A model generated the notes under the pieces. That model ran no database searches. It saw nothing but the letters and a program-made list of their open reading frames with translations, and was not told where the DNA came from. Below are positions 1 through 64,000 of a stretch of DNA of 64,000 bases, piece after piece. The position numbers and the translations under genes are program-made. Numbering within the stretch: position 1 is the stretch's first letter; each line of letters opens with the position of its first letter. The stretch is from Desulfobacteraceae bacterium Eth-SRB1 (GTDB taxonomy: Bacteria; Desulfobacterota; Desulfobacteria; Desulfobacterales; ETH-SRB1). Where the stretch lies: assembly GCA_004193555.1 (NCBI GenBank), contig RPGP01000029.1:204976-268975 (forward strand), read 5' to 3'.

Positions 1-690
1 ACAAGGATAAATGACATTGTGAATATGGGCAATTCTCTTGCTACATTTGCCCTCTGCCCTGATGCTGGTGGCGCCGGTGCAAAATATCTTGAAAAGCGGT
101 TCAAGGTTCCGGCCATGATTGGCCCCATGCCTATGGGTATATACAATACTGATTTTTTTATAAAAAATCTTGCGGAAAGAACGGGGAAGCCGGTTGCAGA
201 GGAGATAAAGGACGAGCGTGGTATCCTTATCGACGCCATGGCAGACACCTTCCATTATACCATGGGAAGGCGGGTGGCTATATACGGCGATCCTGATATA
301 GCTGCTGCTGTCACGAGGTTTGTTTGTGAACTGGGGATGGAGCCGGCGATTGTCGGAAGCGGGACAGAGAGCAAGCAATTTGTAGAGGAGGTATGGGCAG
401 CGGCCCACGAGTATGATTATAAACCGATCCTCTTGAACGGAGGTGATATGTTTGAATGGGAGGATTATATCAAAAAGGAGAAGATCGATTTGATCCTGAG
501 TAACTCCAAGGCTGCAAATATTTCAAAAGAGGCAAAGGTTCCGCTCGTGCGCATTGGATTTCCCGTATATGACAGGGTGGGTTGCCAGCGCCGGGCGACT
601 GTAGGCTATCGCGGTAGTGAATACCTGCTGGATTTAATAGTGAACACTTTACTGGAGAGCAAATTCCCTGATGACCGCTTGCAACAATAA
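1..690 (+). CDS. Nitrogenase component 1 beta-type subunit (NifK/NifN-like), 3' part
   Basis: The start lies left of the window: the frame is open from base 1 and 229 residues are visible. They match the C-terminal half of a nitrogenase component 1 beta-type chain, either the catalytic NifK or the cofactor-scaffold NifN. Marks seen are the segment GRRVAIYGDPD and the closing stretch RIGFPVYDR, TVGYRGS, LLDLIVNTLLE, which ends these proteins. The half that would carry the P-cluster cysteines is out of view, so the two cannot be separated. The gene overlaps the following nifE-like gene by 20 bases, so the pair is probably translationally coupled. If this is NifK, K then E is the canonical order; if NifN, the usual E-N order is inverted. 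The family is certain, the subtype is not. Confidence 0.85.
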   Translation, partial: TRINDIVNMGNSLATFALCPDAGGAGAKYLEKRFKVPAMIGPMPMGIYNTDFFIKNLAERTGKPVAEEIKDERGILIDAMADTFHYTMGRRVAIYGDPDIAAAVTRFVCELGMEPAIVGSGTESKQFVEEVWAAAHEYDYKPILLNGGDMFEWEDYIKKEKIDLILSNSKAANISKEAKVPLVRIGFPVYDRVGCQRRATVGYRGSEYLLDLIVNTLLESKFPDDRLQQ

Positions 691-1942
691 AAAAAGCTCC
701 TTTCCCTCCTGCAGCCGGCCTTCCGCTCCCGGGAAGATCACCGAGCGAAGTTGCGCTTATGCCGGCGCAAGATGGATGCTTGCCCCTTTGAAAGACGCGA
801 TCCATGTAGTGCATGGGCCGGTGGGCTGCGCGTATAACGGCGTCATGGTTCGAGGCACAGCCTATCGTATATTTTCCACAGACCTGAGAGAGAAAGATAT
901 TATCTTCGGTGGACGGGAAAGGCTCGCAAGAACACTTAAAGAGGCAAAGATCCTTATGCCCGATGCAAAATATATATTCGTTTATAATACCTGCAGCTCG
1001 GCAATCATCGGTGATGACATGGAAGCCATTTGCAATAAAATGGAAGATGAGCTGGGTTGTCCCATTGTCCTGGTTGATTGTCCTGGGTTTAAAGGTCAAA
1101 GTGAAGCTGCCGGCCACAAAATTGCCTATGAATGCTTACTGAATCGGTTTGTTGGGCAAAAACAAAGAGACACAGGTCATTATGATGTAAACATTATCGG
1201 ACAATACAATGTTAATGAAACAAAAATTATAAAGTCCCTTCTTTCCAGAATGGGGATAAATGTCCATTGTGTATTTACCGGTGATGCATCCTATGAAAGG
1301 ATTATCACTGCCCATTGTGTCAAACTTAATCTTATTATCTGTAAGAACACCGGGCAATTTTTTGCTGAAACTATGCAGGAAAGATATGGAGTTCCTTATT
1401 TAAAAGTTTCTTTTCTCAGTCTCTCTCAAAGCATAAATAGCCTGCGTAGAATTGGCAAATATTTTGGTTTGGAGAAGGAGGCGGAAACGGTCATTGATGA
1501 AGAATACAAGGCCATAAAATCTCAGCTTACTCAATTTTTGCCCGGGCTTAAAGGAAAAAAGGCGGCCGTTTTTTTAGGCGCCGCTCGTATAGCGGATTTG
1601 GTAAAGACATTTGAGGCTTTAGATATGGAGGTGGTTTTTGTAGGTTCACGGTTTGGCAATGCTGTTAACTATAGAGATATTCGGCAAATGGCTAAGGTAG
1701 ATATACATATTGTAGATGACCCTTCAGAACAGAATTTAGAAGACTTATTCTGCAAACTAAGGCCCGATGTATTCATAGCCGGCATCAAAGAACAGTCTCT
1801 CTGTCATAAATTCGGTATCGGCACATTGCTTCCTCAATTAGGCGCCTATGTTGGTTTCAAAGGTTTTTTAAATTTTACCAGGGATGTACATAAGGCCATT
1901 TATGCGCCCGTGTGGCGGCTGGCAAGGGAAGAAATGCCGTAA
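671..1942 (+). CDS. nifE: Nitrogenase FeMo-cofactor scaffold alpha chain, NifE-like
   Basis: A 423-residue component 1 alpha-type protein. NifE with NifN forms the scaffold on which the iron-molybdenum cofactor is matured before transfer to NifDK. The three cysteines that ligate the subunit-interface cluster in NifD/NifE are visible: Cys28 in TERSCAYAG, Cys53 in HGPVGCAYN and Cys108 in YNTCSSAIIGDD. The C-terminus VGFKGFLNFTRD resembles the NifE ending. The region where NifD has its cofactor histidine (PQLGAYVGFKGF) has no His, which argues for NifE over catalytic NifD. It is slightly shorter than usual NifE (about 450-480 residues). It overlaps the upstream beta-type gene and is followed at once by modA. 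No NifN follows it. A nitrogenase-like homologue of other function is possible, but nifV and modABC next door favour a true nif system. Confidence 0.75.
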   Translation: MTACNNKKSSFPSCSRPSAPGKITERSCAYAGARWMLAPLKDAIHVVHGPVGCAYNGVMVRGTAYRIFSTDLREKDIIFGGRERLARTLKEAKILMPDAKYIFVYNTCSSAIIGDDMEAICNKMEDELGCPIVLVDCPGFKGQSEAAGHKIAYECLLNRFVGQKQRDTGHYDVNIIGQYNVNETKIIKSLLSRMGINVHCVFTGDASYERIITAHCVKLNLIICKNTGQFFAETMQERYGVPYLKVSFLSLSQSINSLRRIGKYFGLEKEAETVIDEEYKAIKSQLTQFLPGLKGKKAAVFLGAARIADLVKTFEALDMEVVFVGSRFGNAVNYRDIRQMAKVDIHIVDDPSEQNLEDLFCKLRPDVFIAGIKEQSLCHKFGIGTLLPQLGAYVGFKGFLNFTRDVHKAIYAPVWRLAREEMP

Positions 1943-1955
1943 AAAGAGAATCATT

Positions 1956-2720
1956 ATGAAACTGGTTGAATACTTGAAAAAATATGTGGCGCTGTTTTTA
2001 GTGATACTGGTTTGCTTCGTTCCTTTCACTGCTTTTGCGCAAAAAGAATCTAAGGAACTTCTTGTGTTTGCCGGAGCAGGAATGAGGTTGCCATTAAACA
2101 AAATAGGAAAAAAATTTGAGAAAAAATATAAGGTAAAGGTTATCTATGATTATGAAGGAAGCGGAAGACTGGGCAACAAGATACTGGTCGGGCAAACCCC
2201 TGATGTCTTTATTCCGGGCAGCGACAGGTGGGCAAAGATTATAAAGGAAAAGGGCTGTATAAAAGATTACACCCCGATTGCTTATCATACCCCTGTTATC
2301 ATTACCCCTGACGGAAATATGAAGGTAAACTCCCTTGTTGATTTTATTAACAACAAAAATCGAATCGTATTGGGTGATATCAAGGCGTGTGCCATAGGCA
2401 TGGTTTCTGCTGCAATATTTAAAAAAGCGGATCTCAAAGAATCAAAGATGAATGTAAAAGCCAGGGGCGTAACAGTAAAGCAATTAGTGTTATGGATTGA
2501 AGGGAATAACGCTGATGGTTCTATTGTCTGGAAGGCAGACGCTGTTCAGTCCGGCAAGGTAAGGATTATCGACATTCCTGAGCAATATAACTTCATAAGT
2601 ATTATTCCGGTTTGTCAAATGGTTAGGCATAAAAAAGAGACGTCTCAATATGTTCATTATCTCTTAAGCGCTGAAGGTAAGGGAATTTTTAGAAAATATG
2701 GGTTTGAGGTGGCAAATTAA
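1956..2720 (+). CDS. modA: Molybdate/tungstate-type ABC transporter, periplasmic binding protein
   Basis: A 254-residue extracellular solute-binding protein of the ModA/WtpA type. I start it at the ATG at 1956, because from there it opens with a clear signal peptide: a lysine-containing start, a hydrophobic core (ALFLVILVCFVPF) and a cleavage-like AFAQ near residue 29. An upstream in-frame start would run through the end of nifE and lose the signal peptide. The mature part begins LLVFAGAGMRLPL and carries the oxyanion-binding pattern of the family (YEGSGRLGNKI, TPDVFIPGS). It sits 13 bases after nifE and ahead of modB and modC, so it is probably co-transcribed with nif genes to supply Mo for the cofactor. 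Tungstate or another oxyanion cannot be excluded. Confidence 0.85.
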   Translation: MKLVEYLKKYVALFLVILVCFVPFTAFAQKESKELLVFAGAGMRLPLNKIGKKFEKKYKVKVIYDYEGSGRLGNKILVGQTPDVFIPGSDRWAKIIKEKGCIKDYTPIAYHTPVIITPDGNMKVNSLVDFINNKNRIVLGDIKACAIGMVSAAIFKKADLKESKMNVKARGVTVKQLVLWIEGNNADGSIVWKADAVQSGKVRIIDIPEQYNFISIIPVCQMVRHKKETSQYVHYLLSAEGKGIFRKYGFEVAN

Positions 2721-3070
2721 AAGATGAACGTTCAACACCCGCCTGCCATGCATTACAAACGATGGTGGTATGATCATTGTCACAGGGCAGAAATACAAGG
2801 ATATTCTACCATGACTACTCAAAGGCATTGCGGGCAGGTCGAACATCGAACATCGAACGTCGAATAAAAGAAAGGAATTAGCCGCAGATAAACGCAGATA
2901 AACGCAGATAAACGCGGATATTTTTCTCGTTCCCATGCTCCAGCGTGGGAATGCATACCATATGGGTTGCCACGCCGGAGCATGGGAACCAGGGAAACGT
3001 CCAACATCGAATATCGAATAAAGAAAGAAAAAGATAATTAGGCGCAAGAGGCGCAAAAAGAAGATATACA
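2721..3070. repeat. Gene-free spacer between modA and modB packed with four repeat types
   Basis: No gene seen. Three short-word repeats occur: GAACATC/GAACGTC heptamers at 2838-2864 and 2997-3020, and four copies of a ten-base word (CGCAGATAAA with variants) at 2881-2920. A hairpin has arms at about 2931-2950 (GTTCCCATGCTCCAGCGTGG) and 2970-2989 (its near-exact complement). The spacer interrupts what must have been a compact modABC operon, so it looks like an insertion. Confidence 0.8.
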
Positions 3071-3859
3071 ATGAAAAAGCTTTCCTTTGACACAGCCATA
3101 TCGTTCATCACAGGAATTTTTGTGTGCCTGATTGTGCTCCCCATGTTTGCTCTGTTTACAGCAACTTCGTTTGGAGAGCTGATAAATCAGTTCGGATCTC
3201 CGCTGGTTCTGTCAGCCATAGCAATAAGTCTTGAAACATCGCTGATAGTGGTCTTGCTGGCATTATGCCTCGGAATCCCCGTGGCATATTTGCTGGCAAT
3301 GAAAGACTTTAAAGGTAAGGAGATACTCGATACACTGGTCGATCTTCCTATTTGCATGCCTCCTCTCGTTGCGGGGTTGGCTCTGCTAATCCTGCTGGGA
3401 GGAAATAATAAGTTTGGCAGTATGTTAAGCAACTGCGGAATTGACCTGATATTCTCTAAAAAGGGGATCATAATTGCGCAGCTTTTTGTTTCAATGCCTT
3501 TTTTAATAAAATCAGCGAGGGGAGCATTTGAATCAATAAATAAAAATGTAACCAACGCCTCTTTAACCCTGGGCGCATCAAAATTCTATACGTTTAAAAA
3601 AGTTCTCCTTCCCCTGGCTAAAAATGGCATCTATGCCGGAATGGTTATGACGTGGGCAAGGGCGCTTGGAGAATTTGGCGCAACTTCCATGGTTGCCGGC
3701 TGTATCCCTCTTAAAACCGAAACAATGCCGGTAGCCATTTATCAGAATGCCATGTCAGGGGAGCTGACTTCATCAATTGCCATTGCCCTGCTTTTATTAG
3801 TGTTTTCTTTTACTTCATTATTGATATTCAAGTCACGAGTCAGAGGACAAACGGGGTAA
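3071..3859 (+). CDS. modB: Molybdate/tungstate-type ABC transporter permease
   Basis: A 262-residue integral membrane permease of the ModB/WtpB/CysT family, the membrane channel of the oxyanion importer. Hydrophobic helices are spread over the whole length (first about residues 10-30, last about 235-255). The cytoplasmic EAA loop that docks on the ATPase is visible around residues 155-185 as NASLTLGASKFYTFKKVLLP. The following WARALGEFGATSMVAG is highly typical of molybdate and sulfate permeases. The ATPase gene begins 5 bases downstream, so the two are one transcription unit. It is separated from modA by a 350-base repeat-filled spacer, which is unusual for this operon. Confidence 0.9.
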   Translation: MKKLSFDTAISFITGIFVCLIVLPMFALFTATSFGELINQFGSPLVLSAIAISLETSLIVVLLALCLGIPVAYLLAMKDFKGKEILDTLVDLPICMPPLVAGLALLILLGGNNKFGSMLSNCGIDLIFSKKGIIIAQLFVSMPFLIKSARGAFESINKNVTNASLTLGASKFYTFKKVLLPLAKNGIYAGMVMTWARALGEFGATSMVAGCIPLKTETMPVAIYQNAMSGELTSSIAIALLLLVFSFTSLLIFKSRVRGQTG

Positions 3860-3864
3860 GCGAA

Positions 3865-5022
3865 ATGGGCATCGCATTAAAGAAAATTTCAAAAAGTTAC
3901 AACGGCCAGGCAGTGCTGAAAAACTTAAACCTGGAGATTAACAGGGGAGAGTTTCATGTCCTGTTGGGACCAAGCGGCGGCGGCAAGACAACAATACTTT
4001 CTGTAATAGCGGGTTTGATTAGACAGGATAATGGAGATGTTTTGATCGGAAAACGGAATGTGAGCAACCTTTCACCGGAAAAAAGAAAAATTGGTTTTGT
4101 TTTTCAGGACTATGCCCTGTTTCCGCATCTAACTGTTTTTGACAATGTAGCCTATGGGCTCAGGGTCAAAAATGTTGAAGAAAGTGAGATAAACCAAAAG
4201 GTTGAATATTATTTAAGCAAAGTAAGCATTGAAAAGGAAAAGGGTAAATTTTCGCGCCAGTTAAGCGGAGGACAAAAACAAAGGGTTGCCTTAATCAGGG
4301 CGCTTATTACTGAACCGGAAATACTTCTGCTGGATGAGCCTATGAGCAATCTCGATGCCCTGACCAAAGAGACAACAGGAAATGAATTGAAAACCATTCA
4401 GCAGGAAATGGGAATGACCACGGTCTATGTTACCCATAACCAGGATGAGGCAATTTTGTTAGGAGATCGTGTTTCGGTGCTTAACCACGGAGAAATAGAG
4501 CAGATCGAAGCCCCTGATGAACTATTTTATCATCCTAAAACCGAGTTTGTAGCCCGTTTTGTCGGCGCTAAAAATATTTTAAAAGTACGAATAATTGAAA
4601 TAAATCAGTATGGAGCTGTTGCGCAGGTCAATAATAGCGGACTGGGTCAACCTGTTCAAATTAGAGTTAACAAATATCCTATTTTTGAAAAAGGGAAAGA
4701 GATCAACCTTTGTATCCATCCGGAAAAAATTAGCCTAAAAAGAGAAAACAAAGCGTCTGACGTCAACTTGAATCGAATCAGAGGGAAGCTAATAAATAAA
4801 ACAAACAACGGCAACGGCTTAAAGGCAACGATTGACACTAACGGTATGGAGCTTCATGCAACAATCCCAAAAGATCTTTTTGACTTTAAGATACACGAAG
4901 ATGTTTGGGTCTGTTTTGCCCCGGATGCGCCTCATCCGTTATGCGGCAAAAAATGCAGAGCCCCGGAGGCTGGAAGAAGATGCCTTGTAACTACTCAGGT
5001 GGATAGGCTGTTAGGCTGTTAG
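3865..5022 (+). CDS. modC: Molybdate/tungstate-type ABC transporter ATP-binding protein
   Basis: A 385-residue ABC ATPase that powers the oxyanion importer. Seen are Walker A GPSGGGKTT (residues 35-43), the signature LSGGQKQR, Walker B ILLLDEPMSNLD and the switch histidine in VYVTHNQDE, followed from about residue 240 by a TOBE-like C-terminal domain that in this family binds the oxyanion and gives feedback control. The last part is odd: after CFAPDAPHPL the chain continues with a Cys/Arg-rich tail ending VDRLLGC. These final codons lie inside the GGCTGTTA-type repeat that fills the downstream spacer, so an insertion seems to have replaced the original end of the gene. The function is probably kept because the core domains are complete. 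Confidence 0.9.
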   Translation: MGIALKKISKSYNGQAVLKNLNLEINRGEFHVLLGPSGGGKTTILSVIAGLIRQDNGDVLIGKRNVSNLSPEKRKIGFVFQDYALFPHLTVFDNVAYGLRVKNVEESEINQKVEYYLSKVSIEKEKGKFSRQLSGGQKQRVALIRALITEPEILLLDEPMSNLDALTKETTGNELKTIQQEMGMTTVYVTHNQDEAILLGDRVSVLNHGEIEQIEAPDELFYHPKTEFVARFVGAKNILKVRIIEINQYGAVAQVNNSGLGQPVQIRVNKYPIFEKGKEINLCIHPEKISLKRENKASDVNLNRIRGKLINKTNNGNGLKATIDTNGMELHATIPKDLFDFKIHEDVWVCFAPDAPHPLCGKKCRAPEAGRRCLVTTQVDRLLGC

Positions 5023-5189
5023 GCTATTAGGCTGTAGGCTGTTAGGAAAAAGTGATGATACGACGCATCCTGAAGCCATGTTTGGTACGAAAAGCTGCTG
5101 TTTATTCGCCAGAGTGCGACAATCACGCTTTTCTGTCTCCTTCAGCCTAACAGTCTAACAGCCTTCAGCCTAATAGCATCCTAACAGCT
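5003..5189. repeat. GGCTGTTA-word inverted repeat between modC and nifV
   Basis: The left arm (5003-5047) iterates GGCTGTTA-like words; the right arm (about 5139-5189) iterates the complement (CAGCCTAACAG, TAACAGCCTTCAGCC). About 90 bases lie between them. The left arm overlaps the last codons of modC and the right arm ends just before the Shine-Dalgarno of nifV. The same word family occurs at 16481-16500, 40911-40980 and 47278-47434. Confidence 0.85.
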
Positions 5190-5206
5190 TTGGAGGAGTG
5201 ACCAAA

Positions 5207-6313
5207 ATGAAAGGAATTGTTGACTCTACCTTAAGGGAAGGAGAACAGACAGCCAATGTCTATTTTGACCTGACGGAAAAGCTGCGTATCATTGATCTGC
5301 TCATAAAGGTGGGCGTTGATGAGATAGAGTTAGGGATTGCAGCGCAAAATTCCGAGATCGATAAACTCATCAAAGAAGCCGGAAAACTTGCAGGTTGCCC
5401 GAAACTTGCCCTCTGGTGCCGGTGTCTTCCGAAAGATATTGAGGAAAGCCTGAAGCTTTGTCCCGATATTCTCGCTATCTCCATACCGGTATCGGATATC
5501 CATATAAAACAAAAGCTTGACAAAGATAGAAAATGGGCGCTGGCCAGGGTCTGTGAAGGTATAAGGCAGGCCAAAAATTTATCATCATGTTACCTCTCGC
5601 TGGGTCTGGAAGATGCCTCCAGGGCTGATATGGATTTTGTCGAGGAGGTCTGCCTTCTGGCCGAGAAGGAAGGTATAAACAGGATCCGTTTTGCCGATAC
5701 CGTGGGAATTATGGATCCTATCTTGATGTTCGAAACTATTATGCGGCTGAGAAACCGCCTTGGCATTGATATCGGGGTCCACACCCATAATGACTTTGGA
5801 ATGGCCACGGCCAATGTAATAAGCGCCCTTGCAGCCGGCGCGGATTTTGCGGATGTTACAGTAAATGGTCTTGGTGAACGAGCCGGCAATGCGGTACTGG
5901 AAGAGGTAGTGGGCTTTTTGGAGAAAAGAAAGGGGACGGACAAATACAACCTGAAACGCCTCCGTCCTCTTTCCGAGTATGTTGCAAAAGTTTCCGGCAT
6001 TTCTCTTTCTCCAAGAAAGCCTGTGGTTGGAAAAGATATTTTTACATGCGAGTCGGGTATCCATATAGACGGTTTGGTAAAGAATCCCTCAAACTATGAA
6101 CCTTATGATCCGTCAGAAGTCTGTCTCGAAAGAAAATTTCTCATCGGCAAAAAAGCGGGGGAAAATGCATTGCGCCATAAACTGCAAAGTCTTGGCATAA
6201 AAACAGAAGATTACCAGATGGAAAGAGTCTTAAGGCGAGTTAAGAAAGAATCTACAACACTGATGACAAGCCTTGCGGATGACAAATTGCTTCAAATAGC
6301 GTTGGAAGGTTAG
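5207..6313 (+). CDS. nifV: Homocitrate synthase
   Basis: A 368-residue HMG-CoA-lyase-like (DRE-TIM) acyltransferase. NifV condenses 2-oxoglutarate with acetyl-CoA to homocitrate, the organic ligand of FeMo-co. Seen are the N-terminal DSTLREGEQ, the metal-binding HTHNDFGMATAN, the NGLGERAGNA motif and the CESGIHIDGLVKNP segment. I chose the ATG at 5207 because GGAGGA at 5192-5197 then lies 9 bases upstream; the GTG at 5198 would abut that site. The length suits NifV (about 370-390 residues) and is too short for isopropylmalate synthase, which has an extra regulatory domain. Its place between modC and nifA supports nitrogen fixation. A lysine-pathway homocitrate synthase or a citramalate-type enzyme is less likely. 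Confidence 0.85.
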   Translation: MKGIVDSTLREGEQTANVYFDLTEKLRIIDLLIKVGVDEIELGIAAQNSEIDKLIKEAGKLAGCPKLALWCRCLPKDIEESLKLCPDILAISIPVSDIHIKQKLDKDRKWALARVCEGIRQAKNLSSCYLSLGLEDASRADMDFVEEVCLLAEKEGINRIRFADTVGIMDPILMFETIMRLRNRLGIDIGVHTHNDFGMATANVISALAAGADFADVTVNGLGERAGNAVLEEVVGFLEKRKGTDKYNLKRLRPLSEYVAKVSGISLSPRKPVVGKDIFTCESGIHIDGLVKNPSNYEPYDPSEVCLERKFLIGKKAGENALRHKLQSLGIKTEDYQMERVLRRVKKESTTLMTSLADDKLLQIALEG

Positions 6314-6350
6314 GTCTCACGTAAAAATAAATTCGCAGAGAGAGATGGAA

Positions 6351-7901
6351 TTATCGAAGCTCTTTAAGTTTAATCCGATATTTGTTTACTCTGAGTCCCA
6401 TAATCCTTTCAGATGTATCGAGTAGTCTTGCAGCGGCGGTTATATTTCCTCGGGAGATCTTTAATGCGTCAATAATTATATCTCTTTCAAATGTGGCTAA
6501 AGCGGCTTGTAGAGAGCTGGAAGAAACTGTGCCCGATTCCTCGGCTGTTTGGGTAGTGGGTGGGAGATGGTAGCTATGGATCACATGATCAGCGCAAAGA
6601 AGGACCGCCCGTTCCATACAGTTTTCAAGCTCCCGTACATTGCCGGGCCAGTGATAGCGCATGAGCATATCAATGGCTGGCGTTGAAATTCTTCTTATGT
6701 CTTTTTTATACTTCTTGCTGTACTTTTCAAGAAAATAATCTGCCAAAAGGAGGATATCTGTTTTTTTCTCCCTTAATGGAGGAAGATATATTGGAAATAT
6801 GTTCAGACGATAGTACAGATCTTCTCTGAAGTCGCCTTCTTTTAACGCCTTTTCCAGTGGCTTGTTGGTAGCGGTTATAATTCGTACATCGACCTTGATA
6901 GTATTGGTCCCGCCGATTCGTTCGATTTCTTTTTCCTGAAGAACACGCAGGAGTTTGGCCTGGGCCGGCAGATTAAGCGTACCGATCTCATCCAAAAACA
7001 GAGTCCCTTTGTGCGCATGTTCAAATTTGCCGATCCTTCTTTCCAGTGCCCCGGTAAAAGCCCCCTTTTCGTGGCCGAAGAGTTCGTTTTCTATCAAGGT
7101 TTCCGGAAGGGCGGCACAGTTCACCTTGACAAATGCCTTTTCCGACCTCAAGCTGTTGTAGTGGATGGCGTTGGCTACAAGCTCTTTGCCGGTACCGCTT
7201 TCTCCCCTGATGAGGACAGTGGCATCGCTTGCCGAAACCTGGTCGATTGCCTCGAAGACCTCTCTCATCTTGTTACTTCTACCCACGATATTATAAAAGC
7301 TGTACCGTTCTTTAAGCTGTTCCCGCAAGGTGACATTTTCGTGGCGAAGGCGGTCCTTTTCTTCTGCCATCATACGGCTGATTCTTATGGCCTGAGCAAC
7401 ATTGGAGGCGATAACAGTCAGCAGTCTCAGGTCCTCCTCAAAAGAAACCTCCTTGCTGAAGAGCCGATCCACACTCAATGTTCCGCAAACAAAGGAACCT
7501 ATTCTGATGGGCACACAGATAAAGGAAATGTTTTCTTTTCCAATATCTCCGCGCGCTTTGGTCCTGTTCAAGAATAACGGTTCTTCACCCACATGGGGAA
7601 TGATCACCGGTTCCCCGGTTTCGACGACCTTTCCGGTGAGCCCTTCGCCTATTTGATAATGACCTCTTTGCCTCTCCTGGTTGGTTAATCCGTGCGCTGC
7701 TTCAATATTCAGATCCTGGGTTTCAGAGTCCAAAATAGTGATGGTCCCCCGTTCCATGCCCATCCTGGAGTGAAGGATTTTGAGAATCGGATTCAGGGCC
7801 TCTTTTGGGTCAGGACTAGATACAAGCAGTTGACCGATTTCATAGAGAACGGTGAATTCCTGTACTTTTCTTTTTAAAGCAGAACGGCTGGAAGGTTGCA
7901 T
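6351..7901 (-). CDS. nifA: Sigma-54-dependent nitrogen fixation activator, NifA-type
   Basis: A 516-residue enhancer-binding protein with three domains. It has an N-terminal GAF sensor (about residues 20-180), a central AAA+ sigma-54 activation domain with Walker A GESGTGKE and the sigma-54 contact loop GAFTGA, and a C-terminal Fis-type helix-turn-helix ([20 protein letters not shown]). This is the NifA layout; NifA drives nif operons from -24/-12 promoters. I start at the ATG at 7901, preceded by an AGAGA site and giving [12 protein letters not shown]. Upstream in-frame codons encode an atypical hydrophobic stretch with no ribosome site. It lies 141 bases downstream of amt in the same direction and converges with nifV. 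The location beside nif, amt and glnK supports NifA over other GAF-containing activators. Confidence 0.8.
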
Positions 7902-8042
7902 TTTTATCTCTATAATAGACGAAAAAAAGTAAATTAGAGCCGAGTCTGACAGGAACGCCATTGTAACTGACAGACACGACCCTAATCTTGTGCTCACCTG
8001 AAACGCCGCTGTCACAGACGAGCGCGCCGGTTAACAATCAAC

Positions 8043-9380
8043 TTATTGCTGCGAATAGGTCGAAACGGCAAAGTCAGGATAAGCATTGGCTCCATGCTCC
8101 GAATGATCCAGACCCTTGGCCTCATCTTCGGGAGAAATTCTTAGGCCTATGGTTTTGTCGATTATTTTAAACAGTATATACGCGACAAGGAATGTCCATA
8201 TAAAGCAGGCGCCTATACCTATCAGTTGCACACCTATTATTTTTAGTGATGTGCCGCCTATATTGAAAATACCGGCTGCAAGGGTTCCCCATGCTCCATT
8301 AACACCATGAACCGATATGGCGCCTACCGGGTCGTCAACCCTTATCCTGTCAAAGAAGATGACCGAAAAGACTACGATAATACCTGCAATCGCACCGATA
8401 ATTACCGAGCTTAATGGGGTAACATTTGCGCAGCCTGCGGTAATAGCTACCAGGCCGGCAAGAGCTCCGTTTAAACTCATACCTGCATCCGGTTTTCCGA
8501 ATTTTATCCAGGAGGTGAACATCGCAAATACAGCGGCGGTTGCAGCAGCCAGGTTTGTATTTACAAAGATCATGGCGATATCTTTATTTGCCGCAGTTGT
8601 TGAGCCCGGGTTAAATCCAAACCATCCTAACCATAAGATAAATACACCCAGGGCTGCTATTGGTATATTATGCCCGAGAATTGGTTTTATGCCGCCATCC
8701 TTTGTGTATTTTCCAAGCCGAGGACCAAGCACGATAGCGCCGGCAAGAGCGGCCCAACCACCAACCGAATGAACTACTGTAGAGCCTGCAAAATCAATAA
8801 ATCCCAGATTCTCGAGCCAGCCGTTACCATGAAAGAGACTTCCCCAAGCCCAACTTCCAAAAACAGGGTAAACCAGGGCGCTGATGAAGACACTGTATAA
8901 AAGGTATCCTGAAAATTTAGTTCTTTCTGCCATAGCCCCGGATACAATAGTTGCTGCTGTAGCGCAAAATACTACCTGAAACATCCAGAAGGCAAGTACC
9001 CAAGGATCGCCTCCCGGCGTAAAGTCGCTAAGGAAGAATCCTGAGGTCCCTATCCATCCTGTTTTTGAGATGCCGAACATCAGTCCGAAGCCGACAGCCC
9101 AGAATGCTAATGAACCGATGGAGAAATCCATGAGATTTTTCATCATGATGTTGACTGCGTTTTTAGCCCGGGTAAAACCGCATTCCACAAGAGCAAACCC
9201 AGCCTGCATGAAAAAGACAAGCGCTGCTGCTACAAGGGTCCATACATAGTCGGCGTGGGTCTGTACCAGCTCAATGGCAGCCTTGTTAGACATCACAGTA
9301 GGCGGAGGATCAGCGGCCCAGACACAGGATATATTTATTAGTGTGAATAATAATAATAATAAGAGAGCTATTTTTTTCAT
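8043..9380 (-). CDS. amt: Ammonium transporter
   Basis: A 445-residue Amt/MEP/Rh channel that moves ammonia or ammonium across the inner membrane. It opens with a signal-peptide-like segment (MKKIALLLLLLF, then SCVWAADPPP), as Amt proteins of this length do, followed by about 11 membrane helices. Family marks are AGFALVECGFTRAKNAVNI, the conserved DFAGSTVVHSVGG with one pore histidine, and SVHGVNGAWGT with the second. The ATG at 9380 is used because TGGAGGAA lies just upstream. The glnK start of translation is 364 bases upstream and its stop 25 bases away, the classic glnK-amt pair in which the PII protein plugs the channel when nitrogen is plentiful. It is expected to be read from the sigma-54 promoter ahead of glnK. 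Confidence 0.95.
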   Translation of the reverse strand: MKKIALLLLLLFTLINISCVWAADPPPTVMSNKAAIELVQTHADYVWTLVAAALVFFMQAGFALVECGFTRAKNAVNIMMKNLMDFSIGSLAFWAVGFGLMFGISKTGWIGTSGFFLSDFTPGGDPWVLAFWMFQVVFCATAATIVSGAMAERTKFSGYLLYSVFISALVYPVFGSWAWGSLFHGNGWLENLGFIDFAGSTVVHSVGGWAALAGAIVLGPRLGKYTKDGGIKPILGHNIPIAALGVFILWLGWFGFNPGSTTAANKDIAMIFVNTNLAAATAAVFAMFTSWIKFGKPDAGMSLNGALAGLVAITAGCANVTPLSSVIIGAIAGIIVVFSVIFFDRIRVDDPVGAISVHGVNGAWGTLAAGIFNIGGTSLKIIGVQLIGIGACFIWTFLVAYILFKIIDKTIGLRISPEDEAKGLDHSEHGANAYPDFAVSTYSQQ

Positions 9381-9405
9381 AATTTTTTCCTCCATACATT
9401 ATAAT

Positions 9406-9824
<419 letters not shown>

Positions 9825-10122
9825 TATAACTTTATTGTAAGCGCTGTTAATGTAATTATCTTAAATTATTGATTATTTGGCAAAAGCTGCAATACATTCA
9901 AAAAATAAATAAGTTACAATAATGTTACAATAAATATTGTTTTATACAATAATGTTATTAGTTGGCATTTGAACAAAAACCTATGATTGCGAGTCCGCCA
10001 GTCCGCCAAAGGGCTCTGGCGGATCAAATGTTGAATGGAAAAAGATGAAGAAACGGAAGTCAGAGGTCGAAAGTCAGAGGTCGGAAAAAATCGGACTTTT
10101 CGGACAAGCTTCTATGCGGATA
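9825..10122. other. AT-rich spacer between glnK promoter and aminotransferase gene end
   Basis: No gene seen. It holds a cluster of AATGTTACAATAA-like words (about 9912-9962), a GC-rich hairpin (GTCCGCCAAAGGGCTCTGGCGGATC, about 10001-10025; arms TCCGCCA and TGGCGGA) and a short run of GTCAGAGGTC words at about 10057-10092 belonging to a dispersed repeat family. Confidence 0.6.
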
Positions 10123-11457
10123 TCAGATTTGATTTTCGACAGCGGTTATCGCGCTGCTCAGAATTTCGACGAGTTCATCAATCTGTTTTTCGGTAATGAT
10201 AAATGGTGGAGCGAGAAGGATATGATCGCCGTGGATGCCGTCGATTCCGCCTGCACCAGGATAGGTAATTAATCCGCGGCTAAAAGCCTGGTTTGCAATT
10301 TGCTTATTTATTTGCAGCGCACTATCAAACCAGGTGCGTGTTGTTTTGTCTCTTACAAGTTCTATGCCCGCAAAAAGACCCAGTCCCCTGATATCGCCGA
10401 CAATGTCGAGGCTGTTTAGATCCTGCAGTTTATCCAGCAGGTATTGCCCCATCTGTTTAGAACGTTCTATAAGTTTATGTTTCTGTATGTAGCTGAGCAC
10501 TGCCGCTCCTATTGCAGTAGAAAGAGGATTCTGAGAATAGGTATGGCCGTGTACAAAAAAACCGGAGCCTCTTTGAATGGTATGATATATATCCTCTTTT
10601 ACCACAATTGCTCCAAACGGGGTATAACCTGAACTTAAACCTTTTGCCAGAACCACTACATCAGGCACGATATTCCAATTGTTAAGACAGAGATTTTCCC
10701 CGCAGCGACCTATACCGGTCATTACTTCATCGGCTATCAATTTTATGTTGTATTTGTCACATATTTCCCGAATACGTTGCCAGTAGCCGTCTTTGGGAAC
10801 TACTGCTCCCGCAGATGCTCCGACAACCGGTTCGGCAATAAATGCAGCTACAAAATCAGGCCCTTCATGCAGGATGCTGCGCTCAAGTTGATTCGCACAC
10901 TGAAGATCGCAACGATCCTGCGTTTCTTCAAAACCGCAACGGTAGCAATATGCAGGCTCAATATGTGGAGTATAGGGAAATATTGGCAGATAATGACGTC
11001 TTCTTGCGGTATGTCCTCCTAATGCCAATGCTCCAGTGGTGCTGCCGTGAAAGCTTGACCATCGCGAGATTATTTTATATTTATCCGGTTTGCCTGCTTC
11101 TCTCCAGTATTGGCGTACAACCTTGACCGCGGATTCAACCGCTTCGGATCCTCCCGATAGAAAGTATACTTTGTTTAGATTTTTTTCAGGCATCATATTG
11201 CACAGATACGCAGCGCATTTCGTAGCTTGTTCATTTGTAAAATGGCTGCTATGAACAAATTGAACCTGTTCAGCCTGTTTCATCATGGCTTCAAGTATTT
11301 CAGGCACTCCGTGCCCTATACTGACAACGCACGCGCCCCCGGAACCGTCAAGATAACGCTTGCCCTTGTTATCCCAGACATAAACACTTTCAGCTCTTTG
11401 AACTACAGGGTATTTTTTTTGGAGGTTACGATAAAAAACATAATCATCTGGTCGCAT
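10123..11457 (-). CDS. Class III PLP-dependent aminotransferase
   Basis: A 444-residue fold-type I, class III aminotransferase (acetylornithine/omega-amino acid type). Visible are the start of the PLP domain (GSGGACVVSIGHG), the phosphate-binding SGGSEAVESAVK, the cofactor aspartate in IADEVMTGIGR and the Schiff-base lysine in VVLAKGLSSGYTPFGA. A Cys-containing insert (YCYRCGFEETQDRCDLQC, four cysteines, about residue 170) is uncommon and could bind a metal. The ATG at 11457 is 9 bases after the stop of the upstream beta-keto acid cleavage gene, and its AGGAGG lies inside that gene's last codons. The pairing suggests the enzyme makes or uses a beta-keto acid. The substrate cannot be named from sequence. 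Confidence 0.85.
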   Translation of the reverse strand: MRPDDYVFYRNLQKKYPVVQRAESVYVWDNKGKRYLDGSGGACVVSIGHGVPEILEAMMKQAEQVQFVHSSHFTNEQATKCAAYLCNMMPEKNLNKVYFLSGGSEAVESAVKVVRQYWREAGKPDKYKIISRWSSFHGSTTGALALGGHTARRRHYLPIFPYTPHIEPAYCYRCGFEETQDRCDLQCANQLERSILHEGPDFVAAFIAEPVVGASAGAVVPKDGYWQRIREICDKYNIKLIADEVMTGIGRCGENLCLNNWNIVPDVVVLAKGLSSGYTPFGAIVVKEDIYHTIQRGSGFFVHGHTYSQNPLSTAIGAAVLSYIQKHKLIERSKQMGQYLLDKLQDLNSLDIVGDIRGLGLFAGIELVRDKTTRTWFDSALQINKQIANQAFSRGLITYPGAGGIDGIHGDHILLAPPFIITEKQIDELVEILSSAITAVENQI

Positions 11458-11466
11458 AATATTTTG

Positions 11467-12312
11467 CTAAACCTCCTGTAAAATTCTATACTTGTATTCT
11501 GGATTAAGAGACAAAATGGAACGGGACTCATCAGGGTCCGCGATCTTTCTTCCTACTTCTCCGGCAATAGTCACGATTTTTTCAACAAGTTTAAGGTTCG
11601 TTGCAAGAGAACAGTCGGGCATATAGAGATTGTCTTCAAGGCCAACGCGTACATGGCCTCCCATTATAATGGCAGCAGTAGCCAGGGAGATTTCCGTCTT
11701 TCCAATGCCGCTAACAGACCATGTGGATCCATGCGGTATACTTTCTGATAAAAAAAGCAGGTTCTTTACTGTTCCTGGCATTGAGCCTGGCGCTCCGAGT
11801 ACAAAGTTAAAATGAAGCGGAGGCTTCAGAAGACCCTTATTTGTCAGGTAAACAGCATTGTTTATCATTCCTGTCTCAAATATTTCGATTTCCGGCTTTA
11901 CACCGGTTTCTTTAAAAACGCCGGCCAGGCATTCAATAAATTGTGGTGAATTTTCATAAATAATGCCAGCCAGGTTGTTCGAACCAGTTGTAAAAGAACC
12001 CATTTCAGGAAGCAGCTTAATTGGATTTATCCTGGACGCCCAGTCTTTGCCCGCTCTTGCTCCTGTTGATAATTGGATAATGACTTCAGGTGAACTTTTC
12101 TTGATTTTATGAACGGTCTCTATATACACCGCAGCGTTAAGGGTTGGTTCCTGTTCAGCATCCCTTGCATGAATATGAAAAAGCGCAGCTCCAGCTTCCG
12201 AACACTTCAATACATCTTCTGCTATTTCATCAGGCGTTAAAGGAAGATTAGGATTCAATTTTTTAGTGGGAACATTTCCGGTTAAGGCGACAGTGATAAT
12301 AAGTTTTTGCAT
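11467..12312 (-). CDS. Beta-keto acid cleavage enzyme (BKACE, DUF849)
   Basis: A 281-residue TIM-barrel enzyme of the family typified by Kce of lysine fermentation, which reacts 3-keto-5-aminohexanoate with acetyl-CoA to give acetoacetate and 3-aminobutyryl-CoA. Visible are the N-terminal ALTGNVPTK, the metal-binding FHIHARD, LSTGARAG, and the C-terminal GGHVRVGLEDNLYMP. I use the ATG at 12312; the TTG five codons upstream is the alternative. No kamA, kamDE or kdd genes of the lysine pathway are present nearby, so lysine fermentation is not supported. With the aminotransferase next door, a route from a beta-amino acid through a beta-keto acid to an acyl-CoA is a reasonable guess, not a demonstrated pathway. 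Confidence 0.85.
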   Translation of the reverse strand: MQKLIITVALTGNVPTKKLNPNLPLTPDEIAEDVLKCSEAGAALFHIHARDAEQEPTLNAAVYIETVHKIKKSSPEVIIQLSTGARAGKDWASRINPIKLLPEMGSFTTGSNNLAGIIYENSPQFIECLAGVFKETGVKPEIEIFETGMINNAVYLTNKGLLKPPLHFNFVLGAPGSMPGTVKNLLFLSESIPHGSTWSVSGIGKTEISLATAAIIMGGHVRVGLEDNLYMPDCSLATNLKLVEKIVTIAGEVGRKIADPDESRSILSLNPEYKYRILQEV

Positions 12313-12351
12313 AAATATTTTTCCCAATAAACAGCATTTCTAATTATAGCC

Positions 12352-12628
12352 TTTTATTTAAACATAGAAAACCTGGCCCTCAGGACCAGGTCAGAGTTTT
12401 CCGGCTCTGCCTGAAGAAACGCTGCAAAAGTTTAAAGTGAACTAAAGTGCCTAAAGTGAGCTAAAGTTAAGGAATTCTATCAATTATATAAAATCAGTGG
12501 AGCGAAGCGACTCCACAACTTTAGGCACTTTAGCTCACTTTAGGCACTTATAACTTATACGGTTTTAAATACAACAGCCCCTTTCAGGGGCAAACCAAAG
12601 CCTGGTCCTTTGGGCCAGGATTCTTTAC
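12352..12628. repeat. Composite nested palindrome, copy 1
   Basis: A 277-base element built as two hairpins, one inside the other. The outer arms are about 12368-12397 (AACCTGGCCCTCAGGACCAG) and 12597-12627 (CCTGGTCCTTTGGGCCAGGA). The inner arms are about 12432-12468, iterating the word CTAAAGTGAG, and 12517-12550, iterating its complement CTCACTTTAG. The centre is GGAGCGAAGCGACTCC. It encodes no protein and is repeated almost exactly at 12833-13110. Confidence 0.9.
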
Positions 12629-12832
12629 TCACCACGAGGCACACGAAGAACGCGAAGCAGACCTTGCTATTTTCGTATTTCTTCGCGATTTTCGCGGTAT
12701 TCCATATTGATCTGCAAAAATTATTCCACAATTAGAATTGCTGCCCAATAAACTCATTGCTTGCAGGAATTATATGTGATGTTTATAACGTCTTGGAATA
12801 AAATAAACAACTTTCAAAATAGTGTCCATAGA
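12629..12832. other. Spacer between the two composite palindromes
   Basis: No gene seen. It contains another short-word run (CACGAGGCACACGAAGAACG facing CTTCGCGATTTTCGCGG, about 12630-12700), a common type of intergenic repeat, then AT-rich sequence. Confidence 0.55.
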
Positions 12833-13110
12833 TTTTATTCAAACATAGAAAACCTGGCCCTCAGTACCAGGTCAGAGTTTTTTCGGCTCTGCCTGAAGAA
12901 ACGCTGCAAAAGTTTAAAGTGAACTAAAGTGCCTAAAGTGAGCTAAAGTTAAGGAATTCTATCAATTATATAAAATCAGTGGAGCGAAGCGACTCCACAA
13001 CTTTAGGCACTTTAGCTCACTTTAGGCACTTATAACTTATACGGTTTTAAGTACAACAGCCCCTTTCAGGGGCAAACCAAAGCCTGGTCCTTTGGGCCAG
13101 GATTCTTTAC
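12833..13110. repeat. Composite nested palindrome, copy 2
   Basis: Second copy of the element at 12352-12628, in the same orientation, with only a few differences (GTACCAGG for GGACCAGG, one or two extra T in a T-run, TAAGTAC for TAAATAC). Both copies end in GGATTCTTTAC and begin after TTTTATT. Such near identity means recent duplication or gene conversion. A shorter relative of the outer arm lies at about 57222-57250. Confidence 0.9.
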
Positions 13111-13736
13111 GAAATATTATTACATCAAAAAACAGTTATGATAAATCATATACTATATATTACATAATTGTAGTTATTGTCTTTAATATTTGACAAAAAT
13201 GCAATTAATCATTTTAATTGTTTTGTTGCAACCTAAGTTGAGCGATTTTTTGCGAAGATATGTGCTGAGATCTTGATGCATAAGGATTTGCAGGTAAGTG
13301 AGTTTACGAAACTCCGAAAACCGCAGGTCCGCCTGAGGCGGATCGAGGATTTTTGCGAAGCCTTTATGCGCAAGAGATCGGCGCAGATCGAGTAAAAAAC
13401 CGTTCAATTTAGGTGTAAAATATATTATGCTGGATTTAGTTGTGTTTTTGTGTATTTTATCATAAGGCATATTTATTGCTTTTAAAGATGTAATACCTCG
13501 AAATGCCATAACTTGCGATTTTTCGCTGGCCCTGAACATCAATAGTTGCGTTGCTCAGGCTTGAAATAGCTTGCTATTTCGCGCCTTGCTCTTGATGCTC
13601 ATTGCTCACCGAAAAAAAATACAATTTATGACCTTCCGAGGTATAAGAAAGCATTTTATTTTTTTATGTATATAAAACAGGTTATGTAAAATAAAATGAA
13701 AAAAGACGGTTTTGTAAAAAGTTAAGGAGAAAGAAT
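13111..13736. other. Gene-free region with an inverted repeat
   Basis: I see no convincing gene. The left part is very AT-rich. An inverted repeat has arms at about 13251-13291 and 13350-13390 (shared core GCATAAGG/CCTTTATGC and GAGATCTTG/CAAGAGATC), with a small inner hairpin GTCCGCCTGAGGCGGATC. An open frame on the minus strand (13183-13542) runs through this repeat and has no recognisable protein character. The end holds the AAGGAG site for the next gene. Confidence 0.55.
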
Positions 13737-14867
13737 ATGTGCCGTTTAATTGCGCTAACCAGTGAAGAACCCCTGTCTCCAATGATAGCATTAAGGGCGC
13801 TGGATGTTATGCGGGAGGGACATGATGGTTCCGGCGTGGGGCTTTTATTACGTGATCTGGCAGGTCCTTTTGAAAACATGAAGAATGCGCCGATTTTGTC
13901 AGGCATTTTCAGTGAAAAAGGCTTAAAGCGTCTGGACAGGTTCATGATGGATGTCGGGTTCATGACCAAATACAGGATATCGGTTAAGCCGCCCAAAACT
14001 CCACCGCCTGGTGTGCCAAGACGTGATGTGTATCTTGTGAGGGCATATGAGTATCCGGAAGAGTGGGAAAATCTGAGTAGTGTTGAGTTATATAGCAGAT
14101 TGCTGATACTGCGCCTTGAGCTTCAAAGAATGGGAGAAGAAAAAGGGGACATGATCATATTTTCTTTCTGGCCGGATACGATCATGATCAAAGAAATAGG
14201 AGAGCCTCTTGAGTTGGCCGAGCATTTGAATGTTGACCGGATGGACCTTGGCGCCCGGGTCATCATGGCGCAGGGAAGACAGAACACCAACTATGAAATA
14301 AATCTTTATGCGTGCCATCCTTTTTTTATCCAGGGATTTTCTACCATGACAAACGGAGAAAATACAGCCTTTATTCCTATTAGAGAGTACCTGATGTCTC
14401 GTGGATTTCAAGGATACACAGGATATCAGTCAGACTCGGAAGTATTCACACATATTCTGCATTATACATTATCACAGCTTGGACTCAGTATAGAAACATA
14501 CAAGCATGTAATAACTCCACTTCAGGATGAAGATCTGAAAAAACATCCAGACTATCAGTTTTTAAAGCAACTGAAACATTCTTGCAGAAAATTGATTATT
14601 GACGGGCCAAATTGTGTAATAGGGTGTCTGCCCGATCATTCTCTTTTCATGGCCCAGGACCGTAAGAAACTGAGGCCGGGAGTGGTAGGTGGCAGGGAAG
14701 GTCTGTTTTGCTTTTGTTCTGAAATTTGCGGTCTTGATTCAGCCATTCCTGATCGTGATAAGAGCAGAGACTTTCAACCCATGCATTTCGATACCGTCAT
14801 AGTCGGGCCTGATCGTAAGGAGGCTGAAATATGTTGTCAAACGCAGCAATTACCCCGTCCACATTAA
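13737..14867 (+). CDS. Glutamate synthase glutaminase subunit (class II amidotransferase)
   Basis: A 376-residue N-terminal-nucleophile glutamine amidotransferase. Met is followed directly by Cys2 (MCRLIAL), which is the catalytic residue after Met removal, and by the conserved REGHDGSGVG. It hydrolyses glutamine and hands ammonia to the FMN subunit encoded next. In most bacteria this is the first domain of the large GltB chain; here it is a separate gene, as in archaea and many anaerobes. A good AAGGAG lies 9 bases before the ATG. The gene overlaps the next one by 37 bases, which implies tight translational coupling. It is shorter than the amidotransferase part of GltB but complete in motif terms. 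Confidence 0.8.
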   Translation: MCRLIALTSEEPLSPMIALRALDVMREGHDGSGVGLLLRDLAGPFENMKNAPILSGIFSEKGLKRLDRFMMDVGFMTKYRISVKPPKTPPPGVPRRDVYLVRAYEYPEEWENLSSVELYSRLLILRLELQRMGEEKGDMIIFSFWPDTIMIKEIGEPLELAEHLNVDRMDLGARVIMAQGRQNTNYEINLYACHPFFIQGFSTMTNGENTAFIPIREYLMSRGFQGYTGYQSDSEVFTHILHYTLSQLGLSIETYKHVITPLQDEDLKKHPDYQFLKQLKHSCRKLIIDGPNCVIGCLPDHSLFMAQDRKKLRPGVVGGREGLFCFCSEICGLDSAIPDRDKSRDFQPMHFDTVIVGPDRKEAEICCQTQQLPRPH

Positions 14868-16465
14868 GCGTAAAGGATCTGCCGTGGCAGATCTTGTGGA
14901 ACAAAGATAAATGCACTCTCTGTGGAAAATGCACTGCAGTATGCCCTGTCAACGCTATTGAATCAGGAGTGTTTCGCAAGAGAATCGTCCGGACTTCTCT
15001 TGAACAGGGGGCGACGCAATCCAGTGATCACAGTATATTTTATGGAATACGCCAGAAGACTGATCCGGCATACAGTTGTGTAGGATGTGCAATGTGCAGC
15101 CTGGTTTGTCCCAATGATGCAATTATACCGGTAAGAAGCGATGAGGCCGATAAATTGAGGTTTCATATTAATAGAGGAGGGCGGCCTCGCACACGCGGGG
15201 GAAGACGGAATGTTTCCGGCTCGCTTTTAGATCAGATCAAGTTCATAAGGATTTCGATGCTGACCGACCCTGCGCTTGATGCAGGACGTCATGAATTTGA
15301 ACTTCGCACTCTTTTAGGAAGGATTTTATCACCTGAAGAAAATCTTAAGTTTGTTGAGGAGAACGGCTGGATTCCGCCTGTCAGGGAGATATATCCTCTA
15401 ATCATAGGCGGGATGTCTTTTGGCGCATTATCGCCCAGTATGTGGGAAGGTCTTCAGATGGGTGTGGCATATCTGAATGAAGAATTGGGGATGCCTGTTC
15501 GTATAAGTACCGGAGAAGGGGGTTGTCCCCCAAGACTGCTTCGCAGCAGGTTTTTAAAGTATGTAATACTCCAGATCGCCAGCGGCTATTTTGGCTGGGA
15601 TGAGATTATTCACAGCATACCTGAAATGAAGGTGGATCCGTGCGCTATTGAAATAAAGTACGGCCAGGGAGCAAAGCCCGGAGACGGAGGGCTTCTGATG
15701 TGGCACAAAGTAAACAGTTTGATTGCGGCCATCAGGGGCGTCCCTTCCGGGATCAGTCTTCCAAGCCCACCGACACATCAGACTCAATATTCCATAGAAG
15801 AATCTGTGGCCAAGATGATACAGTCCATGTACATGGCCTGGGGTTTCAGGGTGCCTGTATATCCCAAGATTTCCGGCACTTCAACAGCGCTTGCTGTTCT
15901 GAACAACCTGACCAGAAATCCTTATGCCGCAGGGCTTGCTATTGACGGTGAAGACGGTGGAACGGGTGCCGCTTATAACGTATCAATGAATCATATGGGA
16001 CATCCTGTTGCGAGCAATATTCGCGACTGTTATCTTAACCTTGTCAAAGTCGGTATGCAGAATGAAATTCCTTTGTTTGCAGCAGGAGGTGTGGGAAAAA
16101 CCGGAAATCTGGCAGCTAACGCCGCGGCTCTGATTATGTTAGGGGCAAGCGGGGTCCAGGTTGGTAAGTACTTAATGGAGGCGGCAGCGGGATGTCTAGG
16201 GTCTGAATCGGATAGGTGCAATATCTGTAATATCGGTTTGTGTCCAAAGGGAATTACTTCCCAGGATCCACGTCTCTACAGGCGGCTCGATCCTGAACAG
16301 GTAGCGCAAAGGATTGTGGACGTTTTTATCAGCTTTGATATTGAGTTAAAGAAAATTGTTGCGCCTCTTGGAAGATCAACATCTCTGCCTATCGGCATGT
16401 CTGATGCTCTGGGGATAAATGACAAGGGCGCGGCTGAGCGACTTAATATTAAATATGTAGTTTAG
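14831..16465 (+). CDS. Glutamate synthase FMN subunit with N-terminal ferredoxin domain
   Basis: A 544-residue archaeal-type glutamate synthase core. Residues about 24-100 form a two-cluster ferredoxin domain (CTLCGKCTAVCPVNAI and CVGCAMCSLVCPNDAI). The rest is the FMN barrel that converts 2-oxoglutarate plus ammonia to glutamate, with IEIKYGQGAKPGDGG, IDGEDGGTGAAY and the cluster cysteines CNICNIGLCPKG near the C-terminus. The start at 14831 has AAGGAGG upstream and lies inside the end of the amidotransferase gene. The built-in ferredoxin fits electron supply from the oxidoreductase subunit two genes on or from free ferredoxin. This is the second step of ammonium assimilation after glutamine synthetase, consistent with the nif and amt genes nearby. 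Confidence 0.9.
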   Translation: MLSNAAITPSTLSVKDLPWQILWNKDKCTLCGKCTAVCPVNAIESGVFRKRIVRTSLEQGATQSSDHSIFYGIRQKTDPAYSCVGCAMCSLVCPNDAIIPVRSDEADKLRFHINRGGRPRTRGGRRNVSGSLLDQIKFIRISMLTDPALDAGRHEFELRTLLGRILSPEENLKFVEENGWIPPVREIYPLIIGGMSFGALSPSMWEGLQMGVAYLNEELGMPVRISTGEGGCPPRLLRSRFLKYVILQIASGYFGWDEIIHSIPEMKVDPCAIEIKYGQGAKPGDGGLLMWHKVNSLIAAIRGVPSGISLPSPPTHQTQYSIEESVAKMIQSMYMAWGFRVPVYPKISGTSTALAVLNNLTRNPYAAGLAIDGEDGGTGAAYNVSMNHMGHPVASNIRDCYLNLVKVGMQNEIPLFAAGGVGKTGNLAANAAALIMLGASGVQVGKYLMEAAAGCLGSESDRCNICNIGLCPKGITSQDPRLYRRLDPEQVAQRIVDVFISFDIELKKIVAPLGRSTSLPIGMSDALGINDKGAAERLNIKYVV

Positions 16466-16475
16466 AGAGGGATTA

Positions 16476-16683
16476 GGCTGAAGGCTAAAGGCTGTTAGGA
16501 AGGGATTTAGGGATTGAAAAAAATGAACATCGAACGTCCAACGTCGAATTTTGAATAAGGAATTTTGCCAATTTATAAACTGGAGGAGCGGAGCGACATC
16601 ATTATTCGACGTTCGATGTTGGACGTTCATCTTTTAACATAGGGGACGGGAATTAAAGGATTAAATGATTAGAGGATTAAGAG
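16476..16683. repeat. GAACGTC-heptamer inverted repeat plus half GGCTGTTA repeat
   Basis: Arms are at 16523-16549 and 16603-16630. Each is built of three seven-base units (AACATCG, AACGTCC, AACGTCG), in a different order in the two arms. The loop contains GGAGGAGCGGAGCGACATCATT, seen also beside other copies. A partial GGCTGTTA run lies at 16481-16500. It separates two subunit genes of one enzyme. Confidence 0.85.
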
Positions 16684-19026
16684 ATGGATAAAAAGCAATA
16701 CATAATTTCCGGCAAAAAGGACAGATATCGTCTTGATTCGCGTGTTCTGGAAGAAGAAATTCAGGATGCTGTTGCTCGTGGATATAGATATCTTAAAATA
16801 AAAGCCTATGGCCAGCATGGAATCGGCGGGCGGCTATGGAAGGCCGGAAAAGAGGCTGTTCATCTAAAAATAGAAGGTTATACCGGACAGCGCACCGGTT
16901 CCCTTGGATTTCCAAACACAAATATAGAAATAATGGGGCCTGCTTCGGATGATGTTGGATGGCTGAATGCAGGCGCGCAAATCATTGTTCATGGAAATGC
17001 CTCAAACGGCGTGGCTAATGGTATGGCCCAGGGAAAAGTTTATGTGGGCGGCAGTATCGGCGCAAGGGGCATGACAATGACGAAACATAATCCGCGCTTT
17101 GATCCGCCTGAACTGTGGGTGTTGGGATCTGCGGGGGATTATTTCGGCGAATTCATGGCAGGAGGCATTTCAGTTATCTGCGGGTTTGAAGCCCAGACTC
17201 CTGACAATATCCTGGGCTATCGTCCCTTTGTCGGTATGGTTGGCGGCAAAGTATTTTTTCGCGGCCCCCACGGAGGGTTCAGCCGGCCTGACTCAAAGAT
17301 TGTGCCTGTTGAGGATGAAGATTGGAACTGGTTTATAAAAAATCTTAAGATCTTTCTTAAAAGCATAAAACGCCCTGAACTTTTTGAAAAAATATCATAC
17401 AGAAAAGAGTGGCAGCTTCTAATTGCACGCTCTCCACATGAAAGGCTTGAAGACCGCAGCAGATCCATGCAATCCTTCAGGGATGGGATTTGGGAAAAGG
17501 AGCTTGGCAAAGGAGGTTTGATTGGTGATCTTACAGATATTGACAGGAGTCCTGTTCCAATAATTACTACCGGTGATTTAAGACGTTTTGTTCCTGTATG
17601 GGAAAACCGGAAATATATGGCTCCCTGTGAAGCCGCTTGCCCAACAGGCATTCCTGTTCAGGAACGATGGCGCTTGATAAGGGAGGGAAGAGTAGATGAG
17701 GCTGTGGATCTGGCTCTTTCATATACGCCGTTTCCAGCCACAGTTTGCGGGTATTTATGTCCAAACCCATGTATGCAGGCCTGCACCCGGATTTTAGATT
17801 CCATGTCTCCGATTGATGTGACAGAGCTCGGAAAGGCGAGTATAAAGGCGAATCTTCCGGAACTGCCGCCGGAAAGCGGGAAAAAAATTGCAGTAATTGG
17901 GGGAGGGCCCGCAGGAATATCTGTGGCCTGGCAGCTTCGAATGCAGGGACACAAAGCAACTGTTTATGACATGGCAAAGAGATTGGGCGGGAAGATATCT
18001 TCGCTTATTCCGGACAGCCGTATTCCCGAAGAAGTATTATCGACAGAGATGGAAAGGGTTGAAAAGGTAATATCTCATGTGCATCTTCAGCAACGTCTTG
18101 ACAAAAAAGAAATAGAGCAGTTAAGGAAAGACTTTGACTTCATCGTTATAGCCGCGGGCGCCTATACACCCAGAACCCTTTCTGTGCCGGGGAAAGAAAG
18201 AATGATTACCGCCCTTGACTTTCTCATGCAGGCAAAAGATGGAAAGGCTAAACCGGGAAAGCGTGTAGTGATAATAGGCGCTGGAAATGTCGGCTGTGAT
18301 ATTGCCGGCGAAGCCCACAGGCTGGGAGCAAAAGAAATTATGCTGATCGATGTCCAGGAACCGGCCTCATTCGGCAAGGAAAGGGAAAACGCAGAGGCCA
18401 TAGGAGCAACGTTCAGGTGGCCCTGCTTTACAAAAGAGATTACCGGAGAAGGGGTAATGCTTACAACAGGAGAGATAATTCCTGCCGACACAGTTATAAT
18501 ATCTATTGGAGACGCGCCGGATCTGCAATTTCTTCCGGAAAATGTGGCTGTTGAGAGAGGATTTATTGTAGTAAATGAGTATTATCAGACAACCGACGCA
18601 AGAATCTTCGCCATTGGAGATGTTGTAAGGCCAGGGCTCTTGACAGATGCAATAGGAGCCGGCAGGAAGGCGGCAAATGCGATTGTAGATATTATTGCCG
18701 GAAAGCGCCCGTTGGGCGATATCCGCCGGATGATTGATCGCAGCCGGGTGTCGCTTGAATATTTTGATCCTAAATATTTTGATTCGGGGATGAGGTCTTT
18801 TGACGATCTTGACCATTGCGGATCTCAATGTTCCTCTTGCGGAACTTGCAGGGACTGCGGAATCTGCATTGCTGTATGTCCTGAAAACGCGATTAGCAGA
18901 CAGGAAAGAGAAAAGGATGATTTTGAATATATCGTGGATGAAACAAGGTGCATAGGCTGTGGGTTTTGCGCGGCGGCATGCCCCTCTGGGGTCTGGAATC
19001 TTGTGGAAAATGATCCTATTGGATAA
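16684..19026 (+). CDS. Glutamate synthase GXGXG domain fused to NADPH oxidoreductase and ferredoxin
   Basis: A 780-residue three-part fusion. Residues about 1-235 are the GXGXG beta-helix domain that closes GltB in ordinary glutamate synthase (GQHGIGGRLWKAG, GGSIGARGMTM). Residues about 310-700 are GltD-like: an N-terminal cysteine cluster (CEAACPTGIPVQ, CGYLCPNPCMQAC), the FAD fold IAVIGGGPAGIS, and the NADPH fold VVIIGAGNVGCDIAG. Residues about 715-770 are a two-cluster ferredoxin (CGTCRDCGICIAVCPE, CIGCGFCAAACPSG). Electrons would pass from NAD(P)H over FAD and the ferredoxin clusters to the FMN subunit. Together with the two upstream genes it completes a glutamate synthase. The ATG has no strong Shine-Dalgarno and follows a repeat element of about 200 bases. 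Confidence 0.9.
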   Translation: MDKKQYIISGKKDRYRLDSRVLEEEIQDAVARGYRYLKIKAYGQHGIGGRLWKAGKEAVHLKIEGYTGQRTGSLGFPNTNIEIMGPASDDVGWLNAGAQIIVHGNASNGVANGMAQGKVYVGGSIGARGMTMTKHNPRFDPPELWVLGSAGDYFGEFMAGGISVICGFEAQTPDNILGYRPFVGMVGGKVFFRGPHGGFSRPDSKIVPVEDEDWNWFIKNLKIFLKSIKRPELFEKISYRKEWQLLIARSPHERLEDRSRSMQSFRDGIWEKELGKGGLIGDLTDIDRSPVPIITTGDLRRFVPVWENRKYMAPCEAACPTGIPVQERWRLIREGRVDEAVDLALSYTPFPATVCGYLCPNPCMQACTRILDSMSPIDVTELGKASIKANLPELPPESGKKIAVIGGGPAGISVAWQLRMQGHKATVYDMAKRLGGKISSLIPDSRIPEEVLSTEMERVEKVISHVHLQQRLDKKEIEQLRKDFDFIVIAAGAYTPRTLSVPGKERMITALDFLMQAKDGKAKPGKRVVIIGAGNVGCDIAGEAHRLGAKEIMLIDVQEPASFGKERENAEAIGATFRWPCFTKEITGEGVMLTTGEIIPADTVIISIGDAPDLQFLPENVAVERGFIVVNEYYQTTDARIFAIGDVVRPGLLTDAIGAGRKAANAIVDIIAGKRPLGDIRRMIDRSRVSLEYFDPKYFDSGMRSFDDLDHCGSQCSSCGTCRDCGICIAVCPENAISRQEREKDDFEYIVDETRCIGCGFCAAACPSGVWNLVENDPIG

Positions 19027-19044
19027 AATAAAAAACAAATCAAA

Positions 19045-19110
19045 AGATGAACATCGAACGTCCAACATCGAACGTCGAACGTCGAATAATGATGTCGCTC
19101 CGCTATTTAA
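19045..19110. repeat. GAACGTC-heptamer repeat, one arm
   Basis: Five consecutive seven-base units (GAACATC, GAACGTC, CAACATC, GAACGTC, GAACGTC) at about 19049-19084, then AATGATGTCGCTCCGCTATT, which is the loop part of the complete elements. The facing arm is missing, so this is a half element. Confidence 0.8.
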
Positions 19111-19173
19111 ATTATTTTAAAATTGAATAAAAAAAACATAATTTTATAATTTACTATACGATTAAACACTATC

Positions 19174-20319
19174 ATGAAAGCATTATTAGCGCTTGAAGAC
19201 GGACGCACCTTTACATGCCGGTCTTTTACAGGGCCTGGAGAAACCTGGGGTGAAGTTGTGTTTAATACAAGTATGACCGGCTACCAGGAGGTGCTTACAG
19301 ATCCTTCATACAGAGGACAGATAGTGACAATGACCTATCCCTTGATAGGAAACTACGGCGTTAATCCTGAGGATGTCGAGTCTGACAGGATACAGGTCTC
19401 CGGTTTTCTGGTTAAAGAATATCAAAGTTTTCCAAGCAATTTCAGATCGATTTCCACTCTTTCGGATTATTTAAAATCCGGCTTTAATGGAAAAAGTGTG
19501 CTGGGGATAGAGGAACTTGATACCCGCGCGCTTACAAGGCATATCCGGAATGCGGGAGCCATGCGGGCATTCATTTCCACACATGACCTTGACCCTTTGT
19601 CATGCGTGGAAAAGGCAAAGGAGATACCCGGCATGACAGGTCGGGATCTTGTGAAACAGGTCACAGCAAAGGCGCATTATCGCTGGGAAGGCGGAAAGCC
19701 GATTCCAATAACCACCGGCGGTGTTTTTGATAGAGGTATTTGGAAGTATAGAGGAGAGAAACATTCGGTTGTCGCCTTTGACTTTGGAATAAAATATAAT
19801 ATCTTAAGATGCCTGGAAAAGGCCGGTTTTGAAATTATTGTTGTGCCGGCTTTAACATCTGCTGATACCGTAAAGGCTTTGGACCCAGATGGTATTTTTC
19901 TTTCAAATGGTCCGGGTGATCCGGAACCTGTTCAATATGCGATCAAAACAATAAGGCAGCTTTTGGAATATCGACCAATGTTCGGGATATGCCTGGGACA
20001 TCAGATAATGGCGCTTGCCCTGGGCGGAAAAACTTTTAAACTTAAATTCGGGCACCGGGGCGCTAATCAGCCTGTTAAGAATCTTTTAACCGGAAAGGTC
20101 GAGATTACTTCTCAAAATCATGGATTTGCCGTAGATATAGACAGCCTGAATGGCAAGGATGTGGAAATAACCCACATGAACTTAAATGATAATACCCTGG
20201 AAGGGTTCAGTCACACAAAATATCCGATTTTTTCAGTACAATACCATCCTGAAGCATCGCCCGGTCCCCATGACTCAAAATATCTTTTTGATGAATTTAA
20301 AAAAATGGTTACACGTTAG
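19174..20319 (+). CDS. carA: Carbamoyl phosphate synthase small subunit
   Basis: A 381-residue glutamine amidotransferase subunit, normal length. It releases ammonia from glutamine and tunnels it to CarB for carbamoyl phosphate, the precursor of arginine and pyrimidines. The N-terminal domain has FNTSMTGYQEVLTDPSY; the class I amidotransferase domain has FLSNGPGDP, the nucleophile elbow GICLGHQIMALALGG with its cysteine, and the catalytic His/Glu pair in VQYHPEASPGP. carB follows after 109 bases, most of them a CACAGAG-word palindrome. The start has no clear Shine-Dalgarno. Confidence 0.97.
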   Translation: MKALLALEDGRTFTCRSFTGPGETWGEVVFNTSMTGYQEVLTDPSYRGQIVTMTYPLIGNYGVNPEDVESDRIQVSGFLVKEYQSFPSNFRSISTLSDYLKSGFNGKSVLGIEELDTRALTRHIRNAGAMRAFISTHDLDPLSCVEKAKEIPGMTGRDLVKQVTAKAHYRWEGGKPIPITTGGVFDRGIWKYRGEKHSVVAFDFGIKYNILRCLEKAGFEIIVVPALTSADTVKALDPDGIFLSNGPGDPEPVQYAIKTIRQLLEYRPMFGICLGHQIMALALGGKTFKLKFGHRGANQPVKNLLTGKVEITSQNHGFAVDIDSLNGKDVEITHMNLNDNTLEGFSHTKYPIFSVQYHPEASPGPHDSKYLFDEFKKMVTR

Positions 20320-20334
20320 TATTGCAAAAAACTA

Positions 20335-20418
20335 TTACCACAGAGATCACAGAGCACACTGAGATTTTCTATAAAAAAGAAAGGTCTTCTCTGTGGTCTC
20401 TGTGTGCTCCGTGGTGAA
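20335..20418. repeat. CACAGAG-word inverted repeat between carA and carB
   Basis: Left arm 20337-20363 (CACAGAGATCACAGAGCACA) faces right arm 20389-20416 (TGTGGTCTCTGTGTGCTCCG). The same element type lies at 45360-45442. It stands between two genes that must be co-expressed, so it cannot be a fully efficient terminator unless carB has its own promoter. Confidence 0.85.
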
Positions 20419-20428
20419 ATAGATTACT

Positions 20429-23400
20429 ATGCCGAAACGCACAGACATACATAAGATCCTTATAATTGGAGCCGGTCCGATAATTATAAGCCAGGCATGC
20501 GAGTTTGATTACTCGGGCACCCAGGCGTGCAAGGCTTTAAAAGAGGAAGGATATGAGGTTGTGCTTGTCAACAGCAATCCTGCCACGATCATGACCGATC
20601 CTGAAACGGCAGATCAAACCTATATTGAACCTGTTACTCCTGAAATAGTTGCAAAGATAATTGAAAGGGAGCGGCCGGATGCGTTGCTGCCGACTCTGGG
20701 AGGGCAGACAGGGCTTAATACAGCCGTTGAAACAGCAGAAATGGGTGTGTTAGACAAATTCGGTGTTGAAATGATCGGGGCGTCGATTGAATCAATAAAA
20801 AAGGCTGAAGACAGGGATCTTTTTCGCAAGGCAATGGAGAGAATAGGGCTTCGCATACCCAAAAGCGGAATAGCAACAGATATGGTTAAGGTCGCGGCCA
20901 TAGCAGATGAAATCGGATTTCCGATTATTGTCAGGCCGAGCTTTACCCTTGGAGGAACAGGGGGCGGTGTTGCCTATAATTCAGAAGAACTGGAAAAAAT
21001 GTCGAGAGCAGGATTAGACGCAAGTTTAATCGGGCAGATAATGCTTGAAGAATCTGTGTTAGGCTGGAAGGAATATGAACTTGAGGTAATGCGGGATAAT
21101 AATGATAATGTTGTTATTGTATGCTCCATAGAGAATTTGGATCCCATGGGCATACACACGGGCGACAGCATTACGGTTGCTCCGGCCCAGACACTGAGTG
21201 ATAAAGAATACCAGGTGATGAGGGATGCTTCTATTGCGATCATGCGTGAAATAGGGGTTGATACCGGAGGCTCAAATGTACAGTTTGCTGTTAATTCTGA
21301 AAATGGGGAAATGATTGTTGTTGAAATGAATCCAAGAGTTTCGCGCAGCAGCGCTCTTGCTTCAAAGGCCACAGGTTTTCCTATCGCCAGGATAGCCGCC
21401 AAATTAGCTGTGGGATATACCCTTGATGAAATTCCCAACGACATTACTGGAGAGACCCTTGCATCCTTTGAACCGGCCCTTGATTACTGCGTGATCAAGA
21501 TACCGCGCTGGACCTTTGAAAAATTTCCTGAAACAGAAGATTATCTCACAACCGCCATGAAGTCTGTTGGCGAAACAATGGCTATCGGCAGGACATTTAA
21601 AGAAGCCCTGCAAAAGGGTTTGAGATCTCTTGAGATTGGACGATACGGCCTGGGGGCTGATGGAAAGGATCTTGATGTTTATAAAAAAGGTCAAATAATA
21701 TTTCAAATAAAACAAAAGCTGGCTACTCCCAATTCCCAGAGGATTTTTTACCTTCGCTACGCTCTTATGGAGGGAATGACGGTTCAATCAATCCATGAGT
21801 TAACCGGTATTGATCCGTGGTTTTTATATCAGATTAAACAGATAACGGATCTTGAACAGGAGATTGCTTCAACCCTTAATCCTCAAAATTCAAAGATGTC
21901 CGGCATACAGCGCTTACTTTTACAAAAAGCAAAATCATACGGTTTTTCTGATATACAGATTGCCTGTCTCACAGGTTTCAGTGAAGAGAGTGTGGAAAAA
22001 AACCGCAAGGCTTCAGGCATCCGTCCGGTTTACAAGCTTGTTGATACGTGCGCCGCTGAATTCAAGGCTTCAACACCATATTACTATTCCACTTATGAAA
22101 CGGAAAGCGAAGCAAGGGTTTCCGACAAAAAGAAGGTGATAATTTTAGGGGGAGGTCCTAACAGGATAGGCCAGGGGATTGAATTTGATTATTGCTGTGT
22201 TCATGCTTCATTTGCCCTTCGGGAAGAGGGTGTCGAGAGCATAATGGTAAACAGTAATCCTGAAACTGTCAGCACAGATTATGATACATCCGACAAGCTC
22301 TACTTTGAACCTCTTACAAAAGAGGATGTGCTCCATATCGTTGAGACAGAAAAGCCGATGGGAGTAATTGTCCAGTTTGGCGGTCAGACCCCTCTTAATC
22401 TTTCTACTTCTCTGTTTGATGCCGGCGTCCCGATTTTAGGCACACAGCCGGAGAGCATTGATCGCGCTGAAGATCGTAAGCTTTTTCAGGCCATGTTAAA
22501 TAAACTGGGCCTTGTTCAGCCTGCAAACGGCACTGCTGTGGATGTTGAAGGAGCCGTTGCCGTTGCCGAAAAGATCGGATATCCTGTAATTGTCAGGCCG
22601 TCTTATGTGCTTGGCGGAAGGGCAATGAAGATAGTATATAATCGGAAGGATCTGGAAAATTTTACAAAACTTGCCATCATGGCCTCTCCGGAGCATCCGG
22701 TGCTGATAGACAAGTTTTTGGAAGATGCCGTTGAGCTGGATGTGGATGCGATTTCAGATGGAAAAACAAGTATTATCGGCGGTATTATGGAGCATATTGA
22801 AGAGGCCGGCATCCATTCAGGAGATTCGGCCTGTGTTCTTCCTCCCCACAGCGTAAAATCCGATGCTCTAAAAGAAATAGCAAGAGCTACAAAAGCCATG
22901 GCGTCGGAATTAAACGTTATAGGTCTGATGAACGTGCAGTATGCTATTAAGGATGATCGTATATATGTGCTCGAAGTAAATCCAAGGGCCTCCAGGACAA
23001 TTCCGTTTGTCAGCAAGGCAACGGGTGTGCCTCTTGCAAAGTTAGCCACAAAGGTTATGCTTGGTCGCAGTTTGCACGAACTCGGTTTTTTCTGTGAAAA
23101 AATTCCCGCTCATTTTTCAGTAAAGGAGGCTGTGCTTCCCTTTGACAGATTTCCCGATGTTGACACGCTTCTTGGGCCTGAAATGAAATCAACCGGAGAG
23201 GTCATGGGGATCGATTCAAAATTCGGTTCCGCTTACGCAAAGGCACAACTTGGGGCAGGGCAGAATCTGCCTGTTTCCGGGGCTGTTTTTATAAGCGTAA
23301 AGAATAATGACAAAGAGGCTGTTCTTGATATAGCGTCTCATTATCGTGGCATGGATTTTAAGATCATGGCAACCCGCGGGACTTCTGAATTTTTAGACAA

Positions 23401-23734
23401 ACACGGCATATCAAATAAAATGATAAACAAGGTTTCACTTGGCCGTCCGCATGTTGTGGATGCAATTAAGAACAAAGAGATTCAACTGGTTGTAAATACC
23501 GGTTCAGGAGGAGAAACCAGGCGTGACGGGTATGATATAAGACGGGCTGCGATAAAATACGGCTTGCCCTATGCAACAACAATTGCAGGGGCTGTGGCCA
23601 TGTGCAGAGGTGTTTCGGCAATTAAGAAAAGGAAAATGTCGGTTAAAACTATTCAGGAGTATAATGTCAGAGATCGGAAGCCGGAGGTCAGAGGTCAGGG
23701 ATCAGCAAACTTGAAACTTGAAATTGGAAAGTAG
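20429..23734 (+). CDS. carB: Carbamoyl phosphate synthase large subunit
   Basis: A 1101-residue protein with two homologous ATP-grasp halves (each beginning [19 protein letters not shown] or [19 protein letters not shown]), an oligomerisation region and a C-terminal MGS-like regulatory domain (about residues 940-1075). It uses two ATP, bicarbonate and ammonia. The last roughly 20 residues, from [11 protein letters not shown] to LKLEIGK, are not family sequence: they are translated from GGTCAGAGGTC and CTTGAAACTTGAAA words, which are dispersed repeat families elsewhere in the window. An insertion has therefore extended the reading frame at the 3' end. The catalytic parts are intact. Confidence 0.97.
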
Positions 23735-23774
23735 AAATTGGCGAGAGATTAAAGTAAAAATTGGGAAAAAGAAA

Positions 23775-25184
23775 ATGGAAAGATACCCGGAAAAACCGCG
23801 AGAAGCATGCGGGCTGTTTGGAATTCATGGATATCCTGAAGCAGCTAAAATTACATATTTTGGTTTGTATGCTCTCCAGCACAGGGGGCAGGAAAGCGCG
23901 GGTATAGCGACAGTCAGCGACAAAAACATCACTGCGTATAAGGGAATGGGGCTTGTGCCTGATGTTTTCAAGACAGCCAATCTGGAACAATTAAAGGGTG
24001 AGACCGCTATAGGACATGTCCGTTATTCCACAACAGGGAGTTCGACACTCTGCAATGCACAGCCTTTTATTGTACATCATAGAAAAAAATCTTATGCTGT
24101 TGCTCACAACGGTAATCTGGTAAACGCGTATTACCTGAAAAATGAGCTTGAAGAAAGAGGATCGATTTTTCAGACTACCACGGACAGCGAGATTTTTCTC
24201 CATCTTTTTGTGAAAAATCTGAAATCAGGGTTTGAAGGGGCTCTTGTTGAAACCGTATCCAGGCTGAAAGGCGCTTTTTCTTTTATTATGCTTACAAGCA
24301 ACGGAGAGGTCGTTGGGATAAAGGATCCAAACGGTTTCAGACCACTGTGTCTTGGAAAACTTAATGGACACTATGTGCTTGCGTCGGAAACATGCGCGCT
24401 TGATCTTGTTGAGGCGAAGTTTATAAGAGAGCTCGATCCCGGCGAAATAGTCATTATAGGGGAAAATGGGATAAAAAGCATAAAATCGCCAATTGCCGCA
24501 AAACGAAGGTTTTGCATATTTGAATTTATCTATTTTGCAAGGCCGGACAGCACAATATTCGGGCATAATGTTTATCAGATGAGAAAGGCACATGGCAGAC
24601 GTCTTGCTGAAGAGGCTCCTGTTGATGCAGATCTTGTTATGCCTTTTCCTGATTCAGGAACTTATGCGGCTCTTGGTTATTCAGAAGCTTCCGGCATACC
24701 CTTTGAGATGGCCATGATCCGGAATCACTATGTGGGCAGAACATTTATTCAACCCACACAGAGTATGCGCGATTTTAGCGTAAGAGTAAAACTGAATCCA
24801 GTGAAAGAGCTTTTAAAAGGTAAAGATATTATCATAATTGAGGATTCAATAATAAGAGGAACTACGGTTAAAACAAGGGTAAAAGCCTTGCGTGAGCTTG
24901 GCGTAAAGCGGGTGCATATGCGAGTCAGTTCTCCTCCACATCGCTTTCCATGTCATTATGGTATAGATTTTTCAACGAAAGGTGAGTTGATAGCGGCAAA
25001 TAAATCTGTTGAAGAGCTTCGTGATCTGCTGGAACTGGATTCTCTTCATTATATCAGTCTTGACGGTCTTCTTGAATCAACCGGCATGAATAACCCTGAG
25101 AATAATTTCTGCAAGGCTTGCTTTGATGGATGCTATCCTGTAGAATTTGATGAAAACCTGTCAAAGGACTGTCTGGAAAAGTAA
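23775..25184 (+). CDS. purF: Amidophosphoribosyltransferase
   Basis: A 469-residue enzyme for the first committed step of purine synthesis, PRPP plus glutamine to phosphoribosylamine. I start at the ATG at 23775 (MERYPEKPREACGLFG): it leaves an 11-residue propeptide before Cys12, the nucleophile exposed by cleavage in the Bacillus-type enzymes. Conserved parts are YALQHRGQESAG, the PRPP loop IIIEDSIIRGTT and cysteines for a 4Fe-4S cluster near the C-terminus (NNFCKACFDGCYP). A longer frame from 23718 would run through repeat sequence and is not real. The stop overlaps the hisH start by one base, so purine and histidine genes share an operon; purF releases no histidine intermediate, but AICAR links the two pathways. 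Confidence 0.96.
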   Translation: MERYPEKPREACGLFGIHGYPEAAKITYFGLYALQHRGQESAGIATVSDKNITAYKGMGLVPDVFKTANLEQLKGETAIGHVRYSTTGSSTLCNAQPFIVHHRKKSYAVAHNGNLVNAYYLKNELEERGSIFQTTTDSEIFLHLFVKNLKSGFEGALVETVSRLKGAFSFIMLTSNGEVVGIKDPNGFRPLCLGKLNGHYVLASETCALDLVEAKFIRELDPGEIVIIGENGIKSIKSPIAAKRRFCIFEFIYFARPDSTIFGHNVYQMRKAHGRRLAEEAPVDADLVMPFPDSGTYAALGYSEASGIPFEMAMIRNHYVGRTFIQPTQSMRDFSVRVKLNPVKELLKGKDIIIIEDSIIRGTTVKTRVKALRELGVKRVHMRVSSPPHRFPCHYGIDFSTKGELIAANKSVEELRDLLELDSLHYISLDGLLESTGMNNPENNFCKACFDGCYPVEFDENLSKDCLEK

Positions 25185-25822
25185 TGATTGCAATTATTGA
25201 TTATAAGGCCGGCAACCTGAGCAGTGTGGAACGTGCCTTGAAAAAATTGGACTTTAGGTGCCTTATTACTCAACGCCGGGAAGAAATTATGAGTTGTGAA
25301 AGGATCATCTTTCCTGGTGTAGGGGCAGCCGGCAGGGCCATGTCCGATCTGAAGCGCCTGGGGCTGGATGAAGTGTTGAGGCATGAGTATAATGCCGGCA
25401 AGCCGATCCTTGGGATATGTCTTGGGGCCCAGATTATCCTGGAAAGGAGCCGGGAGAATGAAGCCGAGTGTCTGGGACTCATCAAGGGAAGTGTTGAATT
25501 GTTTCCCCGGCAGTTTTTTTCTGAAGAAAAGGATCGGCTCAAAATACCACATATGGGCTGGAACAGCGTAAATCTGCGGAAAGGGCATCCGGTGCTGGAA
25601 GGTATCGCCCCGGCAGATGAGTTCTATTTTGTTCATGCGTATTATCCTCTGCCTGCATCGGATGAATATGTGTTCGGGACGACTTGCTACGGTATAGAGT
25701 TTGCCTCAGCAATCGGTTATAACAACCTGATCGCAGTGCAGTTTCATCCGGAAAAGAGCGGCAAAGCAGGGATGAGGCTCTTGGAGAGATTTTGCACCTG
25801 GGATGGCCGCCATGCTGAGTAA
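25184..25822 (+). CDS. hisH: Imidazole glycerol phosphate synthase, glutaminase subunit
   Basis: A 212-residue class I amidotransferase that feeds ammonia to HisF. Seen are the N-terminal [15 protein letters not shown], the nucleophile elbow [13 protein letters not shown], and the catalytic VQFHPEKSG. The ATG shares its A with the purF stop codon, and the end overlaps the hisF start, so purF-hisH-hisF are coupled. The length is normal (about 200-215 residues). Confidence 0.95.
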
Positions 25823-26591
25823 AAGGATCATACCATGTCTTGATGTGAGAGACGGCAAAACCACCAAGGGGGTGAAGTTTCAAGGCAATATCGATATCGG
25901 CGACCCTGTGGAGATGGCCCGGTTTTACTATCAGGAAGGGGCTGATGAAATCGTCTTTTACGACATCACGGCTTCAAGCGACCACAGGGATATTATGATA
26001 GATGTGGTGCGCCGTGTGGCTGAAGAGATCTTCATACCATTTTCCGTTGGTGGCGGCATCAGGACTATTGAAGATATGCGCCGTGTGCTTCTCGCCGGAG
26101 CGGAAAAGGTGAGTGTGAATACCGCGGCTGTCCGAAACCCTGAAATCATCGCAGACGGCGCACGGGCCTTCGGAAGCCAGTGCATTGTGCTTGGGATGGA
26201 TGTCAAAAAAGTGGAAATTTCCCGCAAAATTCCGTCAGGATATGAGATTGTCATTCACGGAGGGAGGACTTATATGGGCATCGATGCACTTGAGTGGGCA
26301 AAGCAGGCGGAAAACATGGGGGCAGGAGAGATTTGTCTTAATTCTATTGATGCGGACGGCACCCTTCAGGGTTATGAAATGAATTTGACTTCACTCATAT
26401 CTGAGAATGTAAATATTCCGGTCATCGCTTCCGGTGGCGCCGGAAACATAGACCATATCTACGATGTTCTGACAAAAGGCAAGGCCGATGCCGCCCTTGT
26501 TGCCTCGATAGTTCATGATGGAACGTATACGGTAAAGCAAATCAAAGAAGCTCTGCACGCTCAGGGCGTGAAGGTTCGTATGCGGTGGTAA
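25812..26591 (+). CDS. hisF: Imidazole glycerol phosphate synthase, cyclase subunit
   Basis: A 259-residue TIM-barrel cyclase that makes imidazole glycerol phosphate and AICAR from PRFAR. It begins [20 protein letters not shown], with the first catalytic Asp in CLDVRDG and the second in [13 protein letters not shown]. Phosphate-binding loops SVGGGIRT and ASGGAGN are present. I use the ATG at 25812, which gives the usual [12 protein letters not shown] beginning; another ATG lies three codons upstream. It overlaps hisH by 11 bases and ends just before the converging rarA gene. AICAR is an intermediate of the pathway that PurF starts, which may explain the shared operon. Confidence 0.95.
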
Positions 26592-26595
26592 AATT

Positions 26596-27921
26596 TTACT
26601 TTCTTAGCTTTCGCCACTTTTCAAGCCTTTGTTTTATTATTTTTTCATATCCCCTGTCTGTGGGAGAGTAGTAAATCCTGCCATGAAGTTTTTCCGGCAG
26701 ATAGTCCTGGGGAGTAAATCCTTCTTTATAGTCATGTGCATACTTGTAATCCTTTCCATAGCCGATATTTTTCATCAAATCGGTTGGAGCATTTCTTATG
26801 TGCAGAGGAACAGGCTGGGAGCCTGAGCTTTTAATTTCTTTTTTAACCATTTTAGAGGACACATATATACTGTTGCTCTTCGGCGCTGTTGCAAGATAAA
26901 CAGCGGCCTGGGTCAAAGCAAGTTCTCCTTCAGGGCATCCTAAAAATTTAAACGCTTCCATTGCATTTAAGGCGACTCCGAGCGCATAAGGATCTGCATT
27001 GCCGACATCTTCGGATGCAAATCTTACCATCCTGCGGGCAACATATAATGGATTTTCTCCGGCTAACAGCATCCGTTCAAGCCAATAAATTGCAGCGTCA
27101 GGATCACTTCCGCGCAGGCTTTTATGAAAGGCTGATATAAGATTATAGTGTTCTTCACCTGACTTGTCATATATAAGCGCTTTTTTCTGCAGCGCATTTT
27201 TTAGATTCTGCAAACTTATGCGTCTGCTTCCTTCTTTTTCCGGCATTAGTAATGTGGCGGCCAATTCAAGACTGTTTAAGGCAACGCGGGCATCTCCTTC
27301 TGCAATGTCTATCAGATAAGTGATAGCCTCTTGATCAAAATCAAGATTAAGATTGCCAAGTCCGTTTTTTTTATCTTTAAGAGAACGGTCAATTATTTCA
27401 GCGATATCATCTGATGAAAGAGCTTTAAAGATTATTATGCGGCATCTCGATAAGAGAGGAGGAATTACTTCAAAGGAAGGATTTTCCGTTGTAGCTCCGA
27501 TTAACGTAATAAGCCCGCTTTCAACATGATGGAGAAATGCATCCTGCTGGGCCTTGTTGAACCTGTGTATTTCGTCAACAAAAAGTATGGTTCGTTTCTG
27601 GTAAAGTTTTTGCTGATTTTTTGCATCTTCTATAACAGACCTGATCTCTTTAACCCCTGAAAGTACTGCGGAGAAATGAACAAAATATGAACCGGTTTCA
27701 TTGGCGATCAGTCTTGCAAGAGTGGTTTTTCCACATCCCGGCGGCCCCCAGAAGATCATTGAAAAAATCCGATCTTTTTCAATGGCATGGCGGATCAAAG
27801 AACCTTTGCCGACAGCATTTTTCTGGCCTGTGAATTCGTCAAGATTCTGCGGGCGCATTTTTTCAGCAAGGGGTCTTGATGCGGCTGCCGCTTTCTGTGC
27901 TCTATATTCAAACAAATCCAA
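26596..27921 (-). CDS. rarA: Replication-associated recombination protein A
   Basis: A 441-residue AAA+ ATPase of the RarA/MgsA/WRNIP1 family that acts at stalled replication forks. Seen are the N-terminal PLAEKMRPQNLDEFTGQ, Walker A GPPGCGKTT, Walker B FVDEIHRFNKAQQDAFL, sensor 1 in GATTENPSF, and the C-terminal MgsA tetramerisation domain (IYWLERMLLAGENPLYVARR). The likely start codon is TTG at 27921, with AAGGA just upstream. It converges with hisF with only 4 bases between the stops. A GCAAAGGCGC-word hairpin lies upstream, between this gene and der. Confidence 0.95.
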   Translation of the reverse strand: MDLFEYRAQKAAAASRPLAEKMRPQNLDEFTGQKNAVGKGSLIRHAIEKDRIFSMIFWGPPGCGKTTLARLIANETGSYFVHFSAVLSGVKEIRSVIEDAKNQQKLYQKRTILFVDEIHRFNKAQQDAFLHHVESGLITLIGATTENPSFEVIPPLLSRCRIIIFKALSSDDIAEIIDRSLKDKKNGLGNLNLDFDQEAITYLIDIAEGDARVALNSLELAATLLMPEKEGSRRISLQNLKNALQKKALIYDKSGEEHYNLISAFHKSLRGSDPDAAIYWLERMLLAGENPLYVARRMVRFASEDVGNADPYALGVALNAMEAFKFLGCPEGELALTQAAVYLATAPKSNSIYVSSKMVKKEIKSSGSQPVPLHIRNAPTDLMKNIGYGKDYKYAHDYKEGFTPQDYLPEKLHGRIYYSPTDRGYEKIIKQRLEKWRKLRK

Positions 27922-27960
27922 ATTCTATCCTTCACTTGTCAGTTTACACTTTTTAAGAAC

Positions 27961-28102
27961 CTCACGCAAAGGCGCAAAGAAAGGAAATAAAGAAAAGCTT
28001 TGGTAATTCTTGGCCTTACTAAATGCTGTAAATGCCAATAGTTAAATTGATTCAGTCTGGAAATTGCTGGAAAAACTTTGCGTCTTTGCGCCTTTGCGTG
28101 AG
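27961..28102. repeat. GCAAAGGCGC-word inverted repeat
   Basis: Left arm CTCACGCAAAGGCGCAAAGA (27961-27980) faces right arm 28076-28102 (TCTTTGCGCCTTTGCGTGAG at its end), about 95 bases apart. A sister element is at 34076-34210. Confidence 0.85.
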
Positions 28103-28119
28103 ATTTTTCTTTTTAAATG

Positions 28120-29466
28120 TTACGTTTCTTTGGTTTTTGGATGTTTTTTAAACTGTTTGCCTGTTCGCTGGCGGAAGAACAGCCGGACAGGTGTTTTGTC
28201 TAATCCTGCTTCTAATCGAATCTGATTGATCAGATATCTCTTGTAGGAAAAATGGACGGCATCAGGATAATTGACAAAGCAGACAAGAGTAGGAGGTTTG
28301 GTGGATATCTGTGTGGCATAATAAAATTTAAGCCGTTGTCCCCTGTGAAGAGACGGCTCATTTTTTTCAATTGCTGTCTTAAATATCCTGTTTAACTTCC
28401 CGGTTCCTATGCGCAGGGCATACTGGCTGTAAACTTCATCCACAAGCTTGAAGATTTTTGAAACTCTTTGGCCTGTCAAAGCCGAGATGGTTATGGCTGG
28501 AGCAAAATTCAAATATTTTGCTTCCATTCTCAGCCGTTCGTAGTATTTTTTTGCCGTATTGCTGTCTTTTTCAATAAGATCCCATTTGTTAAGCAAAAGA
28601 ATACAGCCACAGCCGCGCTCAAAAGCATAACCTGCGATGTTTATGTCCTGTTCTGTGATCCCCTCGTCTGCATCCATAACGATAAGGGCGACATTACATC
28701 TATCGAGGCTTCTTAAGGCTTTGATTATGGAAAACTTTTCAATCTTTTTTGAAACCTTGCCTTTACGCCTGATGCCGGCAGTATCAATAAGAAGGTACGA
28801 TTCTCCATTAATTTTGCAAACAGAGTCCACGGCATCCCGTGTAGTACCGGGAATATGGCTCACAAGCATGCGGTTTTCACCCAGGATACGGTTTGCAAGG
28901 GATGATTTGCCGACATTCGGCCTGCCGACCACGGCAAGCTTTATGATATCCTGTGATTTTTCAGACGCAGATTCTGGAAGAGCGAGAATTAGATCGTCAA
29001 GAAAATCTGATATGCCGTAACGATGCTCTGCGGAAACAGGGTATAATTTTTCAATGCCGAGACTGTAAAAATCGGATATGTTATTTTCCTGCTCTGGTCC
29101 GTCAATTTTATTTACTGCATAAAAAACCGGCTTTGTAACCGGGCGGAGAATCTCAACAATATCTTTATCAAAAGGAGAGATACCGTGCTTTCCATCAAGC
29201 AGAAAAATAACAACATCTGCGTCTTCGATCGCCTGCTTGACCTGGAAGCGTGTCTGATGCGCAAAATCATTATCATCTTCCAATGAAAACCCTCCTGTAT
29301 CAATAAGGGTAAACTCAATATCGTTCCAGATCGCATCACCATAAATTCTATCCCTTGTAACACCCGGAAAATTGTCAACAAGGGCGTCCTTTGATCTGGT
29401 GATACGATTAAAAAATGTTGATTTGCCCACATTGGGGCGGCCGACGATGGCTACAATAGGTTTCAT
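28120..29466 (-). CDS. der: Ribosome-associated GTPase Der (EngA)
   Basis: A 448-residue protein with two tandem GTPase domains and a C-terminal KH-like domain, needed for 50S ribosome maturation. The first domain has [19 protein letters not shown] and NKID; the second has [24 protein letters not shown] and NKWDL. The ATG at 29466 ([12 protein letters not shown]) is chosen since Der proteins begin within a few residues of the first P-loop; the longer frame adds 12 residues. Both GTPase sites look complete. Upstream is a run of palindromic repeats. Confidence 0.96.
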
Positions 29467-29929
29467 AAATTTTATGATAATAGACCATGTTATATCTTTC
29501 AATAAAAAAGGTTGATGGCGTCGTAAAAAGTTCCATCTACTGTGTTGTAGCAGTTTTTCAGACCCTCGACATACTAAGTGTATGCCTTCGGTCCTGAAAA
29601 ACTTCTACGCCTTGTATATAAACCTTTTTACTTAGCCATCTACTAAATTTGTCTGGTTCCCATGCTTCAGCGTGGGAACCCATAACGATACTTTCTTGAT
29701 TTTCGGGTTGATTGTGTATATAAACTGATAAGTAGCCGTTTACGGCTTGAAACTTGAAATTAGCTGGTAGCTGGTAGTAGCTGGTTGGCAGTGTTTATTT
29801 TAATGACAGGCTTTTCATCTGGTGGGAAAAGTCGTAGGTTGGGTTAAGCTTCGCGCAACCCAACAAAAGATTTTGATAGGTGGGTTTTGTTCCTTAACCC
29901 AAACTATCGACTACTCGACGAGTTTTATA
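29467..29929. repeat. Gene-free divergent spacer with four palindromes
   Basis: No gene seen. From left: a nested inverted repeat 29514-29640 with outer arms GATGGC..GTAAAAAGTT and AACCTTTTTAC..GCCATC and an inner hairpin TTTTTCAG/CTGAAAAA; a short hairpin GGTTCCCATG-CTTCAG-CGTGGGAACC at 29655-29680; CTTGAAACTTGAAATT and GTAGCTGGTAGC words at 29745-29785; and a GGTTGGGTTAAG..CTTAACCCAA element at about 29833-29901. All resemble families seen elsewhere in the window. Promoters of der and tsaD must lie here but are not distinct. Confidence 0.75.
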
Positions 29930-30925
29930 ATGATAATATTAGGCATTGAAACATCTTGTGATGACACGGCTGCGGCGGTAGTTGTTGACGGGAATAAAAT
30001 TTTATCCTCTGTTGTATCATCCCAGACAGATATTCATCATCCATACGGCGGGGTTGTGCCCGAACTTGCTTCAAGGAAACATATCGAGTCTATTGTTCCT
30101 GTGGTCAGTGAGGCGATCAGCAAATCAGGCATCAGTTTAAAACAGCTTGATGGGATTGCTGTTACCCAGGGCCCGGGGCTGATCGGATCATTGCTTGTCG
30201 GTTTTTCCTTTGCAAAGGGATATGCTTATGCTCTCGATCTTCCGTGGATTGGTGTAAATCATCTTTATGGTCATATAAATTCAGTGTTCCTGGAACCTGA
30301 TTCTCCACCGTTTCCATTTGCAGCTCTTCTGGTATCAGGCGGGCATACAGCTATTTATTATGTTAAGTCCTATAGAGATATCGAGCTTATGGGGCAAACC
30401 AGAGATGATGCCGCCGGAGAAGCATTTGACAAGGTCGCAAAAATGTCAGGGCTTGGCTATCCCGGTGGGGGAGTTATCGATAAACTCGCTAAAGAGGGTG
30501 ATCCGGAGAAAATTGTTTTTCCAAGAACATATTTAAACAAATCCGAATTTGACTTTAGCTTCAGCGGCGTTAAGACATCGGTAAATCGTTATATCCAGAC
30601 CCATCAGGAAGAATATAAAGATATGATTCCTGATATTGTGGCAGGATTTCAGGAGGCGGTTGTTGATGTTTTGTCATATAAGATAGTAAACGCTGCGCTG
30701 GAAAAAAGATGCGATCATATTGCCATAGTTGGAGGTGTGGCCGCAAACAGCAGGTTGAGGGAAAAGGTTACCCATGATGCCGGCAGCAAAAGTATTACCG
30801 TCCATATACCTTCCTTACATCTTTGCGGCGATAATGCGGCAATGATTGCCGCCGTAGGCTATCATTATTTAAAAGACGGATATCAATCCGATATTAATGA
30901 TGATGTGTATTCAAGAGCAAGATAA
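29930..30925 (+). CDS. tsaD: tRNA N6-threonylcarbamoyladenosine transferase subunit
   Basis: A 331-residue ASKHA-family enzyme that transfers the threonylcarbamoyl group to A37 of tRNAs reading ANN codons. Seen are MIILGIETSCDDTAAAVV at the start, the metal-binding histidines in GVNHLYGHINSV, the nucleotide-binding VSGGHTA and VGGVAANSRLR, and the terminal aspartate loop CGDNAAMIA. I start at the ATG at 29930; a longer open frame reaches into the upstream repeat and adds 36 unrelated residues. The length is normal. It converges with nagZ, with 6 bases between the stops. Confidence 0.96.
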   Translation: MIILGIETSCDDTAAAVVVDGNKILSSVVSSQTDIHHPYGGVVPELASRKHIESIVPVVSEAISKSGISLKQLDGIAVTQGPGLIGSLLVGFSFAKGYAYALDLPWIGVNHLYGHINSVFLEPDSPPFPFAALLVSGGHTAIYYVKSYRDIELMGQTRDDAAGEAFDKVAKMSGLGYPGGGVIDKLAKEGDPEKIVFPRTYLNKSEFDFSFSGVKTSVNRYIQTHQEEYKDMIPDIVAGFQEAVVDVLSYKIVNAALEKRCDHIAIVGGVAANSRLREKVTHDAGSKSITVHIPSLHLCGDNAAMIAAVGYHYLKDGYQSDINDDVYSRAR

Positions 30926-30931
30926 TGGTTA

Positions 30932-31933
30932 TTAAGTAATATATTGTCTTTTAACCTTCAGTATCCTTTCTACAGATTCCATCCCTTTTGCCATAATCTT
31001 TTGAGAGCCTTTCAGGCTGTTTAATATTTCATAAAACGCCTCCTCAATATCAGGCCCTTTGTGGCAGATAAGGGCTATGTCGATATCTGCCGAAAGTATT
31101 TGCTGAATTATTGTTTTAATATCATAATTTTTTTTAATGGCTCCCATATCCAGATCGTCTGTCATAATCAGCCCGTTAAATCCCATCTGCTTACGCAAAA
31201 GATCTTTTGCAATCCGAATTGACAGGCTTGCCGGCCACCTTGAATCAATCTTTTCATAAAAAATATGAGACAGCATTATTCCGGCCACATTATGCTTTAT
31301 GGCTGCTTTGAAAGGCAAAAAGTCAACAGCCTCGAGATCTGTAATGTCGGCATTTAACAGCGGCATATCAAGGTGTGAATCAAGTGTTGTGCGGCCTATC
31401 CCTGGAAAGTGTTTTGCAACAGACATGATTTTATTTTGCTGGAGATGATCTATTACTTTAACTCCTATTCTTGATACCCATATCGGATCATCTCCAAAGA
31501 CCCTTTCAGACATTATGCTTTGAATACCTTTGGGAGCTACATCAAGGACAGGAGCCATATTCATGTTGATTCCAGCCCCTGTTAGTTCCTTTGCAGTTAT
31601 TTCAGCGAAATTGACTGCATCTTCTTCTGTTTTCATTTTTGAATTGCCGGGGAACTGAGTAAAGGGGGCTTTTAGCCTGGCAACCTGTCCGCCTTCCTGA
31701 TCAATAGATATAAATAAAGGGGGCTGGCCCTGTTTCAGAGCATATTCCTGAGCGGAAAAACACAGGTCTTTTATTTGTTGCGGAGAAGATAAATTTCCGG
31801 CAAAAAGAATTATCCCACCTGCCTTAATAGTATCGATAAGAAATTTAAGGTCATCATTTAGTCCGGTTCCATTAAACCCGACCATCAGCCGCTGACCTGC
31901 TAACTGTTCATTTGAAAGTGTTTTGATTTTCAT
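30932..31933 (-). CDS. nagZ: Beta-N-acetylhexosaminidase (GH3)
   Basis: A 333-residue family 3 glycoside hydrolase that removes N-acetylglucosamine from peptidoglycan turnover products in the cytoplasm. Seen are SIDQEGGQVARL, the catalytic His loop KHFPGIGRTTLDSH and the nucleophile aspartate in GLIMTDDLDMGAI. There is no signal peptide, as in NagZ. The start is the ATG at 31933 with AAGGTC upstream; the earlier in-frame codon adds eight residues. The length and motifs agree with NagZ rather than with larger secreted GH3 glucosidases. Confidence 0.9.
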   Translation of the reverse strand: MKIKTLSNEQLAGQRLMVGFNGTGLNDDLKFLIDTIKAGGIILFAGNLSSPQQIKDLCFSAQEYALKQGQPPLFISIDQEGGQVARLKAPFTQFPGNSKMKTEEDAVNFAEITAKELTGAGINMNMAPVLDVAPKGIQSIMSERVFGDDPIWVSRIGVKVIDHLQQNKIMSVAKHFPGIGRTTLDSHLDMPLLNADITDLEAVDFLPFKAAIKHNVAGIMLSHIFYEKIDSRWPASLSIRIAKDLLRKQMGFNGLIMTDDLDMGAIKKNYDIKTIIQQILSADIDIALICHKGPDIEEAFYEILNSLKGSQKIMAKGMESVERILKVKRQYIT

Positions 31934-32249
31934 ATTGACCTTATGAGACCTTTGCAAATGCCTCTAATTTTTCCCGACCGCAGTTGATTGTCCTATAGAG
32001 CCTTCCTTTTGAGATAGCCTGGTATTCTTGATCCATATACTCTGCAAGAGACCGGCATGTTTCTTCTTCCCTGCCGGAATCCGTTCTATTCTTCCGGCTT
32101 TGATATTTTTTTAACCTTTCATTTTAATCATAATTTTCCTGTGAATCTTTGAAAACTTATCGTATTTCAATATTTATGTTTTTATGTTATACTGCCCAAG
32201 AAAATCAAGCTTTTAAGTTCAACATTGTCAGGAGGAATCGAAAGGAGCA
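31934..32249. other. Divergent nagZ/uvrC spacer
   Basis: No firm gene. On the minus strand an open stretch without a good start, reading AEYMDQEYQAISKGRL and ending KLEAFAKVS just before nagZ, could be the tail of a decayed small gene; I do not recognise it. The word GAGACCTTTGCAAA, shared with the hairpin at 52489-52524, lies at about 31946-31960. AT-rich sequence before uvrC probably holds its promoter. Confidence 0.4.
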
Positions 32250-34064
32250 ATGAAAACAGATCCGGATAAAAAATCATTCGGGGTTTCCTCTGAACCCGGG
32301 GTATACTTGATGAGGGATGCCTGCGGAAAAATAATTTACGTGGGGAAAGCCGGGAACCTTAAAAAAAGGATCGGCTCATATTTTTCAAGGCAGGCCCAAT
32401 TGGATATAAAAACCAGAGCTCTTGTTAACAAAATTTCAACATTTGAAACAATAATTACCAGAACCGAAAAAGAGGCGCTGATATTGGAATCAAACCTTAT
32501 TAAGCGTCATAAGCCAAGATATAACGTGATCTTAAAAGATGACAAAAGATATCCATCTTTGCGCCTGGATATAAACAGTCCGTATCCAAACCTGACAATT
32601 GTCCGGGATATAAAAAAAAACGGCTCTATTTATTTTGGCCCATTTGCATCTTCCAATGCTGTGCGTGAGACGCTTAAAATAATCAATAAAACATTCAAGC
32701 TTCGCAAATGTAAAACAAAAGAGTTTAAAAAAAGATCACGCCCCTGTCTTAACTTTCAAATAAAAGCGTGTTTTGCGCCATGCTGTTTTGATGTTGATAA
32801 AAGCGCTTACCACGAAATAGTAAAAGAGGTTGCCATGTTTTTAAATGGCAGAACCTCTGACCTTATTTGCAAAATAAAAAACGAAATGATATCAGCCGCA
32901 AAAGCCCAGTCCTTTGAACAGGCCGCTGTCTTGAGAGACAAGCTGTTTGCGATTGAAAAAACCCTTGAAAAGCAGGTGGTTGTTACCACCGATTTCAAAG
33001 ACAGAGATGTGCTTGCCGTTGCCGGATCTCCTGAACATTACCTGATTACCCTTATGTTTATCCGCAAGGGCCGCCTTTTAGGGATTAGACATTACAGTTT
33101 TTCAGAGACAATGTCGGATAATGCGGAAATGATCGGAGCCTTTATAACGCAGTATTATGAAAAGACCCCATTTATTCCAAATGAGATCCTTGTCCCGATA
33201 CATCTTATCGATGCACCCTTGCTTGAAGACTGGCTATATATCTTAAAAGGGGAAAAGGTGAATATTTTGCATCCGAAACGAGGCGAAAAAGCACGTCTAT
33301 TGAATATGGCCATTAAAAATGCGGAAGACAGGTTGAAAGATCAAACAGCTTCAGATGTCTCCGACATGGATCTGCTTAGCAGGCTGTGTAAGAGGCTGAA
33401 GATGGAGAGGGTTCCACTGCGGATTGAGTGTTTTGACAACTCCAATATTTCAGGGACTGAGCCTGTAGCCGGCATGGTCGTATTTGAGAAAGGGAAACCA
33501 AAAAGATCATCATACAGGAAGTACAGGATTAAAACCGTTCCAAAACAGGATGATTATGCATACATGGCTGAAGTTTTAAAAAGGCGTTACGGCAAAGGCG
33601 CTAAATCAAATCCATATCCTGATATGCTGATGGTTGACGGCGGTAAGGGTCAAATGAATATTGCCGTATCTGTAATTAAGGATCTAAAGCTTGATAGTTA
33701 TTTTGAAGTTATTGGAATAGCAAAAAAGGATGAAAAAAGCGGGGAAAAGGAGGATAAAATCTATAAACCCGGCAGGGTTAACCCGATTAACTTTGGCAGG
33801 GAGGGGGACCTTCTTCTTTTTCTGCAACGAATCAGGGATGAAGCACACCGTTTTGCAATAACTTTTCATCGTAAGCGTCGAGGCAAAGCCTCTCTTTATT
33901 CCGCTCTTGATGCCATCCCCTCAGTAGGAAAAAAAAGAAAAGCAATTCTGCTTAAGCATTTCAAAAGCATAAAAAAAATCCGGGCCGCAACAATTGAAGA
34001 ACTGAGCGCTCTGCCTGGAATAAGTCATGCTGTCGCAAGATCTGTAAAATCGGCTCTTAAATAA
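32250..34064 (+). CDS. uvrC: Excinuclease ABC subunit C
   Basis: A 604-residue nuclease that makes both incisions in nucleotide excision repair together with UvrB. Domains in order: GIY-YIG 3'-side nuclease (EPGVYLMRD, IIYVGKAGNLKKR; about residues 12-95), a cysteine-bearing linker, the UvrB-binding UVR motif (SFEQAAVLRDKLFAIEK, about 215-235), the RNase H-like 5'-side nuclease (IECFDNSNISG, MLMVDGGKGQMN) and C-terminal helix-hairpin-helix repeats. The ATG has GGAGCA and an upstream AGGAGGA. It ends at a nested repeat element. Confidence 0.96.
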   Translation: MKTDPDKKSFGVSSEPGVYLMRDACGKIIYVGKAGNLKKRIGSYFSRQAQLDIKTRALVNKISTFETIITRTEKEALILESNLIKRHKPRYNVILKDDKRYPSLRLDINSPYPNLTIVRDIKKNGSIYFGPFASSNAVRETLKIINKTFKLRKCKTKEFKKRSRPCLNFQIKACFAPCCFDVDKSAYHEIVKEVAMFLNGRTSDLICKIKNEMISAAKAQSFEQAAVLRDKLFAIEKTLEKQVVVTTDFKDRDVLAVAGSPEHYLITLMFIRKGRLLGIRHYSFSETMSDNAEMIGAFITQYYEKTPFIPNEILVPIHLIDAPLLEDWLYILKGEKVNILHPKRGEKARLLNMAIKNAEDRLKDQTASDVSDMDLLSRLCKRLKMERVPLRIECFDNSNISGTEPVAGMVVFEKGKPKRSSYRKYRIKTVPKQDDYAYMAEVLKRRYGKGAKSNPYPDMLMVDGGKGQMNIAVSVIKDLKLDSYFEVIGIAKKDEKSGEKEDKIYKPGRVNPINFGREGDLLLFLQRIRDEAHRFAITFHRKRRGKASLYSALDAIPSVGKKRKAILLKHFKSIKKIRAATIEELSALPGISHAVARSVKSALK

Positions 34065-34075
34065 TTTTTCCATTG

Positions 34076-34210
34076 TCTCACGCAAAGTCGCAAAAAAAAA
34101 GATGAACATCGAACGTCCAACGTCGAATGAAAGAACGAATACCCAATAGCGAACATTCAACCACACCAAGGCATTTTCTTTTTTTGCGAGCTTGGCGACT
34201 TTGCGTGAGA
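34076..34210. repeat. GCAAAGTCGC-word hairpin with a GAACGTC element nested in its loop
   Basis: The outer arms are TCTCACGCAAAGTCGC (34076-34091) and GGCGACTTTGCGTGAGA (34194-34210). Inside lies a GAACATC/GAACGTC heptamer run (34103-34127) and a reduced facing part. One repeat family has apparently inserted into another. Confidence 0.85.
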
Positions 34211-34244
34211 ATGTGATCTCTCTGTGCTTGGTAAAAAAGGCCGG

Positions 34245-35192
<948 letters not shown>

Positions 35193-35270
35193 TTAAACCC
35201 CCCTGGTTAAATCTTTCTTTAACACTCGATGAATTTATTTTATAACAAAATTATTACTTTATAACAAATA

Positions 35271-35300
35271 TTGACATTATGCACAATAAAAAGATAAATA
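35271..35300 (+). promoter_or_regulatory. Possible sigma-70 promoter of purC
   Basis: TTGACA at 35271-35276 is followed after 18 bases by TAAATA (35295-35300) in an AT-rich stretch, about 80 bases before the purC start. The -35 is perfect; the -10 is weak. Confidence 0.4.
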
Positions 35301-35377
35301 TATATTAAAGCATTTATGAACAGCAAAAATTCTACATCTGACCACTGAATATAAACCTCAAATTGGAAATTTAATAT

Positions 35378-36271
35378 ATGGAACAGCCGGTGATTAAAAC
35401 AGATTTTCCGGAATTAAACCTGATAAAATGCGGTAAGGTTAGAGATCTATACGATCTTGGCGAGGATCTTTTGATTGTCGCAACAGATCGAATATCAGCT
35501 TTTGATGTTATAATGCCGGATCCTGTCCCTGATAAAGGTAAAATATTGACCCAGATTTCACTTTTCTGGTTCAAAGTAATGCAGCCGCTTATAAAGAATC
35601 ATGTAATTACCTCCAACGTGGATGACTATCCGTCTGTTTGTAAACCTTATTCTCAAATTCTGCGCGGAAGAAGTATGCTTGTTAAAAAGTCAAAGCCGCT
35701 TCCTGTTGAATGCGTCGTAAGGGGATATATATCAGGTTCAGGCTGGAAGTCTTACCAGGAATCAGGGGTTGTCTGCGGTATAAAACTTGCTGAAGGCCTG
35801 AAGGAATCCGACAAACTGCCCGAGCCGATTTTTACTCCATCAACAAAAGAAGAGACAGGACTTCATGATATAAACATAGATTTTGAAGAAGCTGAAAAAA
35901 GGATCGGAAAAGCCGCTGCAAATAAGGTAAAAGAGTTTAGTATTGCAATATATAAAAAAGGTTTTGAATTAGCTGAGAAAAAAGGAATAATTATTGCCGA
36001 CACAAAATTTGAATTCGGTTTTTTTGAAAATGACCTTATTCTTATCGATGAGGTGCTGACACCTGATTCATCCAGATTCTGGCCAAAAGATACTTACATG
36101 CCAGGCGGATCGCAAAAGAGTTTTGACAAACAGTATCTTAGAGATTATCTGATTTCTATAAACTGGGACAGAAAACCGCCGCCACCGTCTCTTCCTGAGT
36201 ATGTTATCAATAATACACGCAAAAAATATATTGAAGCATTAACACAGCTTACCGGCAGCGACCTGTCCTGA
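35378..36271 (+). CDS. purC: Phosphoribosylaminoimidazole-succinocarboxamide synthase
   Basis: A 297-residue SAICAR synthetase, adding aspartate to CAIR in purine synthesis. Seen are the N-terminal [27 protein letters not shown] pattern (read in pieces), the conserved [15 protein letters not shown], the HDINIDF segment and [16 protein letters not shown]. The size is that of the longer bacterial/yeast-type enzyme. GTCAGAGG-type repeat words follow the stop codon. Confidence 0.95.
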
Positions 36272-36301
36272 AATCAGAAGTCGGAAGGCAGAGGGCAGAG
36301 A

Positions 36302-37267
36302 TTGGAACAACAATCAACAATCCTGAAGAGCGTAAAGTTATCCTCCATTGATTTAGAAGATAAAACCTACCGGATAACAACAAGGTCAGACGTTGAAGAT
36401 CTTATTAATTCAATAAAAAATATTGGATTGATAAATCCGCCAATATTAAAAATGGGGGAATCAACGTATACTATTGTATGCGGTTTCAGGCGAATAAATG
36501 CCTGCAAGTCTCTTGGCCGGCTCAGGACAGAAGCGGTAATAGTTGATTCAGATCTAAGCAGTCTCGAATGTGTAAAGCTCGCAATAACGGATAATGCGCT
36601 TCAAAGGCCTCTTAACCTTGTCGAAAAATCCAGATCCATTAATATGCTTTCCCGTTTTTACAGTGATTATAAAAGTCTGTCAAAAGCGGCATCAGTATTA
36701 GGCTTGCCGGAAAATCCCTCATTTATAAAGAAAATTGAATCTATTTGCAATCTCCCGCGTGCCATTCAAAACCGCATACTTTCTGAAACTGTTTCATTAA
36801 GTGTGGCAATAGAGCTTGGCATGTTTAATAGCGATGTTGGTATTTTCTTTGCAAACCTTTTTGATGATCTTAAATTAAGTTTGAATAAACAGAGGGAAAT
36901 AATAACTTTGATTAAAGAAATATCTATTCGTGATGATAGCTCAATCATGGAAGTGCTGCAGGGAAGCGATTTGTTAGAGATTCTGAATAACAATAATCTT
37001 GATAGATCACAAAAGAGCCAAAAAATAAGATTTTATTTAAAACAGCGCCGCTATCCTGAAATAACAGCTGCTGATAAAAAGTTTAGACAAAACATTAAAG
37101 AGCTGAAGCTTGGGAATAACATTAAACTGGTTCCACCCAATAATTTTGAAGGCGCCACATATATTTTAAAGTTATCTTTTAACAATCCAGAGGAGCTTCA
37201 AGATAGCCTGCAAGCTTTAAATAGTATCTGCCAAAGGCATTCGCTGAATAAAATTTTTAATATCTAA
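36302..37267 (+). CDS. ParB/RepB/Spo0J-family DNA-binding protein, not the chromosomal ParB
   Basis: A 321-residue protein with an N-terminal ParB/sulfiredoxin-like domain (VKLSSIDLEDKTYRI, LINSIKNIGLINPPIL, and the nucleotide box as CGFRRINACKSLG, residues about 55-67), then a central helix-turn-helix region (LSKAASVLGLPEN, LPRAIQNRIL, VSLSVAIELG). The rest, about residues 215-321, I do not recognise. The apparent start is TTG at 36302, since no ATG or GTG precedes the first conserved block; it lies directly against GTCAGAGG repeat words. No ParA or parS-like context is present, so chromosome partition is unlikely. It is more probably a stand-alone regulator of unknown target. Confidence 0.6.
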   Translation: MEQQSTILKSVKLSSIDLEDKTYRITTRSDVEDLINSIKNIGLINPPILKMGESTYTIVCGFRRINACKSLGRLRTEAVIVDSDLSSLECVKLAITDNALQRPLNLVEKSRSINMLSRFYSDYKSLSKAASVLGLPENPSFIKKIESICNLPRAIQNRILSETVSLSVAIELGMFNSDVGIFFANLFDDLKLSLNKQREIITLIKEISIRDDSSIMEVLQGSDLLEILNNNNLDRSQKSQKIRFYLKQRRYPEITAADKKFRQNIKELKLGNNIKLVPPNNFEGATYILKLSFNNPEELQDSLQALNSICQRHSLNKIFNI

Positions 37268-37308
37268 TACCCCCATCATTCTCTGTAAAAAAAATATCAA
37301 TTATGCAG

Positions 37309-37380
37309 AAAAACGAATATTTTCTTGACTAAATAGCAAATAACAATTATAAACCTTTTTAACGAATAAATTGGATTCAG
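37309..37380 (+). promoter_or_regulatory. Promoter/operator box of the TetR gene, shared with DUF4212-actP
   Basis: TTGACT (37325-37330), 16 bases, TTATAA (37347-37352), ending GGATTCAG just before the start codon. The whole stretch of about 70 bases aligns with 40523-40596 ahead of the DUF4212 gene: the same AATATTTT before TTGACTAAA, CAATTATAA, CC, TTAAC and ATTCAG, with the same spacing. The simplest reading is a common promoter with a binding site for the TetR protein. Confidence 0.65.
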
Positions 37381-37386
37381 GAAATT

Positions 37387-38016
37387 ATGGGAATACAGGA
37401 AAGAAAAGAACGGGAAAAGGGAAGAAGGCGCCAACAGATAATGATTGCCGCAAAAAGGGTCTTTTCTTTCAAGGGTTTTAACAAAGCAACAATGGAAGAT
37501 ATTGCCAGTGAAGCAGAATTGAGCCCTGGTACTCTTTATCTTTATTTCAAGAATAAAGATGAGCTATGCGCCTCTCTTTCTTTAAGGATACTTCAATATC
37601 TGAATATCCGGTTAAAACATGTAAGCAGCGAAAAGGGATTAGAGCCGGAACAGAGGCTGGATACATTAAAGGAGGCCATGTATGATGTCTATGAATTTGA
37701 TCCTTTAATACTGATTAATATGTTCCGTCTTCAATCGAGTGAAACCCTTAACAATTTATCACCTGAGCTTATTAAAGACATTACAGAACTGCTCAACAGT
37801 TCCCTTGGGGCAATGGCTTCAATATTTGAAGACGGGATCAATAAAGGCGTTTTTATCGACGAAAAGCCTTTAGTTCTTGCAAATGTACTATGGTCCTTAT
37901 TCTCAGGTATTGTTTTATGGGGGGAAAGTAAAAGGATAATGGATAAAGGTAAAAATAATCTTAAACTGACTCTTGAAATACCGTTTGAAATACTTTGCAG
38001 GGGAATAAGAAAGTAA
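37387..38016 (+). CDS. TetR-family transcriptional regulator
   Basis: A 209-residue regulator with an N-terminal TetR helix-turn-helix (IMIAAKRVFSFKGFNKATMEDIASEAELSPGTLYLYFKNKDEL, read in pieces; residues about 18-60) and a helical ligand-binding C-terminal part that I cannot assign. AGGAAATT precedes the ATG. It sits just upstream of acs and in the same direction, and its own leader is almost the same as that of the DUF4212-actP operon, so it may repress itself and that operon. A fatty-acyl or acyl-CoA ligand would fit, but this is only inference. A clear terminator follows. Confidence 0.85.
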   Translation: MGIQERKEREKGRRRQQIMIAAKRVFSFKGFNKATMEDIASEAELSPGTLYLYFKNKDELCASLSLRILQYLNIRLKHVSSEKGLEPEQRLDTLKEAMYDVYEFDPLILINMFRLQSSETLNNLSPELIKDITELLNSSLGAMASIFEDGINKGVFIDEKPLVLANVLWSLFSGIVLWGESKRIMDKGKNNLKLTLEIPFEILCRGIRK

Positions 38017-38044
38017 ATAATTACACATAATTATCAGAAATTAT

Positions 38045-38075
38045 AACCCTTGAATACTGTTTTTCAAGGGTTTCT
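38045..38075 (+). terminator. Rho-independent terminator after the TetR gene
   Basis: AACCCTTGAA, a loop TACTGTTT, then TTCAAGGGTT and CTT. The stem is ten base pairs with a short T-rich tail. Confidence 0.7.
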
Positions 38076-38318
38076 TAATTCTCAAGTTTCGCATCCTTAA
38101 TTGCTATTAATGTCAAGACGATGTCTGGTTAAAAATAACGTAATACTTTAGCTATTTTAAAATTAATTATGGCTTGAAGGCCGTAGCGAATATTTTTCAA
38201 AAAGCTAAAATGTTACAAAAATTTATTTTTAGCCCTTACCGTCCAACGCTTTTGAGGAACAACAGAGTACGAAACTCGATTAATAATTAACATTTTGATT
38301 TTTTTTTGGGGGGGGTAT
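38076..38318. other. AT-rich leader of acs
   Basis: No gene seen. It ends in nine T followed by eight G (38299-38315), the G-run serving as ribosome-binding site 3 bases before the acs ATG. No copy of the TetR-type promoter box was found here. Confidence 0.5.
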
Positions 38319-40352
38319 ATGTCTGACAAAGAAGTTGTAGAAACATCCGAAGCACAAATCGCAGTACACTGGAAGGAAGAGGGATATGTTTATCCTTCTG
38401 AAGAATTTATTGCCCAGGCCAACCTTACCGACAAAAGCGTGTTTGATCGGTTTGGTCTAAATAATTTTCCTGAATGTTTCACGGAATACGCTGATCTTTT
38501 ACACTGGTATAAGAGCTGGGACACAATCCTTGACACAAGCGATGCGCCTTGCTGGAAGTGGTTTGTTGGAGGAAGAATAAATGCCTGTTACAACTGTGTT
38601 GACAGGCACCTTGAGAAGAATAAAAACAAAACCGCAATACATTTTGTTCCGGAGCCTGAAAATGAGCGGGTTCAGCATATTACATACCAGGAACTTTATG
38701 TGCAGGTTAACGAGGTTGCGGCGCTTCTTCAAGATTTCGCCGGTTTAAAGGCCGGGGACACGGTGACGCTTCATCTACCGATGACGTCTGAACTTCCTAT
38801 AACGATGCTGGCCTGCGCCAGGCTTGGCGTTATTCATTGTGAAGTGTTTGGAGGGTTCAGCGGCAAAGCATGTGCTGACAGGATTGAAGATGCAAAAAGC
38901 AGGGTGTTAATCACCATTGACGGGTATTATAGAAACGGCAAACTCATTGATCACAAGCAAAATGCTGATATTGCCGTTGATCTGGCTAAAAAGGCAGGCC
39001 AGAAGGTTGATAAGGTTCTAGTATGGCAGCGTTATCCCGGCAAAAATTCCACACCGACACCGATGATTGATGGCCGTGATTATTTTATGAATGATTTGCT
39101 TAAGGATTATCGAAGAAAAAGGGTTGAGCCTGTATCAATGCCGGCTGAAGCTCCTCTGTTTCTCATGTATACAAGCGGCACAACAGGAAAACCAAAAGGG
39201 TGCCAGCACAGCACAGGCGGCTATCTTTCTTATGTGGCAGGCACATCAAAGTATATTCAGGACATTCATCCTGAAGATGTTTACTGGTGCATGGCTGATA
39301 TCGGATGGATTACCGGTCATTCATATATTGTTTACGGTCCATTGTCTCTGTGTGCTTCAACCGTTATTTATGAAGGCATTCCGACCTATCCGGATTCTGG
39401 CAGAGCCTGGAGAATAGCGGAAGAACTGGATGTCAATATATTTCATACAGCGCCTACGGTGGTGCGGGCATTAAGAAAGGTCGGCCCTGATGAGCCGGCA
39501 AAATACAACTATCACTTCAAGCATATGACCACGGTTGGAGAGCCGATAGAGCCGGAGGTCTGGCGGTGGTATCAAAAAGTAGTTGGAAAAGGTGAAGCGG
39601 TTATCGTTGACACCTGGTGGCAGACAGAGACCGGTGGTTTTCTGTGCAGTACGGTACCCGCCGTTAAACCGATGAAGCCGGGCAGCGCCGGCCCCGGTGT
39701 TCCCGGTATACATCCCATAATTTATGATGAGGAAGGGAATGAAATCAAGGCAGGGGAGGGCAGGGCAGGCAATATATGCATAAAAAACCCGTGGCCCGGT
39801 TCGTTTCAGACAATATGGGGCAATAGGCAGCGATATGTCGATACCTATTATGCGAGGTACTGTAAAGACAAAAACAGCAAGGATTGGCGTGATTGGCCGT
39901 ACCTCACAGGCGACGCCGCCATGGAAGCCGAGGATGGATACTTCAGGATATTAGGCAGGATTGACGATGTAATAAATGTTTCAGGCCACAGGCTTGGAAC
40001 AAAAGAAATTGAGTCCTCAGCTCTTACGGTTATGGAGGTAGCAGAGGCAGCCGTTGTTCCGGTTTCCGATGATATAAAGGGAGTTGTTCCTGATCTGTAT
40101 ATTTCTTTAAAACCGGGATATGAGCCAACCGTTGAACTGGCTGCAAAAATTTCAGCCGCTATTTGTGACACAATCGGCAAGATCGCGAGACCGAGAAAGG
40201 TCTGGCTTGTATCTGATATGCCGAAAACACGTTCAGGCAAGATCATGCGCAGGGTCCTTGGCGCTGTCTCAAATAAAAAGGACGTAGGTGATGTGTCTAC
40301 GCTGGCCAACCCTGCAATTGTTGATGAGATTCAGAAAATGGTTTCAGGCTAA
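38319..40352 (+). CDS. acs: Acetyl-CoA synthetase (AMP-forming)
   Basis: A 677-residue ANL-superfamily enzyme that activates acetate through acetyl-AMP. Seen are the P-loop-like YTSGTTGKPKGCQHS, the propionate/acetate-site WWQTETGGF, the GRIDDVINVSGHRLGTKEIE hinge and, near residue 640, PKTRSGKIMRR whose lysine is the regulatory acetylation site in the family. I start at the ATG at 38319 after a run of eight G; the TTG eight codons earlier lies in the T-run. The next genes encode the DUF4212-ActP acetate permease, so uptake and activation are linked. Propionyl-CoA synthetase is a less likely alternative. Confidence 0.93.
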   Translation: MSDKEVVETSEAQIAVHWKEEGYVYPSEEFIAQANLTDKSVFDRFGLNNFPECFTEYADLLHWYKSWDTILDTSDAPCWKWFVGGRINACYNCVDRHLEKNKNKTAIHFVPEPENERVQHITYQELYVQVNEVAALLQDFAGLKAGDTVTLHLPMTSELPITMLACARLGVIHCEVFGGFSGKACADRIEDAKSRVLITIDGYYRNGKLIDHKQNADIAVDLAKKAGQKVDKVLVWQRYPGKNSTPTPMIDGRDYFMNDLLKDYRRKRVEPVSMPAEAPLFLMYTSGTTGKPKGCQHSTGGYLSYVAGTSKYIQDIHPEDVYWCMADIGWITGHSYIVYGPLSLCASTVIYEGIPTYPDSGRAWRIAEELDVNIFHTAPTVVRALRKVGPDEPAKYNYHFKHMTTVGEPIEPEVWRWYQKVVGKGEAVIVDTWWQTETGGFLCSTVPAVKPMKPGSAGPGVPGIHPIIYDEEGNEIKAGEGRAGNICIKNPWPGSFQTIWGNRQRYVDTYYARYCKDKNSKDWRDWPYLTGDAAMEAEDGYFRILGRIDDVINVSGHRLGTKEIESSALTVMEVAEAAVVPVSDDIKGVVPDLYISLKPGYEPTVELAAKISAAICDTIGKIARPRKVWLVSDMPKTRSGKIMRRVLGAVSNKKDVGDVSTLANPAIVDEIQKMVSG

Positions 40353-40405
40353 CGGAAGAAAAGTTTTGATTTTGAAACTTTTGAGAACCCTCCTTTTTTC
40401 CAATT

Positions 40406-40430
40406 AGCGCTAAAGCTTCAGCGCTCTTTT
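40406..40430 (+). terminator. Terminator-like hairpin 1 after acs
   Basis: AGCGCT-AAAGCTTC-AGCGCT followed by CTTTTC. Short stem with a weak T-run; the stronger hairpin follows at once. Confidence 0.5.
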
Positions 40431-40432
40431 CG

Positions 40433-40462
40433 AAACCCCGCCACGGCGGGGTTCTTCTTTAT
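40433..40462 (+). terminator. Terminator hairpin 2 after acs
   Basis: AACCCCGCC-ACGG? the stem is AACCCCGCC facing GGCGGGGTT around the tetranucleotide centre at about 40442-40445, followed by CTTCTTT. GC-rich stem with a T-rich tail, so a likely stop for acs transcripts, leaving DUF4212-actP to its own promoter. Confidence 0.7.
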
Positions 40463-40522
40463 ATTCTATTACGCTGATCTGCATTTTACAATATATCATC
40501 ATAAAAAATATAATAATCTTTA

Positions 40523-40596
40523 AAAAATGAATATTTTTTGTTGACTAAACATAAAATATCAATTATAAGCCATGTTAACAACTAAATCCCATTCAG
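40523..40596 (+). promoter_or_regulatory. Promoter/operator box of DUF4212-actP, shared with the TetR gene
   Basis: TTGACT (40541-40546), 16 bases, TTATAA (40563-40568), then TTAAC and ATTCAG. It aligns along its full length with 37309-37380 in front of the TetR gene, including the AATATTTT preceding TTGACT. See that entry for the comparison. Confidence 0.65.
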
Positions 40597-40635
40597 TGTA
40601 TTGTGGAAAATAAAATTTTAAGGGGGGGGGAAGGC

Positions 40636-40890
40636 ATGGATAAAGGAAAAATGGCAAAATACTGGAAAAAGAACCTTTCAGTGATGGTGTTCCTGCTCAG
40701 CATTTGGGCGCTGGTTTCATACGTTTTTGGGATTTTGCTTGTCAACCAGCTAAACCAGATAAAGATAGGCGGTTTTCCGCTTGGCTTCTGGTTTGCGCAA
40801 CAGGGCTCTATTTACGTCTTCGTAGTACTGATTTTTGTCTACTGCATTTACATGGCAAAGCTCGACAAAAAATTTGATGTTCATGAATAA
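40636..40890 (+). CDS. DUF4212 small membrane protein, partner of the acetate symporter
   Basis: An 84-residue protein with two membrane helices (about residues 14-36 and 50-74) and the conserved-looking centre GFPLGFWFAQQGSIYVFVVLIF, read in pieces. Proteins of this family are encoded directly before ActP-type sodium:solute symporters and are thought to be their small subunit. The ATG at 40636 is preceded by nine G and AAGG; an earlier in-frame ATG would include the G-run and is unlikely. The symporter gene starts 111 bases later, after a GGCTGTTA-word palindrome that interrupts the pair. Confidence 0.85.
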   Translation: MDKGKMAKYWKKNLSVMVFLLSIWALVSYVFGILLVNQLNQIKIGGFPLGFWFAQQGSIYVFVVLIFVYCIYMAKLDKKFDVHE

Positions 40891-40910
40891 TAGTAAGTAT
40901 TTAGGTAAAT

Positions 40911-40980
40911 AGACTGAAGGCTTTTAGGCTGAAGGGTCTTTTCCCTAACAGCCTAACGACCTACAGCCTAAACAACCTAA
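40911..40980. repeat. GGCTGTTA-word inverted repeat between DUF4212 and actP
   Basis: Left arm GACTGAAGGCTTTTAGGCTG (40912-40931) and right arm 40943-40980 (CCTAACAGCCTAACGACC then TACAGCCTAAACAACC), a short-armed member of the family at 5003-5189. It lies between two genes that should be co-transcribed. Confidence 0.8.
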
Positions 40981-41001
40981 CTTGAAAGGGGGGAGTTAAA
41001 A

Positions 41002-42774
41002 TTGTCAATTCTTACATGGACTTATATAATGGTTGGAATTACTTTTAGTATCTATATAGGCATAGCATGGACATCAAGGGTTAAAGATACTAAGGGTTTT
41101 TATGTTGCCGGCGGAAGCGTGCCGCCCTTGGCAAACGGGATGGCTACAGCCGCAGACTGGATGAGCGCTGCATCCTTCATATCTATGGCAGGTCTTATTT
41201 CATTTATGGGATATACCGGCTGCATTTATCTTATGGGTTGGACAGGAGGATATGTTCTTCTTGCCCTTCTTCTTGCCCCTTACCTTAGAAAATTTGGGAA
41301 ATATACGGTTCCTGACTTTGTTGGTGACCGTTACTATTCCAACACGGCAAGGGCTGTTGCGCTTATCTGCGCTATCTTTGTTTCCTTTACTTATGTCGCA
41401 GGCCAGATGCGCGGTGTGGGAATAGTATTCAGCCGTTTTTTAGAGGTTGACGTGAACACGGGGGTTATAATCGGTATGGCAATAGTATTTTTGTATGCCG
41501 GTCTTGGGGGCATGAAAGGTATTACCTGGACGCAGGTCGCTCAATATTCCATACTGATTGTTGCCTATTTGATTCCTGCTATTGCGATTTCATTTAAGAT
41601 AACAGGACACTTCATACCTCAACTTGGATTTGGCAGCACCATAGCTCATGGAACAAATGCGGGCGTGTATCTTCTTGATGTTCTTGACAAGCTTAATACG
41701 GATCTCGGCTTCGCGGCATTTACGTCTGCATTTGGCCAGGGCAACAAGTCGATGATCGATGTTTTTTGCATTACACTTGCTCTGATGGTAGGAACTGCCG
41801 GTCTTCCACATGTTATTGTCCGGTTTTATACGGTTCCATCTGTCAAGGCCGCAAGACTGAGCGCGGGCTTTGCGCTTATGTTTATAGCCATATTATACAC
41901 GACTGCTCCATCAGTGGCGAGTTTTGCCCGTTATAATATGATCGACACCTTAAACCACAAGGAATACAAAACAGCTCCGACATGGCTTAAAAACTGGGAA
42001 AATACGGGGCTTGTCGCATGGGTGGATAAAAACGATGACGGCATTATACACTACTCAGCAGGCAAGCCGTTTGCAGGCAAACCTAAGTTTACAAAAATTA
42101 CGGGGGATAACGGAGAAAGGCTTGTTTCCAACAACTTGACATCAAACGCTAATGAGCTTTATGTTGACAGAGATATCATCGTCCTGGCGAACCCGGAGAT
42201 TGCCAATCTTCCTGCATGGGTTATTGCCCTGGTTGCTGCCGGAGGTCTGGCCGCTGCATTGTCAACAGCATCGGGTCTGCTTCTCGTAATATCATCCTCT
42301 ATTTCTCATGATTTGTACTTTAGAATGATAAATCCGCAAGCTACTGAAAAACAGCGTCTGTTTTTAGGACGCGTAATGATAGGTGTTGCTGTTTGTATTG
42401 CAGGATATTTCGGCATTCATCCGCCTGGATTTGTTGCGCAGGTTGTAGCGTTTGCCTTTGGGTTAGCCGCTTCCAGTTTTTTCCCCATTATTATTCTGGG
42501 TATCTTCAACAAGAAGACTACAAAAGAAGGGGCTATTACCGGAATGGTTTGCGGAATTATATTTACAATGATTTATATTATTCAGATAAAATTCTTTGGC
42601 GTGAAACCATGGTTTTTTGGAATAAGCGCAGAGGGAATCGGAACAATAGGCATGCTGATAAATTTTGCGCTCACATTAATTGTTTCGAAGTTTACTCCTG
42701 AACCGCCTCAGAAAGTCCAGGATATGGTGGAAAGTATCCGGTATCCAAGAGGCGCTGGAGAGGCGACACATTAA
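41002..42774 (+). CDS. actP: Cation/acetate symporter (SSS family)
   Basis: A 590-residue sodium:solute symporter, ActP type, importing acetate and similar short monocarboxylates. About 13 membrane helices are seen; family marks are YVAGGSVPPLANGMATAADWMSAASF (read in pieces), GLGGMKGITWTQVAQY and LAAALSTASGLLLVISSS. The start is a TTG at 41002 behind GGGGGGAG; the DUF4212 gene precedes it. A polar insert of about 90 residues (about 318-400, containing a DKNDDGIIHYS segment like an EF-hand loop) interrupts the helices and is longer than in enterobacterial ActP. The operon ends in a strong terminator. Confidence 0.9.
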   Translation: MSILTWTYIMVGITFSIYIGIAWTSRVKDTKGFYVAGGSVPPLANGMATAADWMSAASFISMAGLISFMGYTGCIYLMGWTGGYVLLALLLAPYLRKFGKYTVPDFVGDRYYSNTARAVALICAIFVSFTYVAGQMRGVGIVFSRFLEVDVNTGVIIGMAIVFLYAGLGGMKGITWTQVAQYSILIVAYLIPAIAISFKITGHFIPQLGFGSTIAHGTNAGVYLLDVLDKLNTDLGFAAFTSAFGQGNKSMIDVFCITLALMVGTAGLPHVIVRFYTVPSVKAARLSAGFALMFIAILYTTAPSVASFARYNMIDTLNHKEYKTAPTWLKNWENTGLVAWVDKNDDGIIHYSAGKPFAGKPKFTKITGDNGERLVSNNLTSNANELYVDRDIIVLANPEIANLPAWVIALVAAGGLAAALSTASGLLLVISSSISHDLYFRMINPQATEKQRLFLGRVMIGVAVCIAGYFGIHPPGFVAQVVAFAFGLAASSFFPIIILGIFNKKTTKEGAITGMVCGIIFTMIYIIQIKFFGVKPWFFGISAEGIGTIGMLINFALTLIVSKFTPEPPQKVQDMVESIRYPRGAGEATH

Positions 42775-42810
42775 AGAAAGTTACAAGTGAGCTAAAGTAA
42801 CTAAAATTAA

Positions 42811-42840
42811 GGAAGGAGCCTGTCGCTCCTTCCTTTTTTT
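42811..42840 (+). terminator. Strong rho-independent terminator after actP
   Basis: GGAAGGAGC-CTGTC-GCTCCTTCC followed by seven T. The complementary A-run on the other side is absent, though CTAAAATTAA precedes it. A CTAAAGT-type repeat word lies immediately before. Confidence 0.9.
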
Positions 42841-42872
42841 GTGATATTTTACATTGCTTCTCGTTCCCATAT

Positions 42873-43355
42873 TTACCATTCCTTTCCGCTCTTTGGAAAA
42901 AGCTTAAGGTAGAGAAATCCGGATAATGCCATAAGGGGAACCGCCTGGATAAGACCGATCAGTGAACGGTTTTCAGGTCGAAGAAGGGAAATGGCGTATA
43001 AGATAAATAAAAATATGTAACCCAGCCGATTAAACCTGTATATAAGCCATATAAGGTATATATTTACTCCCGGCACTACAAAGCTCCATATAGCGACAAT
43101 CAAATTATCAATACCTGCGTCTTCAATAGATGCGATTATTATTCCGGCCTTGTAAAAGGTCACTGCCGTAAGAATTGCCACAAGCAAAAGGTTCAATGCG
43201 TAGTATGATTCCTTTTTGGAAAGATCAACATGATTACGCAGAAATCTCTCGAACTTTTCTTCATCCATCTCCTTTGACAGGATCCTGTATATCTCTTTCT
43301 TTGTTTTTCCTTGTTCAGAGAAAATTATAATTCTTTCTTCTATTTTATTTCCCAT
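42873..43355 (-). CDS. Hypothetical membrane protein with four helices
   Basis: A 160-residue protein I do not recognise. The N-terminal third is soluble and charged (KIEERIIIFSEQGKTKKEIY), followed by four hydrophobic segments at about residues 52-72, 80-103, 108-126 and 135-152. I start at the ATG at 43355; the TTG at 43367 would overlap the upstream DUF294 gene by eight bases. It lies directly after that gene, so both are one leftward operon and the membrane protein may be a partner or anchor for the signalling protein. It converges with actP across the terminator. Confidence 0.65.
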   Translation of the reverse strand: MGNKIEERIIIFSEQGKTKKEIYRILSKEMDEEKFERFLRNHVDLSKKESYYALNLLLVAILTAVTFYKAGIIIASIEDAGIDNLIVAIWSFVVPGVNIYLIWLIYRFNRLGYIFLFILYAISLLRPENRSLIGLIQAVPLMALSGFLYLKLFPKSGKEW

Positions 43356-43359
43356 ATAT

Positions 43360-45288
43360 TTAACCAAGATTCAGGTGATAGCTATTTTCAATATAAGACT
43401 GTATCTCGCCAATGAGCAGAAAAGCTTTTTTGAGAGTATGTCTCTCAATATCTGTAAGCTCAGAAGGATTAATGTAATTATCCGGCTCCTGGCCATGTTT
43501 TATCATATTGAGTTGATTCACAAGACGCAACCTCATTTGGAATTCGTAAGATTCCCTTATCCTTGCAGCAAAGTCGTCGGATATAATATTTTGTTCCTTT
43601 AGAGATTCTATTCTTTCAAGAGTATTGGTCGCCGCTATTCCATGATCAAGGGAGACAAGTCTGGCTAAATCCACAAAAGGAACCATGCCTTTTGTCTTAA
43701 GATCAATATGTCCCTTATGTTTACCGGTTTTTTCCGTAATTAACTTTTTAAACATGGAAATTGGCGGCTTTGCCGTCATACAGTCTCGTGCCAGATGGTG
43801 GATAAAGATCTTTTCATGTAGTCCTTTTTTGGTCAAATGCTTTCGCAATTTGTGAGCTAACTCTATCTTGCCAAATGCGGGCCTAAAGTCAAAAAATATG
43901 GTGGAGTGCAAAACCTGCTTTGGATCAGGAGAAAATACCCAGTGGTCAAAAAGGCTTTTCCAACCGGAAAAAGGCAGGTTCCACTTGGGGTTTGAAGCCA
44001 TTATATCTCCTTTGCACAGGGTATAACCGCATGCAGCAAGGTGGCCCACAGCCTTTTTTGCAAATTTCAGGAAATATTCACGGGCTTTATCTTCCTGATT
44101 TTCGCTGTCAGGATCTTCAAATATAATTGCATTATCCTGATCGGTTGAAAATGTTTGCTCTTTCCTCCCTTCACTTCCCATTACCATCCAGCAGAATGGC
44201 ACAGGCGGAGATCCCATCTCTTCTATCAGCAAGGTCAGAATGCGGTCTAAAATCTGGTCATTGAGCACGGTAATCATACGGGTAATATTGTTTGCCTTAG
44301 CGCCATCCCGGATAAAGGTTCTTACAACACCCTGAATTTTCTTTGGAAGGGCATATAGATTGTTGATTTTTCTTTGATCTGTAATTTCTCTGAACAACAC
44401 AATAGGTGAGTTTCCTTGAAGAAGGAGTATATCATGGGCCGTAACAACACCTATAATATCTCCCTGCCGTTCAACTGCAAGGTGATGAATGCGGTTTTTC
44501 AGCATATAAATAAGGGCGTCAAAGCAGACAGATTGAGAAGAAATGGTTTTTACCGGAAACTCCATGATCGATTTGACAGGTTCATCAGAGTTGAGCCCTT
44601 TTGCAAGCAGCTTTGTCCTGAGGTCTTTATCTGTAATTATTCCCCGCACATTTCCGTCACTGTCCTTTATTAGTAGAGAACCTATCCGATGTTTGGACAT
44701 TTTTTGTGATACTGACCTGACTGTATCATCCGGCAAACATGTATGGAGCTTTCCTTTTATAATCCCGGCAACATCCTGGCTGAAAAGACAAAGGGAGCTT
44801 TCTGCTTTTGGAACATCCTTTTTTTTGCGCAGCTCGCTATAGGCGGCATGAATATATTTTTCGCAAAAACTCTTCAGGTAAAATGCAGCAAACCATGTAT
44901 GTGTATTGATTAGTTCCTGAAAGTATGATTTTGGAATAAGAATGCAATTAGTATTTTCAACAGCCTCCACATTTAAGTTGGCCTTTGTTTCCATTATAAT
45001 GCCAAGGGCGCCAAAATAATCACCGGCGCTCCTGTATTCCTTAAGTATTATTATATTCTCTTCATCTTTAAGATACAGCTTCACTCCGCCGCTTACAATC
45101 AGGTGAAGATCATCGATATCTGTCCTGTCCTGGCTAAATATCAGAGTTCCCTTGGGATATAATTTAACCCTTAAATTTTGTAACAGCCTGTTAATATCCT
45201 GACCGGAAAGATCGTTAAATGGGGGAATGTTTTTTAAAAAATCAACTTCTACTTTTAAATTTTTTTCTTGTATGTTATTATTTTTCAT
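43360..45288 (-). CDS. cNMP-binding / CBS-pair / DUF294 nucleotidyltransferase-like signalling protein A
   Basis: A 642-residue cytoplasmic protein. Domains in order: cyclic-nucleotide-binding fold (about residues 15-135), two CBS motifs (about 175-300; IGSLLIKDSDG, GIITDKDLR, HHLAVERQGDIIGVVTAHD), a DUF294 nucleotidyltransferase-like domain whose signature is GSEGRKEQTFSTDQDNAII (about 368-386, with the catalytic-type Asp pair) and the DUF294 C-terminal helical domain. The family resembles GlnD-type uridylyltransferases in this signature, but its substrate is unknown. It is found in many genomes beside acetate permease genes. A paralogue with the same layout is at 50191-52149, beyond the second symporter. 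Confidence 0.9.
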   Translation of the reverse strand: MKNNNIQEKNLKVEVDFLKNIPPFNDLSGQDINRLLQNLRVKLYPKGTLIFSQDRTDIDDLHLIVSGGVKLYLKDEENIIILKEYRSAGDYFGALGIIMETKANLNVEAVENTNCILIPKSYFQELINTHTWFAAFYLKSFCEKYIHAAYSELRKKKDVPKAESSLCLFSQDVAGIIKGKLHTCLPDDTVRSVSQKMSKHRIGSLLIKDSDGNVRGIITDKDLRTKLLAKGLNSDEPVKSIMEFPVKTISSQSVCFDALIYMLKNRIHHLAVERQGDIIGVVTAHDILLLQGNSPIVLFREITDQRKINNLYALPKKIQGVVRTFIRDGAKANNITRMITVLNDQILDRILTLLIEEMGSPPVPFCWMVMGSEGRKEQTFSTDQDNAIIFEDPDSENQEDKAREYFLKFAKKAVGHLAACGYTLCKGDIMASNPKWNLPFSGWKSLFDHWVFSPDPKQVLHSTIFFDFRPAFGKIELAHKLRKHLTKKGLHEKIFIHHLARDCMTAKPPISMFKKLITEKTGKHKGHIDLKTKGMVPFVDLARLVSLDHGIAATNTLERIESLKEQNIISDDFAARIRESYEFQMRLRLVNQLNMIKHGQEPDNYINPSELTDIERHTLKKAFLLIGEIQSYIENSYHLNLG

Positions 45289-45359
45289 AAAAATTATATA
45301 ACATTAAACAGCGTTTCTTCGCAACTTTAAGTTTGCTGGCGTTGTAAAAAGTATAATTT

Positions 45360-45442
45360 ACCACAGAGCGCACAGAGAACACAGAGATAAAACTATCTGT
45401 GATTGCATGATATTTTCTGTGATCTCCGTGGGCTCTGTGGTG
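45360..45442. repeat. CACAGAG-word inverted repeat between divergent genes
   Basis: Left arm CCACAGAGCGCACAGAGAAC (45361-45380) with ACAGAG following; right arm about 45411-45442 (CTGTGATCTCCGTGGGCTCT then GTGGTG). Same family as 20335-20418. It lies between the divergent DUF294 gene and second symporter gene. GTAAAAAGT, the loop word of another repeat type, is just upstream at 45344-45352. Confidence 0.85.
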
Positions 45443-45493
45443 AAAAACCGACTTTTTTGCTTTAACTGTTTGATAAATATTTTGGAGGAATAA

Positions 45494-47272
45494 ATGAGCG
45501 GGATTACATGGGTTTATATAATGCTGGGTATTTATATTACTTATTGTTTTTACTGGGGTTTCAGGGGGTATTATACTGAAAAAACATCTGCAGGTTATGC
45601 TATTGCCGGCAGATCAATTCCGTTTGTCGCTTTTTTACTTGCCGCTACAGCGGCTTCTTTCAGCGGATGGACATTTATCGGTCATCCTGGTTTAATCTGG
45701 CGGGATGGTCTGGCCTATGCTTTTGCTTCATTTTATGTTCTGACTATCCCCATAACCGGAGCATTTTTTGCCAAGAGAACCTGGCTGATGGGCAAAAGAT
45801 ACGGCTTTATCACGCCGGGCGATATGTTCTCTTATTATTATAACAATGAAGCAATACGTTTTCTCGTAGTTGTTACAGCGGTTTTATATGCTGTATTTTA
45901 TTCAGCAGTCCAGTTGATGGCCTCTGCCGCCCTTTTTAACGTTATCGCCGGTGTGCCGATAACATTTGGCGCTATTTTTATGGGTTTTATAGTATGGTTC
46001 TATGTGTGCACAGGAGGTCTTAAAGCAAGCACATGGGTCGGAGTGATCCAGTTTGTGCTCCTTGTGACCGGTATTGTAATCCTTGGCACATATGTGCTTA
46101 TCCACTTCGGCGGCTGGAGCAAGTTTTCAGAGCTTATTGCCGAACTTGGGCCTGAGACACTGGAGGTTCCAAAGGTAATTAATTTTGGTCTTGGAGGAGG
46201 ATGGACAAGCGTGATGATCCTGACTTATATGTTTGCCTTGATGGGGATACAGTCATCACCCGCTTTTACCATGTGGGCATTTGGAATGAAGTCTCCGAAA
46301 CCGCTTGCCTGGCAGCAGGCATTTATGTCTACTTTTCTCGTCGGGTTTGCGCTTTTTTTCTTTACAGCTTTCCAGGGCATAGGCGCAAAAATTCTCCAGA
46401 TTAAAGGTGTTGGGGCTTTTGCTGATATTGCCAGCGACAAGGTGGTTGTGCCGCTGCTCATGCAAAGTTTTCTGCCGCCTTTCATGCTTGGCGTTGTTTT
46501 TATCGGGGCCATAGCTGCCATTCATTCCACTGCAGCTCCATATATCGGCACAGGAGGATCTATTCTTTTACGGGATATCTACTGGCGTTATATTAAAAAG
46601 CAGGAGTGCAGTGATTCCGAGCAGATTTGGGTCAACAGAATATGCGCCACTCTTCTTACCGCCGCTGCTTTAATAGTCGGGCTGACTTCGACGTCAGCGC
46701 TTGTAATTTTAGGAGCCCTGGCAACCGCCTTTGGATTTATTATGTATATACTGCTTCTTGGCACGCTCTGGGGATTCAGGTTTCCGGCTGTCGGAGCGGC
46801 GCTTGGAGTTCTTTCCGGCATGTTTGCAGTATTTGTAACCTATAAAATAATCCCGAATCCTTTATCCATGCATTGCGCATTCTGGGGAGTATTCGTCGGG
46901 CTTTCAGTTGCATATCTGTGCAGGGGCATTGGAATAAAAGATAATGACACGACTGTTAAGAGGCAAAATGAGGTTCGAACCTGGCTTGACAGTGTTGATG
47001 CGCCGAGTAAATCCGGCAGGAAGTGGCGCAGAGCCATGAAAATTATCGTGCCTTTCTGGTATTTCTTTGCCATTGGACCGGCATGCATCCTTGGCAATAA
47101 GGCATTTTCATTTGCCGGCTTTCCACATCTCTGGTCCTGGCAGATATTCTGGTGGATTTTAGGAGTTATTATGATGTGGGCTCTTTGCTTTAAGGCTGAA
47201 ATGTCCACTACCAATGAAGAACAGCTTAAGCGCGCGGATAAAGAAACCAGGATTGTTGTAAAAGAGGTTTAA
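45494..47272 (+). CDS. Sodium:solute symporter of unknown substrate (SSS family)
   Basis: A 592-residue integral membrane transporter. About 13-14 helices can be seen, with family marks AGYAIAGRSIPFVAFLLAATAASFSGWTF (read in pieces), CTGGLKASTWVGVIQFVLL and HSTAAPYIGTGGSILLRD. It is clearly different from the ActP-type gene at 41002. TTGGAGGAATAA precedes the ATG. The last helices (WYFFAIGPACILG, WWILGVIMMWALCF) form a C-terminal extension. No kinase domain is fused to it, unlike CrbS/CbrA sensors. It is followed by a tiny membrane peptide, a receiver domain and a degenerate sensor, so transport and signalling are probably tied here. A small organic acid is the likely substrate by context only. 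Confidence 0.85.
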   Translation: MSGITWVYIMLGIYITYCFYWGFRGYYTEKTSAGYAIAGRSIPFVAFLLAATAASFSGWTFIGHPGLIWRDGLAYAFASFYVLTIPITGAFFAKRTWLMGKRYGFITPGDMFSYYYNNEAIRFLVVVTAVLYAVFYSAVQLMASAALFNVIAGVPITFGAIFMGFIVWFYVCTGGLKASTWVGVIQFVLLVTGIVILGTYVLIHFGGWSKFSELIAELGPETLEVPKVINFGLGGGWTSVMILTYMFALMGIQSSPAFTMWAFGMKSPKPLAWQQAFMSTFLVGFALFFFTAFQGIGAKILQIKGVGAFADIASDKVVVPLLMQSFLPPFMLGVVFIGAIAAIHSTAAPYIGTGGSILLRDIYWRYIKKQECSDSEQIWVNRICATLLTAAALIVGLTSTSALVILGALATAFGFIMYILLLGTLWGFRFPAVGAALGVLSGMFAVFVTYKIIPNPLSMHCAFWGVFVGLSVAYLCRGIGIKDNDTTVKRQNEVRTWLDSVDAPSKSGRKWRRAMKIIVPFWYFFAIGPACILGNKAFSFAGFPHLWSWQIFWWILGVIMMWALCFKAEMSTTNEEQLKRADKETRIVVKEV

Positions 47273-47277
47273 AACCG

Positions 47278-47434
47278 CTCAGGTTGTCAGCCTGAAGGCT
47301 GTTAGGCCGAAGACTGTTAGGCCGAAGACTGTTAGGCTGAAGGATACTGATCACAAACGGCAAAAGCCGTATTTGGGAACTTATTTTTGAGCGAACCCTT
47401 AGACAGTCTTCAGCCTTCAGCCTATTCACCTGAG
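47278..47434. repeat. GGCTGTTA-word inverted repeat after the second symporter
   Basis: The left arm (about 47278-47342) iterates GACTGTTAGGCCGAAG; the right arm (47400-47434) reads GACAGTCTTCAGCCTTCAGC and ends ACCTGAG, the complement of the opening CTCAGGT. The centre contains a small hairpin ACGGCAAAAGCCGT. Largest member of the family in the window. Confidence 0.85.
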
Positions 47435-47474
47435 TAGTTTAAAAAATAACCTATAAGTTAGGGAGATCAAACCT

Positions 47475-47561
47475 GTGAAAAAAGAAGATATAATATTGAT
47501 AGCCATTGTTACCTTTTCAATTTTGTGGGTTTTAGCCTTTAAAACAGGTATTTTCGGATAA
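47475..47561 (+). CDS. Small single-helix membrane peptide (28 residues)
   Basis: A 28-residue open frame starting with GTG: a charged beginning (MKKEDI) and one hydrophobic helix to the end (ILIAIVTFSILWVLAFKTGIFG, split for reading at AIVTF). GGGAGA lies 9 bases upstream, a well-placed ribosome site, and the stop is 9 bases before the receiver gene. Nothing else in the spacer explains that site. It sits directly after a symporter, as DUF4212 does with ActP, so it may be an accessory subunit of that transporter or an anchor for the sensor. It is too short for family recognition. Confidence 0.55.
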   Translation: MKKEDIILIAIVTFSILWVLAFKTGIFG

Positions 47562-47570
47562 TTTAATTAT

Positions 47571-47942
47571 ATGCCACAGACAATACTTATCGTAGATGAC
47601 GAACAGAGCATAGTTGTTCCGCTTAGCTTTTTAATGGAACAAAAAGGTTATAATGTCATTACTGCGTCAAGCGGAGAAGAGGCTGTTGACAAAATCTCAA
47701 AATTTCGACCAGACCTTATTTTGCTTGATATAATTCATCCCGGTCTTGATGGTTTTGAGATCTGCCAGCTAATCCGCGAAAATTCCGAGTGGAAGGACAC
47801 CAGGATTATCCTTGTGACCACCATGGTGCGAGACGTGGATGTTGCCAAGGGTTTGGCATTTGGAGCAGATGCTTATATAACAAAACCGTTTTCTAATTCA
47901 GTGATAATGAAACAGGTCAGAGAGTTACTTAAAGGCGCCTGA
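47571..47942 (+). CDS. Stand-alone response regulator receiver domain
   Basis: A 123-residue CheY-like receiver with no output domain. It has the acidic pair in LIVDDEQS, the phospho-accepting aspartate in LILLDIIHPGLDGFE (about residue 52), the switch Thr in LVTTMVRD and the conserved Lys in ITKPFS. The stop codon overlaps the start of the sensor-exonuclease gene by one base, so the two are translated together. The partner encoded next seems to have lost its phosphorylatable histidine, so the phosphate source is open. Confidence 0.92.
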   Translation: MPQTILIVDDEQSIVVPLSFLMEQKGYNVITASSGEEAVDKISKFRPDLILLDIIHPGLDGFEICQLIRENSEWKDTRIILVTTMVRDVDVAKGLAFGADAYITKPFSNSVIMKQVRELLKGA

Positions 47943-50131
47943 TGAATCCAAACAATAAATTCTGGTGGTTTGCAGCTATTGCTGTATCAATTACCATTAT
48001 CATTATTTCCTGCCTTGCTCTTTTGTTCTGGCAGCAGTTAGCGCCGGAAGAAAAGTTGCTTTTACTCAGCATTATTAAACAGAATTTCTTATATATCTTC
48101 AGCGCTGCTTTTCTCATACTTGCGGGCTTAGGATTTGCACTGGACGGCATTTTTCATGTGTATATTATCCCGACCAGCAAACTTGTTGAAGAGACTACAC
48201 TTATAACTTCTGTAAATCCTTCGCATCGTATAACCATTGAGGGCAGTAATAATATCATGCGGCTTGCCCGAATAATAAATGAAGGGGCAGATCGTTATGA
48301 GGAGTTGCAGAAAAATGTTGAGCAAAAGATGGATCTGGCAAAGGCAAAGGCCGAAGAGGAGAAAAATATCCTTGCGGCTTTTATGTCCGAATTGCCGGAA
48401 GGGGTGCTGATCTGCAATGCTGAAGGCCGGATCCTGTTTTACAGCAAACAGGTCAAACTTATGCTTGCCGGCGCTGATAACATCATTCCTGATTCAGAAT
48501 CCGGATCGGATAAAGCCCGGTCTGGAGCCGGAGAGAGCTTTATCGGTTTGGGGCGTTCAATATTCAGTATTATTGACAAAAACCTGATTGTGCATGCTCT
48601 GGACGAGATAGCAGAAAAATTAAAGCGTAAACAAGCAGATATCAGTTCAAATTTTGTCGTTGTCGGCAAAGGTAATAAACTGTTACGGGCAGAAGCTGTT
48701 CCCATTCTAAACCATTTGAGGAAGTTTACAGGATTTATCATTATATTTAATGATATCACACAACAGACTGAAGCCGATAGAATTGTGAATTTTATGCTGC
48801 AATCTCTTACGAAAAGTATCCGTTCTTCACTGGCCGGTATCAGGTCAAGCATTGAGGCCATAATCGAATATCCTGACATGGAAAGCGCGCAGCTTCACAA
48901 ATTCAGGAAAATTATTCATCATGAATGCATAACCCTTGGCAGCGTTCTAAATAATATGAGTTCTGATTATTCCAGCCATTTTATTACTCAGTGGCCTCTT
49001 GTTCCGATACTTGACCAGAACCTTCTTGAATCGATCAGGGACAAGGCCGAAGAAAAATTAGATATTATTATTGATATAGAATATTCTGACGATCATAACA
49101 GTGTGAAGGTTGACAGTTATTCAATAATCTTAGGCATGTTATATGTGCTGAATCAATTAAGCACTGAAATAAAAAACAGAAAAATTACATGTAAAACTGA
49201 AAAAAAAGGGATCTTTGTAAATTTTGATTTAATATGGCAGGGCAACCCGATAAAGATTGAAACATTGCGAAAATGGGAGAACCAAATCCTGATTCTCAAA
49301 AATGAGGAGCTTCCATTAAGTTTAAAGGCGGTATTGCAGTACCATGAAGCGGAAATATGGTCAAACGTATGCGACGGTGAAAGGGATAAATCGTATTTAC
49401 GTTTAATTCTCCCGGCTATTGAAACATACGAATCTGAAAATATAAGAAGAATCACCATTTTACCGGAAAGCCGCCCGGAGTTTTATGATTTTGACATGTT
49501 CAGCCAGCCGGGCCAGGTTCCGGAATTAGATGATCGATATTTAAACGAACTTACGTTTACTGTTTTTGATACTGAGACAACAGGCCTGGATCCAAGGGGA
49601 GGGGATAAAATAATTTCCATCGGATCTGTCCGGATTGTAAATTGCCGCCTGCTGCGTGATGAATATTTTGAAGAATTCGTTGATCCTGAACGCAGCCTGC
49701 CGTTTGAATCGATAAAGATTCACGGGATTCGGCCTGAAATGTTGAAAGGCCAGCAAACTATCGACAAAGTACTCCCCCTTTTTTACAGATTTGCTGAAGA
49801 CACTATTTTCGTTGCCCATAATGCTGCTTTTGATATGCGTATGCTTCAGATTAATGAGGCAGCTACAGGCATAAAATTTATTAATCCTGTGCTGGATACT
49901 TTGCTGCTTTCAGCGGTTGTTCATCCGACCCAGGATAATCATAATTTAGAAGCCATAGCCAAACGGCTTGGCATAAGCATAGTCGGCAGGCATACCGCCC
50001 TTGGTGATGCTATTGCAACAGGCGAGATTTTTCTCAAATTAATACCGCTTTTAGCTAAACATGGGATTTACACTTTAAAAGAGGCTCGGATCGCTTCTCA
50101 AAAAACCTATTATGCCCGTCTGAAATATTGA
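47942..50131 (+). CDS. Membrane PAS sensor pseudokinase fused to a DEDDh 3'-5' exonuclease
   Basis: A 729-residue fusion. Two membrane helices (about residues 8-30 and 46-68), a HAMP-like and coiled-coil linker (about 70-145), a PAS domain (about 148-275), then a histidine-kinase-like part. In the latter the usual H-box is degenerate: LTKSIRSSLAGIRSS stands where HELRTPLAGIRS is expected, so the phospho-histidine is replaced, and I see no N or G boxes of the ATPase domain. From residue 539 follows a DnaQ-type exonuclease with all DEDDh residues: FDTETTG (Asp543, Glu545), HNAAFD (Asp631) and HTALGD (His684, Asp689). Exonuclease-sensor proteins next to DUF294 and acetate permease genes occur in other proteobacteria; the role is unknown. 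The nuclease should be active and the kinase dead. Confidence 0.85.
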   Translation: MNPNNKFWWFAAIAVSITIIIISCLALLFWQQLAPEEKLLLLSIIKQNFLYIFSAAFLILAGLGFALDGIFHVYIIPTSKLVEETTLITSVNPSHRITIEGSNNIMRLARIINEGADRYEELQKNVEQKMDLAKAKAEEEKNILAAFMSELPEGVLICNAEGRILFYSKQVKLMLAGADNIIPDSESGSDKARSGAGESFIGLGRSIFSIIDKNLIVHALDEIAEKLKRKQADISSNFVVVGKGNKLLRAEAVPILNHLRKFTGFIIIFNDITQQTEADRIVNFMLQSLTKSIRSSLAGIRSSIEAIIEYPDMESAQLHKFRKIIHHECITLGSVLNNMSSDYSSHFITQWPLVPILDQNLLESIRDKAEEKLDIIIDIEYSDDHNSVKVDSYSIILGMLYVLNQLSTEIKNRKITCKTEKKGIFVNFDLIWQGNPIKIETLRKWENQILILKNEELPLSLKAVLQYHEAEIWSNVCDGERDKSYLRLILPAIETYESENIRRITILPESRPEFYDFDMFSQPGQVPELDDRYLNELTFTVFDTETTGLDPRGGDKIISIGSVRIVNCRLLRDEYFEEFVDPERSLPFESIKIHGIRPEMLKGQQTIDKVLPLFYRFAEDTIFVAHNAAFDMRMLQINEAATGIKFINPVLDTLLLSAVVHPTQDNHNLEAIAKRLGISIVGRHTALGDAIATGEIFLKLIPLLAKHGIYTLKEARIASQKTYYARLKY

Positions 50132-50164
50132 TGAATTTGTAAAAAGTCGAATTCATCAATATTG
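50127..50164. repeat. Hairpin with GTAAAAAGTC loop at the end of the exonuclease gene
   Basis: AATATTGATGAATT, loop TGTAAAAAGTCG, AATTCATCAATATT: a 14-base-pair stem. The left arm contains the last codons and the stop of the upstream gene. Related hairpins with the same loop word lie at 54508-54540 and 56456-56485. Confidence 0.8.
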
Positions 50165-50190
50165 GGTAAGGAGTAAGGGACAGAGAGGTA

Positions 50191-52149
50191 ATGGATAAAT
50201 CAATGGCAGAAAATAATGATCATGATCTGATAAAGGTCGAAGGTGAATCGATGGTCGGCCAGGCTGCCCGGTTTTTATCAGATATGATTCCTTTTTCCTT
50301 TCTTTCTGAAAAAGAACTAAAAGAAATAGCAGCACATCTTTATACAGCCAATTATCCAAAAAATACTGTTCTGTTTTTCCAGGGCCGGTCAACGGTGGAA
50401 TATCTTTATATAATTCAGAAAGGCGCTGCCGAGCGGTATTATGAGGAGAATGACCGGAAAACGCTTTATCTCAAATTAAGTGGAAAGGATATGTATGGCG
50501 GGATTTCAATGCTTTTAAATAATGGAATTGCTGTGCGCACACTTAAAACAACTGAAGATTTATATTTATATATTCTGCCCAAAAAGATTTTTTTAGATAT
50601 TTGCGCACGACATGAATCATTCTCTGAATTTTTTACCGATGCATTCGGCAAACGGATGCTTGACAGATCCTATGCTGAGATTTTTGCAAAAAGCATTAAG
50701 CCTAAAGAAGAGGCTTTGCAATTTTTTAACCAGCCTGTTTCAAGTATATTTTCCAGAACCCGGGCTTATTGTAATACTGATTTGCCTGTCCGTAAAGCTG
50801 CAGTATTGATGAATCAGAACAGATGCAGCGCTATTTTGATAAAAAGGCGGGATGGAGAATTTGTGGGAATAGTTACCGACACTGATTTAAGAAAAAAAGT
50901 TATTGCAACAGGATATGATATTGGAAAGCCTGTTTCTGAAATTATGTCATCTCCCTTAACTACGATTTCAGCGCAGACACTTATAGTTGAAGCTCTTCTA
51001 ATAATGATGCAGAAAAATATTAAACACCTTGCTGTAACAGATAGCGATGAAAAGGTTGTCGGAGTGGTTACTAACCGTGATCTGCTTATAGCACAGGGGC
51101 AGTCGCCCCTGCTGCTTATTCGCAACATAAGTTCAGCAGACAGCATGGAAGATATTATTGATATACATAATAAACAGTTGCCCGGATTAATACAGAACCT
51201 GATAAGCAGCGGCGCTAAAGCAAAGAATGTTACAATGCTGATTACTACGATTTCAGATGCTATATTAGACAAACTGATCAGGTTTGCTATTAATGAATTG
51301 GGCGCGCCTCCGGTTCGATTCGTATTCATGATATTAGGCAGCGAGGGGAGAAAAGAACAGACACTTAAAACTGATCAGGATAATGCGATAATATTCGAAG
51401 ATGTATCAGAAGAATCACTACAAAGGGTTCAAGGCTATTTTATAAAGTTTGGAGAGAAAATCTGCACATGGCTTGATCAGGCAGGATATGCATTTTGTGA
51501 GGGTGGCGTAATGGCGAAAAATCCCAAGTGGTGCCAGCCGCTATCTGTCTGGAAAGAATATTTTTCAACATGGATCCATGCAGCGGAACCCGAAGATTTG
51601 CTTCAATCAAGCATTTTTTTTGACTTTCGCGGCGGTTATGGAGATAAGGATCTAATAGACCGGTTGCGAGAATTTCTCTTTGATTCACTTGGCGGATGGT
51701 CGGGATTTTTTCGCCATCTTACTGAAAACACATTGCACTTTAAACCTCCAATCGGCTTTTTCCGGAATTTTGTGGTGGAATCAAAAGGCGAGCACCGGGA
51801 CTCTTTTGATATTAAAAACGCAATGATGCCGATTGTCGATTTTGCAAGGATATATGCCCTTAAAAACAGGATTGAAGAAACAAATACCCAGGAAAGGCTG
51901 AACCGGCTTTATTTAAGAAAGATTTTATCATGGCAGGATTACAATGAGATTGAGCAGGCATACTGCTTTCTGATGCAAATGAGATTCATGCGGCAGGTTA
52001 CATCGGTTATTGAAGAAAATGAAAAGCCTGATAATTATATCAACCCAAAGAAGCTCTCCCGTATTGAACAAACAATGTTAAAAGAGATTTTTAAAAGGAT
52101 AGAAAAATTTCAGTCAAAATTGGGTTTTGAATTCACAGGCTTACCTTAG
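50191..52149 (+). CDS. cNMP-binding / CBS-pair / DUF294 nucleotidyltransferase-like signalling protein B
   Basis: A 652-residue paralogue of the protein encoded at 43360-45288, with the same order: cyclic-nucleotide-binding fold (about residues 30-150), CBS pair (about 190-310; SAILIKRRDG, GIVTDTDLR, KHLAVTDSDEKVVGVVTNRD), DUF294 nucleotidyltransferase-like domain with LGSEGRKEQTLKTDQDNAII near residue 383, and C-terminal DUF294 helices ending YINPKKLSRIEQTMLK. Both catalytic-type aspartates are kept. The gene follows the sensor-exonuclease by 59 bases and closes the operon that starts with the second symporter. Two divergent-operon paralogues around one transporter suggest specialised partners. 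The nucleotide and target protein are not known. Confidence 0.9.
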   Translation: MDKSMAENNDHDLIKVEGESMVGQAARFLSDMIPFSFLSEKELKEIAAHLYTANYPKNTVLFFQGRSTVEYLYIIQKGAAERYYEENDRKTLYLKLSGKDMYGGISMLLNNGIAVRTLKTTEDLYLYILPKKIFLDICARHESFSEFFTDAFGKRMLDRSYAEIFAKSIKPKEEALQFFNQPVSSIFSRTRAYCNTDLPVRKAAVLMNQNRCSAILIKRRDGEFVGIVTDTDLRKKVIATGYDIGKPVSEIMSSPLTTISAQTLIVEALLIMMQKNIKHLAVTDSDEKVVGVVTNRDLLIAQGQSPLLLIRNISSADSMEDIIDIHNKQLPGLIQNLISSGAKAKNVTMLITTISDAILDKLIRFAINELGAPPVRFVFMILGSEGRKEQTLKTDQDNAIIFEDVSEESLQRVQGYFIKFGEKICTWLDQAGYAFCEGGVMAKNPKWCQPLSVWKEYFSTWIHAAEPEDLLQSSIFFDFRGGYGDKDLIDRLREFLFDSLGGWSGFFRHLTENTLHFKPPIGFFRNFVVESKGEHRDSFDIKNAMMPIVDFARIYALKNRIEETNTQERLNRLYLRKILSWQDYNEIEQAYCFLMQMRFMRQVTSVIEENEKPDNYINPKKLSRIEQTMLKEIFKRIEKFQSKLGFEFTGLP

Positions 52150-52271
52150 ATAATTAGTCAACAAGATGAAGTTTTTATCGCAGAAATTGAGGTTTTCGTT
52201 CAGGCTATCTAAATTTGCAGTGTATTTTCTGTATGCTTGAGGTGAAAAATAAAAAAACCAGGTTTTACATT

Positions 52272-52457
52272 ATGAAATTTCCGACAAAAACAAGTTATTA
52301 TAAATTCAGATTCGATTTTGAAATCGGATACCTGACAAAAAGTCCGTGCAAAGAATGCAACTTGAGAAACAACTTTCCCAAGTGTGTGGATAATTGCAAA
52401 ATATTGGATAAAATTCAGACAATTCTTTCTGAAACAATATCATGTTCAAGAAGATGA
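52272..52457 (+). CDS. Small Cys-rich hypothetical protein
   Basis: A 61-residue protein starting MKFPTKTSYYKF, with a cysteine cluster CKECNLRNNFPKC and VDNCKILDKIQTIL (four cysteines as C-x2-C-x9-C-x3-C) that could bind zinc or an iron-sulfur cluster. I do not know its function. The start is uncertain: ATG at 52272 or 52233, or TTG at 52215. The cysteine block is protein-like in composition and the frame is not part of a repeat, which is why I keep it. It stands alone between the DUF294 gene and pgi. Confidence 0.5.
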   Translation: MKFPTKTSYYKFRFDFEIGYLTKSPCKECNLRNNFPKCVDNCKILDKIQTILSETISCSRR

Positions 52458-52488
52458 AGAAAATCGCAAAGCGATTAACCTTTAAACC

Positions 52489-52524
52489 GAGACCTTGAAA
52501 AATGTTCAATTTTGCAAAGGTCTC
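52489..52524. repeat. GAGACCTT hairpin before pgi
   Basis: GAGACCTT (52489-52496) faces AAAGGTCTC (52516-52524) around GAAAAATGTTCAATTTTGC. The word recurs on the other strand at about 31946. It is followed by GTGAACTGTAAACTG words, seen also near 57167-57196. Confidence 0.7.
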
Positions 52525-52566
52525 AAACCGTGAACTGTAAACTGTTTTTAAAATAATGAGGAGTGT

Positions 52567-54195
52567 ATGAGTCTGCAAAAACTATGCGAACTTCCTGAAT
52601 GGAAAAAACTGGTGGAACAGGCAGACAAAATGGATCTTCCTGAAAACCATTTGAAATATCTTGTTAAAGAAAAAAACAGGCTTGAAAAATTTTCTTTGCA
52701 AGGCGCTGAAATTTTCTATGATTTTTCCCGCCAGAGGGTAGATGAAAAAACCATAAACCTTTTGTTTGAGCTGGCTGACGCAAGAGAGTTAAAGGAAAAC
52801 TTTAACTTAATGGCAGCCGGGGGAAAGGTAAATACAACGGAAAACAGAGCCGCGCTTCATACAGCATCAAGGGATTTTTTAAATGATTCTATTCTTGTTG
52901 ATAATAAGGATGTAATGCCCGAAATAAGAAGAGTCAGGGAGGAGATTAAAGAGTTTGTTTCAAAAGTTCATAATGGAGAGATAACAGGATCCACAGGAAA
53001 ACCGTTTAAACAAATTGTAGTTATAGGGATTGGCGGATCATACCTTGGCACAGAATTTATTTCCAGTGCATTGCGTGCTTATGCTGATAAAAATATTGAA
53101 ATCGAGTATCTGTCAAATGTAGATATTCATAATTTTGGCAGGATAATATCATATATTGACCCTAAAATCACAATGTGGATCGTTATTTCGAAAAATTATA
53201 CAACTGCAGAGACAATGGCAAATGCAAAGCTCGCTTCTGCCTTTATGGAGGGAAAAGGGCTTGATCCTGCAAAACATTTTGTAACGGTTACGAGCAAGGG
53301 CAGTCCTGGTGATGATAAAAAAACACCTGTTATACGCTCATTCCATATGTTTGACTTCATAGGCGGAAGATACAGCGTAACCTCTGCTGTCGGCGGAGTG
53401 CCGCTTAGCCTGTATCTTGGATATGACCGGTTTGAACGTTTTCTGAAAGGCGCTGAAGAGATGGATAATCACGCAAAATCTGCGCCTGTTCATCAAAACC
53501 TTCCGCTCGTTGCAGCTATTATCGGAGTCTGGAACAATAATTTTCTTGGATACAATGAACAGGCCATTATACCGTATGCAGCGCCCTTGCATAAGCTGCC
53601 GCCTCATATCCAGCAGTTATATATGGAAAGTAACGGAAAATCTGTCACAAGGGCAGGGGATATTCTAAATGAACCCACCGGTGTAATAGTGTTTGGAGAG
53701 CCCGGCACAAATGCGCAGCATTCTTTTTTTCAACTCGCTCATCAGGGCCGCCCGTTTCCCATCGACTTTATCGGGGTAATCAAACCACAGTATGAACAGT
53801 TTCAAGGCAGATCAAAAGGGGTTACAAACCATCAGGAGTTATGGGCAAATCTTATTGCTCAGCCAATGGCGCTGGCTGCTGGAAAAGACGACAAGGACAA
53901 TGCAAGACATTTCTCCGGTAACAGGCCGTCTTCAACAATTGTTTTAAATGATCTCACGCCGGAAAGCATTGGACGTCTTTTAGCATTTTATGAAGCTAAA
54001 ACTGTTTTTGAAGCCTTTATCTGGGACATTAATCCATTTGACCAGTTTGGTGTTGAACTCGGCAAAACCATGGCCTCCGGCATTAGAAATGAGATCGCCG
54101 CAAAAAATGATAAAAGCAACCATACTTTTGAAGGGATGGATAGTATAACCAGATTTTATCTTGATACCCTGTTTTCCGGAAGACTTAAGGATTAA
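52567..54195 (+). CDS. pgi: Glucose-6-phosphate isomerase
   Basis: A 542-residue phosphosugar isomerase interconverting glucose-6-phosphate and fructose-6-phosphate. Seen are the sugar-isomerase folds with VVIGIGGSYLGTEF, the GRYSVTSAVGGVPLSL segment, the catalytic glutamate region QLYMESNGKSV and the lysine-bearing C-terminus NPFDQFGVELGK. GAGGAG precedes the ATG by a good distance. The length is normal. The aldolase gene at 55046-56305 is another glycolytic/gluconeogenic step, consistent with growth on acetate, although the two are not in one operon. Confidence 0.95.
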   Translation: MSLQKLCELPEWKKLVEQADKMDLPENHLKYLVKEKNRLEKFSLQGAEIFYDFSRQRVDEKTINLLFELADARELKENFNLMAAGGKVNTTENRAALHTASRDFLNDSILVDNKDVMPEIRRVREEIKEFVSKVHNGEITGSTGKPFKQIVVIGIGGSYLGTEFISSALRAYADKNIEIEYLSNVDIHNFGRIISYIDPKITMWIVISKNYTTAETMANAKLASAFMEGKGLDPAKHFVTVTSKGSPGDDKKTPVIRSFHMFDFIGGRYSVTSAVGGVPLSLYLGYDRFERFLKGAEEMDNHAKSAPVHQNLPLVAAIIGVWNNNFLGYNEQAIIPYAAPLHKLPPHIQQLYMESNGKSVTRAGDILNEPTGVIVFGEPGTNAQHSFFQLAHQGRPFPIDFIGVIKPQYEQFQGRSKGVTNHQELWANLIAQPMALAAGKDDKDNARHFSGNRPSSTIVLNDLTPESIGRLLAFYEAKTVFEAFIWDINPFDQFGVELGKTMASGIRNEIAAKNDKSNHTFEGMDSITRFYLDTLFSGRLKD

Positions 54196-54532
54196 GGGAT
54201 TGAAAAAGACGAACGTCGAACATCGAACGTCCAACATCGAATAATGATGTCGCTCCGCTATTCAAATTATTCTAAAATCTAACGAAAAAACAAACACCAA
54301 ATGAGAAACAAAGGTTCAAGGTTCAGGGGTTCAGCTTGAAACTTGAAACCAGCAAAAACCTACGATTTCTGACCACCGACTTCCGATCTCTGTCTCTTCC
54401 CGACCCAAGCCCGCCGCGTAAGCGAGAGCGTTGCTGGCAGGTCTGACCTTCGTTTTTTTGTTTTTCATTCGACGTTCGATGTTGGACGTTCATCTTTTTA
54501 ACACCTGATGAATTCGGTTTTTTACGAATTCA
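54196..54532. repeat. Gene-free spacer after pgi with facing GAACGTC arms
   Basis: No gene seen. A left GAACGTC/GAACATC heptamer arm (54212-54239) with the typical AATGATGTCGCTCCGC tail, and a right arm (54467-54492) about 230 bases apart, enclose GTTCAAGGTTCAGG and CTTGAAACTTGAAA words (54311-54346) and ACCACCGACTTCCGATCTC words (about 54372-54392). At 54508-54540 follows a hairpin TGATGAATTCG..CGAATTCATCA with a TTTTTTAC loop, whose right arm contains the stop codon of the Nudix gene. Confidence 0.85.
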
Positions 54533-55033
54533 TCAGGCATAAGCAGCGTAGTATATTCTAATGAAATTTTTATGGCTTTCAAATGCGATTTCCGGCAGTT
54601 CGTCATAATGGAAACAGGTTGGATCGGATGCGTCGTCACCAGCTTCGAGAATACCTGAATAATTTTTAATCAGATAGCCGACCATGAGAACCGTATCATA
54701 CTGAGAGCTTTTGTCTGAAGTGACTCCAAGAAGCATTTCAATTTGTCCTGAAAGTCCTGTTTCCTCTTTAAGCTCTCTCAGAGCAGCCTGTTCAGGTGTT
54801 TCGCCAAGCTCCATGAATCCGCCCGGAAGACACCACAAACCTTTTTTTGGTTCAGCGTTCCGTTTTACAAGAAGCACCCTTTCACTGTCATCAATAACAA
54901 TCAGACATGACGCAGGTACCGGATTTTCGTAAATCGGCTTTTTGCACTGCTCACAAAAAAGGCGGATATTTCCATTAATTCTCTTTTCAATGAGCTGTTT
55001 TCCGCAGAAATGACAGAATATTTTTTTTTGCAT
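54533..55033 (-). CDS. Nudix hydrolase with N-terminal zinc ribbon
   Basis: A 166-residue Nudix hydrolase. The N-terminus has a four-cysteine zinc ribbon (CHFCGKQL and CEQCKKPI, residues about 7-33) as in NudC-like and ADP-ribose-type enzymes; the Nudix box GGFMELGETPEQAALRELKEETGL (read in pieces) is complete with its REXXEE glutamates. It probably cleaves a nucleoside diphosphate derivative, but the exact substrate cannot be given; NudC-type NADH pyrophosphatases are usually longer. It reads leftwards into the repeat spacer and lies 12 bases downstream of the aldolase gene, so both may be co-transcribed. Confidence 0.85.
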   Translation of the reverse strand: MQKKIFCHFCGKQLIEKRINGNIRLFCEQCKKPIYENPVPASCLIVIDDSERVLLVKRNAEPKKGLWCLPGGFMELGETPEQAALRELKEETGLSGQIEMLLGVTSDKSSQYDTVLMVGYLIKNYSGILEAGDDASDPTCFHYDELPEIAFESHKNFIRIYYAAYA

Positions 55034-55045
55034 AGTTAAACTCGA

Positions 55046-56305
55046 TTAAATCATAGCTGCACGTTCGATTATTTTTTCACGAGTCCATTCATTTGGATCT
55101 TCAAGCCTTTCTGCTTTTGGCCCGGGATTATATGTGCCTGTTTTAAGAATTTCCTCTATAACAAGCGGCGCAGTATCCTGTGCATTAAATACATTTACAA
55201 GGATGTTGAAGACAAATTTCTCAACCCTTGCGGCCATTCTTTCCCTTATATCTTTTGGCTGTCCTGACAGCTTGTTTTCAAATGGAAGATTGAGCTTTTT
55301 ATAGTTTCCGCCTTTTATTTCTTTTGATCTGGCATAAGCCGTCATTTCCGTCCACATCGGTTCTGTTACACCTTCATCTTTTACCTTGATAAAGTCGCCA
55401 TTATCATCAAGTATGGCATTTCCGTAGTCGTTGACCTCAAGACCCCAGGAGATCATCTGAAGCGCTGTGGCAACATTGGCTTTGGTGGTTCTGGTTTTAG
55501 CGGTAATTTCTCTCAACCTGTCGGAACTGTTTCCTGATGTGCCGTGCTGGGCGCCTGAAACTTTGTATTTTGCCAGGGCTTCATGGATTTCAGATGTTAA
55601 AGCTATCTGTATTCCCTGGGAGCTTTCCTCTATGCCATGTGTAGTACCGTTGTTTAATGCTATCCAGTCGGGAAAGATATTATGAGCATTCAGACCCTGT
55701 ATGAGAAACAGAGCTTCGTCTACGGTGGAAAGCCCAGATTTACCTTTAATTTCACCGACTTCGGTTTCAAGGCCAGCCCAACCAGGCACAAAAGGATTCA
55801 AAGCCAGGTTGGCAAGCAGATTCTTGTCATCGGGCAGATGTGACGCATCTATAGCGATTGATGTCATGCCTGCCTCAAACAGGGTTGGAATCTCTGTCTT
55901 TGCCCCGGCAATATCCTCTTCTTTTTTAATGCCGTAATGATCTGCATGTATTGCAACCGGAATTGTAATGCCCATTTCATTGCATAAGGCATCAACCTGC
56001 CTGGCGATATTCCAGTAATTAACAGCGCAATAGGCGCTGGCGCCGCCTTCCGACCTGGCTATTTCAATCATAATGGCCGCATTTGCCTTTTGAGCAGCCC
56101 GCAAAGCTCCGCGAATTACGAATATGTTTCTGCCATTAGCAGCCATGGTCATGGCATTACCTTTTGCAATCATAGCCCTGTCAATGAACTTTCCGCTGAT
56201 TATCAATGCTTTTGAGTTTGGAAACAGCTTTACAACGTTTGGTGGACGGCCTATCTCAAGAGCCTTTTCAAAGTCTGATGAATTGATGACTCTATTATCT
56301 GACAT
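55046..56305 (-). CDS. fba: Class II fructose-bisphosphate aldolase, long form
   Basis: A 419-residue zinc-dependent aldolase. Zinc ligands are seen in AIHADHYG and later QHGTSGNSS, the catalytic-type pair in IALNNGTTHG, and ETEVGEIKG, a characteristic block. The length exceeds the usual 300-360 residues; inserts and a C-terminal extension (PGPKAERLEDPNEW) resemble a long subgroup found in anaerobes. A strong AGGAGGTCAG precedes the ATG. It interconverts fructose-1,6-bisphosphate and triose phosphates; a related aldolase acting on another sugar phosphate cannot be excluded. Confidence 0.85.
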   Translation of the reverse strand: MSDNRVINSSDFEKALEIGRPPNVVKLFPNSKALIISGKFIDRAMIAKGNAMTMAANGRNIFVIRGALRAAQKANAAIMIEIARSEGGASAYCAVNYWNIARQVDALCNEMGITIPVAIHADHYGIKKEEDIAGAKTEIPTLFEAGMTSIAIDASHLPDDKNLLANLALNPFVPGWAGLETEVGEIKGKSGLSTVDEALFLIQGLNAHNIFPDWIALNNGTTHGIEESSQGIQIALTSEIHEALAKYKVSGAQHGTSGNSSDRLREITAKTRTTKANVATALQMISWGLEVNDYGNAILDDNGDFIKVKDEGVTEPMWTEMTAYARSKEIKGGNYKKLNLPFENKLSGQPKDIRERMAARVEKFVFNILVNVFNAQDTAPLVIEEILKTGTYNPGPKAERLEDPNEWTREKIIERAAMI

Positions 56306-56377
56306 TACCTGACCTCCTTTTTGTTTGTTTAATACAATCTATTTTATTAAAATATTCGTTAATATTGATGCACTCGT

Positions 56378-56545
56378 AACAGGTGTTAAGTGTTAAGATC
56401 TTGATATGACAGTTAAATGTTTAATCTTAACACCTAACACTTAACACCTGACACCTGATGAATTCGACTTTTTACGAGTTCATCAAGGTTCGGCATTGGT
56501 TTTTTTATTCGACGTTGGACGTTCGATGTTGAACGTTCATCTTTA
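56378..56545. repeat. Three successive palindromic repeats upstream of the aldolase gene
   Basis: First, an inverted repeat of GGTGTTAAGTGTTAAGAT (56380-56400) facing ATCTTAACACCTAACACTT (about 56430-56455). Second, a TGATGAATTCG-ACTTTTT-ACGAGTTCATCA hairpin (56456-56485). Third, one GAACGTC-heptamer arm in reverse (56507-56543). No gene is present between 56306 and 56564. Confidence 0.8.
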
Positions 56546-56564
56546 TAATATGTTTTCATCCAGT

Positions 56565-57047
56565 CTAAGCAAATTTTAATCCTATCCATACCCCAACATA
56601 ATGTGTCAGAATTATAACCGCAACAGCAATAAGAAGGTGTTCAACGATTACTTTCCAGGCCCTTGCGTGCTGCTCTTTCGCAATGTAAAAACTGAAAGCA
56701 CAAAGAAGGCCCAGTCCCCAGACAAGACATATAATGATTGCATGTGACAGAGGGAATAACAGTATTGGCGCTAAGAAAGTTATGGCAAAAAGGAATTTAA
56801 ACACAAGGGTTGATATAGTAGCTTCCCATATCTCTCGATTTGTGTGTTTGTTTTCGGCTTCTTCGGAAATATGAATGCCAAGAGCGTCGGAAAAAGAATC
56901 TGCAATTGCTATTGTCAATATTCCGCCAATAACGACTTTGCTTGAATGTGTGCCTGAGTACAGCCCGACAATCAAACCAAGAGTAGTAATAATTCCTGAT
57001 GTCAGTCCAAAGCTGAATCCTGTTTTTATTGAGTGATTAAAAGCCAT
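56565..57047 (-). CDS. VIT1/CCC1-like small membrane protein
   Basis: A 160-residue protein with about five hydrophobic segments (residues 8-28, 34-52, 76-95, 97-118, 133-155). The motif order GFSFGLTSGIITTLGLIVGL, then ADSFSDALGIHISEEAEN, resembles the VIT1/CCC1 family of iron and manganese transporters, but it is shorter and the cytosolic metal-binding domain is missing. AGAGG lies before the start. It is flanked by repeats and seems to be a single-gene unit. Metal transport is an inference from family resemblance. Confidence 0.65.
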   Translation of the reverse strand: MAFNHSIKTGFSFGLTSGIITTLGLIVGLYSGTHSSKVVIGGILTIAIADSFSDALGIHISEEAENKHTNREIWEATISTLVFKFLFAITFLAPILLFPLSHAIIICLVWGLGLLCAFSFYIAKEQHARAWKVIVEHLLIAVAVIILTHYVGVWIGLKFA

Positions 57048-57278
57048 TCATGCCTCTTTTATTCTAATAAAAAGCACACCATCGCTATGTAGTCAAGAAT
57101 TTAAGAGGAAGTTTGATATTTGAAACCGATTTGACTATATGTATAATTTAAGGCATAAGGAAATGACGGTTCACAGTTCACGGTTGTCGGTTTACAGTTT
57201 GCTTTTATTTTACCTTGAAAAATCTGGTCCTTTGAGCCAGGATTCTTTAGTTTTGCATTTAAAAGGAGTTATGATATT

Positions 57279-58133
57279 TTGAAAAAAATAGGACTATTCA
57301 TAAAAGCAGATGCAAATGCGAATAAAAAAGCAGATGAACTTCAAAGCTGGCTGCAAGCAAAAGGGATAGATGTTGTCAGAAAGGAAAGCCTGCCGCCTGA
57401 TCGTAAATTTACAGGCAAAAACAAATCGATTGCGCCGTCGGATTTTTATTGCATTTTTGTGCTTGGAGGGGACGGAACTTTTTTAAGGGCGGTTCGCTGG
57501 GCAGGCGATCAGGATATTCCGATTCTCGGAGTAAAGTTCGGCGAAGTTGGATTTCTCGCTGATATCACAGAAGACAGGCTGCTTACAGCCGCTGAGTTTG
57601 TTTTGAATAATGATTTTACCACAAAACCCAGGATGCGGCTTGAAGTAAGGGTGATAAGAGAGGGCAGGGAACTGGCCTGCGAAACAGTGTTTAATGAGAT
57701 CGTAATCAACAAGGATGCTTTTTCTAAAATTGCATGCATAAAAACATATATAGATGATAATTATTTGACCACATACAGATCAGACGGGCTGATTATTTCA
57801 ACCCCTACAGGTTCAACCGCATACTCACTATCTGCCGGCGGCCCTATTATACATCCTGAAGTTCATGGTATTATCATGACACCTATTTGTCCGTTTACGC
57901 TTACCGTTCGTCCCCTGATAGTTCCTGATTCAGTAGTTATTAAAGTAAAGATTGAACAAGAATTTTCTGATATTATTCTGACATTTGATGGACAGACAGG
58001 TCTTGAGATACATAAAGGGGATACAATCATAGCCCAGAAAAGCCGTTATCCGGTAAATATGATAGAAATGCCTGATCATAACTACTTTGATGTATTGAAA
58101 ACAAAGCTAAGGTGGAGCGGCGCGCGCATGTAA
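57279..58133 (+). CDS. nadK: NAD kinase
   Basis: A 284-residue ATP-NAD kinase. Key motifs are the diphosphate-binding GGDGTFLRAVRW with its catalytic aspartate, NEIVINKDAFSKI and the TPTGSTAYSLSAGGP loop. The start is TTG at 57279 with AAAAGGAG about 11 bases upstream; an ATG at 57271 is in another frame and closes after three codons. The C-terminus is of normal length. The DNA directly downstream is a chimeric remnant rather than the next functional gene. Confidence 0.93.
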   Translation: MKKIGLFIKADANANKKADELQSWLQAKGIDVVRKESLPPDRKFTGKNKSIAPSDFYCIFVLGGDGTFLRAVRWAGDQDIPILGVKFGEVGFLADITEDRLLTAAEFVLNNDFTTKPRMRLEVRVIREGRELACETVFNEIVINKDAFSKIACIKTYIDDNYLTTYRSDGLIISTPTGSTAYSLSAGGPIIHPEVHGIIMTPICPFTLTVRPLIVPDSVVIKVKIEQEFSDIILTFDGQTGLEIHKGDTIIAQKSRYPVNMIEMPDHNYFDVLKTKLRWSGARM

Positions 58134-58204
58134 GTGCAAAGTGTGAACGGGTTGTTAAAAACAGCTTGCAGGCTGTAACCAAAAGGGGCACGATTGTATC
58201 CAAT

Positions 58205-58778
58205 ATGAGTACAATAATTAAAACCGACAGTTTGTCTGCCACTCTTTTCGGAAAGACCCGACGGGCGGTTTTGGCCTTACTGTACAGCCACGTTGATGAA
58301 TCCTTCTATATCCGCCAGATTGCCCGTACAGCCGGAGTTGGCTTGGGTGCTGTGCGAGAAGCTCATCATTACAGAGTTATTCAATCTCTTGCTCATACTA
58401 TGAAGGCTGATGCCGGCTTGATTGTTTTATTCGATCAGTTTCGAAAGAAAAGGAATATCAGCGGTTATGATCATGCCGGTATGATATCCCGTCCCCCTTT
58501 TCGCGTGGTAATTATCAGATTCAGGATGTTGTTTTCAAAAAATGGCTTCAAGGAACATTATCGTTATAACAACAGCAATATCCATCCTGCCCTTCTTCCA
58601 TCCTTTCCCGGGGTTGATGGATATGGTGATACATTCCGGTATGGCTGCAAAGTCGGAGGCTGTACCGTACACTTTGTCGATTATGGCGAAGACTCCGGTC
58701 CTATAATTAGGTCAGAAGGCTTTTCATATTAATGAGGATGACACATTGGATTCGATCAAGGGAAAAGGAAATGTTTGA
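58205..58778 (+). pseudogene. Chimeric remnant: HTH of a nucleotidyltransferase, HEPN fragment and PurN end
   Basis: One open frame joins three unrelated pieces. Positions 58205-58360 encode MSTIIKTDSLSATLFGKTRR and a winged-helix part of the type that precedes MNT-type nucleotidyltransferase domains, cut at GLGAVRE. Positions 58361-58486 encode HHYRVIQSLAHTM and LFDQFRKKRNISGYD, the end of a HEPN protein. Positions 58577-58711 encode IHPALLPSFPG and GCTVHFVDYGEDSGPII, typical for phosphoribosylglycinamide formyltransferase. There a one-base insertion near 58709 shifts the frame; the other frame continues GQKAFHINEDDTLDSIKGKG up to a stop at 58778. The upstream in-frame codons from 58112 overlap nadK. 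I regard it as debris from successive deletions, not a gene product. Confidence 0.75.
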
Positions 58779-58791
58779 AAGGTTATAAAAA

Positions 58792-61700
58792 ATGTCGGCT
58801 CCCGAAGAAATATATAAACTCGTTGAGCGTTTTGACCGCAACCTTGATGCATATCGGTCAGGCAAATACAACGAGGCCCAGGTTCGACAGGAATTTATCA
58901 ACCCCTTCTTTAATGCCCTTGGTTGGGATATTTACAACAAACAAGGCTATGCGGAGGCTTACAAGGATGTAATCCATGAGGATGCGATTAAAGTAGGCAG
59001 CGTCGTAAAAGCCCCTGATTACTGCTTTTGCATTGGCGGCACACGGAAATTCTTTCTCGAAGCAAAGAAACCGGCCGTCAATATCAAGAAAGATATCAGC
59101 CCGGCCTACCAACTTCGCCGTTACGCCTGGTCAGCCAAGCTGCCGCTCAGCATTCTTACAGACTTTGAGGAGCTTGCCGTTTATGACTGCCGGATCAAAC
59201 CGGTAAAAACCGACATGGCTTCCAGGGCACGGACTTACTATCTGACATATACTGATTATATCGACCAATGGGACGAAATCGCTTTGATTTTCTCTCGCGA
59301 AGCCGTGCTTAAAGGTTCGTTTGACAGATATGTCGAGTCAAGCAAAGCAAAGCGTGGAACTGCCGAGGTTGATATTGCCTTTCTCGAAGAAATTGATCGG
59401 TGGCGTGAAATACTGGCGCGCAACATTGCCCTGCGGAATTCCGGCCTTACAATACGCGAACTGAACTTTGCCGTGCAACATACCATAGACCGTATCGTTT
59501 TTCTGCGAATCTGCGAAGACCGCGGTGTCGAACTATACGGGCGGCTTATGTCTTTGAAAAACGGCACACAAGTCTATCAACGATTGTGCCAACTTTTCCG
59601 GCAGGCCGATGATCGTTATAACTCCGGCCTTTTCCACTTCAGAAAGGAAAAAGATCGCACCTCTTCCCCTGATGACCTTACACTTGATCTCACAATTGAC
59701 GACAAAACCCTCAAGGATATTTTCAAAAATCTCTATTACCCGGACAGCCCGTATGAATTTTCTGTCTTTCAAGCAGATATTCTGGGGCAGGTCTATGAAC
59801 GGTTCCTCGGGAAAGTAATCCGTCTTACCTCCGGCAACCGGGCCGTCGTTGAAGATAAGCCGGAGATCAAGAAGGCAGGAGGCGTCTATTACACTCCCAC
59901 CTATATAGTTGATTACATCGTAAAACAGACAGTCGGCGAGCTTGTTGACGGCAAAAAGCCAGGCCCCCGTGGAGCGGTGAGCAAACTGAAAATTCTGGAC
60001 CCAGCCTGCGGTTCCGGTTCATTTTTAATCGGCGCTTATCAGTATCTACTTGACTGGCACAGGGATCAATATATAGCCGATGGCCCCGAGAAATGGGCCA
60101 AAGCGCGCAAGCCTCGCCTTTATCAAAGAGCCGGTGGTGACTGGCGACTTACTACCGATGAACGAAAGCGCATTCTTCTCAATAATATCTACGGTGTGGA
60201 TATCGACCCTCAGGCCGTGGAGGTAACCAAACTTTCACTTCTTCTTAAGGTGCTGGAAGACGAAAACTCCGAAACTATTAAAAAGCAGCTTGCCCTGTTC
60301 CACGAACGTGTCCTGCCTGACCTGGAAAACAATATCAAATGCGGCAATTCCCTTATCGGCCCCGATTTTTACGAGGGACAGCAGATGAGCTTTCTTGATG
60401 AAGAAGAGATGTACCGCATCAATGTTTTTGACTGGAAAACGGAATTTTCCGAAATCATGAGGGCAGGGGGATTTGATGCGGTGATCGGGAATCCGCCGTA
60501 TGTCAGAATTCAAGCGATGAAAGAATGGGCTCCGCTGGAAGTGGAATTTTATAAGAAGCGATATATAGCTGCCAGCAAAGGAAATTATGACATTTACGTT
60601 GTTTTTGTAGAAAAAGGTTTAAATCTGCTTAACGGTCGAGGACGGTTTGGCTTCATCCTGCCACACAAATTTTTTAATGCTCAATATGGAGAATCTTTAC
60701 GCAAGTTGCTTGCTGCTGGAAAACATTTAAAAGAAATAATACATTTTGGCGACCGACAGGTTTTTGCGAATGCCACTACTTATACTTGCCTCTTGTTTTT
60801 GAATAAGCAGGAGAGGAAAGATTTCAACTTTGTCAAAGTTAATGATTTACGCAGTTGGCGTCAAGACGAACCACAAAAAGAAGGGAATGTTTTAACTGAC
60901 AAGGTCACCGCTGATAACTGGAATTTTGTTGTGGGGCCGGGGGCAAAACTGTTTGAGCGTTTAATGGAGATGCCGATAAAGTTGGGTGATGTGGCTGTAA
61001 AAATATTCCAGGGTTTAATAACTGGTTCTGATTCTGTTTTTATAATGGAGAACATTTCAAAAACAGAATACAAATCGGCAGCCACAGGAAAGACATATAA
61101 TCTCGAATCGTCATTGTTGCATCCACTCTGCAAAGGCTCTGTAAACCTGAAGCGTTACCATATTACCGAGATTACCAAGTCAATTTTGTTTCCTTACAAA
61201 GTTGTTAATGACAAAGCAGGATTACTGTCTACACGAGATTTAGCAGATTTATTTCCCAATGTATGGTCATATTTGAAGGAAAATCGTCAAATACTTGAGG
61301 CACGAGAAAAAGGGAAATGGAAACACGACAAATGGTATGCCTTAGGGCGTTCTCAAAATCTTAGCGAAATGGAACAAGAAAAAATACTAACTCCGAGTAT
61401 TGCGAACAGGGTATCATTTACGTTCAATACGAGTGATTATTATTACTTTGTCGGTAGCGGCGGTGGTGGTGGTGGCTACGGCATTATTCTTAAGGATGAG
61501 TATTTGTCACTAACTTACTTTTATCTACTGGGCTTATTAAATTCTAACCTGTTTGATTGGTTAATAAAACAGATAAGTAGCCCGTTTAGTGGTGGATATT
61601 ATTCCTACAACCGACAATACATAGAACCGCTCCCTATCCGCACTATCGACTTCTCCGACCCCGCCGACAAGGCTCGCCACGACCGTATGGTCGAACTCGT

Positions 61701-61866
61701 CGAACAAATGCTCGATTTGCACAAACAACTGGCAGAAGCCAAAGTGCCTCAGGCAAAAACCGTCCTCCAGCGCCAGATTGAAACCACAGACAGACAAATT
61801 GACCGGCTGGTCTATGAATTATATGAATTGACGGAAGACGAAATCAAGATCGTCGAAGGCTCATAA
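58792..61866 (+). CDS. Single-chain restriction-modification enzyme (type IIG/Eco57I-like)
   Basis: A 1024-residue protein combining nuclease, methyltransferase and target recognition. The N-terminus has an HSDR-like segment (FINPFFNALGWD) and a PD-(D/E)XK-type centre with FFLEAKKP (about residues 87-94). The adenine methyltransferase has motif I ILDPACGSGSF (about 402-412) and motif IV VIGNPPYV (about 564-571). The C-terminal part (about 700-960) should be the recognition domain, with SPFSGGYYSYNRQYIEPLPI and a final coiled helix. All core motifs are intact. GAAAGG precedes the ATG. No separate specificity subunit or methyltransferase is adjacent. It lies in an accessory region with remnants and cassettes, consistent with horizontal gain. 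Confidence 0.9.
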   Translation: MSAPEEIYKLVERFDRNLDAYRSGKYNEAQVRQEFINPFFNALGWDIYNKQGYAEAYKDVIHEDAIKVGSVVKAPDYCFCIGGTRKFFLEAKKPAVNIKKDISPAYQLRRYAWSAKLPLSILTDFEELAVYDCRIKPVKTDMASRARTYYLTYTDYIDQWDEIALIFSREAVLKGSFDRYVESSKAKRGTAEVDIAFLEEIDRWREILARNIALRNSGLTIRELNFAVQHTIDRIVFLRICEDRGVELYGRLMSLKNGTQVYQRLCQLFRQADDRYNSGLFHFRKEKDRTSSPDDLTLDLTIDDKTLKDIFKNLYYPDSPYEFSVFQADILGQVYERFLGKVIRLTSGNRAVVEDKPEIKKAGGVYYTPTYIVDYIVKQTVGELVDGKKPGPRGAVSKLKILDPACGSGSFLIGAYQYLLDWHRDQYIADGPEKWAKARKPRLYQRAGGDWRLTTDERKRILLNNIYGVDIDPQAVEVTKLSLLLKVLEDENSETIKKQLALFHERVLPDLENNIKCGNSLIGPDFYEGQQMSFLDEEEMYRINVFDWKTEFSEIMRAGGFDAVIGNPPYVRIQAMKEWAPLEVEFYKKRYIAASKGNYDIYVVFVEKGLNLLNGRGRFGFILPHKFFNAQYGESLRKLLAAGKHLKEIIHFGDRQVFANATTYTCLLFLNKQERKDFNFVKVNDLRSWRQDEPQKEGNVLTDKVTADNWNFVVGPGAKLFERLMEMPIKLGDVAVKIFQGLITGSDSVFIMENISKTEYKSAATGKTYNLESSLLHPLCKGSVNLKRYHITEITKSILFPYKVVNDKAGLLSTRDLADLFPNVWSYLKENRQILEAREKGKWKHDKWYALGRSQNLSEMEQEKILTPSIANRVSFTFNTSDYYYFVGSGGGGGGYGIILKDEYLSLTYFYLLGLLNSNLFDWLIKQISSPFSGGYYSYNRQYIEPLPIRTIDFSDPADKARHDRMVELVEQMLDLHKQLAEAKVPQAKTVLQRQIETTDRQIDRLVYELYELTEDEIKIVEGS

Positions 61867-62072
61867 ATCACAGGGAATATAAGCCCTTTCCTTTCAAGCA
61901 ATTCCATATTTTTAGAGGCGTTTTCAGACGTTGACATATGGTATTTTTACCTGTTAAAAATAGTAATTGAAGATAATAGAGCAAGGCAAATCTGCTCGAA
62001 AACACCCTCAGTATCGTCATATCAAGGCAAATTGGCCTGTCAATCAATGGATACTTTGAAGCTGGATTCTAT
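61867..62072. other. Spacer after the restriction-modification gene
   Basis: No gene seen. I looked for an integron attI or attC site ahead of the first cassette-like gene and found none that I could support. Confidence 0.4.
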
Positions 62073-62429
62073 ATGGAATACTTATTGACTATTTTACTAG
62101 GTTTATTTAGCGGTGCAGCCGGGTCATTAATAGCGCCGTGGATTCATTGGGGTATTGAAAAGAAGCGTGATAAAATTAAAGCACGTCGCGATTTAATCTC
62201 AAATGCCAGGCAATTCATTGGATCAAAATCTTTTAGCGGTTTTTGTTTTTCCGAGGAAACCTATTTCATACAACTAAAACCATTTTTTGATGAAAAGGTC
62301 ATTGACTGGGTTGAAAAGTTTGATCACTATTCTGAAGTTGTCGATGACAACTCTACACTTCACGAAGACCTAAAGGTTGAGCTCTTTAAGCAGCTTCATC
62401 GAATTGAAAAAGAATGGGGTTTAATATAG
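62073..62429 (+). CDS. Hypothetical membrane-anchored protein, first cassette-like gene
   Basis: A 118-residue protein I do not recognise. It has one N-terminal helix (YLLTILLGLFSGAAGSLIAP, residues about 3-22), then a basic stretch (WGIEKKRDKIKARRDL) and a soluble C-terminal domain of about 80 residues without known motifs. The gene is short, carries no strong promoter or ribosome site of its own, and its stop codon lies only 7 bases before an attC-like structure in the same orientation. This is how integron gene cassettes are arranged. A role together with the next gene, also a single-helix protein, is possible. Confidence 0.6.
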   Translation: MEYLLTILLGLFSGAAGSLIAPWIHWGIEKKRDKIKARRDLISNARQFIGSKSFSGFCFSEETYFIQLKPFFDEKVIDWVEKFDHYSEVVDDNSTLHEDLKVELFKQLHRIEKEWGLI

Positions 62430-62436
62430 CAAGTAA

Positions 62437-62565
62437 GTATAACCACTGCGTGGACACGGGCCGGGAAAACGATGCCATTTTGGGCTTTTTTGCAGTTATC
62501 ATTCAACTTGACATTTGCGTCGGCCCAGTTGTTTTCCCGTCCGGTCACGCAGAACGAGGTTTTAC
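62437..62565 (+). repeat. attC-like recombination site (integron cassette type)
   Basis: A 129-base imperfect palindrome with the layout of attC. The outer boxes are GTATAAC (62437-62443) and GTTTTAC (62559-62565), complementary at six of seven positions. Inner stem: CTGCGTG (62446-62452) with CACGCAG (62546-62552 region), then ACACGG with CCGGT, then CGGGAAAAC (62462-62470) with GTTTTCCCG (62531-62539). The pairing leaves three single unpaired bases (62453, 62456, 62461), all on the left arm, as the extrahelical bases of attC sites do. The 60-base centre is the variable terminal structure. The first box deviates from RYYYAAC at one position. Confidence 0.6.
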
Positions 62566-62570
62566 AAAAA

Positions 62571-63209
62571 ATGGCAGAAAGTACTGGACTCAACATAATT
62601 AGTAGCCTTGTAACATTAGGTGCAGTGGCATTAGGATGGCTGCTTGGCGAAACCACTGGATGGTTTAAAAGTAAAAAGAGAATAACTGTTCTTAAAAAAG
62701 CACTTTTTGAAGAGATCCAAGATGCTTCGTCATGGCTAAGAAGAAATCAATTAACACTTGAGGAAATCATCCAACTATCTACTATAGAATACCTTTCCGA
62801 AGTTAGTCCAGTTTCTGTTCCTGTTCATATATATGACAAACACTTTCCCGAAATATCTGTTTATTTATCAAGATCAGAAAGAATTTCTTATAACTCCATA
62901 TATAATCTTATCAATATCTCCTATGATCAAATCAAAAAGATAAGAGCACTAAGATCGGCTTGCTTAAGTGATAAAACGAAAATAAAGGAATACTTAGAAA
63001 TACTAGATGCAGCCTACTATAACATTTCAATGGCTATATGGCAGATCAATCGTCATATAAATTATGGGTCCCAAATAAATGTAGACAACTTATCTGGGGA
63101 AGACGCGAAAGTTATTGATGATGAAATTAAAGAGAAACTTATTAAAATCACCAACGAAGCGAAAACATTAAGTGTTTCAGAAATAGAGAAAAATTATTAC
63201 AAAACCTAA
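62571..63209 (+). CDS. Hypothetical membrane-anchored protein, second cassette-like gene
   Basis: A 212-residue protein without a known family. I start at the ATG at 62571 (MAESTGLNIISSLVTLGAVA): a longer frame from 62472 would be translated from the attC-like palindrome. It has one helix near the N-terminus (residues about 8-27), then a charged, mostly helical soluble part (SKKRITVLKKALFEEIQDA and onward) resembling long-helix sensor or phage-defence accessory proteins only in a general way. The start lies 5 bases after the attC-like site, and the stop codon TAA is inside ACCTAAC, the first box of a second site. Both fit a gene cassette. Base composition is more AT-rich than in the restriction gene. 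Confidence 0.6.
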   Translation: MAESTGLNIISSLVTLGAVALGWLLGETTGWFKSKKRITVLKKALFEEIQDASSWLRRNQLTLEEIIQLSTIEYLSEVSPVSVPVHIYDKHFPEISVYLSRSERISYNSIYNLINISYDQIKKIRALRSACLSDKTKIKEYLEILDAAYYNISMAIWQINRHINYGSQINVDNLSGEDAKVIDDEIKEKLIKITNEAKTLSVSEIEKNYYKT

Positions 63210-63227
63210 CCTGTGCAGCGGGACGCC
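63204..63227 (+). repeat. Left half of a second attC-like site
   Basis: ACCTAAC (63204-63210) matches RYYYAAC exactly and is followed by CTGTGCAGCGGGACGCC, like the left stem of many attC sites. The facing right half is absent; REP/transposase DNA follows instead, so the site appears truncated. Confidence 0.45.
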
Positions 63228-63292
63228 ATGATTTTATGCGTTTCTCATTTTATTTTTGATCTTTTGCGGAGATCGCAAAGTTCTAGGACGAC

Positions 63293-63325
63293 AAAGGGGG
63301 ACGGGGTTGAATTTAGGCGTTTCTT
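63293..63325 (+). repeat. Left REP-type inverted repeat of the transposase remnant
   Basis: AAAGGGGGACGGGGTTGAAT and TTAGGCGTTTCTT. Its complement, with some changes and an 11-base insertion, is at 63773-63816 on the far side of the transposase frame. Confidence 0.7.
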
Positions 63326-63354
63326 TTTTCATTTGTTTGTGGTAATGAAGCCAC

Positions 63355-63774
63355 ATGCCACGTCAAGCCAGAATAGATGCGCCGGGTGCCTTGCATCATA
63401 TAATATGCAGGGGTATTGAGCGACGAAATATTTTTAAAGGCAATACAGATCGAAACCGGTTTCTGGAAAGACTCGATTTTGTGTCAGGAAAACACTTACC
63501 TTCTGGAACTGCAAAAGGATGGACGCTGCCAAAGATTACCGAAAGGGTTTCAGAAATCTTTGGCATTGAAAAAGACCAAGTGGTTGTCGCCGGAAAACAG
63601 CCCGATCGGGTACGTGCCCGTAGTGTTCTGGCCTACTGGGCGATTAGGGACCTGGCTCTGACGGCAACGGAGGTTGGCAAGTATCTCGGTCTGAGCAAAT
63701 CCGCTGTCAGTCGGGCGGCCGCCAGTAGAGGCCAAAAACTGATCGTCGATCAATTCTTGTCCCTGCAAGCATAG
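63355..63774 (+). pseudogene. REP-associated tyrosine transposase, internally deleted
   Basis: A 139-residue frame. The first 43 residues (MPRQARIDAPGALHHIICRG, ERRNIFKGNTDRNRFLERL) are the beginning of TnpA-REP/RAYT Y1 transposases. From about residue 48 it continues with the C-terminal DnaA-like/HTH region (LPKITERVSEIFGIEKDQVV, LTATEVGKYLGLSKSAVSRA). The middle, which would hold the HUH motif and the catalytic tyrosine, is missing; full-length members have about 300 residues. The deletion kept the frame. Without the catalytic part it cannot transpose by itself. REP-like inverted repeats flank it. Confidence 0.8.
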
Positions 63775-63816
63775 AAACGCGTAATTTCAACCCTCCCTTC
63801 CTTTCCGTCCCCCTTT
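63773..63816 (-). repeat. Right REP-type inverted repeat of the transposase remnant
   Basis: GAAACGCGTAATTTCAACCC, an added CTCCCTTCCTT, then TCCGTCCCCCTTTT. It is the reverse complement of 63293-63325 apart from that insert. Confidence 0.7.
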
Positions 63817-63842
63817 TCCTTTTCTGGTTTGCGCCGGATCAC

Positions 63843-64000
63843 CAGAGAACCGGTCCGGGGCTTTTGGAGGACAAACGCCTGCCCTTGAGACGGCTTTATT
63901 CTTATAGGATAGCCAGTGATTACGATGCTAAAGAGATTGACCATCAAAACCTTGGGCAATTGCTCAGGATTATTGAAGAAGTAATAAATATTGTCGACGA
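63843..64000 (+). other. Possible 3' part of a small gene (HEPN-like end), cut by the window edge
   Basis: The frame reading RRLYSYRIASDYDAKEIDHQ and LLRIIEEVINIVDD is open to the last base and looks like protein, similar in rhythm to the end of HEPN proteins (R..aDYd). No start codon is seen, so it may be a remnant or continue to the right. Weak evidence only. Confidence 0.25.

Follow-up and report, generated by a model that had tools for sequence, protein, structure and literature searches.

Inverted heptad arrays in a Desulfobacteraceae genome as the probable ends of a small, apparently mobile element related to rRNA intervening sequences

Heptad arrays in the window and across the genome

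The window analysed here is a stretch of 64,000 nucleotides from contig RPGP01000029.1 of Desulfobacteraceae bacterium Eth-SRB1, and it carries several arrays of seven-base units such as AACGTCG. At 16518-16635, two inverted arms of three units each enclose a core and form a complete short element. By parsing the sequence in heptads, we obtained the following copies, in which X and Y stand for the two types of end that are distinguished below.

2842..3018, + strand: two diverged direct arms (2842-2862 and 2996-3016), no hairpin
16518..16635, + strand: complete short gene-less element; termini 16518-16525 and 16628-16635, X arm 16526-16546 (three units), core 16547-16606, Y arm 16607-16627 (three units, minus strand)
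19042..19104, + strand: single end of Y type; five heptads 19050-19084 between the terminus AAAAGATG and the Y inner sequence AATAATGATGTCGCTCCGCT
34097..34127, + strand: single arm of unclassified end type; terminus AAAAGATG, three heptads 34105-34125
54204..54498, + strand: longer gene-less element; termini 54204-54211 and 54491-54498, left arm 54212-54239, right arm 54470-54490
56510..56545, - strand: single arm of four heptads; terminus CATCTTTA, in intergenic DNA missing from the congener

All window copies are gene-less, and they lie between or beside protein ORFs, none of them in a 23S rRNA gene. The left arm at 16526-16546 reads AACATCG AACGTCC AACGTCG in tandem, and the right arm at 16607-16627, read on the minus strand from its outer end inward, AACGTCC AACATCG AACGTCG. 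The heptad parse thus confirmed the first-pass annotation, which had described the arms at 16523-16549 and 16603-16630 as the same three units in a different order. The annotation had also given three to five units elsewhere. This holds for the sites that it cited, with five units at 19050-19084, three at 34105-34125, four at 54212-54239, three at 54470-54490 and four at 56510-56537. The arms sampled more widely range from two to six.

The genome that holds the window (G000) comprises 3.34 Mb in 52 contigs. With one mismatch allowed at most, the two-unit pattern AACRTCSAACRTCSAAC matched it 222 times on the forward and 175 times on the reverse strand (397 matches), compared with 0 matches for the same pattern read backwards, and the abundance of the heptad family is therefore beyond chance. 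Exact matches to the heptad pattern were present in 23 of 38 genomes, namely in all 17 of the same family (G000 to G016) and in 6 of 21 others of the order. The control gave 0-1 matches in all but one genome, the exception being G027 with 22 control matches and zero real ones.

For the parsing of single arms, we used 604 kb of DNA, consisting of the window and 27 stretches of 20 kb (540 kb) that had been picked for holding copies, so that densities in this sample are not to be extrapolated. Among the 88 arms parsed, 7 had two units, 21 three, 37 four, 20 five and 3 six; two of these arms, at L045 1044 and 5394, are not independent, as they lie 4.35 kb apart with identical left flanks, which suggests a recent tandem duplication that included the element. 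The 88 arms form 25 two-armed elements and 38 single arms that have no partner within 260 bp, in agreement with the earlier remark that several copies are single-armed. The heptads contain the letters CGTC, and 72 of the 97 short-period tracts in the 604 kb have a period of 7 (48 tracts) or 14 (24 tracts). We also observed further heptad or octad families filling intergenic DNA of the 604 kb, with the words AACACCT/AACACTT, AATCCTCT and AAGGTGAG, for example at 56390-56480 in the window and at L041 14800-14860.

Two distinct ends, arm pairing and genomic placement

Outward, the arms run into AAAAGATG, and here the element boundary is sharp: the majority base accounts for 72-95% over the eight terminal positions and for 51% at the next position outward (n = 88 arms). 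Inward, the arms continue either into AATTTTGAATAAGG or a similar sequence (X ends) or into AATAATGATGTCGCTCCGCT (Y ends). On this basis 68 of the 88 arms could be classified, 37 as X and 31 as Y, and the 20 arms that fit neither inner sequence were excluded from the X/Y counts. X arms have the near-fixed order AACRTCG-AACATCG-AACGTCC-AACRTCG, with four units in 31 of 37 and three in 6 of 37, while Y arms have three to six units and usually carry AACGTCC outermost. With AACGTTC counted as AACGTCC, this unit is outermost in 22/31 Y arms versus 4/37 X arms and next to innermost in 31/37 X arms versus 3/31 Y arms, a difference for which Fisher values overstate the evidence because the arms are related by descent.

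Wherever both arms of a two-armed element were classified (17 elements), one end was X and the other Y; in the remaining 8 pairs one or both arms are unclassified. Different order within one hairpin is therefore the rule, since the two ends differ, and length varies mainly at the Y end. The inner distance between arms is 53 in 4 and 60 in 11 of the 25 pairs. The first-pass annotation had proposed that arms gain, lose and swap units. Length changes in steps of seven and some exchange stand, but free permutation does not, because the order is set by the type of end. Nor do the 88 arms display a fixed order without seven-step variation: the X order is near-fixed, but lengths vary.

The annotation had further held that the hairpin pairs only because the units are alike, and this was borne out. 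Identical unit order in both arms occurred in 0/25 pairs, and in-register identity between arms (505/616 over the 25 pairs) was not above that of shuffled order. The idea that arms are kept as matched stems was accordingly rejected, as the observed identity was reached by 937 of 1000 shuffles when aligned from the outside, by 313 of 500 from the inside and by 487 of 500 at the best heptad offset. Nevertheless, all six elements that we folded gave stable stems, with z from -5.2 to -9.3; as RNA, the element at 16518..16635 folds with -40.5 kcal/mol (z -5.2). In its best fold, where the register is slipped by a heptad, the two sides keep 14 and 7 bases unpaired; in the fold of one L041 element, a single complete heptad forms a bulge. 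Since all units are alike, a stem can form in several registers and a unit-by-unit match is not needed, which explains why stems are stable despite unmatched order.

We then compared the copies with one other genome of the genus (G001); in the part of the window used for this, the coding flanks of the two genomes align at 85-95%. The element at 16518-16635 is absent from the orthologous intergenic place in G001, as are the copies at 56508, at L041 907, 14772 and 18968 and at L044 17622, although the compared sites are surrounded by other intergenic change, so that most of these differences could equally reflect loss in G001 or gain in G000. The L044 stretch is syntenic with the congener only over its last 2 kb; for the copy at L044 17622, the junction on the right reads cleanly as ...CATCTTT/ATAAACC (with one base difference allowed). 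At 19050 both genomes have an arm, of five units in G000 and two in G001, a change in unit number of the kind for which the annotation had suggested comparing strains. At 54212 an identical four-unit arm in X order is found in both genomes with different interiors, the one in the window having its units in X order next to a Y-type inner sequence; exchange of interiors between copies does happen. At L041 17681, G001 has a different, single-armed copy. No target-site duplication was found in the 25 two-armed elements, where the mean was 1.92 versus 2.29 for exchanged partners.

We examined the position of 59 elements relative to genes. Of these, 48 are situated between two neighbouring ORFs, which are in tandem in 38 cases, convergent in 8 and divergent in 2; another 5 overlap an ORF of at least 110 codons, and 6 were unplaceable. 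Some placements deserve separate mention. Two copies lie within an apparent methylmalonyl-CoA mutase operon at L041 10757-14074, one between genes and one upstream, and the region from L041 10592 to 14481 is missing at the corresponding place in G001. At L113 1412-1420 and L041 11895-11910, the neighbouring gene ends on a TGA stop codon contributed by the terminus AAAAGATGA; this gene has 424 codons at L113, and at L041 we take it to be methylmalonyl-CoA-mutase-like. Small inserts that start with CCTGCC and end in a GGCGGG-like sequence sit inside heptad elements at L044 4277-4546 and in G001:C18 near the place of L041 17681.

S23 genes framed by inverted arrays

Two copies in the genome enclose a single gene of about 120 codons (C1:19768-20136 and C1:214035-214394), and their proteins are 93% identical. 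The enclosed protein matches, above cut-off, the four-helix-bundle family TIGR02436 and PF05635, '23S rRNA-intervening sequence protein', and it is related to the solved structure 2rld (E 3e-23); we refer to such proteins as S23. In the first copy, the X arm stands on the 5' side of the gene and a Y-type end on its 3' side. In three gene-less copies at L047, the X arm runs across the start codon into the first codons of the ORF and then straight to a stop, and at L083 the 3' end of the ORF is retained. From these remnants, the L047 and L083 copies appear to be internal deletion derivatives of the S23-bearing element. The two enclosed genes are 2 of 16 PF05635 matches in the genome.

Relatives of the enclosed protein at 60% identity or more were present outside the family in 6 of 21 genomes of the order, and five of these genomes are also among the 6/21 with heptads. 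We viewed 15 loci of relatives in other genomes, with up to two mismatches allowed per 16 positions, and found heptad runs on both sides in 11, on one side in 3 and none, with another repeat instead, in 1. The X-end 24-mer in exact order occurred patchily in 27 of 146 genomes and 19 of 104 genera of the order (control 0). G001 has many short copies and only an S23 relative of 30% identity, and G022 has heptads without such a gene, so that no intact S23-bearing partner was seen in either. In G022, a genome of 7.7 Mb without a close S23 relative, homogeneous AACATCC or AACATCG arrays stand at many contig ends, and these are heptads of another make-up.

Inside the element we found no enzyme with a known catalytic role. 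There is no reverse transcriptase in the element sequences examined, and the 12 RVT_1 matches of the genome lie elsewhere. Linkage to a Y1/RAYT transposase was likewise rejected, as heptad pairs occurred within 1.5 kb at 0 of 14 PF01797 loci.

Most of the 16 PF05635 matches of the genome are flanked by inverted short tandem words, which differ by gene and include GGGGTCA, AGGTCAG, AAGTGCCTA-like nonamers, AACCGTT, AGAAGGTT and others. An S23 gene with the words AACACCT/AACACTT, AATCCTCT or AAGGTGAG was not found in this genome. An inverted flank score of at least 28 was reached by 10 of the 16 PF05635 matches versus 2 of 13 Y1 transposase loci (13 of 14 loci were used, one cut-short locus being left out), and four of the six PF05635 matches below the threshold are halves of interrupted genes. 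We noted three interrupted S23 genes, one in G004 and two in this genome. At L137 (G004:C79), an insert interrupts the gene; its ends are GGCTACCAAC/GTTGGTAGCC, AAAAACCT flanks it on both sides, and it is a MITE with an apparent 8-bp duplication, unrelated to the heptad element. Two S23 genes of the genome are apparently split (L110/L114 and L111/L117), the interrupting DNA being bounded by CCCTGTTAAAT and ATTTAACAGGGCA.

To cover a wider range, we assembled 109 loci, comprising 80 named loci obtained by scanning bacterial genome contigs and 29 further loci with the strongest PF05635 matches of the phylum, in which 87 of 148 genomes have a PF05635 match. By title, the named loci belong to Thermodesulfobacteriota, Verrucomicrobiota, Planctomycetota, Lentisphaerae, Kiritimatiellota, Nitrospirota, Cloacimonadota and others. 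Scores were obtained for 98 loci, with the start of the protein match as the upstream gene edge; 11 were excluded because their flanks were shorter than 150 nt or contained many N. Inverted flanks scoring at least 28 were present at 81/98 S23 loci (65/71 named and 16/27 of the phylum) and thus fell short at 17, compared with 19/98 (15 and 4) in direct orientation and 13 (13 and 0) for exchanged partners. The same threshold was reached by 6 of 131 neighbouring genes in these loci and by 20 of 328 other genes of this genome. In a periodicity scan restricted to lags 4-15, strong periodicity (lag score 20/28 or higher) was seen in 124 of 196 flanks and in 0 after shuffling; the period was 7 in 97 of these flanks and 14 in 17.

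Upstream arms were similar in 91% of locus pairs with protein identity above 80% and in 0.7% of pairs below 25%, the pairs not being independent of one another. As arm similarity tracks protein identity, arms and gene travel as a unit, the word changing with the protein. Many of the loci come from metagenome bins, and the cross-phylum cases of high identity (L172, L174, L176 and L177), which may be binning errors, were not used as proof of transfer.

Plasmids gave a similar picture. In a mostly cyanobacterial set, for which 26 of 45 records were taken, one of them as an Avd control, 16 of 25 S23 loci had inverted flanks with periods of 7 and 8, and 9 were below the threshold. On Azospirillum lipoferum AZO_p2 (L284), the S23 frame lies inside a 23S rRNA gene (RF02541) and has inverted repeats of the AGAGGACGGATGACAG type, with a period of 7, on both sides. 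The control, the Avd gene of a real diversity-generating retroelement (L285), has no such arms. As a separate observation, S23 genes of the cyanobacterial plasmids L274, L279 and L282 stand between cas6 and cas4 or between cas10 and cmr3. This may explain why surveys list the family as CRISPR-associated; the 23S rRNA IVP domain is named among the associations of the CRISPR adaptation module in a figure legend of one such survey (PMC10910872).

Interpretation and comparison with known systems

Taken together, we consider it probable that a small, apparently mobile element is bounded at its two ends by the GAACGTC arrays. It would be an intergenic relative of the rRNA intervening sequences (IVS) with gene-less, MITE-like derivatives, and it would belong to a wider class in which every S23 subfamily uses a heptad or octad of its own and which includes at least one rRNA intervening sequence of the same anatomy. 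This reading starts from the anatomy, the association of gene and arms, the dispersal and the differences in presence and unit number between congeners that we observed. A complete copy would consist of AAAAGATG, an X array of about four AACRTCS heptads, a leader, one S23 gene, a trailer, an inverted Y array of three to six heptads and CATCTTTT, with X and Y ends laid out differently like the left and right ends of many transposons. Most copies would be gene-less derivatives, as MITEs are of transposons; their unit number would shift by sevens, presumably through slippage, and their interiors could be exchanged between copies.

Solved S23 proteins have a ring arrangement, and an S23 protein, the product of xcc0516 in Xanthomonas campestris, reportedly has five four-helix bundles (Lin et al. 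2006, from the title). Avd, a relative of S23, serves a reverse transcriptase. We infer that the S23 assembly binds its own heptads, either as DNA or in the transcript, and that, once bound, S23 may single the element out for a second enzyme, possibly a reverse transcriptase, which would place copies at new sites without duplicating the target. RNase III would cleave the hairpin in the transcript, as it does in rRNA, and insertion between the genes of an operon would then be tolerable and harmless. A more far-reaching idea, which we put forward only tentatively and hold to be somewhat short of an even chance, is that S23-type proteins are the specificity factors of a large class of mobile elements, each protein subfamily reading its own inverted tandem word of seven or eight bases, with intervening sequences as the members that landed in rRNA and many heptamer repeats as gene-less remains.

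Several other explanations were weighed against this reading. Ordinary MITEs mobilised in trans by a DDE or Y1 transposon, with the S23 gene as a passenger in some copies, would likewise be short, number in the hundreds, have defined termini and include gene-less derivatives, and would account for an element that lacks a catalytic enzyme. However, no target duplication accompanies the copies, the 14 Y1 transposase matches have no heptad pairs near them, and the association recurs with different heptads across subfamilies and phyla, which is unexpected for a passenger; we regard this explanation as unlikely. It is also improbable, and to a higher degree, that the arrays are immobile signals selected in RNA or DNA, such as 3' hairpins, processing sites or protein-binding sites, which S23 genes gain as regulatory flanks. 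Such signals would fit the stable hairpins in 6/6 folded elements (z -5.2 to -9.3) and the placement of 48/59 elements between neighbouring ORFs, with few between divergent genes (2/48) and 5 overlapping an ORF, but they leave the presence and absence at orthologous places of congeners, the sharp termini, the arm pairing no better than that of shuffled order and the patchy occurrence over genera unaccounted for.

Simple heptanucleotide microsatellites that arose by slippage and became inverted by chance are very hard to reconcile with end-specific order, fixed termini, constant X+Y pairing, a recurring core and the framing of one gene family, even though unit number is variable and heptads dominate the short tandem repeats here. 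A last alternative is a special form of the favoured explanation and overlaps with it in confidence: the element would move as RNA via a resident reverse transcriptase, with S23 as an accessory like Avd. The match of S23 proteins to bAvd/Avd models, the 12 RVT_1 matches in the genome, the lack of target duplication and the existence of an rRNA-borne relative speak for this route, whereas no reverse transcriptase is linked to the element and the Avd gene of the real retroelement (L285) is without arms. We hold it to be rather doubtful in this specific form.

Two puzzles meet in these elements, namely the role of the S23/IVS protein together with the spread of IVS, and the over-representation of heptamers among bacterial short repeats. 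Were the arms the words to which the framed proteins bind, word and reader could be paired by sequence alone across many genomes, and binding and mobility would become directly testable. Much of the turnover and of the hairpins between the genes of genomes like G000 would then be explained as well.

MITEs and REP/REPIN are short inverted-repeat elements with hundreds of intergenic copies, being non-autonomous forms of a gene-bearing element. The heptad elements share with MITEs sharp-ended terminal inverted repeats and many intergenic copies, but they differ in the lack of target duplication. Derivatives of an S23-bearing element are seen, and a transposase was not found. Unlike REP/REPIN, they have no linked RAYT, and their ends are tandem heptads in two distinct orders. 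They resemble a heptanucleotide microsatellite (STRR) in their variable-number tandem heptamers, although termini, end-specific order and a framed gene go beyond an STRR. The Avd proteins of diversity-generating retroelements belong to a homologous four-helix-bundle family and are, in the parts of the source that we draw on, linked to a reverse transcriptase gene (PMC10053308). Unlike in such a retroelement, no reverse transcriptase adjoins S23 in the element sequences examined.

Intergenic tandem heptamers, mostly of four units, have been described as GGGAATC arrays in Xanthomonas and GGGGAYT arrays in Nostoc (PMC4692102). Many of the Xanthomonas arrays are inverted pairs, 70 in Xcc and 75 in Xac, and the arrays lie nearer the upstream ORF, are rare between divergent genes and stand at other genes in sister species (PMC4692102). 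The elements found here are alike in being intergenic heptamers in inverted pairs that are rare between divergent genes; in the sections of that report used here, the arrays are treated as quadruplex-forming repeats generally unassociated with mobile elements, and S23 is not named (PMC4692102). TAACTGA repeats of Beggiatoaceae, Cyanobacteria and Bacteroidetes are also intergenic and patchy, and horizontal transfer was suggested for them, 'but no mechanism is evident' (PMC4679880). These repeats are nearly all direct and were proposed as a translational signal, and the text does not mention S23 or a four-helix bundle (PMC4679880).

The closest likeness is to the rRNA intervening sequences, with which the elements share an S23/IVP ORF inside complete forms and terminal inverted repeats that form a stem. 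In the 23S rRNA IVS of Coxiella burnetii, the S23p ORF lies within terminal inverted repeats, tandem GACAGAT heptamers stand upstream of it in two or three copies depending on the strain, and the IVS was suspected to be selfish or mobile by a mechanism given there as unknown (PMC4990558). As far as the consulted text of that source goes, heptamers are described upstream of the ORF only and in rRNA only (PMC4990558), and the elements found here differ by lying between protein genes, by hundreds of mostly gene-less copies and by arrays at both ends. In the open-access literature, with most subscription journals outside the scope of the search, we found no report of S23/four-helix-bundle genes joined to heptad arms outside rRNA. 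We see the element class as a variant of the rRNA intervening sequence, and possibly as its more general form.

Follow-up and report, generated by a model that had tools for sequence, protein, structure and literature searches.

Degraded integrons, intI pseudogenes and CALINs, i.e., attC-bearing cassettes without a nearby integrase gene, have already been described (PMC9024848, PMC2426708, PMC12444791), as have partial attI sites carried in cassettes (PMC12901181). The locus analysed here lies in a 64,000-nt stretch of DNA (the window) from a sulfate-reducing bacterium and resembles a CALIN in that its cassettes have no integrase gene beside them. Yet it has only one intact attC, which is below the IntegronFinder 2 default of at least two (PMC9024848), and it differs from a CALIN in retaining an attI together with a stub of intI. 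The complete sedentary chromosomal integron on contig C25 of genome G072, from the same family, has a homologous attI, the same G|TT crossover and the same general attC architecture as the window, whereas its intI is intact and that of the window is cut to about 15 codons. Integrons with intI pseudogenes (PMC2426708; in Xanthomonas, PMC12444791) share with the window a dead integrase and cassettes possibly moved in trans; in the window, however, intI is almost wholly deleted, and intI-less copies of its attI occur at several loci in relatives. In the Delta-attI-type gene cassettes of mobile integrons (PMC12901181) an attI is likewise found away from intI, and recombines there, but it is a partial attI replacing the attC of a cassette, whereas that of the window is an entry site upstream of an array. 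Little has been described of attI sites other than those of class 1 integrons, and IntegronFinder misses them (PMC9024848), so integrase-less arrays are normally called CALINs without a check for attI; the window case shows that homology can reveal an attI where intI has been lost. For integrase-less attI sites that recur at several loci and carry different cassettes there, we found no description in a limited search of the open-access literature.

The first cassette gene (gene 1, 62073-62429, forward strand) is followed by a palindrome at 62437-62565, read in a preliminary description as an attC with paired outer and inner boxes and unpaired bases on one arm. This structure is present. The outer boxes R'' (GTATAAC, 62437-62443) and R' (GTTTTAC, 62559-62565) pair at 6 of 7 positions, and the inner arms are complementary (CTGCGT[G]GAC[A]CGG[GC]CGGGAAAAC vs. 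CTGCGT-GAC-CGG-A-CGGGAAAAC); the unpaired extra bases belong to the left arm. The spacing is also as had been claimed, the stop codon of gene 1 lying 7 bp before the palindrome and the ATG of gene 2 (62571) 5 bp after it; gene 1 is built like an integron cassette. Shuffled sequences fold less well than the bottom strand (z = -3.0), and the inner motif CCGGGAAAA..TTTT is common to this site and the other attC sites of the lineage. Relative to the consensus (R'' = RYYYAAC, R' = GTTRRRY) the AAC and GTT cores are kept, with one deviation in GTATAAC and two in GTTTTAC; a RTATAAC-type box is present too in a strong attC at C1:2419-2546.

A simple box-and-helix scanner recovered attC sites but picked up a dispersed GTCCAAC/ATCGAAC repeat family as well, and for this reason we switched to covariance models. 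The heptamers of that family, direct and inverted (ATCGAACATCGAACGTCCAAC...), are found at 16529-16624 of the window and at many other loci, and mimic attC core boxes in pattern scans. Model R1 was built from 36 attC sites near integron integrases of other organisms. Applied to the window's genome it gave 43 sites up to E = 10, mostly clustered and several of them adjoining intI genes; its top match in the window was 62437-62565 on the gene strand, a weak match of 17 bits (E = 0.003 in 2.5 kb and 3.7 genome-wide). Model R2, trained on 43 R1 matches from this genome with the window site left out, scored the same site on the gene strand at 47 bits, with E = 4e-9 in 216 kb and 6.2e-8 in the whole genome, which bears out the earlier assignment. 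Covariation in the attC model set was 0.432 vs. 0.137 after shuffling and also far above that of slid versions, in a test that leans in favour since the alignment was fitted to the structure. An Rfam scan of the window returned no matches. As a sequence element, 62437-62565 is beyond reasonable doubt an integron attC.

To the left of cassette 1, the segment 61980-62050 (forward strand) is identical at 54 of 72 positions (75%) to the 72 bp that separate the complete intI (L136:593-1588, reverse strand) from the first cassette (G|TTATGT..ACATAAC attC) in the intact G072 integron, and because of this shared position we identify it as an attI with the crossover after G62050. Next to it, on the reverse strand at 61893-61937, is a stub of about 15 codons (MSTSENASKNMELLE) that aligns continuously with locus L225 of a relative; there the frame stays open and encodes a longer intI N-terminus, with 67% identity to full IntI (E = 1.6e-29). 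Of the parts of a complete integron, the window thus has an attI, by homology to the G072 site, and lacks a functional adjacent intI, of which only 61937-61893 is left. The sequence 61889-62050 recurs in relatives, and copies with a preserved right end stop at ..AATCAATGG| or very close to it; the intI beside the attI in L225 and L230 is in each case an N-terminal fragment only.

With few exceptions, other copies of this attI whose right end is preserved continue with G|TT. At five other loci the first R' box, at this junction, is the exact complement of an R'' downstream in the same locus (GTTGGAT/ATCCAAC, GTTCTGC/GCAGAAC, GTTCGGA/TCCGAAC, GTTGGGC/GCCCAAC and GTTATGT/ACATAAC), as compared with 3 matches in 30 mismatched combinations of locus and heptamer. 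The complement of the window's R'' (GTATAAC) would be GTTATAC, and the boundary reads G|ATAC instead. On our reading of the sequence, cassette 1 starts with ATAC at 62051-62054, which is probably the rest of GTTATAC after loss of TT. With TT apparently missing, cassette 1 would probably be hard to excise; since the R' box (GTTTTAC) and the spacer (3 extra bases) of its attC are also off consensus, it may no longer be mobile.

An Eco57I-type restriction-modification (R-M) gene adjoins the array (58792-61866, forward strand; Pfam PF07669, E = 1.6e-50) and allows comparison with a second genome of the same genus, G348. Its DNA is 94% identical over 58769-60983 (blastn vs. locus L222 of G348), and the match resumes at 88% over 61630-62050, ending at the crossover base. 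The two genomes thus have in common the R-M gene, the junction between it and the stub, the intI stub and the attI. The stretch between the two matching blocks, 60984-61629, has been replaced between the genomes, a probable swap of the target-recognition domain. Beyond the attI, the G348 array reads G|TTGGAT and then a DUF2971-like gene with ATCCAAC behind it; next come a membrane gene, a 29-bit attC and another DUF2971 gene. None of this has DNA similarity to genes 1 and 2 in a blastn comparison. As far as they can be compared, the outer flanks of the R-M/attI unit also differ; the unit lies elsewhere in G348 or is rearranged there, and may have been transferred in one piece.

We consider the locus to be a degraded integron of the CALIN type that has kept its attI, and whose cassettes were changed by site-specific recombination after the loss of intI, likely in trans, and we put the probability of this reading at about 0.87. 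The attC, the attI, the stub, the boundary and the differing cassettes on which it builds are established as sequence features. The deletion of intI down to about 15 codons would predate the split of the window's genome and G348, because the R-M/stub/attI junction is common to both. The shared stub junction, the differing cassettes and the stop of homology at the crossover base indicate that the cassette content was altered by site-specific recombination once intI was gone from the locus. Cassette 1 would have entered by IntI-type recombination, in which the folded bottom strand of its attC crossed over with the double-stranded attI at G62050. The simplest and most likely agent of exchange would be an integrase supplied in trans, and the cassettes may be expressed from a promoter next to the attI. 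Weighing against this reading are the off-consensus attC and missing TT of cassette 1, the lack of a cognate intI type in the genome and the different outer flanks of the unit in G348. Damaged integron platforms may thus still exchange genes, and two genomes with the same stub and attI and different cassettes make the in-trans use of dead integrons directly testable.

The main rival to exchange in trans is that all cassettes pre-date the loss of intI and that the window's genome and G348 lost different ones from a longer shared array. CALINs are in general regarded as degraded integrons (PMC9024848), deletions from the attI to one attC or another would bring different cassettes into first place behind an unchanged boundary, and a copy of one repeat closes both arrays. 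Against such ordinary decay, the genomes have no cassette in common, and precise removal up to the attI crossover requires an integrase, so that it would still imply activity after the loss of intI unless the deletions came before it. We regard differential loss as a serious contender, with a somewhat less than even chance of being correct.

Insertion of the cassette at a random, attG-like chromosomal site instead of an attI would be expected to leave just such a lone intact attC with no integrase, and the non-consensus R' box fits it as well; we consider it very improbable, given that the 72 bp on the left of the cassette are homologous to a genuine attI adjoining an intact intI and are accompanied by an intI stub. 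Unrelated palindromic repeats are abundant in the genome, and a terminator, REP or other structured repeat at 62437-62565 could be suspected on that ground. The palindrome is nonetheless single-copy in the genome, matches the attC model at E = 6e-8, is oriented with the gene strand and has an attI next door, which leaves that explanation a negligible chance.

The preferred reading, a degraded integron re-used in trans, calls for an integrase elsewhere. The preliminary description had no integrase in view, which holds for the locus itself beyond the stub but not for the genome. The 3.34-Mb assembly (52 contigs) contains five near-full-length intI genes, two with internal stops, as well as fragments, and R2 found about 50 further attC sites with E < 0.01; a search for both had been suggested. 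The intI on the window's own contig (C29:72491-73429) is 194 kb away and has an in-frame stop, and intact copies are on other contigs. One integrase of the genome shares 97% identity with its counterpart in Candidatus Desulfaltia bathyphila, which puts the organism close to that genus (Desulfobacterales). Within the order, 34 of 58 genomes yielded an intI match above the cut-off. Upstream of the genome's own intI copies we found no attI related to that of the window. The cognate intI type of the window attI is not in the genome either, the best match being about 51-55% identical to the intact relative; non-cognate attI/IntI pairs recombine poorly (PMC8946536). Like C29:72491-73429, the integron integrase copy at C28:756-1691 has an in-frame stop, in the same genome as the intact ones.

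On the downstream side, gene 2 (62571-63209, forward strand) would be the next cassette, its attC truncated at or near the R'' box by a dispersed repeat. The earlier claim of a second site at 63204 was correct as to the box, ACCTAAC (63204-63210), which overlaps the gene 2 stop codon. The supposed left stem, however, belongs to a copy of a 17-copy intergenic repeat (63212-63279, forward strand), and 63204 was therefore rejected as an attC half. A covariance-model search there gave no convincing match, and ACCTAAC mismatches the R' of cassette 2 itself (GTTTTAC). At most, a true R'' remnant (ACAAAAC or ACCTAAC, forward strand), cut off by the repeat, possibly survives at 63199-63211. What had been described as a small cluster of attC sites lacking an integrase is thus supported as to cassettes, with one intact attC and not two. 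The G348 array ends in a similar manner, with an R''-like box with a stop codon inside (TTCTAACAATTCGAATTCCGGGAC) and then the same repeat.

Copies of this repeat (GTACAGCGGGACRCCCATGATTTTATGCG...) include C1:406054, C40:805903 and C29:268187 (window 63212), and 8 of the 17 are within 3 kb of an attC vs. 1.1 expected. Folded attC DNA may be its target, or it may simply build up where integrons are. One copy sits within an attC. The window copy is followed by a multi-copy element (63291-63793, forward strand) holding a REP-transposase-like fragment ORF (63355-63774), with an 87% identical copy at C29:406196-406728.

The products of genes 1 (118 AA, an orphan) and 2 (212 AA) both read as a starting hydrophobic helix, a membrane anchor in gene 2, followed by helical domains of cytosolic type, and the proteins may have a membrane role. 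Pfam, NCBIfam and PADLOC gave nothing usable for either, and gene 1 had no family match above the cut-off; gene 2 matched weakly the uncharacterised phage family phrog_31367 (E = 3e-5, residues 7-170). ZorD/UvrD matches near E = 0.05 were set aside as chance. There were no credible homologues of either gene in 297 genomes of the phylum, none of gene 2 in a pattern-seeded scan of about 85,000 species and none credible of gene 1 in viral contigs; nor was a homologue of the cassette proteins found where plasmid, genome and viral collections were searched. An apparent relative of gene 1 in genome G169 was rejected as not credible, as it sits inside an apparent histidine-kinase gene. AlphaFold models made without an alignment were all-helical, with pLDDT of 76 (gene 1) and 45 (gene 2), too weak for a fold search. 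Given the R-M gene and toxin-antitoxin cassettes nearby, a defence or phage-related role would be plausible.

A second copy of the stub and attI (C29:270235-270365), with the attI partly deleted, is located 3.3 kb downstream, outside the window. We tentatively suggest that in a Desulfaltia-related family the unit of intI stub and attI may have spread to several loci as an integrase-less landing platform that integrases from other loci fill and refill in trans, a scheme that could well prove wrong. The second integrase-less attI lies in C29:270235-271300 (L027:6235-7300), 1.3-2.3 kb beyond the window end. Its cassette encodes a RelE/HTH toxin-antitoxin pair between the boxes G|TTCTGC..GCAGAAC, and the attC of this cassette is cut after 54 bases and followed by a REP-type transposase gene.
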